Assembly (NCBI GenBank): GCA_013152515.1
Contig: JAADGD010000014.1
Location: forward strand, 1 to 42,785
Direction of reading: 5' to 3'
Length of the DNA stretch: 42,785 nucleotides
Origin: Planctomycetota bacterium
GTDB taxonomy: Bacteria; Planctomycetota; Planctomycetia; Pirellulales; Lacipirellulaceae
The stretch's first letter is position 1. Every line of letters begins with the position of its first letter. The notes under the pieces are model-generated. The model was not told where the DNA came from. It ran no database searches and was given only the letters and a program-made list of their open reading frames with translations. Shown one piece after another: positions 1 to 42,785 of the stretch. A program made the translations under genes and the position numbers.

Positions 1-23
1 TGGGCGGGTGAGGGGTGGGAAGA

Positions 24-43
24 CCCCGTGCTAAAGCACGGGG
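24..43. repeat. Hairpin CCCCGTGC-TAAA-GCACGGGG
   Basis: This is a perfect 8-bp stem with a TAAA loop, flanked by AGA and CTA. It resembles one of the short dispersed palindromes typical of planctomycete intergenic DNA. It has no T-run and no gene end is visible upstream, so a terminator role cannot be judged. Confidence 0.7.
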
Positions 44-186
44 CTATTACCCGCTTCGCGGGGATGGACCATAAATGGCCCAGAAGATGTTGCACCCTTC
101 ATGGGAGACTGAGCCACCGTCGAGCCAACTCGAAAACGAAGATCTGCTTACGCACTTCCAGATGCCCTCTAAAGAACATTAGGAGC

Positions 187-239
187 CGCTGATGAACGCA
201 GATGCGAAAAGCAAATTCAAATATCTACGTCCATCAGCG
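187..239. repeat. Degenerate inverted repeat, GCTGATGGACGCAGAT family
   Basis: Left arm CGCTGATGAACGCAGAT (187-203) pairs with ATCTACGTCCATCAGCG (223-239) with two mismatches. The right arm is followed by a T-rich tract, which makes it terminator-like on the plus strand. Better copies of the family lie at 41900-41976 and, in eroded form, at 19341-19495. Confidence 0.65.
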
Positions 240-343
240 TTTTTCTTCTTTTTTCCGTGAACGGTTACAATTTATCTGGTGTAGGGACACAAATTGACTT
301 AGGGCACGCCCATTTTTACGGCTGTTCACGCCTGTCTCATTGG

Positions 344-349
344 TATAAT
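344..349 (+). promoter_or_regulatory. Possible -10 box TATAAT, leaderless configuration
   Basis: A perfect TATAAT ends six bases before the ATG at 356, so transcription would begin at or next to the start codon. There is no Shine-Dalgarno sequence and no good -35 at normal spacing (TTCACG at 325 is too close). This is a candidate only. Confidence 0.3.
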
Positions 350-355
350 GAGTGG

Positions 356-3300
356 ATGAACCGCATTCGAAGTATAGCGACACTGCTGCTGGTGTTGGGG
401 TCCACGTCTATCGCGTTGGGCGAGGAGCCTCTGGAGTACAATCGCGACATTCGGCCGATTTTGGCGGAGAATTGTTTCGCGTGTCACGGGGCTGATAGCG
501 CTTCGCGCAAGGCGGAGCTGCGCCTTGATCGGCGTGAGGAGGCCGTTGATGCTGGCGCGATCGCGCCGGGCGATGCGGGCGAAAGCGAATTGATCGCGCG
601 GATTCTTTCCGACGACCCCGATCTGCTGATGCCGCCGGCCGAGACGAAGAAAGTGGTGACGCCTCAGCAGCGAGAGTTGCTTCAGCGGTGGATTGACTCG
701 GGCGCGGAATATCAGCCGCACTGGTCTTTTATCGCGCCTCGTTTGCCCGAGCCACCTGCCGTCAACAACGAAATGCAGGTCCGCAATGTCCTCGATCGTT
801 TCATTTTTGCGAGGTTGCAAAAAGAAGGGCTTACGCCGGCAGCCGAGGCCGATGCGCGAACGCTCTTTCGTCGGCTGCACTTGGACATTACCGGACTGCC
901 GCCGAAGCCAACCGACTTGGCGGCGTTTGTTGCTGATTACGAGTTGCGCAAAGACTTGGCACTTTCGGCATGGATCGACCGTCTGATGGAGTCGACCGCT
1001 TGGGGCGAACACCGCGCGCGGTACTGGCTCGATGCGGCCCGCTACGCCGATACGCATGGGCTGCATTTTGACAATTATCGCGAGATGTGGCCCTATCGCG
1101 ATTGGGTGATTCGGGCGTTTAACGCCAATCAGCCGTTTGATCAGTTTATTCTCGAACAACTTGCCGGTGATCTGCTTGCGAAGCCTAGCGACGATCAGCT
1201 GATCGCGACCGGTTTTCAGCGCTGCAACATCACGACGAACGAAGGGGGTACCATCGATGCCGAAAATTTAGCGATTTACGCCACCGATCGCGTCCAGACG
1301 TTTGGCTGGGTGTTTCTTGGTTTGACGACCAATTGCGCGCAGTGCCACGATCACAAGTTCGACCCGCTCACGATGCGCGACTTCTATTCGTTGGCCGCAT
1401 TTTTCGGCAATACGACTTCGCCGGCAAAAGATGGCAACACGAAAGATGGCAAAGGCCCCGTCCTGCTGGTCCCTTCCGAGGCGGACCGCCCGCGTTGGGA
1501 ATCGTTGCCGGCTGAGATCGCCGCCGCCAAGTCGCAACGCGACGAGCGAAAAAAGCAGTCGACCGGCGACTTTGAGAAATGGCTGATAGCGGCGACGCCC
1601 AGCGAAATTCCTGGCGTACCTAACGAGGGGCTGGTGCTTCATCTGCCGCTGGATGAAGGAAAGGGCGACGAGGTGCGAAATCTTGCCGGCTCGACCAAAA
1701 GCTTTCGCGCCGAGAGCGCTGTCGAGTGGCAGGCGGGCGGAAAACTTGGCTCGGCTCTACGAATCAAGGAGGGCAGCACCTTGAATCTTGGAGACCTGGG
1801 CGACTTCGAGAAGGATCAAGCTTTCAGCTACGGGGCTTGGGTCATGACCCCCGAAAAAGTCGCCAAGCGTGGCGTGAATGCTGCGATTTTGGCGCGCATG
1901 GACGAGGCGAACGGCCATCGGGGCTGGGATCTTTGGCAGTCGGGCAACACGCTGTCGGTTCACTTGATCGATTCGTGGGACGGCAATGCGTTGAAGGTTT
2001 CGACGAAGCAAGACGTCGTGGTTCCCGGCAAGTGGCAATACGCTTTTGTGACCTACGATGGCTCTGCGGATCCCAGTGGCATAAAAATTTACTTGGATGG
2101 TGTGGCGCTGCCGCTTCGCGTGGCGAAAAACACGCTGCAAGAGAACGCGACGATTCGAGCGAAAACACCGCTGCGGATTGGTCAGCGAAGTAGCGCAGCG
2201 GTGTTCGAGGGTGGATTGGTCCAGGAGGTGCGAATCTACGATCGCCTGCTCGACGACGACGAAGTCGGCGTTCTCGCCAAAGCGGCCGAGGTTCGCGCAG
2301 TGCTGGCCAAAGCTGCCGGTGACCGTAGCAAGGAAGAGCAAAATGTCTTGCACGATTATTTTTTGGTGACGAGTGACGAAGTCTTTGCTGGATTCGCCCA
2401 AGCTCTCCAAAACCTGGAAGCAGAGCAAGTGGCGATTCGGCAGCGGAGTCCGGTTACTCTCATCCAAAAAGAAAAGTCCGACTCACCCCCAATGGCGAAC
2501 ATCTTGCTGCGTGGAGCCTACGACCGAGTTGGCGAAGAGGTGAATGCTGCGACTCCCGCCGCCCTGCATTCTTGGCCCGAGGGAGCGCCGCACAACCGAC
2601 TGGGGCTGGCGATGTGGGTGGTTGATCGTAGCAATCCTCTCACGGCACGCGTGACGGTCAATCGTTTTTGGCAAGAAATTTTTGGCCGGGGAATTGTGGA
2701 AACGCCCGAGGATTTTGGCACTTCCGGGAGTTTGCCGAGCCATCCCGAGTTAATAGATTGGTTGGCGTGCGACTTTGTGGAATCGGGATGGAATGTCCAA
2801 CGCTTCTTCAAGCAAATTTTCATGAGCGCAAGCTATCGACAGGCAGCCGCAACGACCCTCGAAAAACTAGAGCGTGATCCAGAAAACATCCTGTTGTCGC
2901 GGGGACCGCGGTTCAGAATGGATGCCGAGATGGTCCGCGACACGGCGCTGTCCGTCAGCGGCTTGCTTTCGCCGCGGATGTATGGACCGGGGACGAGGCC
3001 GTATCAACCCAGCGACATCTGGAATGTGGTCGGTTTGTCCAATGGCGACACGCGCATTTACAAGCAAGACCAAGGCGAAAACCTCTATCGCCGGACGCTG
3101 TACAATTTCTGGAAGCGCATGGCCCCGTCGCCCAACATGGAAGCCTTCAACGCTCCCAGCCGCGAAGTTTGCACAGTGCATCGCGAACGGACCAACACGC
3201 CGCTGCAAGCGCTCATCACGCTGAACGACCCGCAATTTGTCGAGGCGGCGCGTCGACTTGCAGAAAACGCTCTTCGCGCAAGTAGCGGCGACGAGAGTAT

Positions 3301-3541
3301 GACCCTGAGCTATATCGTCGAGCGTGTCCTTTCACGGCCTCTGACCCCCAACGAGCAAACGCTCGTCTTGACAGCTCAAAAAGACTATCTCGGCTACTAT
3401 CAAAAAAACCCTGACGATGCCGTGGCGCTGATCCACGTCGGAGATAGCAAGCCCGACGCAGACCTCGGCGCTGCTACCTTGGCGGCATGGACGATGGTTT
3501 GCAACCAAGTGTTGAATCTGGACGAAGCGCTCAACAAGTAG
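356..3541 (+). CDS. PSCyt1-DUF1549-LamG-DUF1553 exported cytochrome-like protein
   Basis: Predicted 1061-residue exported protein. From the ATG at 356 the N-terminus is a clear signal peptide (two Arg, then a Leu/Val-rich core ending ALGEE), which is why I prefer it over the GTG at 257. A planctomycete cytochrome C domain (PSCyt1) follows with the heme motif CFACH (C40, C43, H44). DUF1549 lies at about 144-350 (AQCHDHKFDP), a LamG/concanavalin-like insert at about 423-635 (LHLPLDEGKG to VQEVRIYDRLL), and DUF1553 at about 745-975 (NTPLQALITLNDPQFV). Such proteins are thought to act outside the cytoplasm, possibly in electron transfer or polymer processing, but no function is proven. The LamG insert suggests carbohydrate or matrix binding. 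The stop lies 7 bases before the DUF1501 partner, so the two genes are surely co-transcribed. The second copy at 5135 lacks LamG. Confidence 0.9.
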   Translation: MNRIRSIATLLLVLGSTSIALGEEPLEYNRDIRPILAENCFACHGADSASRKAELRLDRREEAVDAGAIAPGDAGESELIARILSDDPDLLMPPAETKKVVTPQQRELLQRWIDSGAEYQPHWSFIAPRLPEPPAVNNEMQVRNVLDRFIFARLQKEGLTPAAEADARTLFRRLHLDITGLPPKPTDLAAFVADYELRKDLALSAWIDRLMESTAWGEHRARYWLDAARYADTHGLHFDNYREMWPYRDWVIRAFNANQPFDQFILEQLAGDLLAKPSDDQLIATGFQRCNITTNEGGTIDAENLAIYATDRVQTFGWVFLGLTTNCAQCHDHKFDPLTMRDFYSLAAFFGNTTSPAKDGNTKDGKGPVLLVPSEADRPRWESLPAEIAAAKSQRDERKKQSTGDFEKWLIAATPSEIPGVPNEGLVLHLPLDEGKGDEVRNLAGSTKSFRAESAVEWQAGGKLGSALRIKEGSTLNLGDLGDFEKDQAFSYGAWVMTPEKVAKRGVNAAILARMDEANGHRGWDLWQSGNTLSVHLIDSWDGNALKVSTKQDVVVPGKWQYAFVTYDGSADPSGIKIYLDGVALPLRVAKNTLQENATIRAKTPLRIGQRSSAAVFEGGLVQEVRIYDRLLDDDEVGVLAKAAEVRAVLAKAAGDRSKEEQNVLHDYFLVTSDEVFAGFAQALQNLEAEQVAIRQRSPVTLIQKEKSDSPPMANILLRGAYDRVGEEVNAATPAALHSWPEGAPHNRLGLAMWVVDRSNPLTARVTVNRFWQEIFGRGIVETPEDFGTSGSLPSHPELIDWLACDFVESGWNVQRFFKQIFMSASYRQAAATTLEKLERDPENILLSRGPRFRMDAEMVRDTALSVSGLLSPRMYGPGTRPYQPSDIWNVVGLSNGDTRIYKQDQGENLYRRTLYNFWKRMAPSPNMEAFNAPSREVCTVHRERTNTPLQALITLNDPQFVEAARRLAENALRASSGDESMTLSYIVERVLSRPLTPNEQTLVLTAQKDYLGYYQKNPDDAVALIHVGDSKPDADLGAATLAAWTMVCNQVLNLDEALNK

Positions 3542-3548
3542 GTTTCCG

Positions 3549-4982
3549 ATGATGAACGACATGCACACTCGACGACAATTCCTCGCTAGTGGCAAACACC
3601 TCCTGGGGGGTGCCGCCCTGGCGTGCCTTCAAGGCGAGTCTGCCTTCGCGGCAACTGGCGCGCGAGTCCCGGCGCCGCATTTCGCACCGCGTGCCAAGCG
3701 GGTCATCTATCTGCACATGGTCGGCGGGCCTTCGCAAATGGATCTGTTCGACTACAAACCGCAGATGAACGATTGGTACGACAAAGATCTGCCCGAATCG
3801 ATTCGCAAGGGCCAGCGGCTAACGACCATGACGAGTGGACAGGCACGTTTTCCGATCGCGCCGTCGAAGTATCGGTTTCGTCAGGCGGGGCAATGCGGCC
3901 TGTGGATGAACCATGAGTTGTTGCCCCGGCTGTCAGAAAAAGCTGACGAGATTTGCTGGATGCGTAGTCTGCACACCGAAGCGATCAATCACGAACCGGC
4001 CATCTTAGCAATGCAGACAGGCAACCAAGTCGCTGGGCGGCCTTGTCTGGGATCGTGGGCATCGTACGGGCTGGGGGCGATCAACGAAAACCTGCCGGCG
4101 TTTGTGGTGCTGGTTGCCATTCCGAGCAACCGCGATCAGGAACAAGCGATCTCGTCTCGGCTGTGGGGCGCTGGCTATCTGTCGGGCGAACATGCTGGGG
4201 TGTCGTTCCGGAGCAAGGGCGATCCGATTCTTTACATCAACAACCCGCCCGGCGTCTCCAGCGCAATGCGTCGACGTTCGATCGATGGCATTAACGCGCT
4301 GAACGAGATCAACTACCGCCACCTGGGCGACCCCAGTACGCACACACGAATGCAGCAGTACGAACTGGCGTTTCGGATGCAGGCGAGTGTGCCGGAGCTT
4401 ACCGACTTCGCCAGCGAATCGGCACACACGTTTGAGCTTTACGGCGAGGCGGCCAAAAAACCAGGCACGTTTGCCAATTCGGTGCTGATGGCGCGGCGAT
4501 TGGCGGAGCGAGGTGTGCGGTTCGTCCAGATTTATCACAACAATTGGGACCATCACAGCAATGTCAGTGGCCGGATGCCGAGCCAATGCCAAGACGTCGA
4601 CCAACCGTGCTACGCACTGCTCGAAGACCTCAAGCAACGTGGGATGCTCGACGATACGCTCGTGATTTGGGGCGGCGAATTCGGTCGGACGATCTATTCG
4701 CAGGGCCAGCTCTCGATGACCAACTACGGTCGCGATCATCACCCGCGCTGTTTCAGTATGTGGATGGCGGGCGGCGGTGCGAAGGGCGGCACGATTTATG
4801 GCGAAACCGACGATTTTTCGTACAACATTGTGAAAGATCCGGTTCATATCCGCGATTTCCACGCCACGATTTTGCATCTACTGGGCTTCGACCACGAGCG
4901 ATTTTCGTACCGTTTCCAAGGACTAGATCAACGACTGACCGGCGTACTGCCAGCTCGAGTTATTCCAGAGTTGCTAGCGTGA
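3549..4982 (+). CDS. DUF1501 protein with Tat signal
   Basis: The 477-residue DUF1501 protein is the standard downstream partner of PSCyt1-DUF1549-DUF1553 proteins. DUF1501 has an alkaline-phosphatase/sulfatase-like fold; its activity is not established. The N-terminus carries a twin-arginine signal (TRRQFLASGKHLLGG, Ala-rich c-region), so it should be exported folded. Family hallmarks are VGGPSQMDLFDYKP near residue 58, WGGEFGRT near 375, GRDHHPRCFSMWMAGGG, and the C-terminal [11 protein letters not shown]. Starts at 3549, 3552 and 3561 are all possible; none has a strong Shine-Dalgarno and all preserve the Tat motif. It is a clear paralogue of the protein at 8232. Confidence 0.9.
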   Translation: MMNDMHTRRQFLASGKHLLGGAALACLQGESAFAATGARVPAPHFAPRAKRVIYLHMVGGPSQMDLFDYKPQMNDWYDKDLPESIRKGQRLTTMTSGQARFPIAPSKYRFRQAGQCGLWMNHELLPRLSEKADEICWMRSLHTEAINHEPAILAMQTGNQVAGRPCLGSWASYGLGAINENLPAFVVLVAIPSNRDQEQAISSRLWGAGYLSGEHAGVSFRSKGDPILYINNPPGVSSAMRRRSIDGINALNEINYRHLGDPSTHTRMQQYELAFRMQASVPELTDFASESAHTFELYGEAAKKPGTFANSVLMARRLAERGVRFVQIYHNNWDHHSNVSGRMPSQCQDVDQPCYALLEDLKQRGMLDDTLVIWGGEFGRTIYSQGQLSMTNYGRDHHPRCFSMWMAGGGAKGGTIYGETDDFSYNIVKDPVHIRDFHATILHLLGFDHERFSYRFQGLDQRLTGVLPARVIPELLA

Positions 4983-5011
4983 ATGGTTTTTAGGTTTGTG
5001 ACTTGATACAA

Positions 5012-5085
5012 CGTAGGATAGGCTTCTAGCCTGTCCGTCCAGGTAGTACGTGCCCTTTACGGACAGGCTAGAAGCCTATCCTACG
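5012..5085. repeat. Perfect 27-bp inverted repeat, TAGGCTTCTAGCCTGTCC family
   Basis: Arms 5012-5038 and 5059-5085 are exact reverse complements around a 20-base loop, separating the two PSCyt1/DUF1501 pairs. A related copy sits at 20860-20953. The RNA hairpin would be very stable on either strand, but there is no T-run, so it is not a classical terminator. Confidence 0.9.
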
Positions 5086-5134
5086 ATTGCTCTATGATTT
5101 TAACGCCCGCGAAACAACATTTCTGTATAACCCG

Positions 5135-8100
5135 ATGACCCGAATTAGACTCTTGTTTTGTGCGATCCTGATTGGCTTCCCGACGGTCAGTCAGGCGGAG
5201 TCGCCCATTGATTTCGATCGCGACATCAAGCCCATCCTTTCCGACAACTGCTATCACTGCCACGGTCCCGACAGCGAGAGCCGTGAGGCTGAGCTGCGCC
5301 TGGACCAGAAAGATTCGGTCTTTTCTGAGCGGGATGGCTATTGGATCGTTCAGCCCGGCAATCTCGGCGAGAGCGAGCTGATCGCTCGGCTCGTGACGAG
5401 CGATCCTGACGAGCTGATGCCGCCGGCGGAATCGGGGAAAGAACTGACCGCCGAGCAGATCGAGCTGATGCGTCGTTGGGTTGCTGCCGGTGCACCGTGG
5501 AAAGAACACTGGTCGTTTGTCCCTCCCACCAGACCGCAATTGTCGAACCTCGAACATCTGGAAGGGGCGCGCAACGAGATCGACTATTTCATCGCGCAAC
5601 GTCTCGCAACCGCAGGACTCAAGTCGGAACCGATGGCGGATCGTCGTACTTTGGTTCGCCGGTTGCATCTCGATTTGACGGGGCTCCCTCCTACGGCTGA
5701 GCAAGTCGAGAAATTTCTCGCGGATAACCGTGAGGATGCTTACGAGCGACTGGTCGAAGAGCTGTTGGCTTCGCCCCATTTTGGCGAACGGATGACGGTC
5801 GCTTGGCTCGATCAAGCACGCTATGCCGACACGAACGGTTTTTCGATCGATGGCGGGCGGCATATGTGGCTGTGGAGAGACTGGGTCATTCACGCCTACA
5901 ACGGAAATATGCCGTTTGACCAATTTGTGATCGAACAATTGGCCGGCGACTTGTTGCCGAACGCGACGACCGATCAACTCGTCGCGACCGGTTTCAACCG
6001 AAATCACATGATCACGCACGAGGGAGGTACCATCCCGGCAGAAAATTTGGCGAACTACGCGTCCGATCGCGTGCGGACCACCGCCGAAGTCTTTTTGGGC
6101 CTCACGATGGGTTGTGCCCAATGCCATGACCACAAATACGACCCACTCACTCAGCGTGACTACTATCGCTTCCTCGCTTATTTTAACACGCTCGAAGACA
6201 AAGGCCTCGACGGGAACAGCGGGGTCAACTCCGTTCCCAAAACGCAGGCGACGTCGATTCTCGGTCGCGACCAGATCGAAGCGCGGCAACTACGCCGTCA
6301 GTTGCAGGTTCTCGAGCAGCAACAGCAGTTGCCTCTCGGCAGCCAAGCGGCCTGGGAAGAGCAAGCCCGTCGCGAAATCGCCGAGCTAGGCCAAGACTTG
6401 GTGCTGGTTCCGGCGGAGGTGATTAACGTCTCTTCGCCCAATCGGATCTCGGAGTTCGAGCTGCGCGACGACGGTACGCTGTTTCTCAAAAATGGAGGAG
6501 GACGCTCGCCTTCGATCACAGCCAAAATCACGCAAGAAAATGTGACTGGTTTGCGGCTCGTGTTTTATCCTGATCCGAGTTTCGAGCGAGGGGGGCTGGG
6601 TTATGGCAAGAAAGAGGGTCTGGAAGGAAGCTTCCTCCTAACGTCGATGTCGGTCTCGGCCACGGTTGCGGAGCAAGTCGATTTGTACGAGATGATCGAC
6701 ATTCGCAGCGCCACCGCCACCGCCTCGCATCCCGATCACCCAGCAGTTGATTGTCTTACCCCAACCGATACCGAGGGCTGGTCACCTGGCACCGGTGTGA
6801 CTACGCCGCAAAGCATTACTTTTCAGTTTCAGCGACCGATCCATGCGTCGGAAACTCCGTACCTGACCGTGATGCTGGTTTGGGGAGGCGGCAGAAGCCT
6901 GCAAGGCGGGAAATGTCGGATTTTCACTCTCAGCGGAAATGACGATCAATCAAACATCCCGCTAGAGGTGCGAGAAATCCTCGAGGTCTCCCCCGATCAG
7001 CGTACTCCACAGCAGGGCGAACGCCTCCGCAGTTATCACGTCAGCGTCGCGCCCGAACGGGCGAATCTGCGTTACCAAATAGCCAACCTCAAGGAACGGC
7101 TAGAAACCCTCACAGGCAAGTACGATGTGATGGTGATGAATACCGCCAAAAAACCGCGCAAGACGCACATTCTGAATCGGGGGCAATACGATCAACCGGG
7201 CGAGGAAGTCACCGCCGGCGTGCCTGCGGGCTTGCCTCAGCCACCACCCGGCCTGCCGGACAATCGACTTGGGCTGGCTCAATGGTTGGTTGCCCCCGAT
7301 CATCCGTTGACCTCGCGCGTCGCGGTGAATCGTCTTTGGCAATTGTTTTTCGGTCGCGGGATCGTCGCCACGTCGGCCGATTTCGGCTCGCAAGGCGCAC
7401 CGCCGACGCATCCCGAATTGCTCGATTGGTTGGCGCGCGAGTTCGTCGACAGCGGCTGGGACGTCAAACATGTGGTCAAGACGATGGTGATGTCAGCCGC
7501 TTATCGGCAGAGTTCAGTGACATCGCCCGAAAAGCTTGAAGCCGATCCCTACAATCAATGGCTATCGCGAGGACCACGCTTTCGACTAGAGGCCGAGTTC
7601 GTTCGCGATTCGGTACTACAAGTGAGCGGCCTGCTGGCAAATCGCATCGGCGGCCCCAGTGTTCGACCGTATCAGCCGCCCAATCTGTGGCGAGAAATCA
7701 GCCACTACGGTAGCTCGCCCGCGACGGCTCAGGTGTTTGTCCAAGATCATGGCGAACGGCTTTATCGCCGCAGCATGTATACTTATTGGAAACGAACCGT
7801 ACCGCCCCCTTCGATGATTAGCTTCGATGCCCCCAGCCGAGAAACTTGCTCGATGCAGCGCGAGCGGACGAACACGCCGTTGCAGGCGCTGGTGATGCTC
7901 AACGATCCGCAGTTTGTCGAAGCGAGCCGGAAGTTCGCCGAGCGAATCCTTCATTCGAGTTCCGAAACCGACGCACGCATCCGTTTTGCGTTTGAGCAAG
8001 CGCTCGCACGACCTCCAAGCAACGAGGAATTGGAAATCGTTCGTCAAACCTTGCAGCAAGAGCTACAACGATTTCGCGAAGACCCTGCTGCGGCGGCGGA

Positions 8101-8218
8101 GTACCTTGAATATGGCGAATCTGATCGCGACCCCGATTTGGCAGTCGAAGAACACGCCGCGTGGACGACTGTCGCCACGCTGATTTTTAATTTGAGCGAA
8201 ATGATCACCAAAGGTTAA
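5135..8218 (+). CDS. PSCyt1-DUF1549-DUF1553 exported cytochrome-like protein
   Basis: 1027-residue paralogue of the protein at 356. The ATG at 5135 opens a signal peptide ([14 protein letters not shown], cleavage near SQAES). The track's TTG start at 5087 begins at the edge of the repeat hairpin and is unlikely. PSCyt1 has CYHCH (C39, C42, H43). DUF1549 spans about 148-350 ([10 protein letters not shown]), and DUF1553 about 709-940 ([29 protein letters not shown]). The middle 440-660 is not LamG. It is a beta-rich region ([12 protein letters not shown] onward, with [19 protein letters not shown]) that resembles the galactose-binding-like inserts of this family; that assignment is tentative. 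A TATAAC hexamer ends three bases before the ATG. The gene is followed at 14 bases by its DUF1501 partner. Confidence 0.9.
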
Positions 8219-8231
8219 TGGACAAGTGAGC

Positions 8232-9674
8232 ATGAACCAACTCAGCCGCAGAGCATTTTTGTCACGACAAGCAGGCGGACTTGGCCAAATTGCCTTGGGG
8301 TCGCTGCTGCTCGGTGGCACCGGCATGGCAAAAGGCGCGCAGGGAAAATCTCTGGGACTCGAAGGGTTGCCTCACTTCGCACCCACGGCGAAACGCGTGA
8401 TTTATTTGTTTCAGTCGGGCGGCCCTTCGCACTGCGACTTGTTTGACTACTCGCCTGCCATCGACAAGCTACAAGGCACCGAATTGCCGCCGAGCGTGCG
8501 TGGCGATCAACGTGTCACGGGCATGACCTCAAGTCAGGGAAGCTATCCGGTCGTCGCGCCGATGTGGAACATGAGCCGGTGTGGCGAACGGGGCACTTGG
8601 ATCAGCGACCTGCTGCCCTATACGCAAAAAATTGCCGACAAGATCGCCATCGTGCGATCGGTGCATACCGAGGCGATCAACCACGACCCGGCTGTCACTT
8701 TCATCAACACCGGTTCGCAACAACCGGGCAATGCCAGTATGGGTGCCTGGCTCAGTTATGGTCTGGGTAGCGAAAACGAAAACCTACCCGCCTACACCGT
8801 TTTGATGTCGCAAGGTTCGGGGAAGAACCCGGGGCAGCCGTTGTTTTCGCGACTTTGGGGAAGCGGTTTTTTGCCGTCCAACCATCAAGGGGTAAATCTC
8901 CGGCCTGGGGCCAACCCGGTCTTGTACTTAGCGAACCCAAAAGGAATCACCTCAGAGAGCCGGCGGGCGATGCTCGACCAACTTGCGCAACTCAACGATT
9001 TGCAGGCTCAAGAGACGGGCGACCCCGAGATTCCTGCTCGCGTGGCGGCTTATGAAATGGCCTTTCGGATGCAGACCTCGGTTCCGAGTCTGACCGATCT
9101 CAGCGACGAATCAGATTCGACTTTCGATCTGTATGGGCCAGAATCGCGGCGTCCAGGCAGCTTCGCCGCCAATTGCCTGTTGGCGCGACGGATGGCCGAG
9201 CGAGGCGTGCGATTTATCCAGCTTTTTCATCGTGGCTGGGACCAGCATATCGCGATCAAACAGCAGCTCCCCAAGCAATGCCGAGATACCGACCAACCCT
9301 CCGCCGCACTCATTGTCGACTTGCATGAGCGGGGGCTGCTCGACGACACACTGGTGATTTGGGGCGGCGAATTCGGTCGAACCGTCTACAGCCAAGGGGC
9401 CTTGGGGAGCCCGCAAGCAGGTCGCGATCATCATGGCCGCTGTTTTTCGGTCTGGATGGCTGGCGGAGGGGTCAAGCGTGGCTGCGATTACGGCCAAACG
9501 GATGATTTTTGTTACAATATCACCGAAAACCCCGTACATATTAATGATCTCAACGCGACGATCTTGCATTGCTTGGGAATCAATCACGACCGGTTTACGT
9601 TCCCCTTCCGCGGACTCGACCAACGGCTGACCGGCGTGGAAGAGTCGCACGTCGTTCACGGGGTGCTTGGTTAG
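8232..9674 (+). CDS. DUF1501 protein with Tat signal (second copy)
   Basis: 480-residue DUF1501 protein. The Tat motif is [12 protein letters not shown] followed by a Leu/Gly-rich h-region. The ATG at 8232 gives a compact n-region; the GTG at 8226 would add only two residues. Motifs match the first copy: [55 protein letters not shown]. It sits 14 bases after the PSCyt1 gene and about 30 bases before the redoxin fusion gene, which supports a single transcript. The two DUF1501 proteins are alike but clearly diverged, so the duplication of the pair is old or the pairs were acquired separately. Confidence 0.9.
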
Positions 9675-9696
9675 CATAGAAACATTCTCTCACGGT

Positions 9697-9701
9697 GGAG
9701 G
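9697..9701 (+). promoter_or_regulatory. Shine-Dalgarno GGAGG deciding the GTG start at 9707
   Basis: GGAGG lies five bases before GTG 9707. The track's start (GTG 9695) overlaps this element, so 9707 is the likelier initiation codon. Confidence 0.65.
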
Positions 9702-9706
9702 AAATA

Positions 9707-11692
9707 GTGTTGAAGTATTGGGTCCTTATTGCAATCGCACTGGTGTCAGGTCACAGGCTGAACGCCGACCAAGAATCTACGAATCCACAATTCCCCGTCG
9801 GGCATCAGGTCGATTCCTTCACGTTGAAAGACTTTCGAGGGAAAACTCACTCTCTCGACGACATCAAAAGTCCGTGGATAGTCGTCGCCTTCCTGGGCAC
9901 AGAGTGCCCGCTCGCCAAATTGTATGGCCCCAGATTGATGGCGTTGCAAGAAAAGTATGAACCGCTGGGCGTTTCCTTTCTTGCTATCAACGCCAACTTG
10001 CAAGACTCGGTGACCGAGATTGCGGCTTACGCACGGATCCACGGCATTGAATTTCCGATTCTGAAAGACCTGGGCAACCGGGTCGCCGACCAGATGGGGG
10101 CAGAGCGGACTCCGCAAGTTTTTATTCTCGATCAGGAACGAAAAATTCGCTACAGCGGACGCATCGACGATCAGTACGGAGTCGGCTACATCCGCGACGA
10201 AGCACGACGACACGATTTGACGATTGCGCTCGACGAACTGCTAGCAGGAAAAAGTGTCACGACGCCGCTCACCGTCGCCCCAGGTTGTCATATTGGACGG
10301 CTCCGCGAGCCAAATCCCCAAGCCGAAGTGACTTATTCGAATCGAATCGCCCACATTTTCCAGCAGCGTTGCGTGGAATGTCATCGCGAAGGAGACATCG
10401 CCCCCTTTGCCTTGGCTGACTACGAGGAAGTGGCTGGTTGGGCTGCGATGATTGAGGAGGTCGTCCGCGAGCAGCGCATGCCACCTTGGCATGCAAATCC
10501 TGCCCACGGGCATTTTGTCAACGATCGGCTGCTCAGCGAAAAGGAAAAAAGCGATATTTATCAATGGGTCGCAGACGGCGCTCCCGAAGGCGACCGTGCC
10601 GACCTGCCGGAACCGAGGGAGTTTGTCACCGGCTGGCAACTTCCACAAACCCCCGATGAAATCTACACGATTCAAGACAAGCCGTTCCGTGTCCAAGCCG
10701 AAGGCGAGGTGAAGTATCAGTGGTTTGAAGTGGAGCTAGGTTTTGAAGAGGACAAGTGGGTTCAAGGCATGGAGATATTGCCGGGCAATCGGGCGGTGGT
10801 TCACCATATTTTGGCGTTCGTGAAAGAAGCAGGCAAATCGGGCAGAGAATTGGGAGCGAGTCGAGGATTTTTTGCCGGCTATGTACCCGGGTTGCGAGCG
10901 AAACCGCTACCTGCGGGGATGGCGAAGTATCTTCCCGCCGGTTCGACGCTCGCGTTTCAAGTTCATTACACGCCGATCGGTTCGGTCCAGTACGATCATA
11001 GCAAAATTGGTCTCGTGTTTGCTGATCCCGAGCAGGTGACACATCGGGTCATTTCGTCGAGCGCTGTGAATCACACGTTCGAGATTCCGCCCGGCGATAG
11101 CAATTATCGTGCTGAAAGTGCTTCGCCAAAAATCCCCTGGGATTCGCAATTGTTGTCGATGACGCCTCACATGCATTTACGAGGGAAATCTTTCCATTAC
11201 GAAGCCATCTTACCCGATGGGTCTACCAAAGTTTTGCTCGATATTCCTCAGTACGATTTCAATTGGCAAACCGAATACCGTTTTGCCGAAGGATTGGACC
11301 TACCGGCCAAATCACGAATCCATGCGGTAGCCCATTTCGACAATTCTGCTGCCAATCTGAACAATCCCGACCCTAGCAAAACTGTGCATTGGGGCGATCA
11401 GACTTGGGATGAAATGATGATCGGGTACTTTTTAATTGCCGTGCCGGTAGATTCTGCCGTGGCCATGCCGGAATCGAGATTGCAGACTCCGGCAGGCGCA
11501 CAGGCAGCGTTCGAAAGGCAGATTAAAAAAATGTTCCGACGTGCCGATGCGAATAACGACGGAGAAATATCGAATGAGGAAGCGCCGCCGATTCTGAAAG
11601 CGGCGTTTGCCCTTACCGATACCGACGGCAACGGCACCGTTTCGCTGGATGAACTACGCGTTGCGGTGAAGAAATATATGAAATCGAGATAG
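9707..11692 (+). CDS. Redoxin-cytochrome-copper monooxygenase-like-EF-hand fusion protein
   Basis: 661-residue multidomain protein with a short hydrophobic N-terminus (WVLIAIALVSG) that looks like a signal peptide. Residues about 20-175 form an AhpC/TSA-type redoxin with a single conserved cysteine (GTECPLAKLYGP). A mono-heme-type motif CVECH (C222, C225, H226) follows. The part from about 360 to 570 resembles copper type II ascorbate-dependent monooxygenases (VVHHILAFVKE, FQVHYTPIG, TPHMHLRGKSF), whose His/Met ligands appear preserved. The C-terminus carries two EF-hand loops, DANNDGEISNEE and DTDGNGTVSLDE. This suggests an exported redox enzyme that combines heme, copper and calcium sites; the substrate is unknown. 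It sits just downstream of the PSCyt1/DUF1501 pairs and may accept or donate electrons to them, which is inference. Confidence 0.85.
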   Translation: MLKYWVLIAIALVSGHRLNADQESTNPQFPVGHQVDSFTLKDFRGKTHSLDDIKSPWIVVAFLGTECPLAKLYGPRLMALQEKYEPLGVSFLAINANLQDSVTEIAAYARIHGIEFPILKDLGNRVADQMGAERTPQVFILDQERKIRYSGRIDDQYGVGYIRDEARRHDLTIALDELLAGKSVTTPLTVAPGCHIGRLREPNPQAEVTYSNRIAHIFQQRCVECHREGDIAPFALADYEEVAGWAAMIEEVVREQRMPPWHANPAHGHFVNDRLLSEKEKSDIYQWVADGAPEGDRADLPEPREFVTGWQLPQTPDEIYTIQDKPFRVQAEGEVKYQWFEVELGFEEDKWVQGMEILPGNRAVVHHILAFVKEAGKSGRELGASRGFFAGYVPGLRAKPLPAGMAKYLPAGSTLAFQVHYTPIGSVQYDHSKIGLVFADPEQVTHRVISSSAVNHTFEIPPGDSNYRAESASPKIPWDSQLLSMTPHMHLRGKSFHYEAILPDGSTKVLLDIPQYDFNWQTEYRFAEGLDLPAKSRIHAVAHFDNSAANLNNPDPSKTVHWGDQTWDEMMIGYFLIAVPVDSAVAMPESRLQTPAGAQAAFERQIKKMFRRADANNDGEISNEEAPPILKAAFALTDTDGNGTVSLDELRVAVKKYMKSR

Positions 11693-11774
11693 GCTCCGGA
11701 GGATAGTGGCGGTTGGTGAGGGCGTATTCAATTTTTGTCGCGGCACTTGGATAGCGCAGAAAAGCAATTTTTTC

Positions 11775-11851
11775 ACCGAACCGCGCCCGTTAGGAAGCGT
11801 TCCAACAGGCGTCTCGCTCAATGGACGCTTCCTTACGGGCGCGGTTCGGTG
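11775..11851. repeat. Inverted repeat, ACCGAACCGCGCCCGT family
   Basis: Arms 11775-11801 and 11825-11851 pair over 27 bases with one mismatch. A second, less perfect copy lies at 13212-13289 on the other side of the AtuA-like gene. Confidence 0.85.
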
Positions 11852-11931
11852 TTTCGCAGGTGACGCAACTGAAGATTGAATACGGCGAGCCCTTGGTCAT
11901 TTCGCTCGCCTAACCAATCGCGCACGCATGT

Positions 11932-13158
11932 TTATCGCCACTCTTTCGCTGGGCGCGTGTCGACCGACACCGCGATCGCGTCGCGAGAGAGAGGACAGCG
12001 CAACTGCGTTATCTCGGGTTGCCAACTTGGTGAGCAGTGGAATCGACAGTCGTGAAGTTTGGATTGTGCGGGAAAAGAGGTCAGCGCGTTGACGAACTCG
12101 ACACACGGTTCTCGTTCGGAACTTTGGCAACGCACGAGAACTAGGCGAGAAGCAGCGGAGTCGGCCAGCGACAGGCGATCGATTTTGACAGTTCTTCGTT
12201 CGTCGTTCTCGACATCCAGTAACTGATGCAACCGATCGGCTGCCCTCTTGCCAGTCTCCGTATCAGGACATGACAAAAGGCCTTCCGCACAATAGCCGGT
12301 CTGATAGGTCAATCGTACCATCCACTCATCTGCCGTCGAATGGCCAGTAACACCGCACACACAAAAGAGGCCGGGTGATTTTTGCTGCAAGTCGAAAGGA
12401 CCTATCTGACAACTGACATCCGCCTGTCGGATCACTCCGTCGTCCGAAGCGGCCAGTAGAATCTTGGAGAGCATCTCCTGCGGATCAATTATTTCGCCCG
12501 AGGTAGCTTGGACCGTCAGACCGCTGACAGGGTCGATGTCGATGAGCGTTTGCGGCAAATGCGCTGCAACCGCCAGTCGAGCTAAGTCGTCCACCTGCTC
12601 CCACGACCAGTCCAGAGCAATCACCGCAGTAGCAATCGCCGGGGCCGATAAATCGTAGCAACCGGCAACAACAAAGCGTGAGCCTTCGGCTAAGGCGGCC
12701 GACAGCGGCCCGGCCCCAAGTTCAACTTGGGCAGCAAGCAATGGTTGCGTTAATTCGCCGGGCGACTTTCCTGTGGCAATATCTCGCAGTTCAACGTCTG
12801 CAGCTTTCAATTCTTCTGTCAATTCTTCCCAACTCGGCAATACGTTATCGCCACGAATTGCGGTGAGAGGCAACTTCGCGTCTCCATGTTCGCAGAGATA
12901 TTCCGCGACAGCTTCCACACAACCACGCGGATCGCTGCCACCCGCGTTGGTGAGGAGATGTAATTTTGGGTCCAAATACAGCGTTTTGTGTAACGAACGA
13001 AGTTGTCGCAACAGCCCCGGTGCGTAAGACGGGCCAGCAGGACAGACTTGAGGCCAGACGTAGTCCAACTGCAGCACGTCTAAATCTGCCGTCTCGACAA
13101 GCGGACTGAGGATCGGATTGCATTGATCGTAGGTCGAAACTACGCGAGCTAGTCGCAT
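11932..13158 (-). CDS. AtuA/DUF1446-like protein
   Basis: 408-residue protein that I place in the acyclic terpene utilisation AtuA (DUF1446) family. The family's N-terminal order is visible: ADLDVLQLDY near residue 25, then LLTNAGGSDPRGCVEAV near 70, then AIRGDN near 100. A further conserved-looking block is GCYDLSAPAIATAVIALDWSWEQ, where the family has a variable-domain entry motif. The last 100 residues could be the small AtuA-like C-terminal domain. The biochemical role of the family is not firmly known; in Pseudomonas it belongs to citronellol/geraniol breakdown. No carboxylase or acyl-CoA genes are adjacent, so a terpene role here is unsupported. ATG 13158 is the only plausible upstream start. 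Two same-family palindromes flank the gene. Confidence 0.6.
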   Translation of the reverse strand: MRLARVVSTYDQCNPILSPLVETADLDVLQLDYVWPQVCPAGPSYAPGLLRQLRSLHKTLYLDPKLHLLTNAGGSDPRGCVEAVAEYLCEHGDAKLPLTAIRGDNVLPSWEELTEELKAADVELRDIATGKSPGELTQPLLAAQVELGAGPLSAALAEGSRFVVAGCYDLSAPAIATAVIALDWSWEQVDDLARLAVAAHLPQTLIDIDPVSGLTVQATSGEIIDPQEMLSKILLAASDDGVIRQADVSCQIGPFDLQQKSPGLFCVCGVTGHSTADEWMVRLTYQTGYCAEGLLSCPDTETGKRAADRLHQLLDVENDERRTVKIDRLSLADSAASRLVLVRCQSSEREPCVEFVNALTSFPAQSKLHDCRFHCSPSWQPEITQLRCPLSRDAIAVSVDTRPAKEWR

Positions 13159-13211
13159 GGGAAGACTTTCTCTATCGCAAAGGGTTCGTACAATGTTTCG
13201 GCGTGACTCGC

Positions 13212-13289
13212 CGCTTCCTTACGGTTGCGGTTTGGCAACTGTAGCGGTTGTACTACACAATCTTACCGAACCGCGACCGTGAGGGAGCG
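13212..13289. repeat. Inverted repeat, ACCGAACCGCG family (second copy)
   Basis: CGCTTCCTTACGGTTGCGGT at the left and ACCGAACCGCGACCGTGAGG at the right pair imperfectly around a 30-base loop. The copy lies between the divergent AtuA-like and sigma-factor genes. Confidence 0.75.
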
Positions 13290-13518
13290 ATCAAGGTGGC
13301 TTGTCTGACTCACGTGGTGTTCTGGCAACAACATCCGCTCCTGTACGTAGCTTTTGTTCAACATTGGGGACAGCCAACGACCTTCAATAAATGGCCCGGA
13401 ATGCACGTAACCCTATAGGACCATGAAAGTTACGGCTTGCAAAGGCCTCTTGAAAGCCACCTCGGCACAGCCCCTGCAATGGAGTGACGCCGAGCGAAGC
13501 CAACCCACCGCCGGGCCC

Positions 13519-13526
13519 AGAGGAAG
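13519..13526 (+). promoter_or_regulatory. Shine-Dalgarno AGAGGAAG deciding the sigma-factor start
   Basis: AGAGGAAG ends four bases before ATG 13531. No comparable site precedes the track's ATG at 13423. Confidence 0.65.
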
Positions 13527-13530
13527 CACC

Positions 13531-15117
13531 ATGACACATCGAATCAGCAAGACTACCACCAAGAGCGGCAAAACGAAAACGAATGGTACTTCTGCCAACA
13601 AAGAAAATACCACTGGAGCAGCCAAATTCAACGGCAAGGCAAAGCAAGACGATACGAAGAAACAACCAGCGAGCCAAGTCGCCTCAGCAGCGACCGAAGA
13701 AAAAGAACCGAAGGACAGCCCGGCGATCGATGACCCGGTGCGAATGTACTTGATGCAAATGGGCGAGATCCCAATGCTGTCGCGCGACATGGAAGTGAGT
13801 TCTGCGAAACTCATCGAAGAAACTCGCACGCGGTTCCGTCGCACAATGCTTTGTAACGACTTTATGTTGCACGGTGCAGCCGAGTTGCTGCAAAAAGTTT
13901 CCGATGGCAATTTGCGGCTCGATCGTACGATCGAAATTTCGGTGACCAACACCGCCGAGAAAAAGCGTGTACTCAAGCGAATCGGCCCCAACCTCGAAAC
14001 CATTCGGAGCCTCTTAGCTCAAAATCAAGCCGATTATCGTATCGCCGTCAGTCGTCGTGCCACTGCCGCGCAGAAGCAAACCGCTTGGCGTCGAGTGATC
14101 AATCGCCGCAACAAGGCGGTACGGTTGGTCGAGGAACTCAACCTACGTCTGCAACGTCTGTTGCCATTGATGGAACAGCTACACGATATTTCTGAGCGGA
14201 TGGCTACGGTGAAAGAACAACTGGCGCACCCCGAGCAGATGTTGCACTCGGGATTGCAGCACGAATTCACCGAAGAGTTGCGTTACCTGATGCGTATCAC
14301 TTTGGAAACTCCGCAGACACTAGGCCGTTTAACTTCACGAACTGTGCGACGTAAACGGCGCTATGATATCGCCAAGCGTGACCTCTCGGCCGCCAATTTG
14401 CGGTTGGTCGTATCGATCGCAAAACGCTACCGTAATCGAGGCATGAGCTTCCTCGACTTGATTCAAGAAGGCAACACCGGCTTGATGCGGGCAGTCGACA
14501 AATTTGAACATGCTCGCGGCTACAAATTTTCGACTTATGCCACTTGGTGGATTCGGCAAGCGATCACGCGTGCAATCGCCGACCAAAGCCGCACGATTCG
14601 CCTGCCAGTCCATATGATCGACACGATGAGCAAGATTCGTAGCGTCACGGCCGATTATATCCAAGAGTTTGGCCGCGAACCCAACCCTGAAGAAATCGCC
14701 GAACGGGCTGGCCTGTCAGTCGAAGATGCGAAGTGCGTCCACAAAATGACTCGTCAGCCACTGTCGCTTGACCAGCCGGTCGGTGATCACGAAGATAATT
14801 ACTTTGGCGAGTTCCTCGAAGAGAAACGTGACGAAGACCCACTCTACGACAGCAACATGGAAGCGCTCAAAGAGCGGTTAGAGGAGGTGATGACCGATCT
14901 CTCGTACCGCGAACGCGAAATCATCCGCCTCCGCTACGGTCTCGCTGATGGCTATACCTACACGCTTGAAGAAGTCGGCAAAATTTTCTCGGTCACCCGC
15001 GAACGCGTCCGTCAAATCGAATCGAAAGCGGTCCGCAAACTCCAATCGCCGTACCGCTCGCGCATCCTCACCGGATTTTTAGACGGCGTCGAACCGGCCC
15101 CAGTCGAAGCAAGCTAA
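13531..15117 (+). CDS. rpoD: Primary-type RNA polymerase sigma-70 factor
   Basis: 528-residue sigma-70 factor from the ATG at 13531, chosen for its AGAGGAAG ribosome site. The N-terminus is Lys/Thr/Gly-rich and lacks an obvious region 1.1. Region 1.2 begins at about residue 67 ([16 protein letters not shown]). A charged, helical non-conserved segment follows up to about 280. Region 2 at about 283-361 carries [31 protein letters not shown] and the -10-recognition helix [16 protein letters not shown]. Region 3 is at 369-410, and region 4 at about 443-506 has the -35 helix-turn-helix [21 protein letters not shown]. All regions are intact, so it should recognise ordinary TTGACA/TATAAT promoters. 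Planctomycetes often have several such factors, so whether this is the housekeeping one cannot be settled here. Confidence 0.92.
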
Positions 15118-15124
15118 CGGTAGA

Positions 15125-15205
15125 GTGGCACGCCTCTCCGAGTCGTGAGAAATCAGCTCAACCGTTCGCGACAAAAAAAATCCACGACTCGGAGAGTCGT
15201 GCCAC
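15125..15205. repeat. Inverted repeat, CTCCGAGTCGTG family
   Basis: Arms 15125-15147 and 15183-15205 pair over 23 bases with one mismatch. A short perfect relative, CACGCCTCGGAGAGGCGTG, lies at 22248-22266. The position directly after rpoD means the hairpin would form in its 3' RNA. Confidence 0.85.
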
Positions 15206-15211
15206 AAAGGG

Positions 15212-15252
15212 GACGTACCGGTGTTTCCTCCCACCGGTGCGTCTCTTTTTTT
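15212..15252 (+). terminator. Rho-independent terminator after rpoD
   Basis: GACGTACCGGTG (15212-15223) pairs with CACCGGTGCGTC (15232-15243) with one mismatch and an 8-base loop. The stem is followed by TCTTTTTTT. Stem, loop and T-run all fit an intrinsic terminator about 95 bases after the rpoD stop. Confidence 0.8.
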
Positions 15253-15367
15253 GTTGCGCAAACGGGTATTGCAGAGAAAAACGCCTCTCCGAATTATGAA
15301 TGCACTACCCAGAAAGAGCTTGGATTTTCTTCTGCAAATTTCTGACCAGATAGACTAGAATGAGAAC

Positions 15368-15622
15368 ATGCAGATAGATATTCCACAATCCGAGCAAGTA
15401 CTCCTTGCGAGGCAAGCGACTGCGGCGGGCTTTGACAATGTTGAGCGGTATGTCACTGAACATGTTCGGGCCTTAGTCTATCAGCCCACGGCTGATGAAA
15501 TTGCTGAGAACTTGGCGCGATTAGAACGTGCGGACGCCTCCATTGACGCAGGCCACGGCATAGACATTGAGTGCGCCTTTCAATCGATCGCTGCCAAACA
15601 TGGTTTCAACCTGCCTCAGTGA
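15368..15622 (+). CDS. Antitoxin-like small protein, partner of ParE-type toxin
   Basis: 84-residue acidic protein. The N-terminus (MQIDIPQSEQVLLARQATAAGF) has a beta strand and helix arrangement like ribbon-helix-helix antitoxins. The C-terminal half (DEIAENLARLERADASIDAG) is a charged helix and tail that would bind the toxin. I do not recognise a named antitoxin family. The call rests mainly on size, charge and the toxin gene 24 bases downstream. A TAGAAT hexamer six bases before the ATG is a possible -10. The stop codon lies inside a 15-base tandem duplication that forms the spacer to the toxin gene. Confidence 0.65.
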   Translation: MQIDIPQSEQVLLARQATAAGFDNVERYVTEHVRALVYQPTADEIAENLARLERADASIDAGHGIDIECAFQSIAAKHGFNLPQ

Positions 15623-15646
15623 CTAAACGCTCAGTGACCAAACGCA
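15617..15646 (+). repeat. 15-base tandem duplication between antitoxin and toxin
   Basis: CAGTGACTAAACGCT (15617-15631) and CAGTGACCAAACGCA (15632-15646) abut each other and end exactly at the toxin ATG. Each copy holds a CAG-TGA, the last sense codon and stop of the antitoxin gene. Confidence 0.85.
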
Positions 15647-15973
15647 ATGACATACCGCCTCATCGTTTCGCTAGAAGCTTTTGAGGCTCTCGATAGTTTC
15701 GTTGATTACATTGCCGTGGATCAACAATCGCCTCTGAACGCTGAACGGTGGCTAGCCAAAGCATTGAAGTCCTTGCGGTCTCTCCGGAAATTTCCGCACC
15801 GCTGCCCACCTGCTCCCGAAAACGATCAATACATACACACGATTCGCATGTTGATAGTCGATCGTTGTTTGTTCGTTTTCCGCGTTGATGAAGAAGCGAA
15901 GGCGGTCCGAGTTCTCGACTTCCGCCACGGAAGTCAATTGCCGCGACCGCTCAACTTGCCTAGCGACGGTTGA
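15647..15973 (+). CDS. RelE/ParE-superfamily toxin
   Basis: 108-residue protein with the typical ParE/RelE layout. An N-terminal strand (YRLIVSLEAFEAL) leads into two helices (DSFVDYIAVDQQSP, AERWLAKALKSLRSLRKFP), and then strands with IRMLIVDRCLFVFRVDEEAKAVRVLDFRHGS. The final L-DFRHG signature is common in ParE-like toxins of this type. ParE members poison DNA gyrase and RelE members cleave mRNA; sequence alone does not decide between them. With the upstream antitoxin it forms a class II module, placed between rpoD and trxA. Confidence 0.8.
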   Translation: MTYRLIVSLEAFEALDSFVDYIAVDQQSPLNAERWLAKALKSLRSLRKFPHRCPPAPENDQYIHTIRMLIVDRCLFVFRVDEEAKAVRVLDFRHGSQLPRPLNLPSDG

Positions 15974-16160
15974 TATTTGCACGCGCTCGGCTCAAGTTTG
16001 CCGATCCTCTCAGAATCGTCTTTGCAACTGGCCAAAAATTCTTGCTGAAGCTGACCACACAATGGAAGTGAAATTACCAAAGTTGGTCCGTTAAAGAACG
16101 CTGATTAACGTTAATAGTGGGATTGCTATGCCTCTCGTACGAAAAGAATACGTACGAAAA

Positions 16161-16253
16161 AATAGCCGGCGAGCTACGCCTCGCCGACGATTTCTTGAGA
16201 AATTCCGATAGCAACCGTGTAGGCATTCGGCGAGACGTAGCTCGCCGGCTATT
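16161..16253. repeat. Inverted repeat, AATAGCCGGCGAGCTACG family
   Basis: Arms 16161-16187 and 16227-16253 pair over 27 bases with one mismatch, about 20 bases beyond the trxA stop codon. It could end convergent transcription from parE and trxA. A single half-site recurs at 16806-16830. Confidence 0.88.
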
Positions 16254-16271
16254 GGGAGGATAGCTATGTGC

Positions 16272-16595
16272 TTACGCCTTGGCGGCATCGATCGCTTCTT
16301 GCAGTCGGGCTTTGGGCTGCATGCCGACAAAGCGGTCGACGACTTCGCCCCCTTTGAAGACCATCAGCGTGGGGATGCTGCTGACGCCGTAGTTGCTAGC
16401 CGAGTTGGGCGAATCGTCGATGTTGATTTTCGTCACTTTGGCCGAGCCTTCGTTCTCGCCGGCGATCTCCTCGACCATTGGTGCGATTTGGCGGCAGGGA
16501 CCGCACCAAGGCGCCCAAAAGTCGACCAGCACAGGTTCGGACGCTTGCAGCACTTCGGCTTCAAAGTTGCCGTCATTGATTTCTTGAACACCCAT
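16272..16595 (-). CDS. trxA: Thioredoxin
   Basis: 107-residue cytosolic thioredoxin. It has the WCGPC active site in WAPWCGPCRQIAP near residue 30, the cis-proline segment SSIPTLMVFKGGE near 75, and the buried Asp of PVLVDFWAP. Length and all core residues match the E. coli protein. AAGGA about eight bases upstream of the ATG supports the start. It reduces disulfides in many targets. It lies divergently to another redoxin-type gene, and the two may share a redox-linked promoter region. Confidence 0.95.
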   Translation of the reverse strand: MGVQEINDGNFEAEVLQASEPVLVDFWAPWCGPCRQIAPMVEEIAGENEGSAKVTKINIDDSPNSASNYGVSSIPTLMVFKGGEVVDRFVGMQPKARLQEAIDAAKA

Positions 16596-16805
16596 TGATT
16601 TGTTCCTTTTGAATTATATTGCTGAAAGGTCTCGTAGCAGAAAGTCTTATAGCAGGAAGTCGAGCAGTGATGGCCAGTGGCCAGTATGGTCCGATTATTG
16701 GAGATTGCCCCAAAAGTGTCAAGAAAGACTTCAGCCGGATTGATGAATCGGCACGAATACTCGATACTGATGGCCTTGTAGAATTAATTGGATGAGACTT
16801 GAAAG

Positions 16806-16830
16806 TTCGGCGAATCGTAGCTCGCCGGCC
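16806..16830 (+). repeat. Half-copy of the AGCCGGCGAGCTACG repeat
   Basis: TCGGCGAATCGTAGCTCGCC matches one arm of the palindrome at 16161-16253 with small changes. No pairing arm is found nearby, so this is an eroded or solo half-site. It lies just upstream of the redoxin gene. Confidence 0.7.
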
Positions 16831-16851
16831 ATTTTTTGGGAGATATTCGCA

Positions 16852-17433
16852 ATGGTTCGTACGCCTAGTACCATGCTGCCACTGGGGACAATTGCCCCCG
16901 GTTTTTCGTTGATCAATGTCGACAGCCAGACGGTCTCGCTCAGCGATTTCGAGGACGCGCCAGCACTGCTGGTCATTTTCATGTGCAATCATTGCCCGTA
17001 TGTGGTTCATGTGGCCGACCAATTGGCTCAGCTGGCGCACGAGTACATGAGCCGTGGCGTGGCGGTGGTGGGGATTAGCACCAACGACGTCGCCAACTAC
17101 CCGGCCGATTCGCCCGAGCAAATGGTCGCCGAAGCCGAAGCCCGCGGGTACACTTTCCCGTATCTCTACGACGAAACGCAAGAGGTCGCGAAAGCTTACT
17201 GTGCGGCCTGCACGCCCGACTTTTTTCTGTTCGACGCGGACAAAAAACTGGCCTACCGAGGGCAAATGGATTCGAGTCGTCCCGACAGCGGCATCCCGGT
17301 CACCGGCGAAGACCTACGCGCGGCGCTCGATGCGGTTCTTGATGGAAAAAAACCTGCGGAAGAACAGACGCCAAGCCTAGGTTGCAACATCAAGTGGAAG
17401 CCGGGAAACGAGCCGGATTATTTTGGCGAGTGA
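16852..17433 (+). CDS. Thioredoxin-like redoxin of the CNHCPYV type
   Basis: 193-residue thioredoxin-fold protein. The ATG at 16852 has GGGAG about nine bases upstream. The track's start at 16792 would add 20 residues read from the repeat half-site region and is rejected. The redox site is MCNHCPYVVH near residue 45, a CxxC motif typical of AhpC/TSA-related thioredoxin family proteins of this length. Further marks are GISTNDVANYPADSPEQM, TPDFFLFDADKKLAYRG and the conserved end LGCNIKWKPGNEPDYF. There is no signal peptide, so it is cytosolic. It probably reduces peroxides or disulfides; the partner is unknown. Confidence 0.88.
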   Translation: MVRTPSTMLPLGTIAPGFSLINVDSQTVSLSDFEDAPALLVIFMCNHCPYVVHVADQLAQLAHEYMSRGVAVVGISTNDVANYPADSPEQMVAEAEARGYTFPYLYDETQEVAKAYCAACTPDFFLFDADKKLAYRGQMDSSRPDSGIPVTGEDLRAALDAVLDGKKPAEEQTPSLGCNIKWKPGNEPDYFGE

Positions 17434-17448
17434 AGTCTTTACGACTTC
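17432..17448. terminator. Small hairpin between convergent stops
   Basis: GAAGTC-TTTAC-GACTTC spans the five bases that separate the convergent redoxin and Uma2 stop codons. The six-base-pair stem is weak and has no T-run, so a bidirectional terminator is only possible. Confidence 0.3.
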
Positions 17449-18110
17449 GCAGCAGCATCACTCTCCGTCGGCAAGGTAAAAAATGCTTTGAGATCGATGG
17501 AAAGTCCGGGGAGTAATTCACCGCCGGTGAGTGTGTCGTTTTCGCCCAGCGTGGTGACGTTTGTCGGCGAGGAGTAAACTTTTACTTCTCGCGGTTTGGG
17601 ATAGACATACCAAACCTGTTGCGTGCCCGCCTCGAAATACTCGCCCAGTTTGCGATCCATTTCTTTGGCGGTATTACTTCTGCTGATGATTTCGACGGCG
17701 AGAGTCGGGGCCATAAAAGGCGCTGGGTTATCAGGAAATCCGCTGTCCTTGAGATGTTCCCACGAGATAAAGGAAACGTCAGGGATGCGGACTTGATCAG
17801 GGAAAATTTGCATCATGCCGTCGGCGCCTGCCACTATGCCAAGTTTGGCTTGAGTGACAAAGAGGTTCAACAAGGTGCCAATTTGGATAGCCAAGAAAGA
17901 TTCATAAACGCCCACGGTTTTCTCCACCAAGGTTCCATCTATTAGTTCACACAGCCGGTTTTCGTGATCGTCGAGCCGCACAACGTCGGCGACGGTGGCT
18001 GTGCCGGGGGCGGGGTCGTGAACGACGCGGTCGAGAGGGATCGCACCGAAGCGATGGACTAAATCCACCGCCGTCCACGTTGTTGAGGTGAAATCGCTTA
18101 ATTGTGCCAT
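17439..18110 (-). CDS. Uma2-family (DUF820) putative endonuclease
   Basis: 223-residue protein with the Uma2/DUF820 restriction-endonuclease-like fold. Visible family motifs are ENRLCELIDGTLVEKTV, VRIPDVSFISWEHL and LAVEIISRSNTAKEMDRKLGEYFEAGTQQVWYVYP. They supply the D, E and K of a PD-(D/E)xK-type site. The track's 458-residue ORF adds 235 residues that are antisense or out-of-frame to ybdK; the family begins near my start, MAQLSDF. The biological role of this very expanded family is unknown. It lies 74 bases downstream of the YbdK gene on the same strand and may be co-transcribed. Confidence 0.85.
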   Translation of the reverse strand: MAQLSDFTSTTWTAVDLVHRFGAIPLDRVVHDPAPGTATVADVVRLDDHENRLCELIDGTLVEKTVGVYESFLAIQIGTLLNLFVTQAKLGIVAGADGMMQIFPDQVRIPDVSFISWEHLKDSGFPDNPAPFMAPTLAVEIISRSNTAKEMDRKLGEYFEAGTQQVWYVYPKPREVKVYSSPTNVTTLGENDTLTGGELLPGLSIDLKAFFTLPTESDAAAKS

Positions 18111-18184
18111 GACTGATGAAACTTGTGGAGTTTTGTTGGCTTGTCTTTCCATTCTACCCGCTGCAGCCGAGACTTCCAACAACG

Positions 18185-19321
18185 CTAAGATTTGCCAAGA
18201 ATCGGCGATATTCGCGACACCTCGGTCAACTGCCGGACGATCTCTTCGGCGCTGCCCGTTTCGGCGAGGATCGACATTTGCCGGTCGGCCCAACTGGGCG
18301 AAGCGGCAATATGGCGGCAGCGCTCGAGGTGATGTTCGCAGCCTAAGTTGGCCGCGACGGGAGTGAGCCTGTCGACGAGGTTGTCGACTGCTTGGGCAAC
18401 CGTAACGACTTGGTAGGTGAAAGAATCGACCAAATGCGCTCCGGTACCGAAGCGGGTGGCGCGCCATTTGTTTTGACGCACCATCATTGGATGGCAGTCG
18501 TGCTGGTAGGTTCCGCCATCGATTTCGTCGGAGAGCGCCTTGACGAGGCATTGAATCAAAGCGGAGATTGCCAGCGTGTCTTCCAAATTGCCAGGCATGT
18601 CGCAGACGCGCACCTCGACGGTACCAAATGCGTGATGTGGACGGACGTCCCACCAAATTTCGCGGATCGTGTTGATGAAGCCCGTGTCGACCATGTGATT
18701 GACGAGCCAGACGTATTCGCTCCAATTGCGCATCAGTGTCGGCAGCCCCGCGGTGGGCAGTCCTTCCATCACCTTCGAGCGATGCGATTGCAGGCCGGTC
18801 TGGCGGCCTTCCCAAAACGGACTGCTACAACTAAGAGCCAGCAAGGTCGGTAGATGCCGCAAGATGCGATCGCAAATCATGACCGCCTTGTCACCCGAGT
18901 CGACGCCGACATGGACGTGCAGCCCAAAGGTCACTAGCCGCCGGGCCAGTTCTTGCAGCAACTCGACGAGCTGATAATAACGCTCGTCGGGCGTGACTTG
19001 CTGCTCGCGCCAGGAGGAAAACGGGTGCGTCGCTCCCCACCACAGTCGGAGCCCAAGCTCGTCGGTGGCGGCTTCGATGGCGGTGATTTTTTGGGTGAGG
19101 TCAGTTTCAGCTTCGTCGACCGTCTCGCAAACGTCGGTAATGATTTCAATAACGCACTGCATCAACTCGGGCTTGAGCAGTGCCTCATGGTTTTTGGGCA
19201 GTCGCTCGGTCAAGTTGGCAAACGAGCTGGAAAGGGCCATCGTGTGGTCGTCGACTAAACCGAGTTCGATCTCGATACCGAGTGTGGGGCGAGCGTTGGA
19301 AGTAAAATGAATCGTTTCCAT
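18185..19321 (-). CDS. ybdK: YbdK-type carboxylate-amine ligase (GCS2 family)
   Basis: 378-residue member of the glutamate-cysteine ligase 2 family, close to the usual length of about 370. Landmarks are LGIEIELGLVDD at the N-terminus (metal and ATP-binding glutamates), GLHVHVGVDSGDKAV near residue 150, and WWDVRPHHAFGTVEVRVCDMPG near 240. E. coli YbdK has weak ATP-dependent gamma-glutamyl ligase activity, and the physiological substrate is unclear. I start at the ATG at 19321, because the 47 extra track residues are read from repeat-like DNA. Confidence 0.88.
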   Translation of the reverse strand: METIHFTSNARPTLGIEIELGLVDDHTMALSSSFANLTERLPKNHEALLKPELMQCVIEIITDVCETVDEAETDLTQKITAIEAATDELGLRLWWGATHPFSSWREQQVTPDERYYQLVELLQELARRLVTFGLHVHVGVDSGDKAVMICDRILRHLPTLLALSCSSPFWEGRQTGLQSHRSKVMEGLPTAGLPTLMRNWSEYVWLVNHMVDTGFINTIREIWWDVRPHHAFGTVEVRVCDMPGNLEDTLAISALIQCLVKALSDEIDGGTYQHDCHPMMVRQNKWRATRFGTGAHLVDSFTYQVVTVAQAVDNLVDRLTPVAANLGCEHHLERCRHIAASPSWADRQMSILAETGSAEEIVRQLTEVSRISPILGKS

Positions 19322-19340
19322 GACCTGTCTCTCGTAAAAA

Positions 19341-19495
19341 TAGAACGCGGATGAACGCGGATAAAACGGATCGACGCTGATGAAACCCGCGATTACAATT
19401 CTTCGACAGTGCAGAGTAGACTCGTAAGGCTGATAGACCGAAAGCCTGGAAGAAATCTGCACATATTCGTTAAATCTGCGTTCCTCCGCGTTCTA
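19341..19495. repeat. Eroded inverted repeat, GAACGCGGATAAACG family
   Basis: TAGAACGCGGA (19341-19351) pairs exactly with TCCGCGTTCTA (19485-19495), with further imperfect GCGGAT/ATCTGCG matches inside. The outermost CTA of the right arm is the stop codon of the M20D gene on the minus strand. Confidence 0.7.
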
Positions 19496-20755
19496 TTCTT
19501 TAACTTCGTCATTTGGCTGGCTAGCCATGATGACTGCCCGGCTCATCACGCGGATGCCGATCGCTAGCGAAGATTCGTCGATATCGAATTGAGGTGTGTG
19601 CAGTGCCGTCATTGTCGCGAGATCGGCGGCACTACCCAGGCGGAACATCACGCCGGGGACATGCTCGAGGTAACAAGCGAAATCTTCGCTGCCCATGCTG
19701 GGGCGGGCGATGAGTTGGACGTTGTCGGTGCCAAGAACTTCCTCCGCTTCTCGCCAAACCAACTGGGTTAGTGTGGGATCGTTTTGTACCGAAGGAATAC
19801 TGGCATGGAATTCAATATCGATCTTCGTGTCGGTGATCTCTCCGACGCCACGTGCGACTTGGCGAATTTTTTCGAGGGTGCGCGTCCGTACTACTGCATC
19901 AAGCGTTCGCAAAGTTCCCGAGAGGCTGACCGCGTCGGGGATTACATTGGGGTTCTTGCCACCACGCACCTGACCAATGGTCAGCACCACGGCATCAAGG
20001 CTGTCGGTCGCGCGGGGCACGAACTGGTAGAGCGTGCTAATCAATTGTGCGGCTGCGGCGATCGGGTCTTTCGATTCGTGAGGCCGTGCGGCGTGGCCAC
20101 CCTGGCCATGCACCAAGAATCTCAGCATATCGCATTGCGCCGTCAGAGGGCCAGAGCGCAACCCGATTTCGCCAGTGCGGCGGGCGGGGTCGACGTGGAG
20201 GCCAAATATTTTTTCGACTCCGTCAAGCACGCCCGTTTCGATCATTTGAACAGCGCCCGAAGCGGTCTCTTCAGCCGGCTGAAAAATGGCTCGCCAGGCG
20301 ACAGGCCAGGGGAGTTTTTCTTTCTGCTGGAGTGTGGTGAGCGCGAGGATCGTGCCGTAGAGGATTGCCGAGTGGGCATCGTGGCCGCAGGCGTGCATGA
20401 TGCCGTCGTGGGTGCTGCGGTAGGGGACTTCTTTTTTGTCCTGGATGCTGAGAGCGTCGATGTCGCCTCGGAAGGCGATGCGGTTTTTGGGTGGGATGGT
20501 TGGCAGCCCGCTCGCTGAAGCGGGCTCGCCTGGGGGGTTGTTGGGAAGGGTGTTTTCGGCGATGACTCCGCAGCCTTCGGGGCCCATGCGAACGTTGAGT
20601 CCGAGTTTGCCGAGTAATTGATAGAGGTGCAGGCTCGTTTGCAATTCCGCGCCGCTCAGCTCGGGATGCGCGTGCAAATGCCGTCGCAAAGCAACGACTT
20701 GGCTAGCATTGTCGGCGACGACATCATCGAGTTGCGTTTTCCAATCGACCGGCAT
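19493..20755 (-). CDS. M20D amidohydrolase
   Basis: 420-residue zinc peptidase-family M20 subfamily D protein, related to N-acyl-amino-acid and IAA-amino-acid hydrolases. The two-metal site is recognisable: HACGHDAHSA (Cys and His ligands), FQPAEETASGA (Glu pair), FGLHVDP (His) and the late MGSEDFACY. The dimerisation-domain motif GGHAARPHESKDP is present. It removes acyl groups from amino-acid conjugates or acts on small peptides; the substrate is not predictable. Near residue 80 there is an extra stretch, NNPPGEPASASGLPTIPPKN, encoded in part by a perfect palindrome at 20505-20526. This looks like a repeat captured in frame. The TAG stop coincides with the edge of another repeat. Confidence 0.9.
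   Translation of the reverse strand: MPVDWKTQLDDVVADNASQVVALRRHLHAHPELSGAELQTSLHLYQLLGKLGLNVRMGPEGCGVIAENTLPNNPPGEPASASGLPTIPPKNRIAFRGDIDALSIQDKKEVPYRSTHDGIMHACGHDAHSAILYGTILALTTLQQKEKLPWPVAWRAIFQPAEETASGAVQMIETGVLDGVEKIFGLHVDPARRTGEIGLRSGPLTAQCDMLRFLVHGQGGHAARPHESKDPIAAAAQLISTLYQFVPRATDSLDAVVLTIGQVRGGKNPNVIPDAVSLSGTLRTLDAVVRTRTLEKIRQVARGVGEITDTKIDIEFHASIPSVQNDPTLTQLVWREAEEVLGTDNVQLIARPSMGSEDFACYLEHVPGVMFRLGSAADLATMTALHTPQFDIDESSLAIGIRVMSRAVIMASQPNDEVKE
20505..20526. repeat. Palindrome inside the M20D gene
   Basis: AGCCCGCT-CGCTGA-AGCGGGCT is a perfect 8-bp stem with a 6-base loop, lying fully inside the coding region. It encodes the GEPASASGL part of an insertion relative to the normal family sequence. 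Confidence 0.8.
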
Positions 20756-20840
20756 GGTGAGACGCTAGTTATTAGGCGCTGGGCGCTAGTTTCGGAAGAG
20801 GGGCAACAAACAAACACGAATAGTTCACAAACCAGCGTCC

Positions 20841-20983
20841 AGCGGCGTGTTGATTTAATCGTGGAATAGGCTTCCAGCCTGTATGTCAGGGAGTCAAGGA
20901 TGAATGGGTGATTGAAACGACGTAATTCGTACAGGCTAGAAGCCTATTCCACGGGTAGGGAACAATTAAATCAACACGCCGCT
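20841..20983. repeat. Nested inverted repeat between M20D and mqnD
   Basis: An outer pair of perfect 19-base arms (20841-20859 and 20965-20983, containing GGCGTGTTGATTTAAT) encloses an inner 24-base pair of the TAGGCTTCTAGCCTGT family (20860-20883 and 20930-20953, one mismatch). Left of the outer arm, GGCGCTGGGCGCTAGT, and right of it, CTAGCGCCCACCAACTAACG, form a third layer. Confidence 0.9.
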
Positions 20984-21002
20984 AGCGCCCACCAACTAAC
21001 GC

Positions 21003-21875
21003 CTACAATTCCACGAACTCTGGCACGATCAGCTCGGGCAGAATTCCTTGTTCGTGGCCCATCGCCAAGAACTTCGTTACTGCTTCACGACCCGCAGGAC
21101 CAAAATCGAGTGTGAGGTCGTTGACGTACATGCCGACAAATTTGTCGGCCTTTTGTTGATCGAGGTCACGACCGTATTGCAAAGCGTACGCCAAGGCTTC
21201 TTCGCGGTTGTCGAGGCCGTACTTGATGCTGGCGTAGAGAAGCTTTTGCACTTCTTCAATGGTCTGTTCGCCAAGGTCTTTGCGAATCGCATTGGCTCCA
21301 AGCGGCAGCGGCAGGCCGCCCGTGAGATCTTTCCACCAAACGCCCAAGTCGAGTACGAGCTTGAGGTCGCTCTCGGCGTAGGTCAGTTGCCCCTCGTGAA
21401 TGATCAGACCGGCGTCGACCTGCTGGCCTTCATATTCGCCCGCTTGCACGGCGGGAATGATTTCGTCGAAGGGGACCAAGACGTACTCAAAATCTTGCTC
21501 GAGACACATCCGCAAGCCGAGATACGCACTGGTCAGCTTGCCGGGGATGGCAATTTTCTTGGACTTGAGGTCGTCGACGCTGCATGCATCTCGCGAGACG
21601 ACCATCGGGCCGTAACCTTCGCCCATGCTGGCGCCGCAACTGCACAAGGCGTACTTGTCGTGCAGAAAGGCGTAGGCGTGGATGCTGATGGCTGTGAGTT
21701 CTAGCTCGCCGGTGAACGCCCGCTGGTTGAGCGTTTCGATGTCGACCAGCTCGTGGGTGAACTGGTACGGTCCGGTGTCGAGATGATCGTTGGCGAGCGC
21801 GTGGAACATGAACGCGTCGTCAGGGTCGGGGCTGTGGCCCACACGGATTAGCTGCTTCGTTTTGGCTACGCTCAC
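21003..21875 (-). CDS. mqnD: 1,4-dihydroxy-6-naphthoate synthase MqnD
   Basis: 290-residue MqnD, the enzyme of the futalosine route that turns cyclic dehypoxanthinylfutalosine into 1,4-dihydroxy-6-naphthoate for menaquinone. The signature GHSPDPDDAFMFHAL is at residue 13. Other family segments are CSCGASMGEGYGP, KIAIPGKLTSAYL, and DAGLIIHEGQLTY with its catalytic-type histidine. The start is GTG with CGGAG six bases upstream. No other mqn genes are in the window. Its presence implies a menaquinone-based respiratory chain, as expected for planctomycetes. The TAG stop runs into the GCGCTAG repeat phrase. Confidence 0.93.
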   Translation of the reverse strand: MSVAKTKQLIRVGHSPDPDDAFMFHALANDHLDTGPYQFTHELVDIETLNQRAFTGELELTAISIHAYAFLHDKYALCSCGASMGEGYGPMVVSRDACSVDDLKSKKIAIPGKLTSAYLGLRMCLEQDFEYVLVPFDEIIPAVQAGEYEGQQVDAGLIIHEGQLTYAESDLKLVLDLGVWWKDLTGGLPLPLGANAIRKDLGEQTIEEVQKLLYASIKYGLDNREEALAYALQYGRDLDQQKADKFVGMYVNDLTLDFGPAGREAVTKFLAMGHEQGILPELIVPEFVEL

Positions 21876-21885
21876 GATGAACTCC

Positions 21886-21933
21886 GGGGAGCTGGGGGTT
21901 GGGGGCTAGGAGTTGGGGGCTGGGGGAATGGGT
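21886..21933 (+). repeat. G-rich phrase repeat GGGGGCTAGGAGTTGGGGG
   Basis: Six G-tracts of three to five bases are separated by short CT/A-containing spacers, which could in principle form a G-quadruplex on the plus strand. It lies in the mqnD leader, where the mRNA itself would be C-rich. Related phrases occur at 29160-29247 and 40040-40165. Confidence 0.7.
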
Positions 21934-22036
21934 CGTTAAGGCGCGCGGCAGTTGAAAACGTACCCCTACGAAACCGCAGGCTAGCGCCCAGTCCGCAATC
22001 CCTAGCCCCCGATAATAGACGTGGCGTTGCCAGTTC

Positions 22037-22073
22037 GTCAATCGCTGGCCGTCAATCGCTGGCCGTCAATCGC
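22037..22073. repeat. 14-base tandem repeat GTCAATCGCTGGCC
   Basis: Two exact copies plus a 9-base partial third copy. No function is apparent. Confidence 0.85.
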
Positions 22074-22131
22074 ATGGTAGCGAGTTGCGTGAGAAGCTAA
22101 CCGCAGTGCAGGCGGATAGTTCACCAAAGTC

Positions 22132-22242
22132 GTAGGATGGGTCAAGCGAGTCCCAAGGCTCGCGCCGACCCATCGCACGGAACTCAAAGTAACCCGTGGT
22201 GCTGATGGGTCCGCGACACTTCGCTTTCTTGACCCATCCTAC
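22132..22242. repeat. Inverted repeat GTAGGATGGGTCAAG
   Basis: Exact 15-base arms at 22132-22146 and 22228-22242 enclose about 80 bases that contain further CGACCCATC/GATGGGTCCGCG matches. This GTAGGATGGGTC phrase is a widespread intergenic repeat in diverse bacteria. Confidence 0.8.
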
Positions 22243-22247
22243 TCCTC

Positions 22248-22266
22248 ACGCCTCGGAGAGGCGTGC
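22248..22266. repeat. Palindrome CACGCCTCGGAGAGGCGTG after fliS
   Basis: An 8-bp stem located about ten bases beyond the fliS stop and related to the repeat after rpoD. It could help end the flagellar transcript, although it has no T-run. Confidence 0.65.
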
Positions 22267-22276
22267 TACAGATGGC

Positions 22277-22762
22277 CTACGCTTCCAGCGAGAATCCCGC
22301 CGAAACCTGTGTCGTGTTGCCAGAATCCATGAGCGGCATGTGCGGCATGGTTGGCTTCGACTGGGCGACTTTGGGAGCTGCTTGTTCGCTCTCCATCTGC
22401 TCGCTGGCCAGATTCCAGGTCTCGCGTTGAAAGCTGAGTATATCCATGCAACCGTCGAGCAGGTCCAGGTTTTCGTTGATGCGGCAGACAGCCAGTTCGC
22501 GATAGACGAAGGCGTATTGCTCTGCTAGCTGCGCGGAGATTTCTCCCTCGCCGCAAGCAAGTCCTTGGAGCAACTCTTCGACAATATCGAACATCCGCGT
22601 TAGTGGTTGCTCGACCAAAGAAAAATCAGATTTCTCGGCCCATATTTCCTTCGCCTGATTGCCAAAACGTAGCGCTCCGTCCAACAGCATCATGTGCAAC
22701 TGTGGCTGCGAAGCGGTGAACACTTTGCTTTCGAGATACTGTTCGCGGGAGGGTTGTGACAT
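22277..22762 (-). CDS. fliS: Flagellin export chaperone FliS
   Basis: 161-residue FliS. It binds the disordered C-terminus of flagellin in the cytoplasm and prevents early polymerisation. The four-helix core is visible: an N-terminal YLESKVFTASQPQLHMMLLDGALRFG, then a middle helix LTRMFDIVEELLQGL, then FVYRELAVCRINENLDLLDGCMDILSFQRETW. Enterobacterial FliS has about 136 residues; the extra 30 here form a Pro/Met/Gln-rich tail that looks disordered. It lies directly downstream of fliD, the usual fliD-fliS order, but the two are separated by a 27-base-arm palindrome, so expression could differ. Confidence 0.88.
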   Translation of the reverse strand: MSQPSREQYLESKVFTASQPQLHMMLLDGALRFGNQAKEIWAEKSDFSLVEQPLTRMFDIVEELLQGLACGEGEISAQLAEQYAFVYRELAVCRINENLDLLDGCMDILSFQRETWNLASEQMESEQAAPKVAQSKPTMPHMPLMDSGNTTQVSAGFSLEA

Positions 22763-22805
22763 GATGTTGTGTATTTCTGTCGGGAGTGTTTAGGGGCGAA
22801 AATTT

Positions 22806-22875
22806 ACGTAGCGGGGACGTCCTCGTCACCGCGTGTTTCGTTGATTTTGCGGTGACGAAGACGTCCCCGCTACGT
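22806..22875. repeat. Inverted repeat, GTAGCGGGGACGTC family, between fliD and fliS
   Basis: Arms 22806-22832 and 22849-22875 pair over 27 bases with one mismatch and a 16-base loop. The arm sequence includes AGCGGGGACGTCCTCGTCAC. Placed between co-directional genes, it could attenuate fliS or stabilise the fliD message. Confidence 0.88.
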
Positions 22876-22893
22876 TGCTGTTTACCGAGTTGG

Positions 22894-25800
22894 CTATCTA
22901 CCGATATTCAGTGGCGGAACCGACTGGAACGAGTTTACCGCTTGTTGGGTCGTTTGAAGTCCGGCAATGACTTGCTCTAATTGGAAGAACTGCAGCAGCA
23001 GTCGCTCACGTTGGCGCTCGAGCGATTCGTTGAATCGCTCGATGCGTGCTTCGTTGGCCTCAATGGTTGTTTTTAAGGAGTTGTCTCGTCGGGTCAACAG
23101 ACCGTTTTCTGCTCCGGTTAAGCTTTCAATCGCGGCTTCAAATTTCGCGACGATGCCTTTGTCTTTAGCGGTGAACAGTGTCTGTAAGCTCTGCGAATCT
23201 TTGTCGAAAGCGTCTTGAAGTTTGCCCGAATCGAGTTCCAGCTTGCCCTTTCCATCAACGCTGATGCCGATTTCTTGCAGCGATTGGAAACTACCTAAGC
23301 CAGAATAACGATCGGTGATTAGTCGCGATAATTCCGTATCAACGCGCAGTGCTTCGTTTGTGCCAAACAGCAGCCCAGTCGAGAGGCTCTCTGAGTCGAA
23401 ATCGGTCAGGTTGCTAAGGTCATCACGGAGCGTGTTGTAGGAATCGACAAAGGACTGCACCAAGTCCACGAGCTCTTGGCCGTTTTTTGTGACGCTCACA
23501 TCAACGGCCGCATCACTCGTCGAAGCAGCAGTGAGATCGACGCCATTGATGACCTGCTCGAAGTCGTTGGTCGACGAACTAACCAGCACGCCAGAACCTG
23601 CCGTGTTGCCTGCCCCGACCACCAGCAACGCGTCGCGCGCCGAGCTAGTTTCGCGGAATGCAAAGCCCGAACTGCCCGCGTCGAGCAAAATTTCATTTTC
23701 CGCACCTGTTTTGTCCACCACCAGTTGCAAACGAAAGCCGACGCCATCGTTCAGTACACTGGCGGTTACGCCCGATTCTAGGTTATTGATTTTGGCGGCA
23801 AGATTGGTCAGGGCACCTTGGCTCGCCGTCTGGGCTTCAAAGAGACCGAAGCCGTTGATCGTATTGGTTGTCGAAGCCGTGCTGAGAATTTTGAAGTCAG
23901 CGGCAGCAGTACCGTTGATGTCCTCGACTAGCAAATTGCCATCGCCATTCGCAGTGTCAGTAAGCTTGATACCTGTGCCAGCGCTGTTGATGCTGGCCGT
24001 CAGACCTACTCCCGTTCGGTCGGCCTCGGTGTTGATCGTGTCGATCAATTCGTCGACGGTTTTGATCGTGGAAAATTCGCCGTTCAGGTCTAGGCTAAGG
24101 ACTTTTCCTTGGGAATCGGTGAAGCGAATGTCGCTGAGTGTAACGCCACTGCCGTCGTTAATCGATTCGAGGCTAATCGAGGAGTTTGTCGTACTCAGAT
24201 CGGTCAGATCAATACTGTAGCTGCTGCGGCCGTCGATGACTTGAGTGTCGGTGCCGTTGATGTCGATGGTTTCGCTGGAACGCGTAAGGTTGAGATCTGC
24301 CGCCAATGTGCCGCTGACATCCTCGATCACGATCTTTTCTTCGCCTAACGCAGTGTCAGTGATCAAGATACCATCGCCCGAGTCGTTGATTCTCGCCTGA
24401 ACGCCAATCGTGGCAGCGTTGATTGCATCGATCACATCGCCAATCGTATTGGCTTCGTTGCCCGAGGCATTCAGGTCGATGGCAGTTTGTTTTCCACTAC
24501 TATCAGTAATGCGAATATCGCTGGGAGTGATGCCTTCGCCACCGTTCAGAGACGACAGCAAGGTTGCTTCGCTCAGCGTTTGCCGACCGAGAGAGCCGCC
24601 ATTGACCGAATCGACAGCGGCGTCGATCGTGATTCCCAAAGCATCGGCCAGCGTCTCGGCGCCACCGTTGGCGACAATCAAGTTGCTCGTTGTTTGTCCG
24701 GTGGTATCTGTGAGAACGATCCCGTTGCGACTCGTGTTGATCGTCGCCGTGATCCCAATGGCATCGTTGTTGATCGCGTCGACAACGTCTCCCAACGTTT
24801 CGACTGCGGAAAGATCGACCGTCGAGTTGTCGCCATTGCGATTCGTTAGATCGATATCACCAAGTGGTCCGATTCCTTGTCCACCGTTGAGACTGGAAAC
24901 CAGCGTGTCGCGCAATCCCGAAACCAATCGATTCCCAGTGATCACACCGCCAACTTCGGTCGTGGTTAAGCCGAGGTCGTCAGCAGCAGAACCTGTAGTG
25001 CCATTGGTAACCGTAAACCCAGCACCTACGGTGATGTCGGTCAGTTCTAGGCGATTGCCATCGGCGGAGATCGCAGCAGTCACCTTCCCCGTGAGATCGT
25101 CATCGTTGTTGATCGCATCAACCACATCGCCGAGCGTCGTAGCCCCCGTGAGGTCGACGCCAATGTCGGTTGTGCCGTCATTCAAGGTGAACAGCAGATC
25201 GTCGGGCAGCGTGGTGTCGTCCGTAAATCGTACGCCGTTGCCGTCATTCAAGGCCGTTAGCTTCGTGCCACTGTACAACCCGAAAACATCGGCCCCGGTG
25301 GCCGACGCATTCGTAGTGCTGATGCCCGCCAGACCCAAGTTAGCGGCAGTCGTGCCGCCAGAGACCTCTTGCACGGACAAGGTGCCTCCGCCGCCGACCG
25401 TGTCGGACAACACAAAAGTGTCGCCAACGGTCGAAGCGGTCACGTTGAGCGAAGCTTCGTTGTTGATCGTATCGAGCACGTCGTCCACGGTGCGTGCTAG
25501 GCTGAGGTCGACCGTTGCCGAGTTGCCGGCGAGATCGGTGATTTTAATTTCCCCCCGTTCGACGCCGGCGCCGTTGTTAAGTGCGTCGAGTGAGATGCCT
25601 TTGTCGACAAAGCCGCCAAAGCCGAAATTCAGCGAACCAACACTTTGAATATCGTCGAGAGACTCGAAACGTTGGCTGATGAGTTGCTGTGAACTGGCCG
25701 TTTGCGCCGGGCGGAGCGAAAAATTGCCTAGTGGTGGTTTGCCATCGGAACCAAGTATCGCAGTCAGCACCTCTTCATTTGCTGACGTCACGCTTCGAGC

Positions 25801-26016
25801 CTGAAACGGCGTCGAGACTTTCAGCTTGCCCAAGTCGAACTTCAGGCTGAGAATACGGCTCGATAAGGTGTTGACGGCAATTTGCTGTTGCTGCAACCCC
25901 TGGGTCCGCGACGTCAGCAAGTCGCGCGACCGCCCCGCGACACCGATCAACTGATCGACCGTATCGGTGATCGGTATCCCGGTGATTAGGCCAACATTGG
26001 ATTGTATTCTGCCCAT
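22894..26016 (-). CDS. fliD: Flagellar filament cap FliD, greatly enlarged
   Basis: 1040-residue FliD (hook-associated protein 2), which caps the filament and inserts flagellin subunits. The N-terminal FliD domain (residues 1-100, TGIPITDTVDQLIGVAGRSRDLL) and C-terminal domain (about 760-1040, VISG-type FEQVINGVDLTAASTSDAAVDVSV onward, coiled-coil EARIERFNESLERQRERLLLQF) are intact. Between them are five Flagellin_IN-like modules of about 100 residues. They have the pattern hydrophobic-GDVIDAINN..., then a V/T-rich strand, then G-x-x-LTDTT, seen for example in TLGDVVDAINNDDDL and TIGDVIDAINAATIG. E. coli FliD has 468 residues, so the surplus is almost entirely these modules. The start ATG at 26016 gives the canonical N-terminus. 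Confidence 0.92.
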   Translation of the reverse strand: MGRIQSNVGLITGIPITDTVDQLIGVAGRSRDLLTSRTQGLQQQQIAVNTLSSRILSLKFDLGKLKVSTPFQARSVTSANEEVLTAILGSDGKPPLGNFSLRPAQTASSQQLISQRFESLDDIQSVGSLNFGFGGFVDKGISLDALNNGAGVERGEIKITDLAGNSATVDLSLARTVDDVLDTINNEASLNVTASTVGDTFVLSDTVGGGGTLSVQEVSGGTTAANLGLAGISTTNASATGADVFGLYSGTKLTALNDGNGVRFTDDTTLPDDLLFTLNDGTTDIGVDLTGATTLGDVVDAINNDDDLTGKVTAAISADGNRLELTDITVGAGFTVTNGTTGSAADDLGLTTTEVGGVITGNRLVSGLRDTLVSSLNGGQGIGPLGDIDLTNRNGDNSTVDLSAVETLGDVVDAINNDAIGITATINTSRNGIVLTDTTGQTTSNLIVANGGAETLADALGITIDAAVDSVNGGSLGRQTLSEATLLSSLNGGEGITPSDIRITDSSGKQTAIDLNASGNEANTIGDVIDAINAATIGVQARINDSGDGILITDTALGEEKIVIEDVSGTLAADLNLTRSSETIDINGTDTQVIDGRSSYSIDLTDLSTTNSSISLESINDGSGVTLSDIRFTDSQGKVLSLDLNGEFSTIKTVDELIDTINTEADRTGVGLTASINSAGTGIKLTDTANGDGNLLVEDINGTAAADFKILSTASTTNTINGFGLFEAQTASQGALTNLAAKINNLESGVTASVLNDGVGFRLQLVVDKTGAENEILLDAGSSGFAFRETSSARDALLVVGAGNTAGSGVLVSSSTNDFEQVINGVDLTAASTSDAAVDVSVTKNGQELVDLVQSFVDSYNTLRDDLSNLTDFDSESLSTGLLFGTNEALRVDTELSRLITDRYSGLGSFQSLQEIGISVDGKGKLELDSGKLQDAFDKDSQSLQTLFTAKDKGIVAKFEAAIESLTGAENGLLTRRDNSLKTTIEANEARIERFNESLERQRERLLLQFFQLEQVIAGLQTTQQAVNSFQSVPPLNIGR

Positions 26017-26026
26017 GGAAATGAGC

Positions 26027-26054
26027 TGTCAGCGTTTGGCTGTCAGCGTTTGGC
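26027..26054. repeat. Tandem repeat TGTCAGCGTTTGGC x2
   Basis: Two exact 14-base copies directly upstream of the fliD start, with a partial inverse AGCTGACAGCTGATGGCTGA at about 26078-26097. In the mRNA this would give a hairpin in the fliD leader. Confidence 0.8.
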
Positions 26055-26148
26055 TTTTCAGTGGATGGTTATTTCAAAAGCTGACAGCTGATGGCTGAGT
26101 GCTGAAAGCTCTGAAAATATAGGTTGCAAGAATGCACCGCTTCAGAAC

Positions 26149-26156
26149 TTATCGGG
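26149..26156 (-). promoter_or_regulatory. Sigma-28-like -10 motif before fliD
   Basis: The minus strand reads CCCGATAA, one base from the FliA consensus GCCGATAA. Fifteen bases upstream is only TAGC rather than TAAA, so the -35 is weak. It implies a leader of about 125 bases. Confidence 0.4.
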
Positions 26157-26206
26157 ACTTTTTGCCCAGCCGCTAAAGTTTCTCTGATCGAATGCGATGT
26201 GTGCTA

Positions 26207-26263
26207 GCACTTTGCTAAGCCGCAAGCGGCTCGCTGCTTGCCGCTTGCGGCTTAGCGAAGTGC
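26207..26263. repeat. Inverted repeat, TAAGCCGCAAGCGGC family
   Basis: Arms 26207-26230 and 26240-26263 pair over 24 bases with one mismatch and a 9-base loop. It sits immediately beyond the fliC terminator. Confidence 0.88.
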
Positions 26264-26267
26264 AAAC

Positions 26268-26303
26268 AAAAAACCGGCTCGGCCCACCAGGGACCGAACC
26301 GGC
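26268..26303 (-). terminator. Rho-independent terminator of fliC
   Basis: On the minus strand AGCCGGTTCGG pairs with CCGAGCCGGT (one wobble), followed by TTTTTT. It begins about 57 bases after the fliC stop. A strong terminator here fits a highly expressed flagellin gene. Confidence 0.8.
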
Positions 26304-26359
26304 TCGTTATCAGTTTTTTGAAAACTCTATTCTCAAAAACCCTACGGAAAACGCTCAGC

Positions 26360-28858
26360 TTACCGAAGCAAGGCCAAGACGTTCTGCGGGTTCTGGTTGG
26401 CGATACCCAACACGTTCGTGCCCGACTGGACAAGAATTTGAGCCCGTGTCAACTTGGCCGATTCGACGGCGAAGTCAGCGTCACGAATCGAGCTTTCAGC
26501 CTCAGTCAAGTTGACCAAAGTGTCGTTGAGCGCGTTCTTGTTGGTCTCCAGAGTCGTCCGTTGGAAAGCACCCAGTCGACCGCGAAGCGAAGTGACCTGA
26601 TCAATCGCTTCAGCAACAATCTTGGCCGCCCCATTCGGGTCAGCAGTCAAGTCGGCCGAGCCGCCTGAGCCAAGCTGGAACAACTTGCCAGAAACGCCGC
26701 CCAAACGGGCTGTGTTCACACTAGTGACGCCAAGCCGAGCCTGCTGGTTCGACACGACATCTGGACCAAGTTGGAACAAAGCCCCACCGCCGGTGATGTC
26801 GAATTCGATCAAACCGAGGTAATCGGCTTCGACGTTGGCTGTTAGGTCCAAAGTCGCGGTGTTGATCGACAGTTCGTTGCCGTTGCCAGTGGCGGCGATG
26901 CCGTTGACTGTAGCTATGACATCTTCACCGGCGTCCCGCGAACCCGTGCCGATGGCTGTTTTGAAGACACCACCGTCAGCTTCTTCAACCACTTTGAGGT
27001 CGACAAATGCATTCGTACCGTACTCTGTCGAACGTAGTTCAAGGGTTGTGCCATTGGCTGTAGCACTCACACCCGTGGCATCCGATACCAAGTTGACCTG
27101 GTTGATCAGCTCGTTGAGGTTCGTACCAGCTTTGAGATTGAAGACTTCAGCACCGCTGAGTCCTGCGATCTCGATCACGGCGTCTTTGTTCAAACCGCCA
27201 GACGATGCAATACCGCCCGCGATGTTCGATGTACTTGGGCCCGTGTCATCAGTGGTCACATCGGCCTCATAAGTACCACTACCAGCAGTCGAAGTCAATT
27301 CGGCTGTGAAGTCGCCCAATTGGTCGCCGATAGCTGTCGCGATATCTGCCAGTTGATACTGCGAGGTAGCATCGATCGAAACCGTGATGTTGGTTCCGTC
27401 ATCGGCTACCGCAATTTGACCAGCGTTCGTGTTGGTCGTGTTGAATAACAGGTTCCGGTTTAGGTTCGGACCGCTTTTGGTAGCGGAAACCGTGATGACA
27501 TCATCTCCCGCGTCTCGACCACCCGTCAGGTTCGTCAAAGCGGCAGGCGTGTTGTCTAGCGAGCCGTTAAAGCTTCGTGTACTCGCTGTGGTAGCAGTAG
27601 CAACTTCACTGATGGATTGAATCGCAGTGGCGATGTCAGAAACCGACGTCTCCGTGTTACCGGAGTCAACCGCGATTGTGTAACCATCTGTTGCGTTACC
27701 GCTAACCGCAGGCGTTGTGCCAACACCAGCTTGCTCAATGAACGTAATGCTGATGTTGCTATCGGCACCCGCTGTGGCAGTAATCGCAATGCTTTCGGTT
27801 GTGGACGCAGCCAAACCACCCGTTAGCGTATTGCTATCGGTACCTGCATCACCACCCACAGTGACACCTGTACCTGTGGTTACCGTGCCGATAGTAAAGT
27901 CATTAACCGAGCCAACCGTTTGAATCGCACCGATCGCATCAGCGACTTCTTGGACCGTGGCTCCAGGGTTACCGGCAGCCGCATTGTTGAAGTCACCATT
28001 GACGGTGATCGTGTTCGTACCCGAGTCGTACACCGCGGTTGCGATATTGCCCGAATCGTCGTCGTTATCAACAAGCACAATATCGACACCACTGCCTGTC
28101 GCACCTTGAGCACCTGCGGCAGCACCATCGCTGGTTGTGGTGATTTCAATAGCACCATTGGTGAGAGTCAGTGTACCTGTACTTTCACGCTGAGCGACCG
28201 AGAAGCTCACCGAGCCAGAGGCTGTCAACTGTTCGTCAGCGAAGGTGATCACACCCGTAGCGGCGACCGGTGTAACAGATGTCGGAATGTTGGCAACATT
28301 AACCTGAGCCTTTGTTGCAGCAGCGGTGACATTAATGTCGACCGAAGCAACTCCACTGGCACCGAGGTTCGCCTGATCGATCTTGAGATCGCTGAGACGA
28401 CCAAAGTTGGCCGTCGAGTTGGTGATAAAGTCGAGGCTGCCGTCCAGCAACTTACGACCTTGGAACGTCGTCGTCTGGGCGATACGGTTGAGTGCCTCAA
28501 GCGACGAGTCGACTTGCAACTGATTAGCAGAGATCTGCTCTTCGGAAAGGGCACCCGCATTGGCCGACTCGGTGACGAGGCCACGGATATCGTTCAGTAG
28601 CGAGCTGACCTGACCCAACGCACTGTCGGCGGTGGCGATCACTTGGTTGGCACGGTCGGTGTTGCTGATCGCCTTGCGGATCGACGTAATGTCGCTTCGC
28701 AGGTTTTCGCTAGCAATCAAACCGGCAGGGTCATCTTTGCCCGTGTTGATTCGGAGACCGGTACTTAACCGGGTGAGAGCTTCGTTCAAGCTCGCATTCG
28801 AGCGGCCGAGCGTATTTCGGCCAATCAGCGAAGCGACATTTGTGTTAATTCGAGTCAT
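26360..28858 (-). CDS. fliC: Flagellin, large variant
   Basis: 832-residue flagellin, the filament subunit exported by the flagellar type III system. The conserved N-terminal D0/D1 part (residues 1-145, INTNVASLIGRNTLGRSNASL, GLRINTGKDDPAGL) and C-terminal D1/D0 part (about 755-832, LGAFQRTTLETNKNALNDTL, ending NPQNVLALLR) are canonical. The middle, about 600 residues, is Thr/Asp/Ala-rich with no Cys. It contains three related units around VADAIGAIQTV, VSDIATAIQSI and LADIATAIGDQ, plus one Flagellin_IN-like module (LNELINQVNLVSDATGVSAT). This part would form a large surface-exposed D2/D3 array. AGGGG lies about 12 bases upstream of the ATG. Expression is probably tuned by CsrA and FliW, encoded just upstream. 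Confidence 0.95.
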   Translation of the reverse strand: MTRINTNVASLIGRNTLGRSNASLNEALTRLSTGLRINTGKDDPAGLIASENLRSDITSIRKAISNTDRANQVIATADSALGQVSSLLNDIRGLVTESANAGALSEEQISANQLQVDSSLEALNRIAQTTTFQGRKLLDGSLDFITNSTANFGRLSDLKIDQANLGASGVASVDINVTAAATKAQVNVANIPTSVTPVAATGVITFADEQLTASGSVSFSVAQRESTGTLTLTNGAIEITTTSDGAAAGAQGATGSGVDIVLVDNDDDSGNIATAVYDSGTNTITVNGDFNNAAAGNPGATVQEVADAIGAIQTVGSVNDFTIGTVTTGTGVTVGGDAGTDSNTLTGGLAASTTESIAITATAGADSNISITFIEQAGVGTTPAVSGNATDGYTIAVDSGNTETSVSDIATAIQSISEVATATTASTRSFNGSLDNTPAALTNLTGGRDAGDDVITVSATKSGPNLNRNLLFNTTNTNAGQIAVADDGTNITVSIDATSQYQLADIATAIGDQLGDFTAELTSTAGSGTYEADVTTDDTGPSTSNIAGGIASSGGLNKDAVIEIAGLSGAEVFNLKAGTNLNELINQVNLVSDATGVSATANGTTLELRSTEYGTNAFVDLKVVEEADGGVFKTAIGTGSRDAGEDVIATVNGIAATGNGNELSINTATLDLTANVEADYLGLIEFDITGGGALFQLGPDVVSNQQARLGVTSVNTARLGGVSGKLFQLGSGGSADLTADPNGAAKIVAEAIDQVTSLRGRLGAFQRTTLETNKNALNDTLVNLTEAESSIRDADFAVESAKLTRAQILVQSGTNVLGIANQNPQNVLALLR

Positions 28859-29159
28859 TGTTCAAACACCCCTGTAAAAGTAAAACCAGTTTTTCGTGGA
28901 ATGACCGGATTCCTGGGGAGTCAGACGACTCCGGCCTCACATCTCAACTTCATTACACGGCATCACACGGCGCCGAGGACACTTACCTCGCAAAAGTAAA
29001 TTCACCGTTGTCTAATCCTTGTCAGACGTTCCTCGGCATCCTTCCAACTGTCCTAGTGCTTTGTCATCCATCAAATCAACAATGGTCAAAGCACTCGGGA
29101 GCCCACCAATCAACTTTGGCAGACAACTCTAGGCCAGAAACCGTGCAATGCGTATTATT

Positions 29160-29247
29160 GGGGATCTAGGATTTGGGAATTTGGGGCCGGGGAAAAAGCT
29201 GCTTATCAGCCGTCCCCAGATCCTAGTCTCAAACCCCCAACTCCCAA
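29160..29247. repeat. Phrase repeat GGGGATCTAGGATTTGGG with inverse
   Basis: GGGGATCTAGGATTTGGG at the left faces CCCCAGATCCTAG and CAAACCCCCAACTCCC at the right, giving an imperfect inverted repeat. It belongs to the same G-rich phrase family as 21886-21933 and 40040-40165 and lies in the predicted fliC leader. Confidence 0.65.
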
Positions 29248-29282
29248 GCACAAGCTTGGCTGGGTGGATCGTCTAAGGGAAC

Positions 29283-29310
29283 TTATCGACCTGATAAATT
29301 GGGTGCTTTA
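29283..29310 (-). promoter_or_regulatory. Sigma-28-like promoter for fliC
   Basis: On the minus strand TAAA is followed after 16 bases by GTCGATAA. The FliA consensus is TAAA-N15-GCCGATAA, so both boxes are close. It is the best such match in the cluster and lies correctly between csrA and fliC. Confidence 0.5.
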
Positions 29311-29403
29311 AGTTCAATGGGGGAATTTAGGGCGTTTTATTTTGCCTGTTCCGAAAAGAAACATGCAATCGTTGCAACCGGTAAAGGCGGACGGGAAGAG
29401 GAC

Positions 29404-29482
29404 TGAGCCGTCGGCGCTAGCTGCGGGTGAACGTGTGAAAACGTTCAGCGTGCTGCCACCTGCGGCTAGCGCCGACGGCTCA
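29404..29482. repeat. Inverted repeat, GAGCCGTCGGCGCTAGC family, overlapping the csrA stop
   Basis: Perfect 18-base arms at 29404-29421 and 29465-29482, with extended imperfect pairing inside. The TGA that ends csrA is the first three bases of the right arm read on the minus strand. The hairpin would form in the csrA 3' end and could separate csrA from fliC. Confidence 0.88.
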
Positions 29483-29719
29483 CTTCTGCTCGGCGGAACC
29501 TTGGTTCGGGCCCAGCAGCTTGGCATCGTCAGGCTTCAAGAGTGCTGCCTGACGGTTTTCGCGTTGGATTGCCTCGTAGACTTCGCGGCGGTGGACCGAG
29601 ATCTCTTTCGGAGCGTCGATGCCGAGCTTGACTTTGTCGCCGCGCACGTCGACCACGGTGATCACGATATTGTCACCGATGATTATGCTCTCGTCGCGTT
29701 GTCTCGACAAAACCAACAT
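29480..29719 (-). CDS. csrA: Carbon storage regulator CsrA
   Basis: 79-residue CsrA/RsmA, an RNA-binding dimer that blocks or stabilises mRNAs at GGA motifs. The N-terminus [20 protein letters not shown] and [25 protein letters not shown] are fully canonical, including the RNA-contacting L4, R6 and R44 region. The last 20 residues ([21 protein letters not shown]) are a variable tail. GAGGAGC lies eight bases upstream of the ATG. It is located between fliW and fliC, as in Bacillus and Campylobacter-type circuits where CsrA represses flagellin translation and FliW antagonises it. Confidence 0.95.
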
Positions 29720-29759
29720 TTTTTGCTCCTCGCAGGGCGATTCCTCGCCACCGTTTTTG

Positions 29760-29784
29760 AGAGCCGCAAGCTGGCGGCTACTCT
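29760..29784. repeat. Short repeat AGCCGCAAGCTGGCGGCT in the csrA leader
   Basis: AGCCGC and GCGGCT pair around CAAGCTG. The phrase resembles the TAAGCCGCAAGCGGC family but is not the same. It lies about 40 bases upstream of csrA. Confidence 0.55.
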
Positions 29785-29845
29785 TGTGTGTTCATTCTAT
29801 AGTGGTATCGCCTGCGTAGTGCTATTGGCTCTAGCAGGCGCGCTT

Positions 29846-30325
29846 CTATGCAGTACGTTTCAATGGTAGCGACGGTAGCGATAAGGGAAATTGCACTGGC
29901 AAGTCGTCTTTGGCGATGACTTGGCAGCCCCGACGTCGCTCGACGTTAATCACAAGTGGGGCGCGCAAATTGAGCGTCAATCCCCCTGCTTGGCCCCCAG
30001 CTTGACCGCCCACTTGTTGACCTTGGGCTTGTCGGCTGGCAATCACCACGACCTCGGCATCGCGCGTCGTGGTCAGTTCCAAAAATTGTAGTTCGGCGCG
30101 ATCGATGCGAAGTTGATAGTCGGGCACAAAACGGCGCGGACTCACGACACCTAGCGCGATGTGCCCTTCGTCGAGGCTTTGCAGCCAGCCCAAAGTCGGA
30201 TTCTTCGTGTCGCTCAACACCACCCAACGACGGCAGTGCTCCAACCCGATCAGACCCGATTCAAAGATCAACTCGTCTTGAGAATCGACAGACAGTGTGC
30301 CAAAACGCGTAGTGAATACATCCAT
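29846..30325 (-). CDS. fliW: Flagellar assembly factor FliW
   Basis: 159-residue FliW, the protein antagonist of CsrA that also binds flagellin. The N-terminus VFTTRFGTLSVDSQDELIFESGLIGLE and later RAPLVINVERRRGCQVI are typical. Where the family usually has a short link before the LAPLVIN strand, this copy has a Gln/Gly run, QGQQVGGQAGGQAGG. That raises the length above the usual 130-150 residues. A 9-bp hairpin lies just upstream of the start. FliW frees flagellin mRNA from CsrA when flagellin is low, so its place beside csrA and fliC supports a complete homeostatic switch. Confidence 0.92.
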   Translation of the reverse strand: MDVFTTRFGTLSVDSQDELIFESGLIGLEHCRRWVVLSDTKNPTLGWLQSLDEGHIALGVVSPRRFVPDYQLRIDRAELQFLELTTTRDAEVVVIASRQAQGQQVGGQAGGQAGGLTLNLRAPLVINVERRRGCQVIAKDDLPVQFPLSLPSLPLKRTA

Positions 30326-30347
30326 GTGACTACCCTGGTGCTTTTGT

Positions 30348-30372
30348 CATTTGCCCCACGAAAGGGCAAATG
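30348..30372. promoter_or_regulatory. Perfect 9-bp hairpin in the fliW leader
   Basis: CATTTGCCC (30348-30356) pairs exactly with GGGCAAATG (30364-30372) around a 7-base loop, about 22 bases upstream of the fliW ATG. There is no T-run on the minus strand, so RNA-level control or stabilisation is likelier than termination. Confidence 0.5.
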
Positions 30373-30432
30373 GCTAGAAATCGCCAGACCCCGACTGCAC
30401 TCCGCGCAGCTTGAGCCAACTTCTTAGCGTAG

Positions 30433-30440
30433 TTATCGTC
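30433..30440 (-). promoter_or_regulatory. Sigma-28-like -10 motif before fliW
   Basis: The minus strand reads GACGATAA, one base from GCCGATAA. No TAAA is present at the expected -35 distance. It would give a leader of about 100 bases. Confidence 0.3.
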
Positions 30441-30526
30441 ACTGGAGAGATAGGAAGGCCAGTAAAAATGGCGAGAGTTGCGAAGCTGGGGTTTGAGTCG
30501 CGAGATTTGAGTTGCGACTCACAACT

Positions 30527-33106
30527 CTAAAGAAAATCTAGCAGCGAAAGCTGTAAGATATTCGCTGTTGCTCGCAGTGACGCCTCCAGCGAAATCTGCC
30601 GAGCGGTCATCTGCGAAATCGCTTCGACCAGATCGACGTCGATCTCCTCGGACAAGGCCGAACGAATCTGGATCTCTTCGTCTTGCAAGTTGAACTTCGA
30701 AAGTTCTAGGCTACGAAACCGTGTTCCCACATCGGCTTGGGCAAAAGTCACCCGATCGATGTCCTTTTCCAACTTGGCGGCCGCTCGCTCGATCTCAGGG
30801 AGATCGTTCGCAGACAGTGCATCGCGCAGGCGAATCAGCGAAGTGAAGACACTGTCGGTCTCCAGGGCATAGCGGTCTTTGCCCGTCAGCGTGGTCGTAG
30901 GCGAGGACTTGGTGGTTTGACCTTTGTCGAGCAGACCCAAGAACTCGGCTGCCTGACTGCTGCTGATTTTCGTCACGGTCAGATCGCCAACCGAGCTGCC
31001 AGTGTTGTCAATTAGCTCGACTCCATTGCCACTCGCCGCGAGTTGAGCCGTGACCCGTCCCGCGTTGCCTACTGCGTTGTTGATCAAGTCGAGCACATCG
31101 CCAACCGACTCCGCACCGCTCAGATCGATCGCCAAAGCAGTGCCGTCTTTGGCAGTAATGTTAAAATCAATCGAGGGAATCGTCACATCGATACCGCCCG
31201 TCACGGCGAGATCCGCCCCCAACTCCGTGACGGTCAATCGTCCCGTGCCGACGGTGTTGTCGACAAGATCAATGCCGTTGCCGTCGGCGTTTAACTGCGC
31301 AGTGACCAGAACAGGCGCGAGGTTCTCTGCGTCGTTGTTGATCGCATTGATCGTGTCGCTGAGCGTGTTGACGTCTGTCACACTGCTCAGATCGACATCA
31401 AACGCAGTTCCGTCACTGACTGTGATAGTAAGATCGGCCTTTGTAAAGTTCAAATTGACCGCGTCTTTTCTTGGCACGCCGACACCAAAGTTAAAATCGC
31501 TGAGCTTCGTGTCTTCTGTCAACGTGCGAATTCCCAGCTGCGTAGCCGTGGTGCCGCCGTTGATTTCGCCAATCTGAAAATCGTTGCCGCTCAGACGCGA
31601 ACGAATGTTGATGCCCGTGCCCGCAGTGTTGATTTCCGCGAGTAGGCCAGCTTCCGAACGATTGAGCCGATTGAGCAAATCTTCGACCGTCTCGTCGCCG
31701 GTGAATTGGATGTCGTATGTTTCGCCACCGTTAACGACGCGAATGCCTGAACTTTGGTCGAGCGTTTCGCCCGTTCCGCCGGTAGTCGTTGCTGTTGCGC
31801 CAACCGCGACCAAACCGGAGCCTGCCTCGCTCGGAGAACTTGCGTCCCCTTGATCGATTTCAGCGAGAAAGTTCGCATCGGCATTGATCGCGTCCACGAC
31901 TTCTTGAGCAGTCGTATCGCCATCATCGATCGTAATAATGAGCGTCTTGGCGCCGCCATCAAACGCCACACTTACCGGCGAGCCATCGCCACCATCGACA
32001 AAGCTCACCGCCACGTTGTCCAAGCTTGTGCCATTCACACTCGCTTCGATAAGAATATCGTTATTGTCGTTGCTGCCGCCGGAGTTAAGCGAGGCTCGAG
32101 CTTTGGTGCCTAGGAGATCTTCCAGACGAGTTGTCTTGAGCAGCAAAGGATCAAGGTCTTCGCTCACAATTGTCGAAGGGCTTCCAAAGCCGAGCAGCCC
32201 CAACTCGCGCGCCGTGGTACCGGTGCCGACTTCGCTAATCGACAGCGAGTCGCCATCGGACAATTGGATTTGAATCCCATCGCCCGTGATGGTCACGTCG
32301 ACTTGCGAGCCTGTAGGTGGATTGTCTTCGATCAATTTCACCACGTCGCCAATCGTAGTCGCGCGACTCAGGTCCACAATCGCAACTTGGTTGGTGGTTG
32401 TATTCGTAATTTGCAGCGAGCCATTGGGGTTGATCCCACGCCCGCTGCGCAGACTACTAAGCCGTGTCTCCGCATTGACCGGTGGGTTTAGATCGATCGT
32501 GCCCTCGACGGCAGCGGAAATGCCCCCGAAAACCTCTTGACCCGAGATGCTCGACGAGAACAAAACGCCAATATCAGAGTAGTTGCGAATCTGGCGGTCG
32601 TCGCCTTGGTAGACGACATTGTCGCCTTCGAACGTGTAGGGCTGTACGTTCGTCTGCGAACCAGAAAAAAGGTAGCGTCCATTGAATTGTCGATTCCCCA
32701 AAGTCACCAGAGAATCGAGCGCGGCGTTGATCGTGGCAACCGCCGCTTCTCTTTCCTGGTCTGTGGCAATGGTGCCGATAACTCCGAGCGTATCCGCCTT
32801 GATCTGACTGAGCGCATTGGCAACACCTTCAGACCCACCCAACGTCGCATCGGTACTTCCCAAGAAGAGGAGCCCACTGTCGATGTTCGATCCCAACTGT
32901 TCTTTGCGGGAAAGCAATCGTTGAAACGAAATCGCCCGCAGTGCCGAAGGCGCATCCTCGCTGGGCAGCGTAATCCGCAGCCCGGTGCTGATCTGTTCCT
33001 GCAAACGAAACAGATCGAGCTGATCGGCCTGGTACTGCTGCGTCAGCCGCTGTCGGGCTAGCAGCCCAGAGATACGCGTGGTCGGAACAGGAGGAATTCG
33101 GGACAT
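30527..33106 (-). CDS. flgL: Hook-filament junction protein FlgL, greatly enlarged
   Basis: 859-residue FlgL (HAP3), which joins hook and filament; E. coli FlgL has 317 residues. The flagellin-like N-terminus (residues 1-165, LFRLQEQISTGLRITLPSEDAPSALR, NGRYLFSGSQT) and C-terminus (about 735-859, ADVGTRFRSLELSKF, LVEAISQMTARQISLEASL) identify it. Between them are about five Flagellin_IN-like modules like those of FliD, for example TIGDVVKLIEDN, TVEDLLNRLNRSE, SVGDVLDLINNA, each ending in a G-x-x-L(I/V)D(N/S) strand. The stop codon is the edge of an AGTTGTGAGTCGCAACTC phrase repeat. The gene follows flgK by 71 bases. Confidence 0.9.
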   Translation of the reverse strand: MSRIPPVPTTRISGLLARQRLTQQYQADQLDLFRLQEQISTGLRITLPSEDAPSALRAISFQRLLSRKEQLGSNIDSGLLFLGSTDATLGGSEGVANALSQIKADTLGVIGTIATDQEREAAVATINAALDSLVTLGNRQFNGRYLFSGSQTNVQPYTFEGDNVVYQGDDRQIRNYSDIGVLFSSSISGQEVFGGISAAVEGTIDLNPPVNAETRLSSLRSGRGINPNGSLQITNTTTNQVAIVDLSRATTIGDVVKLIEDNPPTGSQVDVTITGDGIQIQLSDGDSLSISEVGTGTTARELGLLGFGSPSTIVSEDLDPLLLKTTRLEDLLGTKARASLNSGGSNDNNDILIEASVNGTSLDNVAVSFVDGGDGSPVSVAFDGGAKTLIITIDDGDTTAQEVVDAINADANFLAEIDQGDASSPSEAGSGLVAVGATATTTGGTGETLDQSSGIRVVNGGETYDIQFTGDETVEDLLNRLNRSEAGLLAEINTAGTGINIRSRLSGNDFQIGEINGGTTATQLGIRTLTEDTKLSDFNFGVGVPRKDAVNLNFTKADLTITVSDGTAFDVDLSSVTDVNTLSDTINAINNDAENLAPVLVTAQLNADGNGIDLVDNTVGTGRLTVTELGADLAVTGGIDVTIPSIDFNITAKDGTALAIDLSGAESVGDVLDLINNAVGNAGRVTAQLAASGNGVELIDNTGSSVGDLTVTKISSSQAAEFLGLLDKGQTTKSSPTTTLTGKDRYALETDSVFTSLIRLRDALSANDLPEIERAAAKLEKDIDRVTFAQADVGTRFRSLELSKFNLQDEEIQIRSALSEEIDVDLVEAISQMTARQISLEASLRATANILQLSLLDFL

Positions 33107-33144
33107 GGTGGGAAGTAGTTAGTAGATAGAAAAAAAGGTTTGTC

Positions 33145-33177
33145 GTAGCCGCGAGCGGAAGCTGCGGTGTATCTCAC
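33145..33177. repeat. Repeat GTAGCCGCGAGCGGAAGCTG directly after flgK
   Basis: The 33-base stretch, with partial self-pairing (CCGCGAGCGG, CAGCTTCCGC on the minus strand), begins exactly at the flgK TAA on the minus strand. Similar AGCTTCCGCTCGCGGC phrases are common planctomycete spacers. Confidence 0.55.
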
Positions 33178-34890
33178 TTACAAATTCACCAGCAAATCAA
33201 GCAAATCAGACAACGTGCTGATGTACCGTGCCGACGCTTGAAAGGCTCGTTGGAGCTGGATCATATCGATCGCTTCTTCGTCGAGGTTCACTCCGCTGAC
33301 CGACTGTGCCTCGGCTTGGAGTGTGCCCTCAAAAATGCGCAACCCATCAGCGACCGAGGCGGTGGTTGTCGCGCCTTGCGTTGTCATGTCGATCAACTCT
33401 TTATAGATCCCGACGATCGATTGCCCGTCTTGACCGCTGAGGATTTTGTCTTGAATCTCAGAGAGTTGAAGTGCATTGTCGGCATCGACGTTGATACCGT
33501 TCAAACTAGCCGCAAACTTCTTGCCGTCGGACAGAATCTCTTGGTTAACGCCTAAGTCTCTCGCATTCGACCCGGTGAAAAAAGTATTGACCCCGAGCGC
33601 TGCCAGGACGCCGCTGCTGTCTTTTTCAAAGCTAAATTCTATGTCTGCCGGAGATTCGGAGTTGATCACCAGCTTGTTGTCGAGCGAAACCGAAGCGGTG
33701 ATGCCACTGATCGCGTCCAGCTGTGCTGCCAGCGAAGTCAGTGTTGTGGGGCTACCGTCTGTGCCGAGTAAATCAACCTTGATCGTTTGTCTTACGGTGT
33801 CACCATTGCCATCGATGTTTTTGTTGTGAATGAGTACGTTGAATTCGCCCTGTTGTGGCGCGAAGTCGAGCCCTGCTGCATCGAGCGCCGCCTGCGGATC
33901 ATCGACTTGATAAGTGCCTGTCAATGACGTAAAACCAACCTCGCCCTGCCCTTGCGAATACGCCTTGTTGAACTCAAACGCTAACGCGCCGGCAAACTCG
34001 TCGAGTCCCGTCAGAAAACCGCCCAGGATGTTGTCGCGTGCCTCGTAAATGCCGCCCAATTCGCCGCCGCTAACGATCAACTCGCCACCATCGTCGGCAA
34101 ACACGATACGGTTATTGACGGTGCCCGAATCACCATTCTGTTCACTGACGACTTCTTGTCGCGTGCCCTCGAAGACAAGGAACCTGCCATTGAGCGAGAT
34201 GTTCACCACGCCCCTGCCACTTTCGTTGATGTCGACGTCGGCGATCTCGGCCAATCGTTTCATGGCATTGCTACGTTGACTCCGCAGTCCGCCCGCGTCG
34301 CTACCCGAAGCGCCACCCCCTTCGATTTGCACGATCCGCAGATTCAATTGTCGGATTTCTTCGGAGACCGTATTGATCTCATCAGCTAGCTGACTCACGC
34401 GCGTGTTGAGATTGCCGAACTCCGTGTCGATGCGCCGCCTTGTGGTGAGGATCGTCTGAGCCAGTTCCTCACCCGCGCTGATTGCTAAGTTTCGATGTGC
34501 GGGTTCTTCGGGCTTCTGATTGATCAGCTGAATCGCGTTAAAAAAGTCGGTAAGCTTCGTCGAGATATTCGCGTCGCCGAGCGGATTAAGAATCACCTCC
34601 AGATTGCGATACGCAGCCTCTTGAGCTTCTGCACTGGCACGATCGCCACCCGCATCGCGCAGACGCTCTTCGGCAAACTTGTCGATGATCTGGACGATCC
34701 CGGTGATCTCGACACCCAGTCCCAGTGTCAAGTTGCCCAGTTTTTGCACTGGCGCAGGCGCAAAAACCGCCCGCTCGCGGACGTAGCCGGGCGTGTTCGC
34801 ATTGGCGATATTGTTGCCGACCACCTGCAGACCGATTTGCATCGCCTGCAGCGTGTTGCCCGCCATCTGAAGTGAGCTGAAGAGTGACAT
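33178..34890 (-). CDS. flgK: Hook-associated protein FlgK
   Basis: 570-residue FlgK (HAP1), the first junction protein on the hook. The N-terminus MSLFSSLQMAGNTLQAMQIGLQVVGNNIANANTPGYVRE carries the rod-hook-family motif. The C-terminus GVNLDEEAIDMIQLQRAFQASARYISTLSDLLDLLVNL is typical. Length is close to the usual 550. A single module near residue 400 (LTSLAAQLDAISGITASVSL, then LVINSES) resembles the repeats found in FliD and FlgL. FlgN, its export chaperone, is encoded immediately upstream. Confidence 0.95.
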   Translation of the reverse strand: MSLFSSLQMAGNTLQAMQIGLQVVGNNIANANTPGYVRERAVFAPAPVQKLGNLTLGLGVEITGIVQIIDKFAEERLRDAGGDRASAEAQEAAYRNLEVILNPLGDANISTKLTDFFNAIQLINQKPEEPAHRNLAISAGEELAQTILTTRRRIDTEFGNLNTRVSQLADEINTVSEEIRQLNLRIVQIEGGGASGSDAGGLRSQRSNAMKRLAEIADVDINESGRGVVNISLNGRFLVFEGTRQEVVSEQNGDSGTVNNRIVFADDGGELIVSGGELGGIYEARDNILGGFLTGLDEFAGALAFEFNKAYSQGQGEVGFTSLTGTYQVDDPQAALDAAGLDFAPQQGEFNVLIHNKNIDGNGDTVRQTIKVDLLGTDGSPTTLTSLAAQLDAISGITASVSLDNKLVINSESPADIEFSFEKDSSGVLAALGVNTFFTGSNARDLGVNQEILSDGKKFAASLNGINVDADNALQLSEIQDKILSGQDGQSIVGIYKELIDMTTQGATTTASVADGLRIFEGTLQAEAQSVSGVNLDEEAIDMIQLQRAFQASARYISTLSDLLDLLVNL

Positions 34891-34895
34891 AATGA

Positions 34896-34967
34896 GTTAC
34901 TAGTCGCTAGACGCTAGGCGCTAGTTCACATCAAGAAAACTAGCACCTAGCGCCTAACGACCAGCGC
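34896..34967. repeat. Inverted phrase repeat CGCTAGGCGCTAGT upstream of flgK
   Basis: TAGTCGCTAGACGCTAGGCG and CTAGTT face AACTAGCACCTAGCGCCTAACG. Related copies are at 36016-36078 and around 20768-21005. The family is built from GGCGCTAG units. Confidence 0.8.
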
Positions 34968-34976
34968 CTTTTCCCC

Positions 34977-35462
34977 CTAAACTGCCCGGTCCATCAACGA
35001 ACCGCTGTTGTCGCTAGATCCGTCTTTTCCATATGTCGGCTGTAGTTGGCCGCCAGTCGCAATAATCTCGAGCATGTGAGAAAGATGTAGCACCGTGCGC
35101 TGAACCACGACCCACTGCGAGATGCTTTGATGCCGAAGCAATTGCGTCCGCCGGTTCGACTCCTCTAGCGGCTGTTGCAGGCTTTGCGCCTTTTCCGAGG
35201 GCAATGCTTGCGTCAACGACTGAATGCTATCAGCTGGCAAACCTTGCTCGGCGGCCCGCTCGAGTAACTGCTGGCGGTACTCGTGACATGCTTGCAGTTC
35301 CGCACAAAGGCTCTCTTCCTGAGAAGCGAGCGCTGTCAATCCTTGGTGATCGCGCTTCATCAGCAGATCATGCTTTTGCGAAAGCAAACTTAGCAGTTGC
35401 TCTTGAGAGGAGGCCAGCCGTTCCAGTAACTCGGCCAATTCCGATTCCCATTGGATGTCCAT
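34977..35462 (-). CDS. flgN: FlgN-like export chaperone
   Basis: 161-residue, almost wholly helical protein rich in Gln, Leu and Glu (ELAELLERLASSQEQLLSLLSQKHDLLMKRD, ALASQEESLCAELQACHEYRQQLLERA). Length, coiled-coil pattern and position immediately upstream of flgK fit FlgN, the chaperone of FlgK and FlgL. FlgN is poorly conserved, so the call depends on context as much as sequence. No flgM-like anti-sigma gene lies beside it, although that is a common neighbour elsewhere. Confidence 0.8.
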   Translation of the reverse strand: MDIQWESELAELLERLASSQEQLLSLLSQKHDLLMKRDHQGLTALASQEESLCAELQACHEYRQQLLERAAEQGLPADSIQSLTQALPSEKAQSLQQPLEESNRRTQLLRHQSISQWVVVQRTVLHLSHMLEIIATGGQLQPTYGKDGSSDNSGSLMDRAV

Positions 35463-35479
35463 CAGTGTATTTCTCGCAT

Positions 35480-35621
35480 GTAGCCCCCGGCTCTGCCGGA
35501 GGATGGTGTGACGTAGGAGGGTGTGACGTAGGATAGTTTGTAGCCCCCGGCTCTGCCGGGGGATGGTATGAAGATCGGTTAAGTGCGCGGGATCTCATCC
35601 CTCGGCAGAGCCGGGGGTTAC
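35480..35621. repeat. Three copies of GTAGCCCCCGGCTCTGCCGG
   Basis: Two direct copies (35480-35506, 35540-35566) and one inverted copy (35596-35621) lie within 142 bases. The two direct copies are separated by GTGTGACGTAGGA phrases, also duplicated. The TAA stop of flgJ lies inside the inverted copy. Confidence 0.88.
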
Positions 35622-35998
35622 CGTCGACGTAATTGTTGGAGGTCGTCCAACCCGGCTTGGGATTTTTCTTCTGCTCGTCGAATCAATTCGGCCTGTTTTG
35701 GAAACTGTTGGCGAAACATCGGGTCGGCGATCTGGTCGGCACTTGCAACGGTCATCTTTTGGGCCAAGGTCTGATCGAGTTGGCCTCGAAAAACCTCTTC
35801 CGCGTGGCCACCGTGAAAATAGGCCGGTTTGTCTTGCGTGCTACGCATCGCTTTCATCATTTGCCCAAAGAACGATTCACCCACAAAGGTACGAAACGTT
35901 TCTTGAACTTCCTTCGCATCGTCAAGCTGTTGCTGTGCCGAGGCAGGCCCCGGACGTAGCGGCTTGATCGCGTTGAGTTGAGCAGGATTGATTTTCAT
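35618..35998 (-). CDS. flgJ: FlgJ-type rod-binding protein without muramidase domain
   Basis: 126-residue protein equal to the N-terminal rod-binding domain of FlgJ (QETFRTFVGESFFGQMMKAMRST, GGHAEEVFRGQLDQTLAQKM). The peptidoglycan-hydrolase half of enterobacterial FlgJ is absent. Such single-domain forms are normal outside gamma-proteobacteria, where a separate lytic enzyme is recruited. It likely acts as a rod cap or rod-assembly scaffold in the periplasm. It is placed between flgI and flgN in a co-directional run. The stop codon is supplied by a CCCCCGGCTCTGCCG repeat, so the present C-terminus (LQQLRRR) might be repeat-determined. Confidence 0.88.
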   Translation of the reverse strand: MKINPAQLNAIKPLRPGPASAQQQLDDAKEVQETFRTFVGESFFGQMMKAMRSTQDKPAYFHGGHAEEVFRGQLDQTLAQKMTVASADQIADPMFRQQFPKQAELIRRAEEKSQAGLDDLQQLRRR

Positions 35999-36015
35999 GG
36001 GAAAGTTGTTGGTTG

Positions 36016-36078
36016 TTAGGCGCTAGGCGCTAGTTGTTGCCTCATAACTAGCGCCTAGCAACTAGCCCCTAGTAACTA
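36016..36078. repeat. Inverted phrase repeat GGCGCTAGT between flgI and flgJ
   Basis: TTAGGCGCTAGGCGCTAGTT faces AACTAGCGCCTAGCAACTAG. The block ends exactly at the flgI stop codon (minus-strand TAG, then TAGTTACTAGGGG). Confidence 0.82.
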
Positions 36079-37146
36079 CTAATAAATAATCAACCGACCA
36101 TGCAGCTTGCCGCTGCGGTCGATGTCTTTGATGATCTGGATCGCGTCTTCGTTGGGCACTTTGAGTGCGTTCAGAGCGTCGACTAACGATTTCAGTTTGG
36201 GGGATTTTTCTTTTTCAATGCTTAGCTGACTAAAGCGGGGCGTTTCTTCATTGGCTTCCACGACGATATTTTTGTGAGAGATCACCACATCGCCGATCTC
36301 TATCTCGCCATGAATGACAATGCTGCCTGTCCGTTGGTTGATGACGACGCGTGCCTCGGGTTCGGGGCTGAAGGTTTGCAGTTCCAAAATTTCTGAAATA
36401 AAGGCAACCGGATCGTCTTGATATGCGTTGGGCAGCGAAATCACGATGTTTGCCGCATTGACGGCTTGTACTTGATCGTGATTTTGTTGATAAAACGTTT
36501 GACGGATGACATGGACGATGTCGGTCGCGGTTTGGAAATTGGCGTGATGCTTTTCCAAGATGAGCGTAATCTGGCCACCCTCGACAAACGGCGTAAAGAC
36601 GTCTTCTTCCATCTGACAGCCATTATGGATGCGGCCAGTTAGCGGTTGATCGGGAGATTCGAGATGAATGTCTCCGGTAGCCAAGGCGTAGACGCGATGG
36701 TCTTTTATGTTAGGCCCTTGCATGGCTGCGAAGGCGAGCGTGCCTCCAGCGAGGCTTTTGCCGTTGATGGCGCTGACTTTACAGTCGAGTTTATCGCCCC
36801 GACGAGCGCCCGTGGCAGGCACGATCGCGGTGACCCAGACCAACGCGGCATTTTTGAGACGGCGAAGTTCTTGCAAACTTTCGGCTCCTGGCAGGACACC
36901 GGTCTGAGGTCGGGCGCTGCCCATAATTTCCATCGAGCGGGCTAAAGCGCGCATCGTGGCGGGGTCGTTCACTTCGCCTGTGCCGGCAAGTCCAACGACC
37001 AAGCCGAGCCCACGCAACACATTTTCTTCTTGGCCTTTGATGCGGCAGATGTTGCGAAGCGTCGTGCGCGCTGATGCCATCGGGCCGGAAATCATAACTA
37101 TCCCGAACACGATCAGCAAACAGGTTTTTGTTTTGTTCTTCGACAT
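36079..37146 (-). CDS. flgI: Flagellar P-ring protein FlgI
   Basis: 355-residue FlgI, which builds the P-ring around the rod in the periplasm. I chose the ATG at 37146 because AGGAG lies seven bases upstream; the track start at 37167 would place that site inside the gene. A signal peptide follows (KTCLLIVFGIVMISGPMASA). Family segments include GLGLVVGLAGTGEVND, ALVWVTAIVPATGARRGDKLD, RVVINQRTGSIVIHGEIEIGDVVISH and the C-terminal LVDALNALKVPNEDAIQIIKDI. Length equals the E. coli protein. P- and L-ring genes imply that this flagellum crosses both a peptidoglycan layer and an outer membrane. Confidence 0.96.
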   Translation of the reverse strand: MSKNKTKTCLLIVFGIVMISGPMASARTTLRNICRIKGQEENVLRGLGLVVGLAGTGEVNDPATMRALARSMEIMGSARPQTGVLPGAESLQELRRLKNAALVWVTAIVPATGARRGDKLDCKVSAINGKSLAGGTLAFAAMQGPNIKDHRVYALATGDIHLESPDQPLTGRIHNGCQMEEDVFTPFVEGGQITLILEKHHANFQTATDIVHVIRQTFYQQNHDQVQAVNAANIVISLPNAYQDDPVAFISEILELQTFSPEPEARVVINQRTGSIVIHGEIEIGDVVISHKNIVVEANEETPRFSQLSIEKEKSPKLKSLVDALNALKVPNEDAIQIIKDIDRSGKLHGRLIIY

Positions 37147-37153
37147 CGCTATG

Positions 37154-37158
37154 CTCCT
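37154..37158 (-). promoter_or_regulatory. Shine-Dalgarno AGGAG deciding the flgI start
   Basis: AGGAG on the minus strand ends seven bases before ATG 37146. Confidence 0.65.
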
Positions 37159-37199
37159 GGAAAACACTTATTTACTTACGTCCAACTACCAACAACGCA

Positions 37200-37943
37200 T
37201 CAAAACGGTTTGAAGCGGTCGTACCATTTTGCTAGCCAACCGCGGGAGTAACCGTCGCGGACTTGGCCGAGTTCTTCTTTGTCGACGTTGAAATCGTAGA
37301 TCGAGTCGCTGCTCACCGTGCGATCGGCCTGAATCGCTTCGCGGCGCACCACGCCGGTCAGCGAAATCCGCCAGCGTTCTTCGTTGTTGCGTATGGTCTG
37401 GTGGCCTTCGATGACTAAGTTGCCGTTGGGACGGATGTCGACAATTTTGGCTCCGATACGAAACGACAACGAGTCGCGTAGCTCGACATCGGATTGGGCG
37501 CGAAATTGGCTGTTGAGGGTTCCAGAGACGGTGGGGTCGCCATCAGACTGAGGAGCCGGCTTGAGCGCCCCGCTGTCGAGTTTGATCCAATCGGAGAGTA
37601 CTGCCGTGAGGTTCGCCCGCTTGCGGTTTTCTGCATCGCCTTCGCTCAAAAAGCGTGAGCGAAAATCGACGACGACCGTGATGATGTCGTTCGCTTGCAA
37701 CTCACGCGGTCGTGCTTCCGGCGGAAGTTCTCGATAGATAAACGAACTGTTCTGAAGCGTCAGCCGCTGTGACCCCTGCGCTGGAGTCAGGAAAAGACTG
37801 CCGTCTTGGGCTTGAGATTGTGACAAACATTGCAGCCCTAACATTAAAGACAGAAAAAATATGTCGCGAGAAAAACACGGACGCGGAGACGAAATACTCG
37901 CAACTCGCGGCTCGCAACTCGCAACGCTAAATAAATTTCTCAT
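37200..37943 (-). CDS. flgH: Flagellar L-ring protein FlgH
   Basis: 247-residue FlgH, which forms the L-ring in the outer membrane. The core is clear: ANDIITVVVDFRSRFLSEGD, LSFRIGAKIVDIRPNGNLVIEG, WRISLTGVVRREAIQADRTVSSDSIYDFNVD and the C-terminal GWLAKWYDRFKPF. The N-terminus is odd. A hydrophobic export segment (DIFFLSLMLGLQCL) is preceded by about 26 residues (SVASCEPRVASISSP) encoded by a CTCGCAACTCG direct-repeat phrase. The start may therefore lie further in, for example at the Met of SLMLG. A Cys follows LGLQ but the lipobox is imperfect. GCCGATAA, a perfect sigma-28 -10, lies 28 bases upstream of the ATG. Confidence 0.9.
   Translation of the reverse strand: MRNLFSVASCEPRVASISSPRPCFSRDIFFLSLMLGLQCLSQSQAQDGSLFLTPAQGSQRLTLQNSSFIYRELPPEARPRELQANDIITVVVDFRSRFLSEGDAENRKRANLTAVLSDWIKLDSGALKPAPQSDGDPTVSGTLNSQFRAQSDVELRDSLSFRIGAKIVDIRPNGNLVIEGHQTIRNNEERWRISLTGVVRREAIQADRTVSSDSIYDFNVDKEELGQVRDGYSRGWLAKWYDRFKPF
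37897..37922. repeat. Direct repeat CTCGCAACTCG x2 at the flgH 5' end
   Basis: Copies at 37897-37907 and 37911-37921, joined by CGG. On the minus strand the phrase reads GCGAGTTGCGAGCCGCGAG. A related phrase occurs next to the flgL stop (30495-30528). If the track start is right, the repeat is translated. Confidence 0.75.
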
Positions 37944-37970
37944 AGGATTCTCGCTCTCGAACTAGAGTTT

Positions 37971-37978
37971 TTATCGGC
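37971..37978 (-). promoter_or_regulatory. GCCGATAA motif between flgA and flgH
   Basis: This is an exact match to the sigma-28 -10 consensus on the minus strand, in a 40-base gap. The -35 position falls in the flgA 3' end and shows no TAAA. Confidence 0.35.
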
Positions 37979-37983
37979 CGTTT

Positions 37984-39027
37984 CTACCTGCGACGAGTGT
38001 CATCACGACGAAGTGACGCGTAGTCGGTCGCTCGTCCGCCGGTGGCGTGTAGGGAGACTTCGCCTGGACCGCTCACGCTGACTGCCAGCTTTTTTTTGTC
38101 TTCGAGCAGTTCCACAATAATTAAGTCGCCCATCGCGCCGTTTTCTTTGGCAACAGCCCGCGTTCGCACTACGATGCCGCCGGTCCGCACATAGACACTC
38201 ACTGTTTCGCCCCGACGGACCTGCCAGGAAGCACGGAGATGATTTTTTTGCACGATCTCTTCGGGACGAAGCGATCGTTGGGCGACCTTGCCGACGACTT
38301 GCTCGATATCTGTAATCGATCCGCTGGGCAGATTGCCTTCTCGATCGACGACTTCCACGTCCGTCGCACGAACGAGTTGGTCGCGTTCAATCCGTTGACG
38401 GGCCACGACAACCGATCGGATTTGTGTGAGCGTAGCCATAACTTGGACGTCTTTACCGCTGTCCCCAGCACTGAGAAAGAAACGTTGTCTTCCCGTGCGA
38501 AGCTTTCGCTGCCCACGGGCCTCGAAATTGGTACCGAGTTTGGCAATTTTGGCGACGAGGCTTTCGGAGAGCGAAACTTCAACGCTCCAGCGTCCCGTCA
38601 CGTTGCTGTTTTTCAGCAGCCGTTCGATCGCCTGTCGGATGCGAAGTTCTGCGGCTTGATGAGTGAGCTCTGGTGCGGCGGATTTTTTGTGAGACTCGGC
38701 TTGCTTGGTGGCGACACCGATTTCGACGAGGCTAGCCCCTGAAATCGTCAACTGGTCGATTTGAATTCCACGCGCAATCAGCAAGTCGCGAACCTGCGCC
38801 ACGCTCAAAAACTGTTGGGTTCCTGGCGCCGGGGCTGGAAGCAAGGGCGTACTCGCCAGAATTCTCAGCTCGGCGGACGATGCCGACGAAATATCGGCGA
38901 TGTCGCCAAGTCGAATAATCGCCCCTTGCTGCGTTGCACGCTCGCGAAGCACAAGCTCGGCACCCTGACTGGACACATGGACCAGCAAGGTGAGCAGTAG
39001 AGCAAAAGAGTAGGGTAGTGATTTCAT
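37984..39027 (-). CDS. flgA: P-ring assembly chaperone FlgA
   Basis: 347-residue FlgA, the periplasmic chaperone for P-ring assembly. There is a signal peptide (LPYSFALLLTLLVHVSSQGAE). The SAF/FlgA C-terminal domain at about 210-330 has VVVARQRIERDQLVRATDVEV, VVGKVAQRSLRPEEIVQKNHL, VRRGETVSVYVRTGGIVVRTRAVAKENGAMGD. The N-terminal 200 residues hold LGDIADISS and a longer linker than in E. coli FlgA (219 residues). It is adjacent to flgH and flgI, its functional partners. Confidence 0.92.
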   Translation of the reverse strand: MKSLPYSFALLLTLLVHVSSQGAELVLRERATQQGAIIRLGDIADISSASSAELRILASTPLLPAPAPGTQQFLSVAQVRDLLIARGIQIDQLTISGASLVEIGVATKQAESHKKSAAPELTHQAAELRIRQAIERLLKNSNVTGRWSVEVSLSESLVAKIAKLGTNFEARGQRKLRTGRQRFFLSAGDSGKDVQVMATLTQIRSVVVARQRIERDQLVRATDVEVVDREGNLPSGSITDIEQVVGKVAQRSLRPEEIVQKNHLRASWQVRRGETVSVYVRTGGIVVRTRAVAKENGAMGDLIIVELLEDKKKLAVSVSGPGEVSLHATGGRATDYASLRRDDTRRR

Positions 39028-39076
39028 AATAGTTCACAAGTGAAATGCGCAAGTTTTTGAAATGGTTGTCAAATTT

Positions 39077-39155
39077 GCCTCTCGCAGAGTCGCAGAGACC
39101 GCAAAGTGAAGGGACTTGCAGTTTCCTCTGCGGTCTCTGCGCCTCTGCGAGAGGC
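39077..39155. repeat. Inverted repeat, CTCTCGCAGAGGCGCAGAG family
   Basis: Arms 39077-39103 and 39129-39155 pair over 27 bases with one mismatch, between flgG and flgA. A single arm-like copy recurs at 42651-42679. This phrase is widespread among free-living bacteria. Confidence 0.88.
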
Positions 39156-39234
39156 TTTTTTAGTTTTTGGTTGCGGCTATGTCGCGCTGTGTAATCCGTG
39201 GTCTTACTATGCTTGAGCTGTGAGTATGTTTCGA

Positions 39235-40038
39235 TTAACCACGTCGAAGATTCGCCGCGATTTGCATGATCTGGTCGCCTGCCTGCACGACTTGCGAATT
39301 TAGCTCAAATGCCCGTTGCGTGGTGATCAGGTCGATCAGCTCGGTCACTGGTTCAACGTTCGAGGCTTCGAGCGCTCCTTGAGACAGGGTGCCGAAGCCA
39401 GGATCGTCTGGATTTCCAAGGAATTCTGTTCCCGAGGCGGCAGTTTCTTGATAGAGGTTATCACCGACTTTGAGCAAACCATCGGGATTGATGAATTTTG
39501 CAATCTGAAGTTGCCCCGCCGTTTGGAGTTGGGCCTGTCCGGCAACGCGATACTCGACTTGGCCATTGCTGCTGATTGCGATGTCCATCGCGTCTTGTGG
39601 GATATTGACAGGAGGGTCAAGGACCCAACCTTTATAGGCCGAGCCTAGCACGAGGTCGCCATTGGGGTTGATACCGAAATTGCCCGCGCGAGAGTAAAAA
39701 CTTCCGTTCGCAGAGGTGGTCACTTTGAAAAATCCATCTCCCTCGATCGCCAAATCGAGCGGGTTGTCGGTCGTCTGCATAGCACCTTGGACATGGTTCG
39801 TCTGCGTACTAGAAACCCGCGTACCGAGTCCGACTTCAATGCCCGTCGAAGTAAAGTTGCCGTCCGCGTCGATCGAGCCAGGCAATCGCTGCTGGCGATA
39901 GAACAGGTCTTCAAAATTGGCACGGTCCTTCTTGAAGCCGGTCGTGTTGATATTCGCCATATTATTGGCAATCACATCGAGCTTCGTCTCAAGGGCTTCC
40001 ATGCCAGTCGCGGCAGTGTAGAGGGTTTGTACGCTCAT
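39235..40038 (-). CDS. flgG: Distal rod protein FlgG
   Basis: 267-residue FlgG, the distal rod. The N-terminal MSVQTLYTAATGMEALETKLDVIANNMANINTTGFKKDRANFEDL contains the rod-hook motif and the FlgG-specific region just after it. The middle has AIEGDGFFKV and the C-terminus SNVEPVTELIDLITTQRAFELNSQVVQAGDQIMQIAANLRRG. Length matches E. coli FlgG (260). It follows flgF by about 130 bases of phrase repeat. Confidence 0.97.
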   Translation of the reverse strand: MSVQTLYTAATGMEALETKLDVIANNMANINTTGFKKDRANFEDLFYRQQRLPGSIDADGNFTSTGIEVGLGTRVSSTQTNHVQGAMQTTDNPLDLAIEGDGFFKVTTSANGSFYSRAGNFGINPNGDLVLGSAYKGWVLDPPVNIPQDAMDIAISSNGQVEYRVAGQAQLQTAGQLQIAKFINPDGLLKVGDNLYQETAASGTEFLGNPDDPGFGTLSQGALEASNVEPVTELIDLITTQRAFELNSQVVQAGDQIMQIAANLRRG

Positions 40039-40039
40039 A

Positions 40040-40165
40040 GTAGGGGGCTGGGGGCTAGGGTTTGGGGACTAGGGTTAGGGATTTGGGGACAGAGGCTGGG
40101 GATTAAGGAAAGCTTAGAGACTAGCAATTCCCCCAGTCCCTAGCTCCTAACTCCCAGACCCTCTC
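40040..40165. repeat. G-rich phrase repeat with inverse, between flgF and flgG
   Basis: GGGGGCTGGGGGCTAGGGTT, GGGGACTAGGGTTAGGG and GGGGACAGAGGCTGGGG (40040-40106) face CCCCCAGTCCCTAGCTCC (40129 onward). The right edge abuts the flgF TAG stop. The plus strand has several runs of four G-tracts. Confidence 0.8.
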
Positions 40166-40167
40166 CT

Positions 40168-40923
40168 CTAACTTCTCAAGACTCGGCTTAGCAGTTGACT
40201 TAGCATTCCGTCCTGGTGTTGAATCAGTTTTGTATTCGCTTCAAAAGCTCGTGAGGTTTCGATCATTTCCATCATCGCGATGGTCGAGCTGACGCCCGAT
40301 TGTTCGAGGTAGCCTTGGCGGATATCGCGTTGTTCGGTCGGGACGGGCGTGACCGTGCCGAGCGCGCGGAAGGTGTTGTTGCCGACTTTGACCAAATCGC
40401 CGAGCGACTCGGGCTTTTGCAGACCGAGGGGCGTTTGCGAGCCACCTTGATTGATCATGCCGCCAGGCAAAAACTGCCACGGTTGCTCGGGGTCGATCTT
40501 GATCGCCCCGCCACTGTCGTCGAGCACTTCGTAACGGCCCGTTTGAGTGAGCAATCGTCCTTGAGCATCGATATTAAAATCGCCAGCGCGGGTGAGCAGC
40601 GTCTCGCCCGAGGGTGTACGGACTTGAAAGAACCCTTCGCCATTCACAGCAAAGTCGGTGTCGTTTTTTGTCGAACGCAAAGTGCCGGTCGAAAAGTCGG
40701 TGTCGACATCAATCAATTTTACGCCGCCACCCAAGTCGTTCCGCGATCTGCTGCCGGGGTAATCGCTGCCCTGCTGGATCGCTTCGGCAAACCGTGCCTG
40801 AAAGGTTGGCACGTCGCGTTTGAAGCCGGGCGTTTCGAGGTTGGCCAGATTGTTGGCGATAAATTCTAGCCGTTGGGACTGAACTTTGGCCCCTTCGGCA
40901 GAGAGATACATTCCGTAAGACAT
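40168..40923 (-). CDS. flgF: Proximal rod protein FlgF
   Basis: 251-residue FlgF, a rod subunit. It has the rod motif RLEFIANNLANLETPGFKRDVP, FAVNGEGFFQVRTPSGETLLTRAGDF and the C-terminus GVSSTIAMMEMIETSRAFEANTKLIQHQDGMLSQLLSRVLRS. It is the first gene of the minus-strand flagellar run. A sigma-54-like element lies about 50 bases upstream. Length is the same as E. coli FlgF. Confidence 0.95.
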   Translation of the reverse strand: MSYGMYLSAEGAKVQSQRLEFIANNLANLETPGFKRDVPTFQARFAEAIQQGSDYPGSRSRNDLGGGVKLIDVDTDFSTGTLRSTKNDTDFAVNGEGFFQVRTPSGETLLTRAGDFNIDAQGRLLTQTGRYEVLDDSGGAIKIDPEQPWQFLPGGMINQGGSQTPLGLQKPESLGDLVKVGNNTFRALGTVTPVPTEQRDIRQGYLEQSGVSSTIAMMEMIETSRAFEANTKLIQHQDGMLSQLLSRVLRS

Positions 40924-40974
40924 GACTGTTTCGCGTGCTAGCAGGATCGCCCCCCTGCTGACGGCATTTTACAT

Positions 40975-40991
40975 ATGCACGCGGTGTGCCG
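40975..40991 (-). promoter_or_regulatory. Sigma-54-like promoter before flgF
   Basis: The minus strand reads CGGCACACCGCGTGCAT. Against TGGCAC-N5-TTGCA it keeps the essential GG and GC with the required ten-base gap, with T to C and T to G changes. Transcription would begin near 40963, 40 bases before flgF. Confidence 0.4.
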
Positions 40992-41123
40992 TTGATGATG
41001 CGTGCTCTTAGACGAGAGCGAATTGGAGAGCGTCTCGGCAGTCTCAGCGAAAAATGCGGCAGCGAAAGGGTGTGAGGACAATTCTTGGACCGGACAAACC
41101 ATCGGCAGAAAATGCCGTCACAA

Positions 41124-41149
41124 GAAAAACCCGCCGGCAATTCTTGCCG
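41124..41149 (-). terminator. Probable terminator of the nucleotidyltransferase gene
   Basis: On the minus strand CGGCAA-GAA-TTGCCG is followed by GCGGGTTTTTC, beginning about 12 bases after the stop. A second small hairpin, CGGCA-GAAAA-TGCCG, follows at 41103-41117. Confidence 0.5.
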
Positions 41150-41161
41150 CTAGCAGAGGTA

Positions 41162-41827
41162 TCAAGCATCGCCACGAAACCGCTGACGCGATTCCGTGAT
41201 GTCGGTCTCAATTTTTTGGACGATGCTGCGCAGTTCGTCCATATCGCTCGGCAAAAGGTGCTTGGCAAGCTCTTGGAAAATCGGTTCGAGGGGTGGGTTG
41301 AATTTTTCGATCAGTTCCGTGACATCATTCTGGTAGATGCGAACTCGATCGAATCGTGCTTGGCGGTACAATGAAGGAAGAGCAAATAGTTTAAGCATGA
41401 CTAGGCCAGCATGAGTGGCACAAGGGATCTGTCGGCCAACAAACTCTTGGGTTACTGCGTAATCGTTTAGCACCACCTCGAATAATTTGTTCTGAGTAAA
41501 CAAAAAATCAACGCGGAGATCGCCCAGCCAGCCACGGGAAAAATCGTGATTGTCTTCCTCAATTTTAACTTCGGGAAGCCGTTCCAAATCCTCCCGAGCA
41601 ACGATCAAGTCGATGTCTTGAGTATTTCGACCATCGACGTAGGCCAACATGGCGATTCCACCGACCAAGGCGTAGTCGATGCCCCGTTGGTCCAACAGAT
41701 CGAACAATTTCGGCACACTGTCAAAAATTTCGTTCAAATCCATAGCGCGTAGTCGCTCCCCGTTTTTGGGATCGAAAACAATCCCATGCACGATGACTTC
41801 TCCGACATTTACCAATGGCTCGCTCAT
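41162..41827 (-). CDS. Nucleotidyltransferase-like protein
   Basis: 221-residue protein from ATG 41827. The core GIDYALVGGIAMLAYVDGRNTQDIDLIVA is a GG-x-A plus D-x-D nucleotidyltransferase signature, as in AbiEii/DUF6036-type and related minimal transferases. A third acidic residue may be the D of LRVDFLF. The C-terminal half is helical (LKLFALPSLYRQARFDRVRIYQNDVTELIEKF), as is usual in this group. The substrate is unknown. Some relatives are toxins paired with an antitoxin, but no partner gene lies next to it. Twelve residues of the track ORF (MLAGKPTWYNKS) are dropped because a TACAAT box would fall inside them. Confidence 0.75.
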   Translation of the reverse strand: MSEPLVNVGEVIVHGIVFDPKNGERLRAMDLNEIFDSVPKLFDLLDQRGIDYALVGGIAMLAYVDGRNTQDIDLIVAREDLERLPEVKIEEDNHDFSRGWLGDLRVDFLFTQNKLFEVVLNDYAVTQEFVGRQIPCATHAGLVMLKLFALPSLYRQARFDRVRIYQNDVTELIEKFNPPLEPIFQELAKHLLPSDMDELRSIVQKIETDITESRQRFRGDA

Positions 41828-41833
41828 GCTTTT

Positions 41834-41839
41834 ATTGTA
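41834..41839 (-). promoter_or_regulatory. Possible -10 box TACAAT, leaderless configuration
   Basis: On the minus strand TACAAT ends six bases before ATG 41827, the same arrangement as at 344-349. No Shine-Dalgarno and no clear -35 are seen. Confidence 0.28.
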
Positions 41840-41899
41840 CCACGTCGGTTTGCCTGCTAGCACGCTATTTCTGTAACCGCTCGCGAAGAAAAAGAAAAA

Positions 41900-41976
41900 G
41901 CCGCTGATGGACGCAGATAAACGCAGGTATTTGAACTCAGGTTTCGCATCTGCGTTTATCCGCGTCCATCAGCGGC
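41900..41976. repeat. Inverted repeat, GATGGACGCAGATAAACGCAG family
   Basis: Arms 41900-41926 and 41950-41976 pair over 27 bases with one mismatch. This is the best-preserved copy of a family also seen at 187-239 and 19341-19495. Confidence 0.9.
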
Positions 41977-42104
41977 TCTTAGTTTTCCTTGGTGTCGTTG
42001 CAAGAGGATTGTTGGGCATGTTGTTGGCCTTGCGGTGACGGCATGTGAAGGGCCAGGAGACTAGCGCAGACTTACGTACTGTGCGGTTTTTGTTGCCTCT
42101 CGCC

Positions 42105-42413
42105 TCACGCTGGTTTCAGAATTTGGATGGTTATCCCAGTCACGAGGTCTTTTACTTTTTCGCGATTTTCTTGCATGTGTTTAATTTGCAAGTGGGCTTG
42201 CAGGGCTTCGATGCTCTCCCATTTTTCGATCACTGTCACCGTGTTTTCGCACAAGGGCTCTTGGATTTCGATCGGCGTGGCAACATCGATCGCTGGGCCG
42301 TATTCGAGGCACCCCTCTTCCGCTTGCACCAACGGCATCAATTGGTGAAAAGCGTCCAAGAACTCGTCGCGTTTGCCAGACGCAATTTTGATGGCTGCAA
42401 TTACATGAATCAT
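42105..42413 (-). CDS. Antibiotic biosynthesis monooxygenase-domain protein (YgiN-like)
   Basis: 102-residue ABM-fold protein. The ATG at 42413 is chosen because GAGGA lies seven bases upstream; the track start would add 17 residues. The ferredoxin-like fold pattern is IHVIAAIKIASGKRDEFLDAFHQLMPLVQAEEGCLEYGPAID, then VTVIEKWESIEALQAHLQIKHMQE. The E-x-G-C-x-x-Y and W-E/H-x-x-H features match putative quinol monooxygenases such as YgiN. It is probably cytosolic, dimeric and cofactor-free; the substrate is unknown. Confidence 0.88.
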   Translation of the reverse strand: MIHVIAAIKIASGKRDEFLDAFHQLMPLVQAEEGCLEYGPAIDVATPIEIQEPLCENTVTVIEKWESIEALQAHLQIKHMQENREKVKDLVTGITIQILKPA

Positions 42414-42785
42414 TGTAGGTTCCTCGTTCGACATGGGGTCTATCGGATGGTCGTCAACTGTCACCCTACTCGATCCGAAAATTCTGCGAAAGGGTTTACG
42501 TCATTTGCTAGTTCTCCTGCGATTTTAGTCGCTATTTTCAATAAACAACAATCTCCGTCCCTTTTCCGAGTAAGAGTTAGTACTACAGCGCTAAGTCAGA
42601 AACCACGGATTGCCCAGCGCGGCCCGAGGCAGCAACCAAATAAAAAGAAAGTCTCTCACAGAGACGCGGAGGCACAGAGGTACAGGTCTTGCTTCTCTGC
42701 ACTGCAAACGTTCAATTTGCGCGCACTGTGCGCGCATTTTTTCGATCAATCCCCCTCCCCGCAAGGTTGCCACGGTTGACTCAGC
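42414..42785. other. Gene-free right edge
   Basis: This contains the ABM gene's ribosome site (GAGGA, 42421-42425) and, near the end, a single arm of the CTCTCGCAGAGGCGCAGAG family. The plus-strand track ORF running 42045-42779 is antisense to the ABM gene and has no recognisable protein features. Confidence 0.6.
42651..42679. repeat. Single arm of the CTCTCGCAGAGGCGCAGAG family
   Basis: GTCTCTCACAGAGACGCGG followed by AGGCACAGAG matches the arms at 39077-39155. The pairing arm may lie beyond the window or be lost. Confidence 0.7.

Follow-up and report, generated by a model that had tools for sequence, protein, structure and literature searches.

A putative cytochrome c-fused copper hydroxylase of the PHM/DBM type in Planctomycetota and other bacteria

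The window analyzed here, a 42,785-nucleotide stretch of DNA from a Planctomycetota bacterium, encodes a 661-aa protein that we interpret, with moderate confidence, as an exported type-2 dicopper hydroxylase of the PHM/DBM type that uses its own cytochrome c as electron donor instead of ascorbate. According to the literature, PHM and DBM make up a small eukaryotic class of copper hydroxylases (PMC4846438), and one review tabulates them under eukaryotes only (PMC7435645). In contrast to these accounts, every sufficiently complete bacterial core that we examined, across several phyla, carried a heme domain immediately ahead of the copper core. This pairing is the new point; the sequences themselves are already public in many genomes. 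We found no description of a bacterial cytochrome-PHM fusion in a search of the open-licence literature.

Domain architecture and conserved residues

The gene is a single uninterrupted frame that opens with GTG, from which all residues of the protein are counted (Table 1). A probable signal peptide is followed by a redoxin domain, a putative heme-c domain, a copper core, and two EF-hands, and the gene product is probably exported and thus periplasmic or lumenal. A preliminary description of this DNA had proposed that one polypeptide joins a redoxin, a heme-c motif, a copper monooxygenase-like domain, and EF-hands, and the reading frame, Pfam, Foldseek, and the motifs together confirmed this. 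In Pfam searches of the window protein, the redoxin (AhpC-TSA, 1.1e-18) and the EF-hands (1.5e-12) were over the cut-off, the heme domain was under it (Cytochrome_CBB3 8e-4, Haem_bd 6e-4), and the copper domain received no call. Among 58 homologs, Cytochrome_CBB3 was found, at weak scores, in 57, and Cu2_monoox_C in 40, with a best value of 2.5e-6 for the latter. The AlphaFold2 model of the window protein, built with these 58 homologs, reached a pLDDT of 91.2 and a pTM of 0.83.

Table 1. Positions of the gene, its domains and predicted ligands, and its upstream neighbours in the window.
Feature	Residues	Position	Strand	Basis or remark
PSCyt1-PSCyt2-Laminin_G_3-PSD1 protein, upstream neighbour		257..3541	+	Pfam
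DUF1501 protein, upstream neighbour		3549..4982	+	Pfam
PSCyt1-PSCyt2-PSD1 protein, upstream neighbour		5087..8218	+	Pfam
DUF1501 protein, upstream neighbour		8226..9674	+	Pfam; ends 32 bp ahead of the gene
Shine-Dalgarno-like GGAGG		9697..9701	+	5 nt upstream of the GTG start; from sequence
Whole gene, exported redoxin / cytochrome c / PHM-like copper core / EF-hand protein (putative)	1-661	9707..11692	+	661 aa
Probable signal peptide	about 1-20	9707..9766	+	Hydrophobic N-terminus VLKYWVLIAIALVSG; low-confidence region of the model; cleavage position approximate
Redoxin domain	29-197	9791..10297	+	Pfam; 2cvb by sequence and fold; C67 at 9905-9907, C194 at 10286-10288
Putative heme-c domain	203-300	10313..10606	+	CVECH (222-226) at 10370-10384; axial-Met candidate M258 (MPPW) at 10478-10480
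PHM/DBM-like dicopper core (predicted)	312-585	10640..11461	+	Foldseek to PHM and DBH; Cu2_monoox_C in 40 of 58 homologs
Predicted CuH ligands 1 and 2	H366, H367	10802..10807	+	Invariant in 173 cores; ligand set per PMC4846438
Predicted CuH ligand 3 (VHYT)	H420	10964..10966	+	Invariant in 173 cores
Predicted CuM ligands 1 and 2 (HMHLRG)	H488, H490	11168..11176	+	Unsubstituted in 173 cores
Predicted CuM ligand 3 (DEMMI)	M570	11414..11416	+	Met in 166 of 173 cores; remaining 7 truncated or gapped there
EF-hand loop 1, DANNDGEISNEE	614-625	11546..11581	+	Pfam EF-hand
EF-hand loop 2, DTDGNGTVSLDE	638-649	11618..11653	+	Pfam EF-hand

In DBH, the ligands of CuH are three His, and those of CuM are two His and one Met (PMC4846438). 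Judged from its conserved motifs, the core of the window protein carries the full ligand set of this PHM/DBM type. The ten heme and copper residues showed zero substitutions among 173 cores, of which 164 were complete and nine had losses only at truncated or gapped stretches; the motifs are thus no product of chance. Within the pattern scan of genome contigs, the conservation of M570 and of the DFNWQ motif is partly due to selection, because the scan patterns included both; for M570, the other searches were free of this. The motifs that had been reported as intact (ECPLAK, CVECH, HH/HYTP/HMHLRG, and two EF loops) were borne out, and so were the His ligands listed there; M570, the third CuM ligand, and M258, the probable axial heme ligand, had been missed. 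The preliminary description had named missing copper ligands as a point against its reading; examined by conservation and fold, all six are present.

Foldseek comparison of the modeled core with the PDB gave matches to PHM (3mll; E 1.2e-14, TM 0.65 by target length) and to human DBH (4zel; E 2e-14), and the predicted fold (model pLDDT 91) contains the two-domain jelly-roll catalytic core of the PHM/DBM type. A sequence search of the PDB with the copper-core profile alone retrieved no PHM chain; the kinship of the core to PHM rests on the fold match together with Cu2_monoox_C. As in PHM (3mll/1phm), the two predicted jelly-roll domains bear HH plus H and HxH plus M in the same order and with similar spacing; unlike PHM, the window protein has a fused heme-c domain and a Thr (T486) for Arg at the position two residues ahead of HxH, and the donor of eukaryotic PHM is ascorbate. 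DBH has the same ligand set (H262, H263, and H333; H412, H414, and M487), with distances from HH to H, H to HxH, and HxH to M of 70, 79, and 73 residues, compared to 53, 68, and 80 in the window protein. DBH differs in having a DOMON domain, a dimerization domain, and conserved disulfides, whereas the window protein has the redoxin, the heme-c domain, and the EF-hands, with no Cys in its copper core (residues 312-585; 0-4 Cys in homologs). The Cys residues behind the conserved core disulfides of DBH, which are structural and not catalytic, are therefore missing here.

The position two residues ahead of HxH, assigned by motif without superposition, is occupied by M, S, T, F, L, or A across the family. 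In rat PHM, this position is held by an Arg (R240) that binds the carboxylate of the substrate. Since this carboxylate anchor has no counterpart at the position in the window protein or in the 173-core family, peptide amidation was judged unlikely.

In the heme domain, C222, C225, H226, and M258 showed no substitution in the 173 cores, truncated ends aside, and M258 is likely the axial heme ligand. The predicted fold has a helix before CxxCH and a C-terminal helix, and this helix order fits cytochrome c. With the heme domain alone, the best cytochrome c match of Foldseek in the PDB was c554 with an E of 9.6, below significance, and profile matches to solved cytochromes were weak and intermixed with chance matches. 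Because there was no significant fold match, the fold assignment is tentative and relies on the motif, the helix order, and these weak profile matches. The domain resembles Cytochrome_CBB3 and Haem_bd in its CxxCH, downstream Met, and helix order, and it differs from them in falling under the family cut-off, in its MPPW motif, and in its fusion to a copper core. These features suggest that the putative heme-c domain likely binds heme. The same genome contains a 1,222-aa ORF matching ResB and Cytochrom_C_asm, and heme attachment is therefore feasible.

The redoxin scored 67.9 bits for AhpC/TSA-Redoxin, compared to a cut-off of 26. Its active site has a single Cys, C67 (in ECPLAK; GTEC), without a CxxC, and C194 is its only other conserved Cys. 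At each of these two positions, 50 of the 58 homologs have Cys; most of the others lack the redoxin, and a subset has CPxC instead. The missing CxxC argues against a reductase of the ResA type and is compatible with a peroxidase or a two-Cys mechanism. The closest structures were the thioredoxin-like proteins 2cvb and 3u5r, with 34% identity to 2cvb over 177 columns of the fold alignment and the distal Cys (GCxI) kept. Unlike in 2cvb, the first Cys of CNHC is replaced by Gly (GTEC), and the redoxin is fused to heme and copper domains. Both EF loops are canonical 12-residue Ca loops with D1, G6, and E12. A second, free-standing redoxin (AhpC-TSA, 2.4e-22) lies at 16792-17433 of the window and shares 31% identity with the redoxin part of the gene.

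Distribution of the heme-copper pairing

Searches with the heme-copper region as the query gave matches in 84 of 199 sampled genomes of Planctomycetota. When the whole protein was used, several genomes of the same order had about 20 matches each, and the window's own genome (3.7 Mb, about 80% complete) had a single full copy plus three matches to the redoxin alone. The window protein is thus ordinary within its group.

To avoid bias, we also used the copper part alone as the query, which yielded 80 loci; the heme domain was directly in front wherever the sequence reached far enough upstream. Two candidates for heme-less cores (L129 and L148) were rejected because their genes proved to be interrupted, the heme domain lying just upstream, and in one locus (L206) an in-frame stop lies between the heme and copper parts. 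Searches of other groups with the Cu2_monoox_C model covered genomes obtained via records titled Acidobacteria, Verrucomicrobia, and others, as well as two further groups, represented by 99 and 145 genomes; phylum names outside Planctomycetota are as given in the record titles. The heme domain again stood in front in those fetched loci that extended far enough upstream.

The other domains vary. The redoxin is fused in 119 of the 173 core proteins and missing from 54, and EF-hands occur in 50. On a quick tree of the cores, built without an outgroup, the redoxin requires at least nine changes and the EF-hands at least 16, far below the values for shuffled labels. The redoxin and EF-hands are optional in the family, and the heme-copper pairing is constant.

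Separate redoxin genes were also observed. In one locus (L205, 3220-5246 in reverse-complement coordinates), a gene for an exported redoxin runs, with an ATGA overlap, into the start codon of a heme-copper gene whose product is also exported. In four others (L044, L045, L048, and L049), a redoxin gene lies downstream, on the same strand, of a heme-copper gene without a full redoxin domain. Among the sampled Acidobacteria-side loci, the redoxin was mostly absent inside the short flanks examined. The redoxin is coupled to the heme-copper core in both fused and split forms.

Electron supply of the copper core

The conservation of the heme-copper fusion throughout the sampled bacterial family fits an electron-donor role, and the heme domain is probably the electron supply of the copper core. 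This fits, for the heme, the idea of a built-in donor that had been raised for the heme motif and the redoxin together. The term "self-sufficient" used in that context is overstated: the heme still depends on an external source of electrons, and the redoxin has no CxxC and is missing from 54 of the 173 proteins. Lytic polysaccharide monooxygenases are likewise copper monooxygenases that depend on an electron donor; their site is a mononuclear His-brace in a different fold, unrelated to the dicopper core here.

From these computed features we infer the following course of reaction. Once loaded with heme and copper, the protein would receive electrons from periplasmic carriers at the heme-c domain, which would pass two electrons singly to CuH (H366, H367, and H420). 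O2 would be bound and activated at CuM (H488, H490, and M570), leading to hydroxylation of a small substrate at a C-H bond. The heme domain would thereby replace ascorbate, the donor of the eukaryotic enzymes. The redoxin (C67 and C194) would serve the same task while being dispensable for some family members; most likely a thiol peroxidase or thiol reductase, it may clear peroxide leaked from the copper site or keep the ligands reduced. The EF-hands may form an optional calcium-stabilised tail.

A less likely explanation is that the copper core acts as an H2O2-using peroxygenase or as an oxidase, with the redoxin and heme handling peroxide and the heme serving as a peroxide or redox sensor, not as a donor. 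The AhpC/TSA type of the redoxin, with its single active-site Cys, and its association with the core, whether fused or encoded separately, are consistent with such a role. However, the axial position is Met in all 173 cores (truncated ends aside), which is typical of electron carriers and not of peroxidases, and the redoxin is missing from 54 of the 173 proteins, whereas the heme domain is kept.

It is rather improbable that electrons flow in reverse, from the substrate through copper to the heme, in a dehydrogenase-like or metal-oxidising protein that feeds the respiratory chain, perhaps in concert with the planctomycete cytochromes encoded nearby. The heme-copper fusion by itself gives no direction of flow, and the gene stands directly behind PSCyt1/DUF1501 pairs, with its nearest relatives close to such pairs; however, this linkage is confined to those relatives, and the full CuH/CuM set is kept with its Met-ligated O2 site, which is needed for the O2 chemistry of PHM/DBM (PMC4846438). 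Least probable is a non-enzymatic copper-binding or heme/copper delivery factor for the maturation of periplasmic cytochromes or oxidases, like ResA, TlpA, or Sco: the redoxin has relatives in ResA and in thioredoxin-like proteins of the 2cvb type, but it lacks the CxxC that ResA requires, the complete PHM-type active sites are invariant, and about 20 paralogs in some genomes are ill-suited to a housekeeping maturation factor.

For the family as a whole, we see an even chance that these proteins form a large and diversified bacterial branch of PHM/DBM, in which a cytochrome c donor, always fused directly ahead of the core, replaces ascorbate and a peroxiredoxin-like protein is a recurring third partner. 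If so, a class usually called eukaryotic would have a bacterial branch fed by the respiratory chain, with many substrates to find and many new hydroxylases on offer, about 20 of them in some genomes. Such a branch would also allow the entry of electrons into CuH to be tracked optically, through the heme, within one polypeptide. In addition, the pairing gives a lead to the function of proteins that Pfam-based annotation mostly recognises by the redoxin domain alone.

Genomic surroundings of the gene

Upstream of the gene, positions 257-9674 of the window hold two tandem pairs of a PSCyt1-PSCyt2-PSD1 protein and a DUF1501 protein, with a Laminin_G_3 insert in the first large protein and not in the second. 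The gene had been described as directly following two cytochrome-like giants in the same direction. The giants and their orientation were correct, but each is followed by DUF1501, and it is DUF1501 that the gene adjoins. Among 20 homologous neighbourhoods, a PSCyt1/DUF1501 pair lies directly upstream on the same strand in one (L065) and nearby, with an inverted pair between, in another (L064). Two more (L068 and L069) have such members at a distance of some kb, and the remaining 16 have no such pair; the other neighbours scanned around the homologs revealed no shared theme. Linkage to the PSCyt1 genes was thus limited to the nearest relatives, and the operon link was dropped as a clue to family-wide function.

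PSCyt proteins are unassigned in function, and a role in carbohydrate metabolism has been suggested from fusions to CBMs and from sulfatase neighbours (PMC5615132). This link is the only thread toward the polymer attack that had been proposed for the protein, and it does not touch the window protein itself. The proposal found no backing: the protein has no carbohydrate-binding module, and the substrates of its known relatives are small molecules or the ends of peptides.

Just 3' of the gene, at 11774-11851 of the window, lies an inverted repeat of 27 nt with 96% complementarity and a loop of 24 nt. With two or fewer mismatches allowed, the arm GAACCGCGCCCGTTAGGAAGCGT has 175 occurrences in the 3.7-Mb genome, compared to 0 for the reversed control. 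The copies often form +/- pairs about 47 nt apart, as in a REP-like palindromic repeat. Beside fliD and flgK homologs, the window encodes two large proteins resembling flagellin, one of 832 aa at 26360-28858 and one of 859 aa at 30527-33106; in the second, only Flagellin_N matches at 1e-5 or better. A 108-aa ORF at 15647-15973 contains a ParE-type toxin domain.
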